This document shows, piece by piece, positions 1 through 11,224 of a stretch of 11,224 bases of DNA. The translations under genes were made by a program, and so were the position numbers. The notes below the pieces were generated by a model, which saw only the letters and a program-made list of their open reading frames with translations, was not told the origin of the DNA and made no database searches. Origin of the DNA: Promethearchaeota archaeon (GTDB lineage: Archaea > Asgardarchaeota > Lokiarchaeia > Sigynarchaeales > SOKP01); the NCBI GenBank assembly GCA_030605085.1, contig JAUWBH010000190.1, positions 1-11,224 on the forward strand, given 5' to 3'. Numbering within the stretch: the stretch's first letter is position 1; every line of letters begins with the position of its first letter.

Positions 1-51
1 TTCTTTTAATTTATTACATTGTATTAAAACGTTAGTATCCAATAACCACAT
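1..51 (-). CDS. vapC: VapC-type PIN-domain toxin, N-terminal 17 codons only (cut by window edge)
   Basis: The first 17 codons of a minus-strand gene are visible and read MWLLDTNVLIQCNKLKE. The LLDTNVLI stretch is the hallmark first strand of PIN-domain ribonucleases, and its Asp is the first metal-binding acidic residue. The ATG shares one base with the TAA stop of the upstream antitoxin gene (TAATG), so the two should be translationally coupled. PIN-domain VapC toxins cleave tRNA or rRNA and are neutralised by the VapB partner encoded just upstream. The frame is open to the window edge; the remaining acidic catalytic residues lie outside and cannot be checked. The family call rests on the N-terminal motif plus the operon arrangement. 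Confidence 0.8.
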   Translation of the reverse strand, partial: MWLLDTNVLIQCNKLKE

Positions 52-344
52 TACTCATCTGCACTTCTTTCTAATTTATATAATCGATTCATTCTTTCCT
101 CCTCCATTTTTTTCGCTTTTTGGTAAAATAAAATTTCCTCACGCTCATCTAATTCATTAATTTGCTTTAGTAATTCCGGACCTAATCGCTCTCTGAAGGC
201 TTTAATGGGTAAGACATCAATTTCCTCCACTTCTTTAAGGTAATTTACGATAGATTGACGCAAAATTTCAGTCCATTTAATTTCTGGATGGTCTTTCATT
301 TTTTTATGAAGATCATCATCAACACTAAAAGTAATATTGGTCAT
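51..344 (-). CDS. vapB: VapB-like ribbon-helix-helix antitoxin
   Basis: This is a 97-residue protein. Residues 1-40 have the ribbon-helix-helix pattern: a short beta strand (NITFSVDD), then a helix, a turn (EIKWTEILRQ) and a second helix (SIVNYLKEVEE). Such proteins dimerise through the strand and bind operator DNA. Residues 45-97 are charged and predicted helical, as expected for the tail that wraps the toxin. The stop codon overlaps the ATG of the PIN toxin by one base, the classic antitoxin-first order. The ATG at 344 is preceded by inverted and direct repeats suited to autoregulation and by no evident Shine-Dalgarno. Family assignment is by motif and context, so the exact VapB subfamily is unknown. 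Confidence 0.8.
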   Translation of the reverse strand: MTNITFSVDDDLHKKMKDHPEIKWTEILRQSIVNYLKEVEEIDVLPIKAFRERLGPELLKQINELDEREEILFYQKAKKMEEERMNRLYKLERSADE

Positions 345-392
345 AAGGTATTTAAGGGAAAACCCTTATTTAAGGTTATTTATTAATACCTA
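345..392 (-). promoter_or_regulatory. Putative vapBC promoter and autoregulatory operator
   Basis: Immediately upstream of vapB the minus strand carries CCTTAAATA twice, a hairpin-type inverted repeat AAGGG-TTTT-CCCTT, and an AGGTATT copy (386-392) matching in inverted orientation the AATACCT next to the start codon. An AT-rich TTAATAAATAA around 376-386 could be the TATA element. Such repeats are typical sites for RHH antitoxin dimers; binding by VapB is an inference. Confidence 0.4.
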
Positions 393-459
393 AAAATTAA
401 ATTCTATAGAAAGAATGGAAAAACAGAAGATTGTAATAATATAATGGGTTTAAAGCAAA

Positions 460-627
460 ATGAATGATTCAAACAGAATTTTGGACCTTTTTAAAGAGAA
501 AGAAGCATTCAACGAAAAGTATTTTATGCCGTTTCTTGTTTGTGGAGATCCTAATATTGAGCAGTTTATATCATTGGTTAAAAAGATCGAACCATATATT
601 GATATCCTTGAAAAGGTCTTAATTTAA
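460..627 (+). pseudogene. trpA: trpA 5' fragment (tryptophan synthase alpha subunit, truncated)
   Basis: A 55-codon ORF begins with NRILDLFKEKEAF and continues FMPFLVCGDPN, followed by a helix and PYIDILE. This is the order of the N-terminus of the tryptophan synthase alpha subunit: first helix, the strand with the (A/C)GDP motif, then the strand bearing the catalytic Glu in an (I/V)E(L/I)GIPFSDP motif. Here the frame reaches the DILE that normally leads into LGIPFSDP and then reads KVLI and stops. About 200 residues, including the catalytic Asp and the phosphate-binding loops, are missing, and no other frame downstream restores them. The next gene, on the other strand, ends 3 bases away, so the cut is probably a rearrangement junction. 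No other trp gene is in the window. Confidence 0.75.
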
Positions 628-629
628 AT

Positions 630-902
630 TTAAGATCCATAAATACCAACATTCTCTTCAACAAAATCGATAATAAAACACTGATTTTTCTGTCTTATTT
701 TATGTAATTTTTCTTGTAAATTTTTTAGCGAAGAATCCACAGCTATAATTTGTTCATTATGTACTGCAATAAATTTTCCCCCAAATAATTTTTGTAATTT
801 CAATTCATTTGGTAGAGGTATTGGTAATTCTTCATTGCGCTTATCTTCTCGTGGTAAGGGTATTTTTTCTTTTTCTTCTGATGTTTTACCCATAATTATC
901 AC
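630..902 (-). CDS. DUF5678-family small protein
   Basis: This is a 90-residue protein with a GTG start at 902; an in-frame ATG at 893 is an equally good start and sits nearer the expected transcription start. Residues 1-35 are charged and proline-containing, probably disordered. Residues 37-85 match the DUF5678 pattern: KLFGGKFIAV (Gly-Lys strand), HNEQIIAV (second strand), a helix (SLKNLQEKLHKIR) and a final strand (CFIIDFVEE). Function is unknown, but in archaea DUF5678 proteins are often encoded near small retropepsin-like aspartyl proteases. The fusion gene at 1389 carries a similar domain joined to such a protease, supporting a functional link. The gene diverges from the UPF0175 gene. 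Family call by pattern; moderate confidence. Confidence 0.65.
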   Translation of the reverse strand: MIIMGKTSEEKEKIPLPREDKRNEELPIPLPNELKLQKLFGGKFIAVHNEQIIAVDSSLKNLQEKLHKIRQKNQCFIIDFVEENVGIYGS

Positions 903-916
903 TTTAATTTATTAAC

Positions 917-926
917 TATTATAAGT
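917..926 (-). promoter_or_regulatory. TATA box for the DUF5678 gene
   Basis: The minus strand reads GAAACTTATAATA, a BRE-like purine stretch followed by a TATA box. The spacing predicts transcription starting close to the in-frame ATG at 893, so the mRNA may be leaderless and the true start may be that ATG rather than the GTG at 902. Confidence 0.45.
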
Positions 927-944
927 TTCATTTCTTATCAACAT

Positions 945-953
945 TATAAATAA
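945..953 (+). promoter_or_regulatory. TATA box for the UPF0175 gene
   Basis: TTATAAATA lies about 20 bases before the TTG start at 970 and about 55 before the in-frame ATG at 1003. The usual 25-base spacing puts the transcript start near 973, so either a leaderless TTG start or the downstream ATG is possible. It is back to back with the promoter of the minus-strand DUF5678 gene. Confidence 0.4.
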
Positions 954-969
954 TATCTTAAAGATATAA

Positions 970-1194
970 TTGTTATCGAATATTGAAGAAATTTTTAAAT
1001 TTATGAAGTTAGAATTTGCTTTAAAAGAATATCTCAATGATAAAGTATCACTAGGTAAAGCAGCTGATATCGCAGGTATCTCCATTTGGGAGATGTTAGA
1101 TGAATTGAAAAAAAGGAATATTACTTTAAATTACAAAATTTCGGAAGCAGAATTAGAACTAAATTTTTTTTTAAAGAAATATAATAAATTATGA
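970..1194 (+). CDS. UPF0175-family antitoxin
   Basis: This is a 74-residue protein if started at TTG 970; an ATG at 1003 would give 63 residues. The core ALKEYLNDKVSLGKAADIAG (residues 17-36), followed by ISIWEMLDELKKRNITLNY, is the UPF0175 signature: a helix ending in Y.....SLGKAA..AG, then a helix-turn-helix with W-x-M/F and a basic (R/K)-x-I. The family is a predicted antitoxin, normally encoded just upstream of a PIN-like DUF3368 toxin. Here the stop overlaps an ATG (ATGA at 1191), the expected coupling, but the downstream frame closes after seven codons, so the antitoxin looks orphaned. The N-terminus before residue 12 is weakly supported. Confidence 0.75.
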   Translation: MLSNIEEIFKFMKLEFALKEYLNDKVSLGKAADIAGISIWEMLDELKKRNITLNYKISEAELELNFFLKKYNKL

Positions 1195-1285
1195 AATTTC
1201 TTTTTGTTAGTTAAAGCCTGAAGCCAATATTATTATAGAAGATAATATTGTTTCTATTGATAAAATCAAAGATTTAGGGAAATCT
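1191..1285 (+). pseudogene. Possible remnant of the UPF0175 partner toxin gene
   Basis: An ATG overlapping the UPF0175 stop opens MKFLFVS and then stops at 1212. DUF3368 toxins begin with a similar hydrophobic strand ending in a Ser. A second frame (1211-1285) reads LKPEANIIIEDNIVSIDKIK and then DLGKS before a stop. There is room for only about 45 codons before the next promoter, against about 150 in an intact toxin. The overlap is seen directly; the toxin origin is an inference from position and a seven-residue start. Confidence 0.25.
1225..1250 (+). terminator. Perfect 9-bp hairpin after the UPF0175 gene
   Basis: CAATATTAT and ATAATATTG form perfect arms around an 8-base loop, followed by TTTCT. 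The hairpin lies 30 bases after the UPF0175 stop, so it could end or stabilise that transcript. Archaea usually terminate at T-tracts without hairpins, so its role is uncertain. Confidence 0.3.
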
Positions 1286-1363
1286 TAAACTCAACTGATA
1301 AAATCGATAACTTTATTGATAATTAAATAATATTTATTGTATATAAGAATAATAATATAGAAA

Positions 1364-1373
1364 GTATATAATT
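1364..1373 (+). promoter_or_regulatory. TATA box for the RHH-retropepsin fusion gene
   Basis: GTATATAATT, preceded by GAAA, is centred about 21 bases before the ATG at 1389. This suggests a leaderless transcript; no Shine-Dalgarno is seen. Confidence 0.45.
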
Positions 1374-1388
1374 TGTTGACATATAATA

Positions 1389-2159
1389 ATGACTACAATT
1401 AATTTTAAACTTGATGATAAGAAGAAAAAGGAAATTGAAGCGATTACAAAAATTAAGGGATATAAGAGCATCAGTGATTTTATTCGTCAGGCTATTGATG
1501 AAAAAATGAATCTCCAAAGAAAGATTGATGATTTTTTAGCTAAAAATCCCCCGATGGATAAAGAAAAAATAAAAATTCCTGATTTCATTCCAGATGGAAA
1601 ATATTTAGGGATTTCGCGAAATTCAATTGTAGCAATAGGAGATAGTTCTGATGAAGTATTACAAATATTAGCTGAAAAATTTCCTCATTCTGCCTCAGGG
1701 GTAATTCGAAAGGGAGAAAAAAAAGAACCAATGGAATATATGTTTTCAATTTTTTCTTTAGATGAGTTAGATTGTTATCATCAATATAAATATGAGGATA
1801 ATCATTACCCGATACTTTCTTTTTCAATTTATTTGAACGGAAAAAAAAGAACTTTATCTGGATTAATTGATACCGGGGCTACTATTTCAGCAATTAATGA
1901 GAAAGTGTTAAAAGATTATAATCTCACTCCAATTAAAAAGAAAAAGATATCAACTGCTAACAGCATTATTGAAGTTCCAATATATAAAAGTACCTTTCAA
2001 TATAAAGATGTATCAATTGAACTAGAATTTATATCAACTAATATTAGAGGAGATTTTTCAATACAAGCATTACTTGGAAAAAATTTTATTGATAAATTTA
2101 AAATTCTTTTATTAGGTAAAGAAAAAATATTCTGCATTCAATCTTACAATGAGAATTAA
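1389..2159 (+). CDS. RHH - DUF5678-like - retropepsin-like aspartyl protease fusion
   Basis: This is a 256-residue three-part protein. Residues 1-45 form a ribbon-helix-helix DNA-binding unit (strand TTINFKLDD, helix, KSISDFIRQAIDEKM). Residues 66-108 resemble DUF5678 (DGKYLGISRNSIVAIG, then helix DEVLQILAEKFP). Residues 143-250 form a single retropepsin-like domain: LSFSIYLNG, the catalytic LIDTGATISAI with active-site Asp161-Thr-Gly-Ala, a flap-like strand pair near 187-197, and ALLGKNFIDKFKI (227-239), equivalent to the closing (I/L)LG..(F/L) motif of clan AA proteases. One DTGA triad per chain means it must dimerise to be active, and an RHH domain is itself an obligate dimer. The substrate is unknown. 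Start chosen at the ATG that begins the RHH strand, with a TATA box at leaderless spacing. Single-chain use of these three domains is unusual in my knowledge, but I cannot search for precedents. Confidence 0.75.
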   Translation: MTTINFKLDDKKKKEIEAITKIKGYKSISDFIRQAIDEKMNLQRKIDDFLAKNPPMDKEKIKIPDFIPDGKYLGISRNSIVAIGDSSDEVLQILAEKFPHSASGVIRKGEKKEPMEYMFSIFSLDELDCYHQYKYEDNHYPILSFSIYLNGKKRTLSGLIDTGATISAINEKVLKDYNLTPIKKKKISTANSIIEVPIYKSTFQYKDVSIELEFISTNIRGDFSIQALLGKNFIDKFKILLLGKEKIFCIQSYNEN

Positions 2160-2364
2160 AAAATCAGACCTTTTAAATGAACTTTAAATTAATTATATAA
2201 TAGTTATGCGTTACTTCTAAACATCAATTAAAATTACCAAAATTTATTATAAATTAATAAATTGTGTACTTTTTATGTCAAAGGAAGTTTTTATTCAAGA
2301 ACTATAAAAGTTTTTATTATTTTTCTTCTTTTTCGTGGTGAAGCACTACAACTAAACCTAATAT

Positions 2365-2436
2365 CTTATTGTAGCTTAGCGGGAGAGCAATTGACTAGTA
2401 ATCAATCGGTCGAGGGTTCAAATCCCTCCAAAGGCT
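2365..2436 (+). tRNA. tRNA-Thr-like gene, anticodon AGT, broken acceptor stem (probable pseudo-tRNA)
   Basis: The D-stem GCTT/GAGC (2374-2377/2385-2388) carries a GG-containing loop. The anticodon stem ATTGA/TCAAT closes the 7-base loop CTAGTAA with anticodon AGT (2397-2399). The variable loop has five bases. The T-stem GAGGG/CCCTC (2412-2416/2424-2428) has the TTCAAAT loop. The 3' acceptor strand CAAAGGC with discriminator T fits archaeal tRNA-Thr, where U73 is usual. The 5' strand should be GCCTTTG but reads CTTATTG, giving two mismatches (C-C and A-A) and two G-T pairs. A34 is also very unusual for an archaeal Thr tRNA, which normally has GGT. Most likely this is a decayed copy of a GGT isoacceptor. 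Confidence 0.6.
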
Positions 2437-2458
2437 TATGAACCTGGAGGCTTCATAA
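2436..2458 (+). terminator. Hairpin directly after the tRNA-like gene
   Basis: TTATGAA and TTCATAA form 7-bp arms around CCTGGAGGC, starting at the discriminator base of the tRNA-like sequence. The segments AAGGCTTATGAA and GAGGCTTCATAA are also imperfect direct repeats. It could affect 3' processing or termination; no strong T-tract follows. Confidence 0.3.
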
Positions 2459-2498
2459 ATATAATAATTTAAAAATATTAAAATTACTATTAAGTTAA

Positions 2499-2507
2499 GT
2501 TATAAGG
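2499..2507 (+). promoter_or_regulatory. TATA box for the longin-like gene
   Basis: GTTATAAGG is centred about 27 bases before the ATG at 2531, so the transcript is predicted to start almost exactly at the start codon (leaderless). No Shine-Dalgarno is visible. Confidence 0.45.
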
Positions 2508-2530
2508 ATTAAAATTTTTCTGATAGAAAT

Positions 2531-3379
2531 ATGAATTTATGGATTCTAGATTCTTTCGCTGGTGTAAAAATCTTGTACAAATCAAAATTACGCCTAAATT
2601 TAGATGAAGATTTAGTATCCGGCTTGTTGAGCGCTTTTAACCAATTTACTGTTGCTGAATTTAAAGATAAAGGAATAGAATCAATTGAGATGGGAGGATT
2701 TCGATGGGTTTACTTGTCAGATCCAGAACATAAGTTATTATTCGTGGCGGCGGATGCGAAAAATGTTAGTACTGAAGAAATTCGAGCAAAATTAAATATA
2801 ATAAAACAAGAGTTTATCAAAGAATATAAGGAAATTTGGGAAAAGAGGAATCGTAGATGGGATGGTGATATGAATGTTTTTAAACCTTTTTTAGAAGTAA
2901 TAGAAAATTATTTTTACGATTGGGAAGAGGCTGAAATCGTATCTACATTAGCAAATTTCTTTGATCTTTTAGGAGTCTTTCAAATTATACTAAATATGGT
3001 ACATCAAATTGTAAAAAATAAAATTTCGGGTGGGATCCAAGATTATATTTATCAACTAATTGAAGATATTTTTATTAAATTTAAAACACAACAAGATATA
3101 AAAGACGATTTAGAGGTAAAAAAATTAAATTACTCGAGAGAATCTGGGTTTACCATTGTCGATATTAATCCCTCAAATTGTGATCCTATAATCGTTAAAG
3201 AAGGCCTAATAAAGATTATTATAGATATTGTGAACGTTATTAAGGAGAGCATTGGTAAAGACTCAACTTTTAAACATTTTCGAAAAGGAAAAATATTTAA
3301 TTATATATTTGATAACATGGAACTATTAAAGGGTTTGAATTTAGATACATTTTTTTTAAAACTCTTTTTGTTATTATAA
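2531..3379 (+). CDS. Asgard-type longin-like domain protein with helical C-terminal half
   Basis: This is a 282-residue soluble protein. Residues 1-100 follow the longin/roadblock-like order: strand (NLWILDSFAGVKILYKSK), a helix opening with DEDLVSGLLSAFNQFT, strands IESIEMGGFRWVYLSD and HKLLFVAAD, then a long helix (TEEIRAKLNIIKQEF). The 'DLVSGLLSA' helix and this fold order are typical of longin-like proteins widespread in Asgard archaea, where they are presumed to scaffold small GTPases. No GTPase is in the window. Residues 110-282 are mostly helical, with a less ordered middle (190-220) and a hydrophobic end, and were not recognised. The start is the ATG 27 bases after a TATA box. The longin call is from pattern only and needs structure comparison. 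Confidence 0.55.
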   Translation: MNLWILDSFAGVKILYKSKLRLNLDEDLVSGLLSAFNQFTVAEFKDKGIESIEMGGFRWVYLSDPEHKLLFVAADAKNVSTEEIRAKLNIIKQEFIKEYKEIWEKRNRRWDGDMNVFKPFLEVIENYFYDWEEAEIVSTLANFFDLLGVFQIILNMVHQIVKNKISGGIQDYIYQLIEDIFIKFKTQQDIKDDLEVKKLNYSRESGFTIVDINPSNCDPIIVKEGLIKIIIDIVNVIKESIGKDSTFKHFRKGKIFNYIFDNMELLKGLNLDTFFLKLFLLL

Positions 3380-3471
3380 CTCTAATTTTTTAATTCAAAT
3401 CTTAGTAGAACTTTAAAAATAAAATTTAATAAAAAAAAGGATTTAGTTAAATTCAATACAATTTATACTCT

Positions 3472-4524
3472 TTAAAGCAAGCTCATATATGCAAGCTCCT
3501 CAGAATCCGCTTCTAAGAATCCGCAATGAGGACACGCTTTTTTCCGAGGCTTGGGTTTGTTACAGCTGGGACATGCGCCTGAATAAAAAGTTGTCGTGAA
3601 AGCTTCTCCTGAAATTCCTTCGCTATTAATTACTAAACCGTCAACTTCTACTTGTTTAAGTGCATCTTTACCTTCCTCGATTTTTGAGAGCTTTTTGAAC
3701 AGTTCTTTTGTTTTTCCTTTTGCATCTTTAAATGGACCTTTTCCAATTGGTTTCCATGAAATATTCGGCTCTAACGATTCGAGGATTCCGTCTTTACGGA
3801 CTGCAAAGTTGTGTGGAGAACGATGCACTTCCACGCCTTTAATTTCTCCTTTAGGATTTATGACAACAATACCAATTGTGTTTTTTGGAAATTTCAATGA
3901 GCTGCTCCTTTTTTTTGCTTTTACACGACGGGCTTCTACACCTATCGTATATTTAGTCTGATCTGATGCGGAAGATACTTCGGCCATCTCTTCGCTAACT
4001 TTATTCCAAACTTGGTTTTGGTTTATTGTTGAAGCGGGAGCCTTCTTTTGCGCATGTCCGTATTTCATAGCTCGGATCTGATTAAGCATTCCACGACTAC
4101 CCTTTCCTCCGTATCCGAAAGCCGCTCCAGATGATAAATGATGTGGTGCGTGTACGCATTTCACACTAATGTCTACTTGTGCGCCCGGGTCAACCTTTAC
4201 GGTAGCAATACAAATGCGATCTTGTGTGCCTGCACCTTTAAATATCTCACCTTCTTCAATAAGGATCGGTAAATCACTCAAATTTTGAAAAGTAATGTGA
4301 GATACTTCAGTACCTTTATCAAATATTTTACAAACACCCTCTTCTAACGCCTCTGATAGCGTGAGATAATCTCGTTCTTCTTTAGCGAGAGCGGGATGCT
4401 TAATGAGCGGCACGAACGAAATTTCGTCAAGAATAATTGGTTCTCCAATTTCAACCCCTTCCATATTTGTCACTTGCGCAGCAAATTCCCTTATAGTCTC
4501 TATATTTGTCAAATACAGTTTCAC
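3472..4524 (-). CDS. ARPP-1 (DUF6569-type) domain protein with C-terminal zinc ribbon
   Basis: This is a 350-residue protein. Residues about 25-260 carry the ARPP-1 pattern: DYLTLSEALEEG (52-63), a strand followed by NLSDLPILIEEGEIFKGAGT (81-100) with QDR next, then DISVKCVHAPHH (118-129), a Gly/Ser-rich stretch, and NQNQVWNKV (168-176). Family members are beta-rich proteins of unknown biochemistry, named for association with ARG and rhodanese-phosphatase proteins. Residues 317-335 form a compact zinc ribbon, CPSC...CPHC, with Cys at 318, 321, 331 and 334. The start is GTG at 4524, fixed by an in-frame stop at 4531-4533 and preceded by TTAGAG, a weak Shine-Dalgarno. It is divergent from the phosphate-uptake operon, 238 bases away. 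GC content is visibly higher than in the accessory genes, as for a core gene. Confidence 0.7.
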   Translation of the reverse strand: MKLYLTNIETIREFAAQVTNMEGVEIGEPIILDEISFVPLIKHPALAKEERDYLTLSEALEEGVCKIFDKGTEVSHITFQNLSDLPILIEEGEIFKGAGTQDRICIATVKVDPGAQVDISVKCVHAPHHLSSGAAFGYGGKGSRGMLNQIRAMKYGHAQKKAPASTINQNQVWNKVSEEMAEVSSASDQTKYTIGVEARRVKAKKRSSSLKFPKNTIGIVVINPKGEIKGVEVHRSPHNFAVRKDGILESLEPNISWKPIGKGPFKDAKGKTKELFKKLSKIEEGKDALKQVEVDGLVINSEGISGEAFTTTFYSGACPSCNKPKPRKKACPHCGFLEADSEELAYMSLL

Positions 4525-4663
4525 CTCTAACTATTTTACATTTTTTAATAATAGGTTGGATATCTACTATTAATATGTACATGAAAAATCGCATATATTA
4601 ATTTATGTATCAATTCGAGAATTATTTATCAGTAAAATGCTCTTGAAAAGTATTTTTTAAAGT

Positions 4664-4678
4664 AAACACTTATAATAT
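4664..4678 (+). promoter_or_regulatory. BRE/TATA promoter of the DUF47-PiT operon
   Basis: AAACACTTATAATATA combines a BRE-like AAAC with a TATA box. Spacing predicts a transcript starting near 4700, leaving a 5' leader of about 60 bases that contains the ribosome-binding site at 4722. This differs from the apparently leaderless genes elsewhere in the window. Confidence 0.45.
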
Positions 4679-4721
4679 ACATACAAAATTTCATAAGTAA
4701 AACCATTCAAAATGGAATTTT

Positions 4722-4730
4722 AAAGGAGAT
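4722..4730 (+). promoter_or_regulatory. Strong Shine-Dalgarno, oddly far from the DUF47 start
   Basis: AAAGGAGAT is the best Shine-Dalgarno in the window but ends 32 bases before the ATG at 4763. It is correctly spaced for a TTG at 4742, which opens a four-codon frame (MKQK, then TGA at 4754) in the same phase as the main ATG. Either a tiny leader is translated first, or the original start was lost to the TGA. Confidence 0.4.
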
Positions 4731-4762
4731 AAATTATAATTTTGAAACAAAAGTGAAAAAAA

Positions 4763-5401
4763 ATGAAAGAAAAAAAAGTTAAATTAGAAAAAATTAACTC
4801 AGAATTTCAAGCTGAAATAAGAAATGGCGCAGAGAAGCTATTTGATTATATGACCGACTTTATAGAATCCCAAGTAGATAAAGCAAAATTCCAAGAAGTA
4901 GTTGCAATCGAAAAAAATTGCGACCGCTTAAAAGAACAATACATTGAATTACTTTTTAAGAATAAAAGGGCGCTTCCGTTTTTAGTCGAAGATCGATATA
5001 AAATTGTTAGATCGTTGGATAAGATTCTTAATAAGTCTGAGTTTATTGCAAGGTTGATGCAAGTATTTCCTTTTGAGCTTTTTGATGACATTAAAAGTGA
5101 TATTCAAGAGTTAAACATATTATACTTAGAAGCTATTAATCAATTGCTAAATTGTACGATGCTTATGGAAACCGATTTCGAAGCTGCATACTCGCTTACA
5201 TTTGAAGTAGAAAAACTAAGACGAAAGGCACACGATTTAAAATTTAAAATACTTGATGTCCTATTTAATAAACATAAAGACGAACCTCTCAGAGTAGATC
5301 TCACATGGCACCTTATCAGATTGTTTTACGACGGGATTTCCTGGACTGAAGAGATTTCTGATTATTTAAGAAGTTTAATTATTAAATATCCAAGTAGATA
5401 A
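4763..5401 (+). CDS. PhoU-like DUF47 protein, putative regulator of phosphate transport
   Basis: This is a 212-residue, almost entirely helical protein of the usual DUF47 length. The pattern is AEKLFDYMTDFIESQ, a long helix with VVAIEKNCDRLKEQYIELLF, LVEDRYKIVRSLDKILNKSE, and a final bundle ending WHLIRLFYDGISWTEEISDYLR. DUF47 proteins are PhoU relatives found beside PiT permeases and thought to gate or regulate phosphate uptake, using metal clusters on acidic helices. The PiT gene follows after 16 bases, so they form one operon. The start at ATG 4763 is forced, since the same frame has a TGA at 4754. The gene lacks a Shine-Dalgarno at normal spacing. Strong family call by sequence pattern plus partner. 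Confidence 0.85.
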   Translation: MKEKKVKLEKINSEFQAEIRNGAEKLFDYMTDFIESQVDKAKFQEVVAIEKNCDRLKEQYIELLFKNKRALPFLVEDRYKIVRSLDKILNKSEFIARLMQVFPFELFDDIKSDIQELNILYLEAINQLLNCTMLMETDFEAAYSLTFEVEKLRRKAHDLKFKILDVLFNKHKDEPLRVDLTWHLIRLFYDGISWTEEISDYLRSLIIKYPSR

Positions 5402-5407
5402 ATTTAA

Positions 5408-5413
5408 GTGAGG
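5408..5413 (+). promoter_or_regulatory. Ribosome-binding site of the PiT permease gene
   Basis: GTGAGG lies 4 bases before the ATG at 5418, in the short gap after the DUF47 stop. It matches the archaeal GGTGA-type anti-Shine-Dalgarno target and fixes the start; no separate promoter is needed. Confidence 0.5.
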
Positions 5414-5417
5414 AAAA

Positions 5418-6386
5418 ATGGAATTAACTACGATATTATTCGTTTTTATTGTATTATCAATCCTTATTTCGTTTGCAATAGGAGGAAACGACGAGACTTT
5501 TGCAACTATATATGGAGCGAAGACATTAACTCTAAAAGAAATACTCATTTTTACGACAATTTTCGCAATATTAGGCGCATTTTTACTTGGACGAGCAGTT
5601 AGTGATACAGTTGGGAACAATATCCTATACATCGAAATTTCTATTGCTGTTGTAATAACGATACTAATATCAACCGCTATTTGGTTAATTGTATCTTCAA
5701 TTTTGGGGCTCCCAATCTCTACAACTCACGCGACTATAGGTTCCATAATAGGACTTGGGGTTTTTTTAGGCGGTTGGAACAGCGGATTAAACTGGGAAAT
5801 CATATTAAGAATGAGTATATGGTGGATCCTTTCACCTATCATTGGCTTTGTAGTGACATACATAGCATACAAGCTCCTTCATCGGTTTGTTATTAATAAA
5901 CTTAATGGATTTCAAGATTTCGAAAGGACAGAAAAGGTTTTTGCCTATATTCTCTTAGCTACAATTTGTTTGACGGCGTTTGCAAGAGCGGGAAACGATT
6001 CCTCCAACGCAGTGGGAATTGTTGTAGGGATTGGAGGGATTAATATAGATATATTATTATTTCTAACCGGGATAAGTTTATCTGGTGGCATAATTGTGTT
6101 AGGAAGAGGAGTTATTAAAAGCGTAGGTAAGATTACCGAACTACATCCTAGTAGCGCATTTGCTTCACAAGTTCCTGCGGCGGTAATTTTGTTTGCTGGC
6201 ACATGGCAAGGTATTCCACTATCTGGATCTCATATGATAGTCGCTTCTTTAGTTGGATTAGCTAAAGCTAGACACGCTCCAATGGAAAAAGGTTTATGGA
6301 AAATTATTTTAATATGGATTTTAACTTTCCCAATGGCAGCATTGTTGTCAATCATACTCTATTTTCCAATAAGTATATTTTTTTAA
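5418..6386 (+). CDS. PiT-family inorganic phosphate permease
   Basis: This is a 322-residue polytopic membrane protein with about ten hydrophobic segments. The two inverted halves show the PiT hallmarks: first GGNDETFATIYGAK (22-35) and GLPISTTHATIG (97-108), then RAGNDSSNAVG (190-200) and GIPLSGSHMIVASLVG (265-280). The Asn-Asp pairs of the G.ND..N motif and the (P)-(I/L)-S-(T/G)-(T/S)-H loops line the cation and phosphate path. PiT transporters bring in inorganic phosphate, often as a metal-phosphate complex, with Na+ or H+. The first motif has F-A where most members have N-A (GGNDETFAT), a small deviation also consistent with archaeal members. Co-transcribed with the DUF47 gene, with its own ribosome-binding site. 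Confidence 0.92.
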   Translation: MELTTILFVFIVLSILISFAIGGNDETFATIYGAKTLTLKEILIFTTIFAILGAFLLGRAVSDTVGNNILYIEISIAVVITILISTAIWLIVSSILGLPISTTHATIGSIIGLGVFLGGWNSGLNWEIILRMSIWWILSPIIGFVVTYIAYKLLHRFVINKLNGFQDFERTEKVFAYILLATICLTAFARAGNDSSNAVGIVVGIGGINIDILLFLTGISLSGGIIVLGRGVIKSVGKITELHPSSAFASQVPAAVILFAGTWQGIPLSGSHMIVASLVGLAKARHAPMEKGLWKIILIWILTFPMAALLSIILYFPISIFF

Positions 6387-6402
6387 TAAATTTCCTTCCT
6401 TC

Positions 6403-6419
6403 TTTTTTTTTAATTTTTT
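6403..6419 (+). terminator. T-tract terminator of the DUF47-PiT operon
   Basis: A run of nine T (6403-6411), then AA and a further six T, begins 17 bases after the PiT stop. Oligo-T tracts at gene ends are the usual termination signal in archaea. It lies between the complete PiT gene and the relic PiT tail. Confidence 0.5.
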
Positions 6420-6523
6420 ATTGCCTGGGATTTTTTCTGTTAATTTGGATTGCAACATTTCCCGTAGCCGTAGCGGCAATTTTATCGATTATAATATATT
6501 TTCCCGTAAGTTCATTCTTCTAG
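6419..6523 (+). pseudogene. C-terminal relic of a second PiT permease
   Basis: The frame ending at TAG 6521-6523 reads FFLLIWIATFPVAVAAILSI then IIYFPVSSFF. The last 30 residues of the complete PiT just upstream read KIILIWILTFPMAALLSI then ILYFPISIFF, so the two tails align almost end to end. DNA identity is clearly lower than protein similarity (different codons throughout), so it is not a recent duplication or an assembly stutter. No start, upstream helices or signature motifs of a second copy remain. The region just before 6419 is the T-tract after the first PiT. It is probably what remains of a tandem second PiT gene after deletion. Confidence 0.7.
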
Positions 6524-6534
6524 AGCGTAAAATC

Positions 6535-7242
6535 TTACTTTTCAGCAGGTTTCATTAAAAATCCTTTCATCGTGACAAGCCCGCCAATCATTAGTATAAT
6601 CCGTATTATTAAGATCCCTATATTACTCGGAAATCTCATGCCATCTAAAAGTATACAAATTGACCAGATTAAGATCCCTATTTCAATCATTCTAACCCGC
6701 TTGTAGGTAAATGTATCCTTTTCTGATTTTATAAGATACATTATATTTATGGCGTTTGGAAAGAATATATAAAATAAGATGAGGATTGTAAAATAGTAAT
6801 AGACAAATGGATCCTCAATTGTCATGTCAGTCACGTTCATGAAAACTATTAATTCTTGCTCAAAACCACCAATTAAAAGTATAATCAAAACAGAAGCATA
6901 TGTAGCCATCATAGTTATTCTAATAATTTTAAATAATGCCGATTCTTTCATCTTAGTTAGATCTAGGGATGCGAAAGCTAAAGCGATTAGAGCGGTTGCA
7001 CCGAATGCATAAGATAAGGCAAAAAAAGGGTAAAGAACTGTTTTATCAGCTTCAAACTGAGGGATAAGTATCACCCTTAACCCCCAATTAAAATATATTA
7101 ATGCCGTTGCTAAAGCCCATAACATGAAAAATATTTTAGCTCGATTCGGATTTTTAATATAAGAACGTAAAACTAAGCTGAAGCAAATTCCAAACACAAT
7201 AACAATAGGAAAGGTTCCAATGATTCCAATAATAGATACCAT
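6535..7242 (-). CDS. Seven-helix integral membrane protein, unknown function
   Basis: This is a 235-residue protein with seven predicted membrane helices, roughly at residues 3-25, 36-60, 69-92, 106-126, 145-171, 185-200 and 206-226. Loops are short and the ends are positively charged (SYIKNPNRAK after helix 1, KPAEK at the C-terminus), suggesting a cytosolic C-terminus. The layout resembles the seven-helix sensor modules placed before histidine kinases in archaea, but no kinase or other soluble domain follows, and there is no retinal-binding Lys in a rhodopsin-like context. It converges on the phosphate operon, with 11 bases between its stop and the end of the PiT relic. Starts at ATG 7242; no clear Shine-Dalgarno. 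Function not recognised. Confidence 0.75.
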   Translation of the reverse strand: MVSIIGIIGTFPIVIVFGICFSLVLRSYIKNPNRAKIFFMLWALATALIYFNWGLRVILIPQFEADKTVLYPFFALSYAFGATALIALAFASLDLTKMKESALFKIIRITMMATYASVLIILLIGGFEQELIVFMNVTDMTIEDPFVYYYFTILILFYIFFPNAINIMYLIKSEKDTFTYKRVRMIEIGILIWSICILLDGMRFPSNIGILIIRIILMIGGLVTMKGFLMKPAEK

Positions 7243-7331
7243 TATAATTAGACCTTAAATCTGATCTGATTAAATTTTTTTTAAAGAATTAAAGAATTAA
7301 TGATTTTAAATCTTTAAAAATATTTACTTTT

Positions 7332-7481
7332 TTGACTGATTTTAAATTAATTTTATCCAATTTCCTACTTGTTTATTCTCGTCAAAAAGGAGCTCGTACA
7401 TGGATTGTAGCCCATCTTCTCGATGGTCCTAATAAATACATACTCTTTACATACTCTTTTCAGAATATTATTTCTTTTTGA
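7332..7481 (+). pseudogene. Possible gene relic in the 7.3-7.5 kb intergenic region
   Basis: A frame beginning at a TTG and ending at TGA 7479-7481 contains SRQKGARTWIVAHLLDGPNK then YILFTYSFQN. Bases 7380-7440 are distinctly richer in G+C than the flanks and have protein-like composition, unlike chance frames in this AT-rich spacer. There is no good start or promoter, and I do not recognise the family. It may be the end of a lost gene. Confidence 0.25.
7438..7459 (+). repeat. Perfect 11-bp tandem repeat
   Basis: ACATACTCTTT occurs twice head to tail with no spacer (7438-7448 and 7449-7459), just upstream of the longer tandem repeat at 7479. Confidence 0.8.
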
Positions 7482-7527
7482 TATGATAATATATTGATTG
7501 AAAAAATGATATGATAATATATTGATT
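7479..7527 (+). repeat. Perfect 21-bp direct repeat, period 28
   Basis: A 21-base unit beginning TGATATGATAATAT and ending ATTGATT is present at 7479-7499 and 7507-7527 without a mismatch, separated by GAAAAAA. Two copies only, so this is not a CRISPR array. It could be a pair of protein-binding sites or a replication-slippage product. Confidence 0.8.
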
Positions 7528-7897
7528 AGTTATATTTTTAAATTTTATGTTAAATACCTTAAAAACAACAGCTTTATCTTTACAACTCATTAAATAAAAT
7601 TAACTTTAGAAGGTTTCACAACTATGTACAAATAAATAATAATTGTAAGATTTGAAAAGTTAATCATTTATTATTTCAAATACAAATAGTTAATTTCAGA
7701 TGGCATATTTTTTAACTTAGAATAAAGGAAGGAAATATCGAGAAGTTATTTTAATGAAGACAAATTCAAAGAATTTAGACATCACGCACCAAGTAGAGTT
7801 TTCGCCCGAGAAAGATTATTTCTTTTTAATGATATGGTTGAGTTTGAAACGCATATAGTATTTTTTTTTGGAAATATTCGAGAAAATTGGCTTAATA

Positions 7898-7919
7898 GCA
7901 TCAACATTGGTATTGATGC
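7898..7919. repeat. Perfect 7-bp inverted repeat
   Basis: GCATCAA and TTGATGC enclose an 8-base loop (CATTGGTA). First of four perfect inverted repeats within 240 bases. Confidence 0.6.
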
Positions 7920-7957
7920 CATACTTCAATTCATAAGTATCATATATCCTTCTAATT

Positions 7958-7985
7958 CAGATAAATCAAAAAATAGATTTATCTG
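7958..7985. repeat. Perfect 10-bp inverted repeat
   Basis: CAGATAAATC and GATTTATCTG enclose AAAAAATA. This is the longest perfect stem in the spacer. Confidence 0.7.
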
Positions 7986-8015
7986 TTATCAATAACTTAA
8001 ATCATTAAAAAAAAT

Positions 8016-8036
8016 TAAGGAATTTCTCTTTCCTTA
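8016..8036. repeat. Perfect 7-bp inverted repeat
   Basis: TAAGGAA and TTCCTTA enclose TTTCTCT. It lies between the 10-bp stem and the hairpin at the end of the AbiTii-like gene. Confidence 0.6.
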
Positions 8037-8113
8037 CTGCTCTTCAATGTCATATTCTAAATCTGGTAAATCTAAACAAATTTTATGTTAATTTAATTTT
8101 CGATCCTATCATT

Positions 8114-8137
8114 ATTACCAATAAATCAATTGGTAAT
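8114..8137 (-). terminator. Perfect 9-bp hairpin at the 3' end of the AbiTii-like gene
   Basis: ATTACCAAT and ATTGGTAAT enclose AAATCA, and the hairpin starts one base after the minus-strand stop codon at 8139-8141. Its position suggests transcript termination or 3'-end protection for the AbiTii-like gene. No T-run follows it on the minus strand. Confidence 0.45.
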
Positions 8138-8138
8138 T

Positions 8139-9068
8139 TTAGGATTTAAAACAATTATAAAGAACTTCAAAAACTGGTTTTATTGTCTCATACCATTTTT
8201 CATCAATATCTATACTTTTTATTTCTTTTTGGATATGAATATAATTTCTAAAATCTCTGACATGCGATTGTACAATTTTCCATCTCATTTTTTCTCCAAA
8301 AATATCATTTTTAATTGCAGCTTCAGCATAATTGGCAAAATTTTTACCTAGCTTATTATTAAAAGGTTCAGGATCTATATTATGATCGTCACAATATCTT
8401 ATTAACAAGAATTCTAATATCGCACCCATTAAAATCATAGAAAATTTAAAATTATGTTCATACTCAAATCTCAAAAGTGTTCTTACATTATTCAAAAAAA
8501 TCCGTCTTTCTTTCTCATCCTTTAAATATAAACTTAATTTTCCCAATGTAATATCATATTTTTCGTTTTCTAATTTACTTTTATATTCCTTATAATTCTC
8601 ACTTTTAACAAAACTAAATTCCGCATCAATTGATTTTGGATCTTTAATTACCATTGAAATGTATTCTTTAATTTTTCCATTTACACCCTCTATAATATCT
8701 ACAAATTCAGTTTTTTTAATATAAAGAGTTAAAGAAGTACCCCATATATTTGTTGAATTGTATGCAGAAATCGCATTTTTCGAATTATCGATTACTTCTT
8801 TAATTGGTTTAGTAAAATAATCTGTCTTTTCGTATTTTCTCTCTCCTATAAAAGTTGAAGGATGTTTAAGTACATTTATTTTTATATTTCTATAATGAGG
8901 AATAGATTCATTATCTTCATATCCATTCAATTCCCAATTAATCCAAAAAATTACATTTTCATGACTTTTGTTTTTAGCTATTTCACGTACAATTTGAAGA
9001 TTTTTAATTAAATATTCCTTACGATTTATGGTCTTTTTAACATTTTTAATCAATTCCTTGATATTCAT
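8139..9068 (-). CDS. AbiTii-domain protein with HEPN-like C-terminus (candidate abortive-infection gene)
   Basis: This is a 309-residue protein. Residues 17-65 match the AbiTii domain: a helix (EYLIKNLQIVREIAKNKSHE), then VIFWINWELNGY (39-50) and a short loop to IPHYR (56-60). This W..WELNGY...(L/I)P.YR pattern is the family signature. AbiTii domains occur in phage-resistance proteins, but their biochemical role is unknown. Residues 190-305 are helical and HEPN-like: RTLLRFEYEHNFKFSMILMG then AILEFLL, and near the end VRDFRNYIHIQ with Arg271 and His278 in an R-x6-H spacing, within the RX4-6H rule of HEPN ribonucleases. This suggests an RNA-cleaving effector with a sensing N-terminus. A TATA box at 9101-9110 gives a short leader, and a perfect hairpin ends the gene. 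The AbiTii call is fairly secure; HEPN is inferred. Confidence 0.65.
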   Translation of the reverse strand: MNIKELIKNVKKTINRKEYLIKNLQIVREIAKNKSHENVIFWINWELNGYEDNESIPHYRNIKINVLKHPSTFIGERKYEKTDYFTKPIKEVIDNSKNAISAYNSTNIWGTSLTLYIKKTEFVDIIEGVNGKIKEYISMVIKDPKSIDAEFSFVKSENYKEYKSKLENEKYDITLGKLSLYLKDEKERRIFLNNVRTLLRFEYEHNFKFSMILMGAILEFLLIRYCDDHNIDPEPFNNKLGKNFANYAEAAIKNDIFGEKMRWKIVQSHVRDFRNYIHIQKEIKSIDIDEKWYETIKPVFEVLYNCFKS

Positions 9069-9100
9069 TTAGATTTCAACCCCATTAATTCTCTCTTTCT

Positions 9101-9110
9101 TTTATATATG
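9101..9110 (-). promoter_or_regulatory. TATA box for the AbiTii-like gene
   Basis: The minus strand reads CATATATAAA, centred about 37 bases before the ATG at 9068, predicting a leader of roughly 10 bases. The gene can thus be transcribed separately from its upstream neighbour. Confidence 0.45.
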
Positions 9111-9142
9111 ATTAAACTTAGAAGTAAACAAAAAATATTTTT

Positions 9143-9763
9143 TTAAATGATAATTTTCTGCAAAAATTTTTCTATTTTTTTGAATTCAGACTTTAAATTC
9201 CAATATTTTGCGAAATTTTTAGCATTATTATAAAGTTTAATAGCGTTTTCTTTATTATTATTCTTACATTCAATTTTAGCTTTCCTCATTAATTCTTTAA
9301 CTTTCTTTTTCGCAGTTTTTAAATCTTTAATGTTAGTTCTGGCTTTAAATAAAAGTACTTCAAGAATTCCATTTATGGATAGTTCTTTACTTCCAAATCC
9401 TAATAATAATGGTCCATATATAGAGTTTAGTATACTTTTTATTTTCGAAGTATTATTTAATTCGTCTAAATTAAAATCTATTTCTAAAGAGTTAATAGGA
9501 TATTCTTGAAATTTCTGTTTGTTATATAACCAATAATTTTTTGTGCGAGTTGGCTTAGTTATATCATGTCGCACTAAATTTATTTCTCCAATTAAATCAA
9601 ATTTATTATATAAGTTTTTCAGAAAATCAAAAAAAATCATAGTATATTCAACAATTTTTTCAATAGGGAATTGCTTATGTTTAGAACCGAGAAAATCCTT
9701 TAGAATTATTGTATTGAAAGATCCTAATTCATATATTTCGTTAATTACACGAATATTGAACAT
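9143..9763 (-). CDS. Unrecognised protein, probably the C-terminal part of a larger truncated gene
   Basis: From the only ATG the product is 206 residues, starting FNIRVINEIYELGSFNTIIL. Mixed alpha/beta structure occupies 1-130, and a Lys-rich helical-hairpin tail follows (KKKVKELMRKAKIECKNN, then ENAIKLYNNAKNFAKYWNLK), which looks like a TPR- or MIT-like hairpin. The frame has no stop for another 103 codons upstream (to 10072), and that part also reads like protein, so the ATG probably lies inside a longer domain. Lysine and asparagine richness matches the AbiTii-like gene, 74 bases downstream on the same strand, and both may belong to one defence island. A relation to the C-terminal region of Schlafen/AlbA_2-type proteins is possible but is only a weak impression. 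Confidence 0.45.
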   Translation of the reverse strand: MFNIRVINEIYELGSFNTIILKDFLGSKHKQFPIEKIVEYTMIFFDFLKNLYNKFDLIGEINLVRHDITKPTRTKNYWLYNKQKFQEYPINSLEIDFNLDELNNTSKIKSILNSIYGPLLLGFGSKELSINGILEVLLFKARTNIKDLKTAKKKVKELMRKAKIECKNNNKENAIKLYNNAKNFAKYWNLKSEFKKIEKFLQKIII

Positions 9764-10072
9764 TAAACATCCATTTTTATTTATTAAAATACTACATTGT
9801 ATTTCTGAATCATCTGATTTATATATAAAATATTCATATGTCCATCTTAATTCAAAATTTTCAAATAAATGAGAATTTGCTTCGGTTATTCTGAAAGGAT
9901 TACATTTTATTATTAGTGCCTCTGATTCCTTATTTAGGTTAATCAGATTTTTTTTGATATCATGAGGTATAATTTTATATGGTATTATAGAAATTCTTAT
10001 TAAAATTCTTCGTTTATAGGAATTTAATAAAGATTTTAACCGTAACGAAGTAAATACACGTAATTTGCAAGA
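9764..10072 (-). pseudogene. Start-less in-frame 5' extension of the 9143-9763 gene
   Basis: The frame of the 206-residue protein stays open from 9763 back to a TAA at 10073-10075. Read toward the ATG, it gives FTSLRLKSLLNSYKRRILIR, ISIIPYKIIPHDIKK, EANSHLFENFELRWTYEYF and IQCSILINKNGCL. This is a plausible continuous globular sequence, with strand-helix alternation running straight into the ATG. The 103 codons contain no ATG, GTG or TTG. The gene therefore either uses a rare start (such as ATT or CTG) or, more likely, has lost its 5' end by deletion or frameshift near 10040-10075. Confidence 0.45.
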
Positions 10073-10152
10073 TTAAACTTTTCCAATTTTAGATCAGCAC
10101 GATCCCCGTCCGTTATCTCCTTTATAGCGTTATCGTAAACAGTATCATCGTA
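10036..10152 (-). pseudogene. 38-codon C-terminal relic of an unidentified gene
   Basis: A minus-strand frame ending at TAA 10036-10038 reads DDTVYDNAIKEITDGDRADL and then KLEKFNLANYVYLLRYG. It is preceded by an in-frame stop at 10153-10155 and has no start. Its G+C content is higher than the flanks, and its composition (acidic helix, then aromatic-rich end) is that of a real protein terminus. It overlaps the extended frame from 9143 in another phase, so a recombination junction probably lies between 10036 and 10075. Family not recognised. Confidence 0.35.
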
Positions 10153-10174
10153 TTAACACCAAAGATGGTGTTAA
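10153..10174. repeat. Perfect 8-bp inverted repeat
   Basis: TTAACACC and GGTGTTAA enclose AAAGAT. The stop codon before the 10036-10152 relic lies in its left arm. Could be a binding site for a dimeric protein or a hairpin. Confidence 0.5.
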
Positions 10175-10346
10175 CGCAATTTTTAAGACAAATTTATACT
10201 CAATAAAGTAAAAATTATGATAAAAAATATGTTTAGTACGGTCAAAATCAATATACATCTTAAATTTTAACTCTGAGTTTTTTTCTAATTCTTCCAATTT
10301 TTCGTAGAACATTTTATACAAATTTGGATTAAATTGGATTAGTTTA

Positions 10347-10475
10347 ATGGAGATTCAGGAGAAAGTCCCAGTTAAACAAAGTAGCAAGAGTGGAGAACCA
10401 TTTCGAGCGTTAGATATAAAAAATTGCGTAACTATTGGATGGGATGGGGGATTAGATCGACTTTTTAGATCTTAA
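10347..10475 (+). CDS. Small ORF of 42 codons, unknown
   Basis: ATG at 10347 opens MEIQEKVPVKQSSKSGEPFR followed by ALDIKNCVTIGWDGGLDRLF and a stop. It lies in a locally G-rich patch (GGATGGGATGGGGG at 10437-10450) in the otherwise AT-rich spacer 10153-10540. No Shine-Dalgarno or strong TATA box was seen. It may be a relic or an RNA rather than a gene. The rest of this spacer shows nothing recognisable. Confidence 0.2.
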   Translation: MEIQEKVPVKQSSKSGEPFRALDIKNCVTIGWDGGLDRLFRS

Positions 10476-10539
10476 CTTACAAATAACGCAAAAAGAAAGG
10501 ACAACGATAACAAGATAACCTAAATCCCTAAATATTCTT

Positions 10540-10836
10540 TTATAATTCTAATTTTTTGATATCTTCACGATATGTGAGCACTTCTTCAGGAGCTCCACTG
10601 CCTTTTACTAGAACACCAACAATGGGCATGCCGTTTTGTTTGTAAGAAATCTCGAGAATATAGTCTTTAAATCTCAGGATTATTGCTTCCTTCTCTATAA
10701 CGGTCTCTGATTGGTAAGCTTTTAGTGCTCCTGCCAAACCAGTAATCAGGCTTGGGTTAAAGGTAAGTTTTCCTTCTTCGTTCTTTACAGGATTGTTCTT
10801 AGAATTACCTTCATTATAATTACCTATATCCTTCAC
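10540..10836 (-). CDS. Unrecognised 98-residue protein, possibly longin/roadblock-like
   Basis: Starts at GTG 10836, three bases after the stop of the upstream gene (TAA-CAA-GTG), so it is surely co-transcribed with it. Residues 1-24 are Asn/Lys-rich and probably disordered. Residues 25-98 run: helix with PSLITGLAGALKAYQSE, strands AIILRFKDYILEISY and MPIVGVLVKG, then helix PEEVLTYREDIKKL. The helix-strand-strand-strand-helix order and the 'LITGLAGAL' helix recall the 'LVSGLLSAF' helix of the longin-like protein at 2531, so a roadblock/longin-like fold is possible. No catalytic motif is seen. Function unknown. Confidence 0.65.
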   Translation of the reverse strand: MKDIGNYNEGNSKNNPVKNEEGKLTFNPSLITGLAGALKAYQSETVIEKEAIILRFKDYILEISYKQNGMPIVGVLVKGSGAPEEVLTYREDIKKLEL

Positions 10837-10839
10837 TTG

Positions 10840-11224
10840 TTACTTTTTTTCTTTCTTTTCCTCATCTGCTTCCTTTTCCACTTCTTCTATTGAGAACAGT
10901 GATATTGGTCTATATCCTAAAAATTGAGTTTTTGATACTTTAAGATCTTTTAGTTCGGTCATCACTTTGTCTGGAGTGTACCCTCTATCTTTTAATCTGT
11001 CCTTGAAATAATCAGCGATTTCTTTTTGCTGAAAATTAGGATTTAACTCTTTATTACTGATTTTTGAAATTGCTGCTCGTGTTGCTCCTAGTAATGCCAC
11101 TATAGGAATATTATTACTTGGTACTTTACCGAAGGGGGTTTCAATAAATAACCTACCCTCACCTTTACGACTACTCCCATTTTCATCCATGACTTCCATG
11201 ACGCTAACTTCGATCTCGTTGGCG
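10840..11224 (-). CDS. Unrecognised protein, 5' end beyond the window
   Basis: An ATG at 11199 would give 119 residues, but the frame stays open to the window edge (ANEIEVSV precedes that Met), so the gene probably starts outside. Visible parts are a Gly/Arg-rich turn (ENGSSRKGEGRLFIETPFG), a hydrophobic helix (IPIVALLGATRAAISKI), a charged region with KEIADYFKDRLKDRGYTPDK, LKVSKTQFLGYRPISLFS, and a Glu/Lys tail (EEVEKEADEEKKEKK) that is likely disordered. It is the upstream member of a two-gene unit with the 98-residue protein. Codon composition is richer in G+C than the defence genes at 8.1-10.0 kb, suggesting resident genome. No family recognised. Confidence 0.6.
   Translation of the reverse strand, partial: ANEIEVSVMEVMDENGSSRKGEGRLFIETPFGKVPSNNIPIVALLGATRAAISKISNKELNPNFQQKEIADYFKDRLKDRGYTPDKVMTELKDLKVSKTQFLGYRPISLFSIEEVEKEADEEKKEKK

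Follow-up and report, generated by a model that had tools for sequence, protein, structure and literature searches.

Ribbon-helix-helix, DUF5678-like and retropepsin domains on one chain in Asgard archaea, and a collinear two-gene counterpart

Results

The window analysed here is a stretch of 11,224 nucleotides from a Promethearchaeota archaeon. At positions 1389..2159 of its forward strand lies an open reading frame of 256 amino acids that joins three domains: a ribbon-helix-helix (RHH) domain at residues 4-38 (1398..1502), a DUF5678-like middle part at about residues 61-112 (1569..1724) and a retropepsin domain at about residues 128-256 (1770..2156). This arrangement had been proposed in an earlier reading of the DNA (the sequence-only reading), and profile searches confirmed it. 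RHH_1 (PF01402, E 3.4e-4) scores 20.9 bits against a cut-off of 20.5, and a clan AA aspartic protease at residues 147-234 is likewise above the Pfam cut-off (PF13975, PF13650). For the middle part, PF18929 (DUF5678) matches 10/18 members of the fused family but not the window protein itself at E 1; a profile comparison of the middle unit with Asgard DUF5678 (hhalign) gave Prob 97 and E 8.7e-11. The RHH profile matched 16/18 family members. Both retropepsin motifs are present: the D-T/S-G motif as DTGA at residues 161-164 (1869..1880), and the hydrophobic-hydrophobic-Gly motif as LLG at 228-230, within LLGKNF at 228-233 (2070..2087).

The AlphaFold2 monomer, computed from an alignment of 18 rows (mean pLDDT 78.6, pTM 0.62), has two predicted helices (10-23, 28-52), followed by a strand-strand-helix-strand unit (72-107); from residue 128 onwards it is rich in beta structure. 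In the RHH segment two helices are predicted and the RHH strand is not formed. With Foldseek and VIA-align, the C-terminal part falls among the retropepsins, in agreement with the beta fold expected from the motif at residue 161. Since retropepsins occupy the PDB hit lists of the full model, the structure search bears on the protease part only. The least confident stretch of the model (residues 118-122) coincides with the joint at about residues 118-127 (1740..1769), where the parts are two genes elsewhere.

The same three-domain order recurs in other genomes, as the sequence-only reading had suggested might be searched for. Matches to the fused gene were found in 24/227 Asgard genomes, with intact full-length genes in 17 places, ten at 52-62% identity and seven at 23-32%. 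Among these, L026 was counted as intact because the stop reported within its match sits at the C-terminal end. Stops interrupt one near-full copy (L022); the remaining matches are fragments or weak partial ones. In the protein database, we found 109 relatives of the window protein, 104 of which have at least 200 residues; 6/7 named organisms among them are Asgard archaea and the other is 'Candidatus Deferrimicrobium sp.'. The whole-gene dN/dS is 0.11-0.33 in 8/9 pairs (0.16 for the window gene and L009), and the ninth pair was not computable. Single-domain values are noisy for very close pairs (0.71 for the protease of L014-L017, 0.79 for DUF5678 of L018-L019). The fused genes are under purifying selection, and the three-domain architecture is real and conserved.

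Conservation across the 109 aligned relatives is strong at the active site and in the RHH strand: counting the rows with a letter at the position, D161 is kept in 107/107, T162 in 106/107, G230 in 103/105 and N5 of the RHH strand in 98/98. A tree of 104 rows, from which the five relatives shorter than 200 residues had been dropped, splits the family into clades of 58 and 46, and the active-site label needs two changes on it. In the clade of the window protein, D-T/S-G is present in 58/58 proteins, always as DTGA or DSGA. The glycine of DTG matters for catalysis, and it is lost in 45/46 proteins of the sister clade, which have DTA or DTT; the remaining one has DTGA. This counts against a working protease in every member. 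The protease part of L027-L029, which belong to the DTA/DTT clade, is still constrained (dN/dS 0.18), and further positions differ between the clades, for example K231 versus R. The protease part of the DTA/DTT clade may have changed into a non-cutting peptide sensor or dimer clamp.

Elsewhere in the Asgard genomes, the two halves are encoded by two adjacent genes. The DUF5678 profile gave 40 rows in 25/222 Asgard genomes and a match in 0/14 control genomes, a comparison that does not measure the spread outside Asgard. A single-domain retropepsin lies directly downstream on the same strand in 21 of the 40 rows. The others comprise one fused gene, one broken fused copy, two nucleotidyltransferases, two rows cut by contig ends, two with a retropepsin-like ORF recognized by eye only (G001:C211, truncated, and G160:C339) and 11 without a retropepsin behind, which count against the explanation favoured below. 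Among the 21 downstream retropepsins, 11 had been seeds of the protease profile, each with its own PF13650 or TIGR03698 match; the weak scorers are G179:C7 (E 9.6e-3) and G120:C39 and G110:C61 (about 7e-4). D-T/S-G is kept in 21/21 aligned two-gene retropepsins.

Starting from the retropepsin side, there were 53 TIGR03698 rows, of which seven in long proteins were set aside; the ORF could be delimited for 44 of the 46 others. A DUF5678 ORF is found directly upstream of 25/44 single-domain retropepsins; the first profile round alone detected 23 of them. The training set had included six of the 25, and a seventh is nearly identical to one of those six. DUF5678 matches occurred in 0/680 shuffled upstream proteins and in 2/1501 background ORFs, both from the fused family. 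In 24/25 pairs, the genes overlap or sit 1 base apart, and 11 overlap by exactly 4 bases; larger overlaps are upper limits, since starts were set at the first possible codon. The 19/44 retropepsins without an upstream DUF5678 also count against the favoured explanation. Two genomes (G085 and G088) carry both forms. On plasmids, one RHH-DUF5678 protein and one retropepsin used as queries gave no match. Taken together, the genomic pattern of the two-gene form is strong.

The two forms are homologous and collinear by profile comparison. Residues 1-108 of the fusion align with the RHH-DUF5678 protein (E 6.6e-9) and residues 127-255 with the separate retropepsin (E 8.1e-15); the RHH parts alone reach only Prob 67.5 and E 5e-5. 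As the RHH-DUF5678 profile matches at about positions 1-109 of 127 in eight fused genes, RHH and DUF5678 are in register between the forms. This profile detected 55 proteins in the database, with 10/11 named organisms being Asgard and the other again 'Candidatus Deferrimicrobium sp.'; among the genomes it matched 49/222, in many over the RHH segment alone.

By alignment, most upstream proteins of the two-gene form begin with an RHH-like segment, with single-protein Pfam matches below the cut-off. Among the ten scanned, three matched FitA-like RHH (E 0.0024-0.0042) and three RHH_6 (E 3.7e-4 to 0.035), the best of which, L120, has no DUF5678 match; L178 has a very weak MazE match only (E 0.0044). 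A different DNA-binding part occurs in L149:690-1588 (G008, C274), where an archaeal histone fold (E 3.9e-13) is followed by DUF5678 (E 3.5e-6), with a 4-base overlap between this gene and that of the retropepsin. Two further upstream proteins may be winged-helix proteins, L167 (MarR_2, E 0.21) and L031 (by eye only), and one retropepsin has an upstream ArsR-type HTH protein without DUF5678. These matches suggest that DUF5678 and the protease are the constant parts, combined with an exchangeable DNA-binding part that can be RHH-like, a histone fold or perhaps a winged helix.

Among 17 upstream regions of fused genes, a clear inverted repeat was found in one only, that of L029, where an 11-base repeat surrounds the presumed promoter (0/300 shuffles). 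L027 has a shorter form of it, which is not significant (p 0.21), and the repeat of L021 (p 0.033) is about what chance would give in 17 tests. The L029/L027 repeat is a possible candidate operator. The window's own upstream region has no significant inverted repeat, which counts against the favoured explanation.

Within the window, several genes resemble those of toxin-antitoxin or defence systems: a VapB-like gene (51-344, reverse strand, E 1.3e-3), a UPF0175 gene (970-1194, forward strand, E 1.4e-14) and an AbiTii-like gene (8139-9068, reverse strand; Pfam E 4.3e-7, PADLOC E 9.6e-9). The stand-alone DUF5678 gene that the sequence-only reading had pointed out is present (630..902); however, a role as partner of the fused gene is not supported, as it lies on the reverse strand and is not a recurrent neighbour. 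We also considered this gene as a decayed pair and rejected this, since inspection of three frames by eye revealed no retropepsin remnant behind it.

No widely conserved neighbour of the fused gene was found in 21 loci (the window and 20 others). Iron-sulphur-type proteins, which form a loose cluster and are present in 7/21 loci, come nearest to a recurrent neighbour; such a protein adjoins the fused gene or its remains in L042, L044, L045, L050 and L053, which include three close relatives, and the L053 member is a 4Fe-4S protein. Genes of toxin-antitoxin type near fused genes include HepT-nucleotidyltransferase (L042, and by similarity L044 and L045), DUF433 (L046, and by similarity L047), ParE-type (L049) and PIN (L051, L052). 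As the scan covered 20 chosen neighbours and has no background rate, these are a hint only. Between L042 and L044, the fused gene and the HepT-nucleotidyltransferase pair are adjacent in opposite order, with otherwise shared surroundings.

Discussion

Our interpretation builds on the observation of three domains on one chain, a conserved fusion, a two-gene counterpart and collinear homology of both forms. We tentatively propose, with a confidence that falls somewhat short of even, that the window protein represents, on one chain, an Asgard module in which a DNA-binding DUF5678 protein and a retropepsin make up a protease-linked gene switch. RHH domains form dimers by themselves and retropepsins are active as dimers; thus, the chain would be able to assemble a protease dimer on DNA. 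The RHH would pair two chains there and bring together two single-domain retropepsins, as the active site needs, whereas DUF5678 would serve as an adaptor that docks the protease on the regulator in the two-gene form. The protein would regulate the DNA to which it is bound, and on a signal the assembled protease would cleave its own chain or a partner, whereupon the DNA would be released. Such a logic would resemble that of ImmR/ImmA and of LexA, but with an aspartic protease. The sequence-only reading suggested that dimerisation of the RHH might keep the protease dimer together or anchor it on DNA, which fits this predicted anatomy; its hypothesis of a repressor that cleaves itself, or of an antitoxin that carries a protease, becomes more concrete with the two-gene form.

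Several known systems share parts of this arrangement. The partner domains known at the ends of RHH regulators and antitoxins are of other kinds; the window protein resembles CopG/RHH_1 regulators in its RHH_1 match above the cut-off at residues 4-38. We found no RHH regulator with a protease in the open-access literature, outside which most subscription journals lie. TIGR03698 (clan_AA_DTGF, NCBIfam) is matched by 6/6 scanned two-gene retropepsins, which are homologous to the fused protease part; the window protein, whose protease is fused to RHH and DUF5678, has no match to it at E 0.1. The top Foldseek match of the window model is APRc/RC1339 of Rickettsia, a single-domain retropepsin fold for which self-processing and dimerisation are reported; it has predicted transmembrane helices, and no DNA-binding domain is described in the portion of the article available (PMC4140852).

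According to the accessible part of the report (PMC8960796), ImmA cleaves ImmR, which ends repression. This likewise pairs a DNA-binding protein with a protease; however, ImmA is a metallopeptidase and ImmR a helix-turn-helix repressor, neither of which is found in the window protein, where an aspartic protease with putative cleavage is joined to RHH. RimB, as far as the text at hand describes it (PMC11957791), is a retropepsin-like protease of bacteria that acts together with a partner and also occurs fused to it; that partner is the ligase RimK, whereas the partner of the fused window protease is a DNA-binding part. Because ImmA cuts ImmR and RimB occurs both alone and fused, we favour by analogy a regulator whose protease is built in or docked, and place a toxin-antitoxin function second.

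In the latter case, which we regard as somewhat unlikely, the retropepsin would be a harmful effector, the DNA-binding DUF5678 part an antitoxin and autoregulator, and the fusion a self-restrained single chain. Type II toxin-antitoxin pairs consist of small overlapping genes with the regulator first and an exchangeable DNA-binding domain, and the two-gene relatives share this order, though the likeness is one of layout only. Retropepsins are also present in PADLOC candidate defence systems, and the toxin-antitoxin-type genes near fused genes point the same way, without a background rate. The window gene, however, encodes one chain with no retropepsin partner gene, and no separate antitoxin accompanies the fused gene. 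Furthermore, loss of the active-site glycine across an entire clade, with constraint on the remaining sequence, would be odd for a toxin.

That same loss would be expected if the retropepsin fold only bound a peptide or clamped the dimer and the protein were an ordinary ligand-responsive RHH regulator. The continued constraint on the protease part of the DTA/DTT clade agrees with this, but the window's own clade keeps D-T/S-G throughout, and as an account of the family we consider it unlikely. Less probable still, and by a clear step, is the reading as a DNA-tethered protease directed at other DNA-bound proteins and not at itself: DNA-binding and chromatin-type domains are exchanged around a constant DUF5678 and protease, but none of the neighbours is widespread enough to point to a substrate. 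A retroelement origin is not favoured, as the matches of the protease part are to cellular enzymes, namely single-domain retropepsins of the TIGR03698 type. A pattern scan of viral contigs and phages found no relative, a weak result, as the same kind of scan missed the genome relatives that the whole-genome search detected.

Returning to the protease-linked switch, a broader version is conceivable that we hold with more reserve. The fused and two-gene forms might belong to an undescribed Asgard regulatory or toxin-antitoxin-like class, whose DNA-binding member (RHH, histone fold or winged helix) would use its DUF5678 part to dock a dimeric retropepsin, and this protease would cleave the very regulator to which it is docked. 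The window protein would be the fused form, and in one lineage the protease would have become a non-cutting sensor.

As far as searched, the architecture is undescribed, within an open-access literature that covers few subscription journals. In this literature, we found no relevant report on aspartic or clan AA proteases with antitoxins or ribbon-helix-helix proteins, on DUF5678, or on Asgard together with Ddi1. DUF5678 here gains a context, and a group of prokaryotic single-domain retropepsins gains a likely partner. If the proposal is true, aspartic proteases would be added to the few proteases through which DNA-binding regulators are switched. The Asgard are the archaeal group closest to eukaryotes, and the archaeal histone fold tied to the same protease partner in L149 is a lead of its own. 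The module is testable with small soluble proteins.

Further features of the window

Downstream of the fused gene lies a tRNA-Thr (2365-2435, forward strand), to which ARAGORN assigns the anticodon AGT, which would be unusual for an archaeon. A short ORF at 460-627 (forward strand) resembles the N-terminus of the tryptophan synthase alpha chain (PF00290, E 3.6e-4, below the cut-off) and is probably a gene scrap. The phosphate transporter of the window shares 72% identity with proteins from two lokiarchaeal genomes. By eye, the end of the ORF that follows it (6296-6523, forward strand) repeats a C-terminal stretch of this transporter, and this ORF is probably a duplicated scrap.
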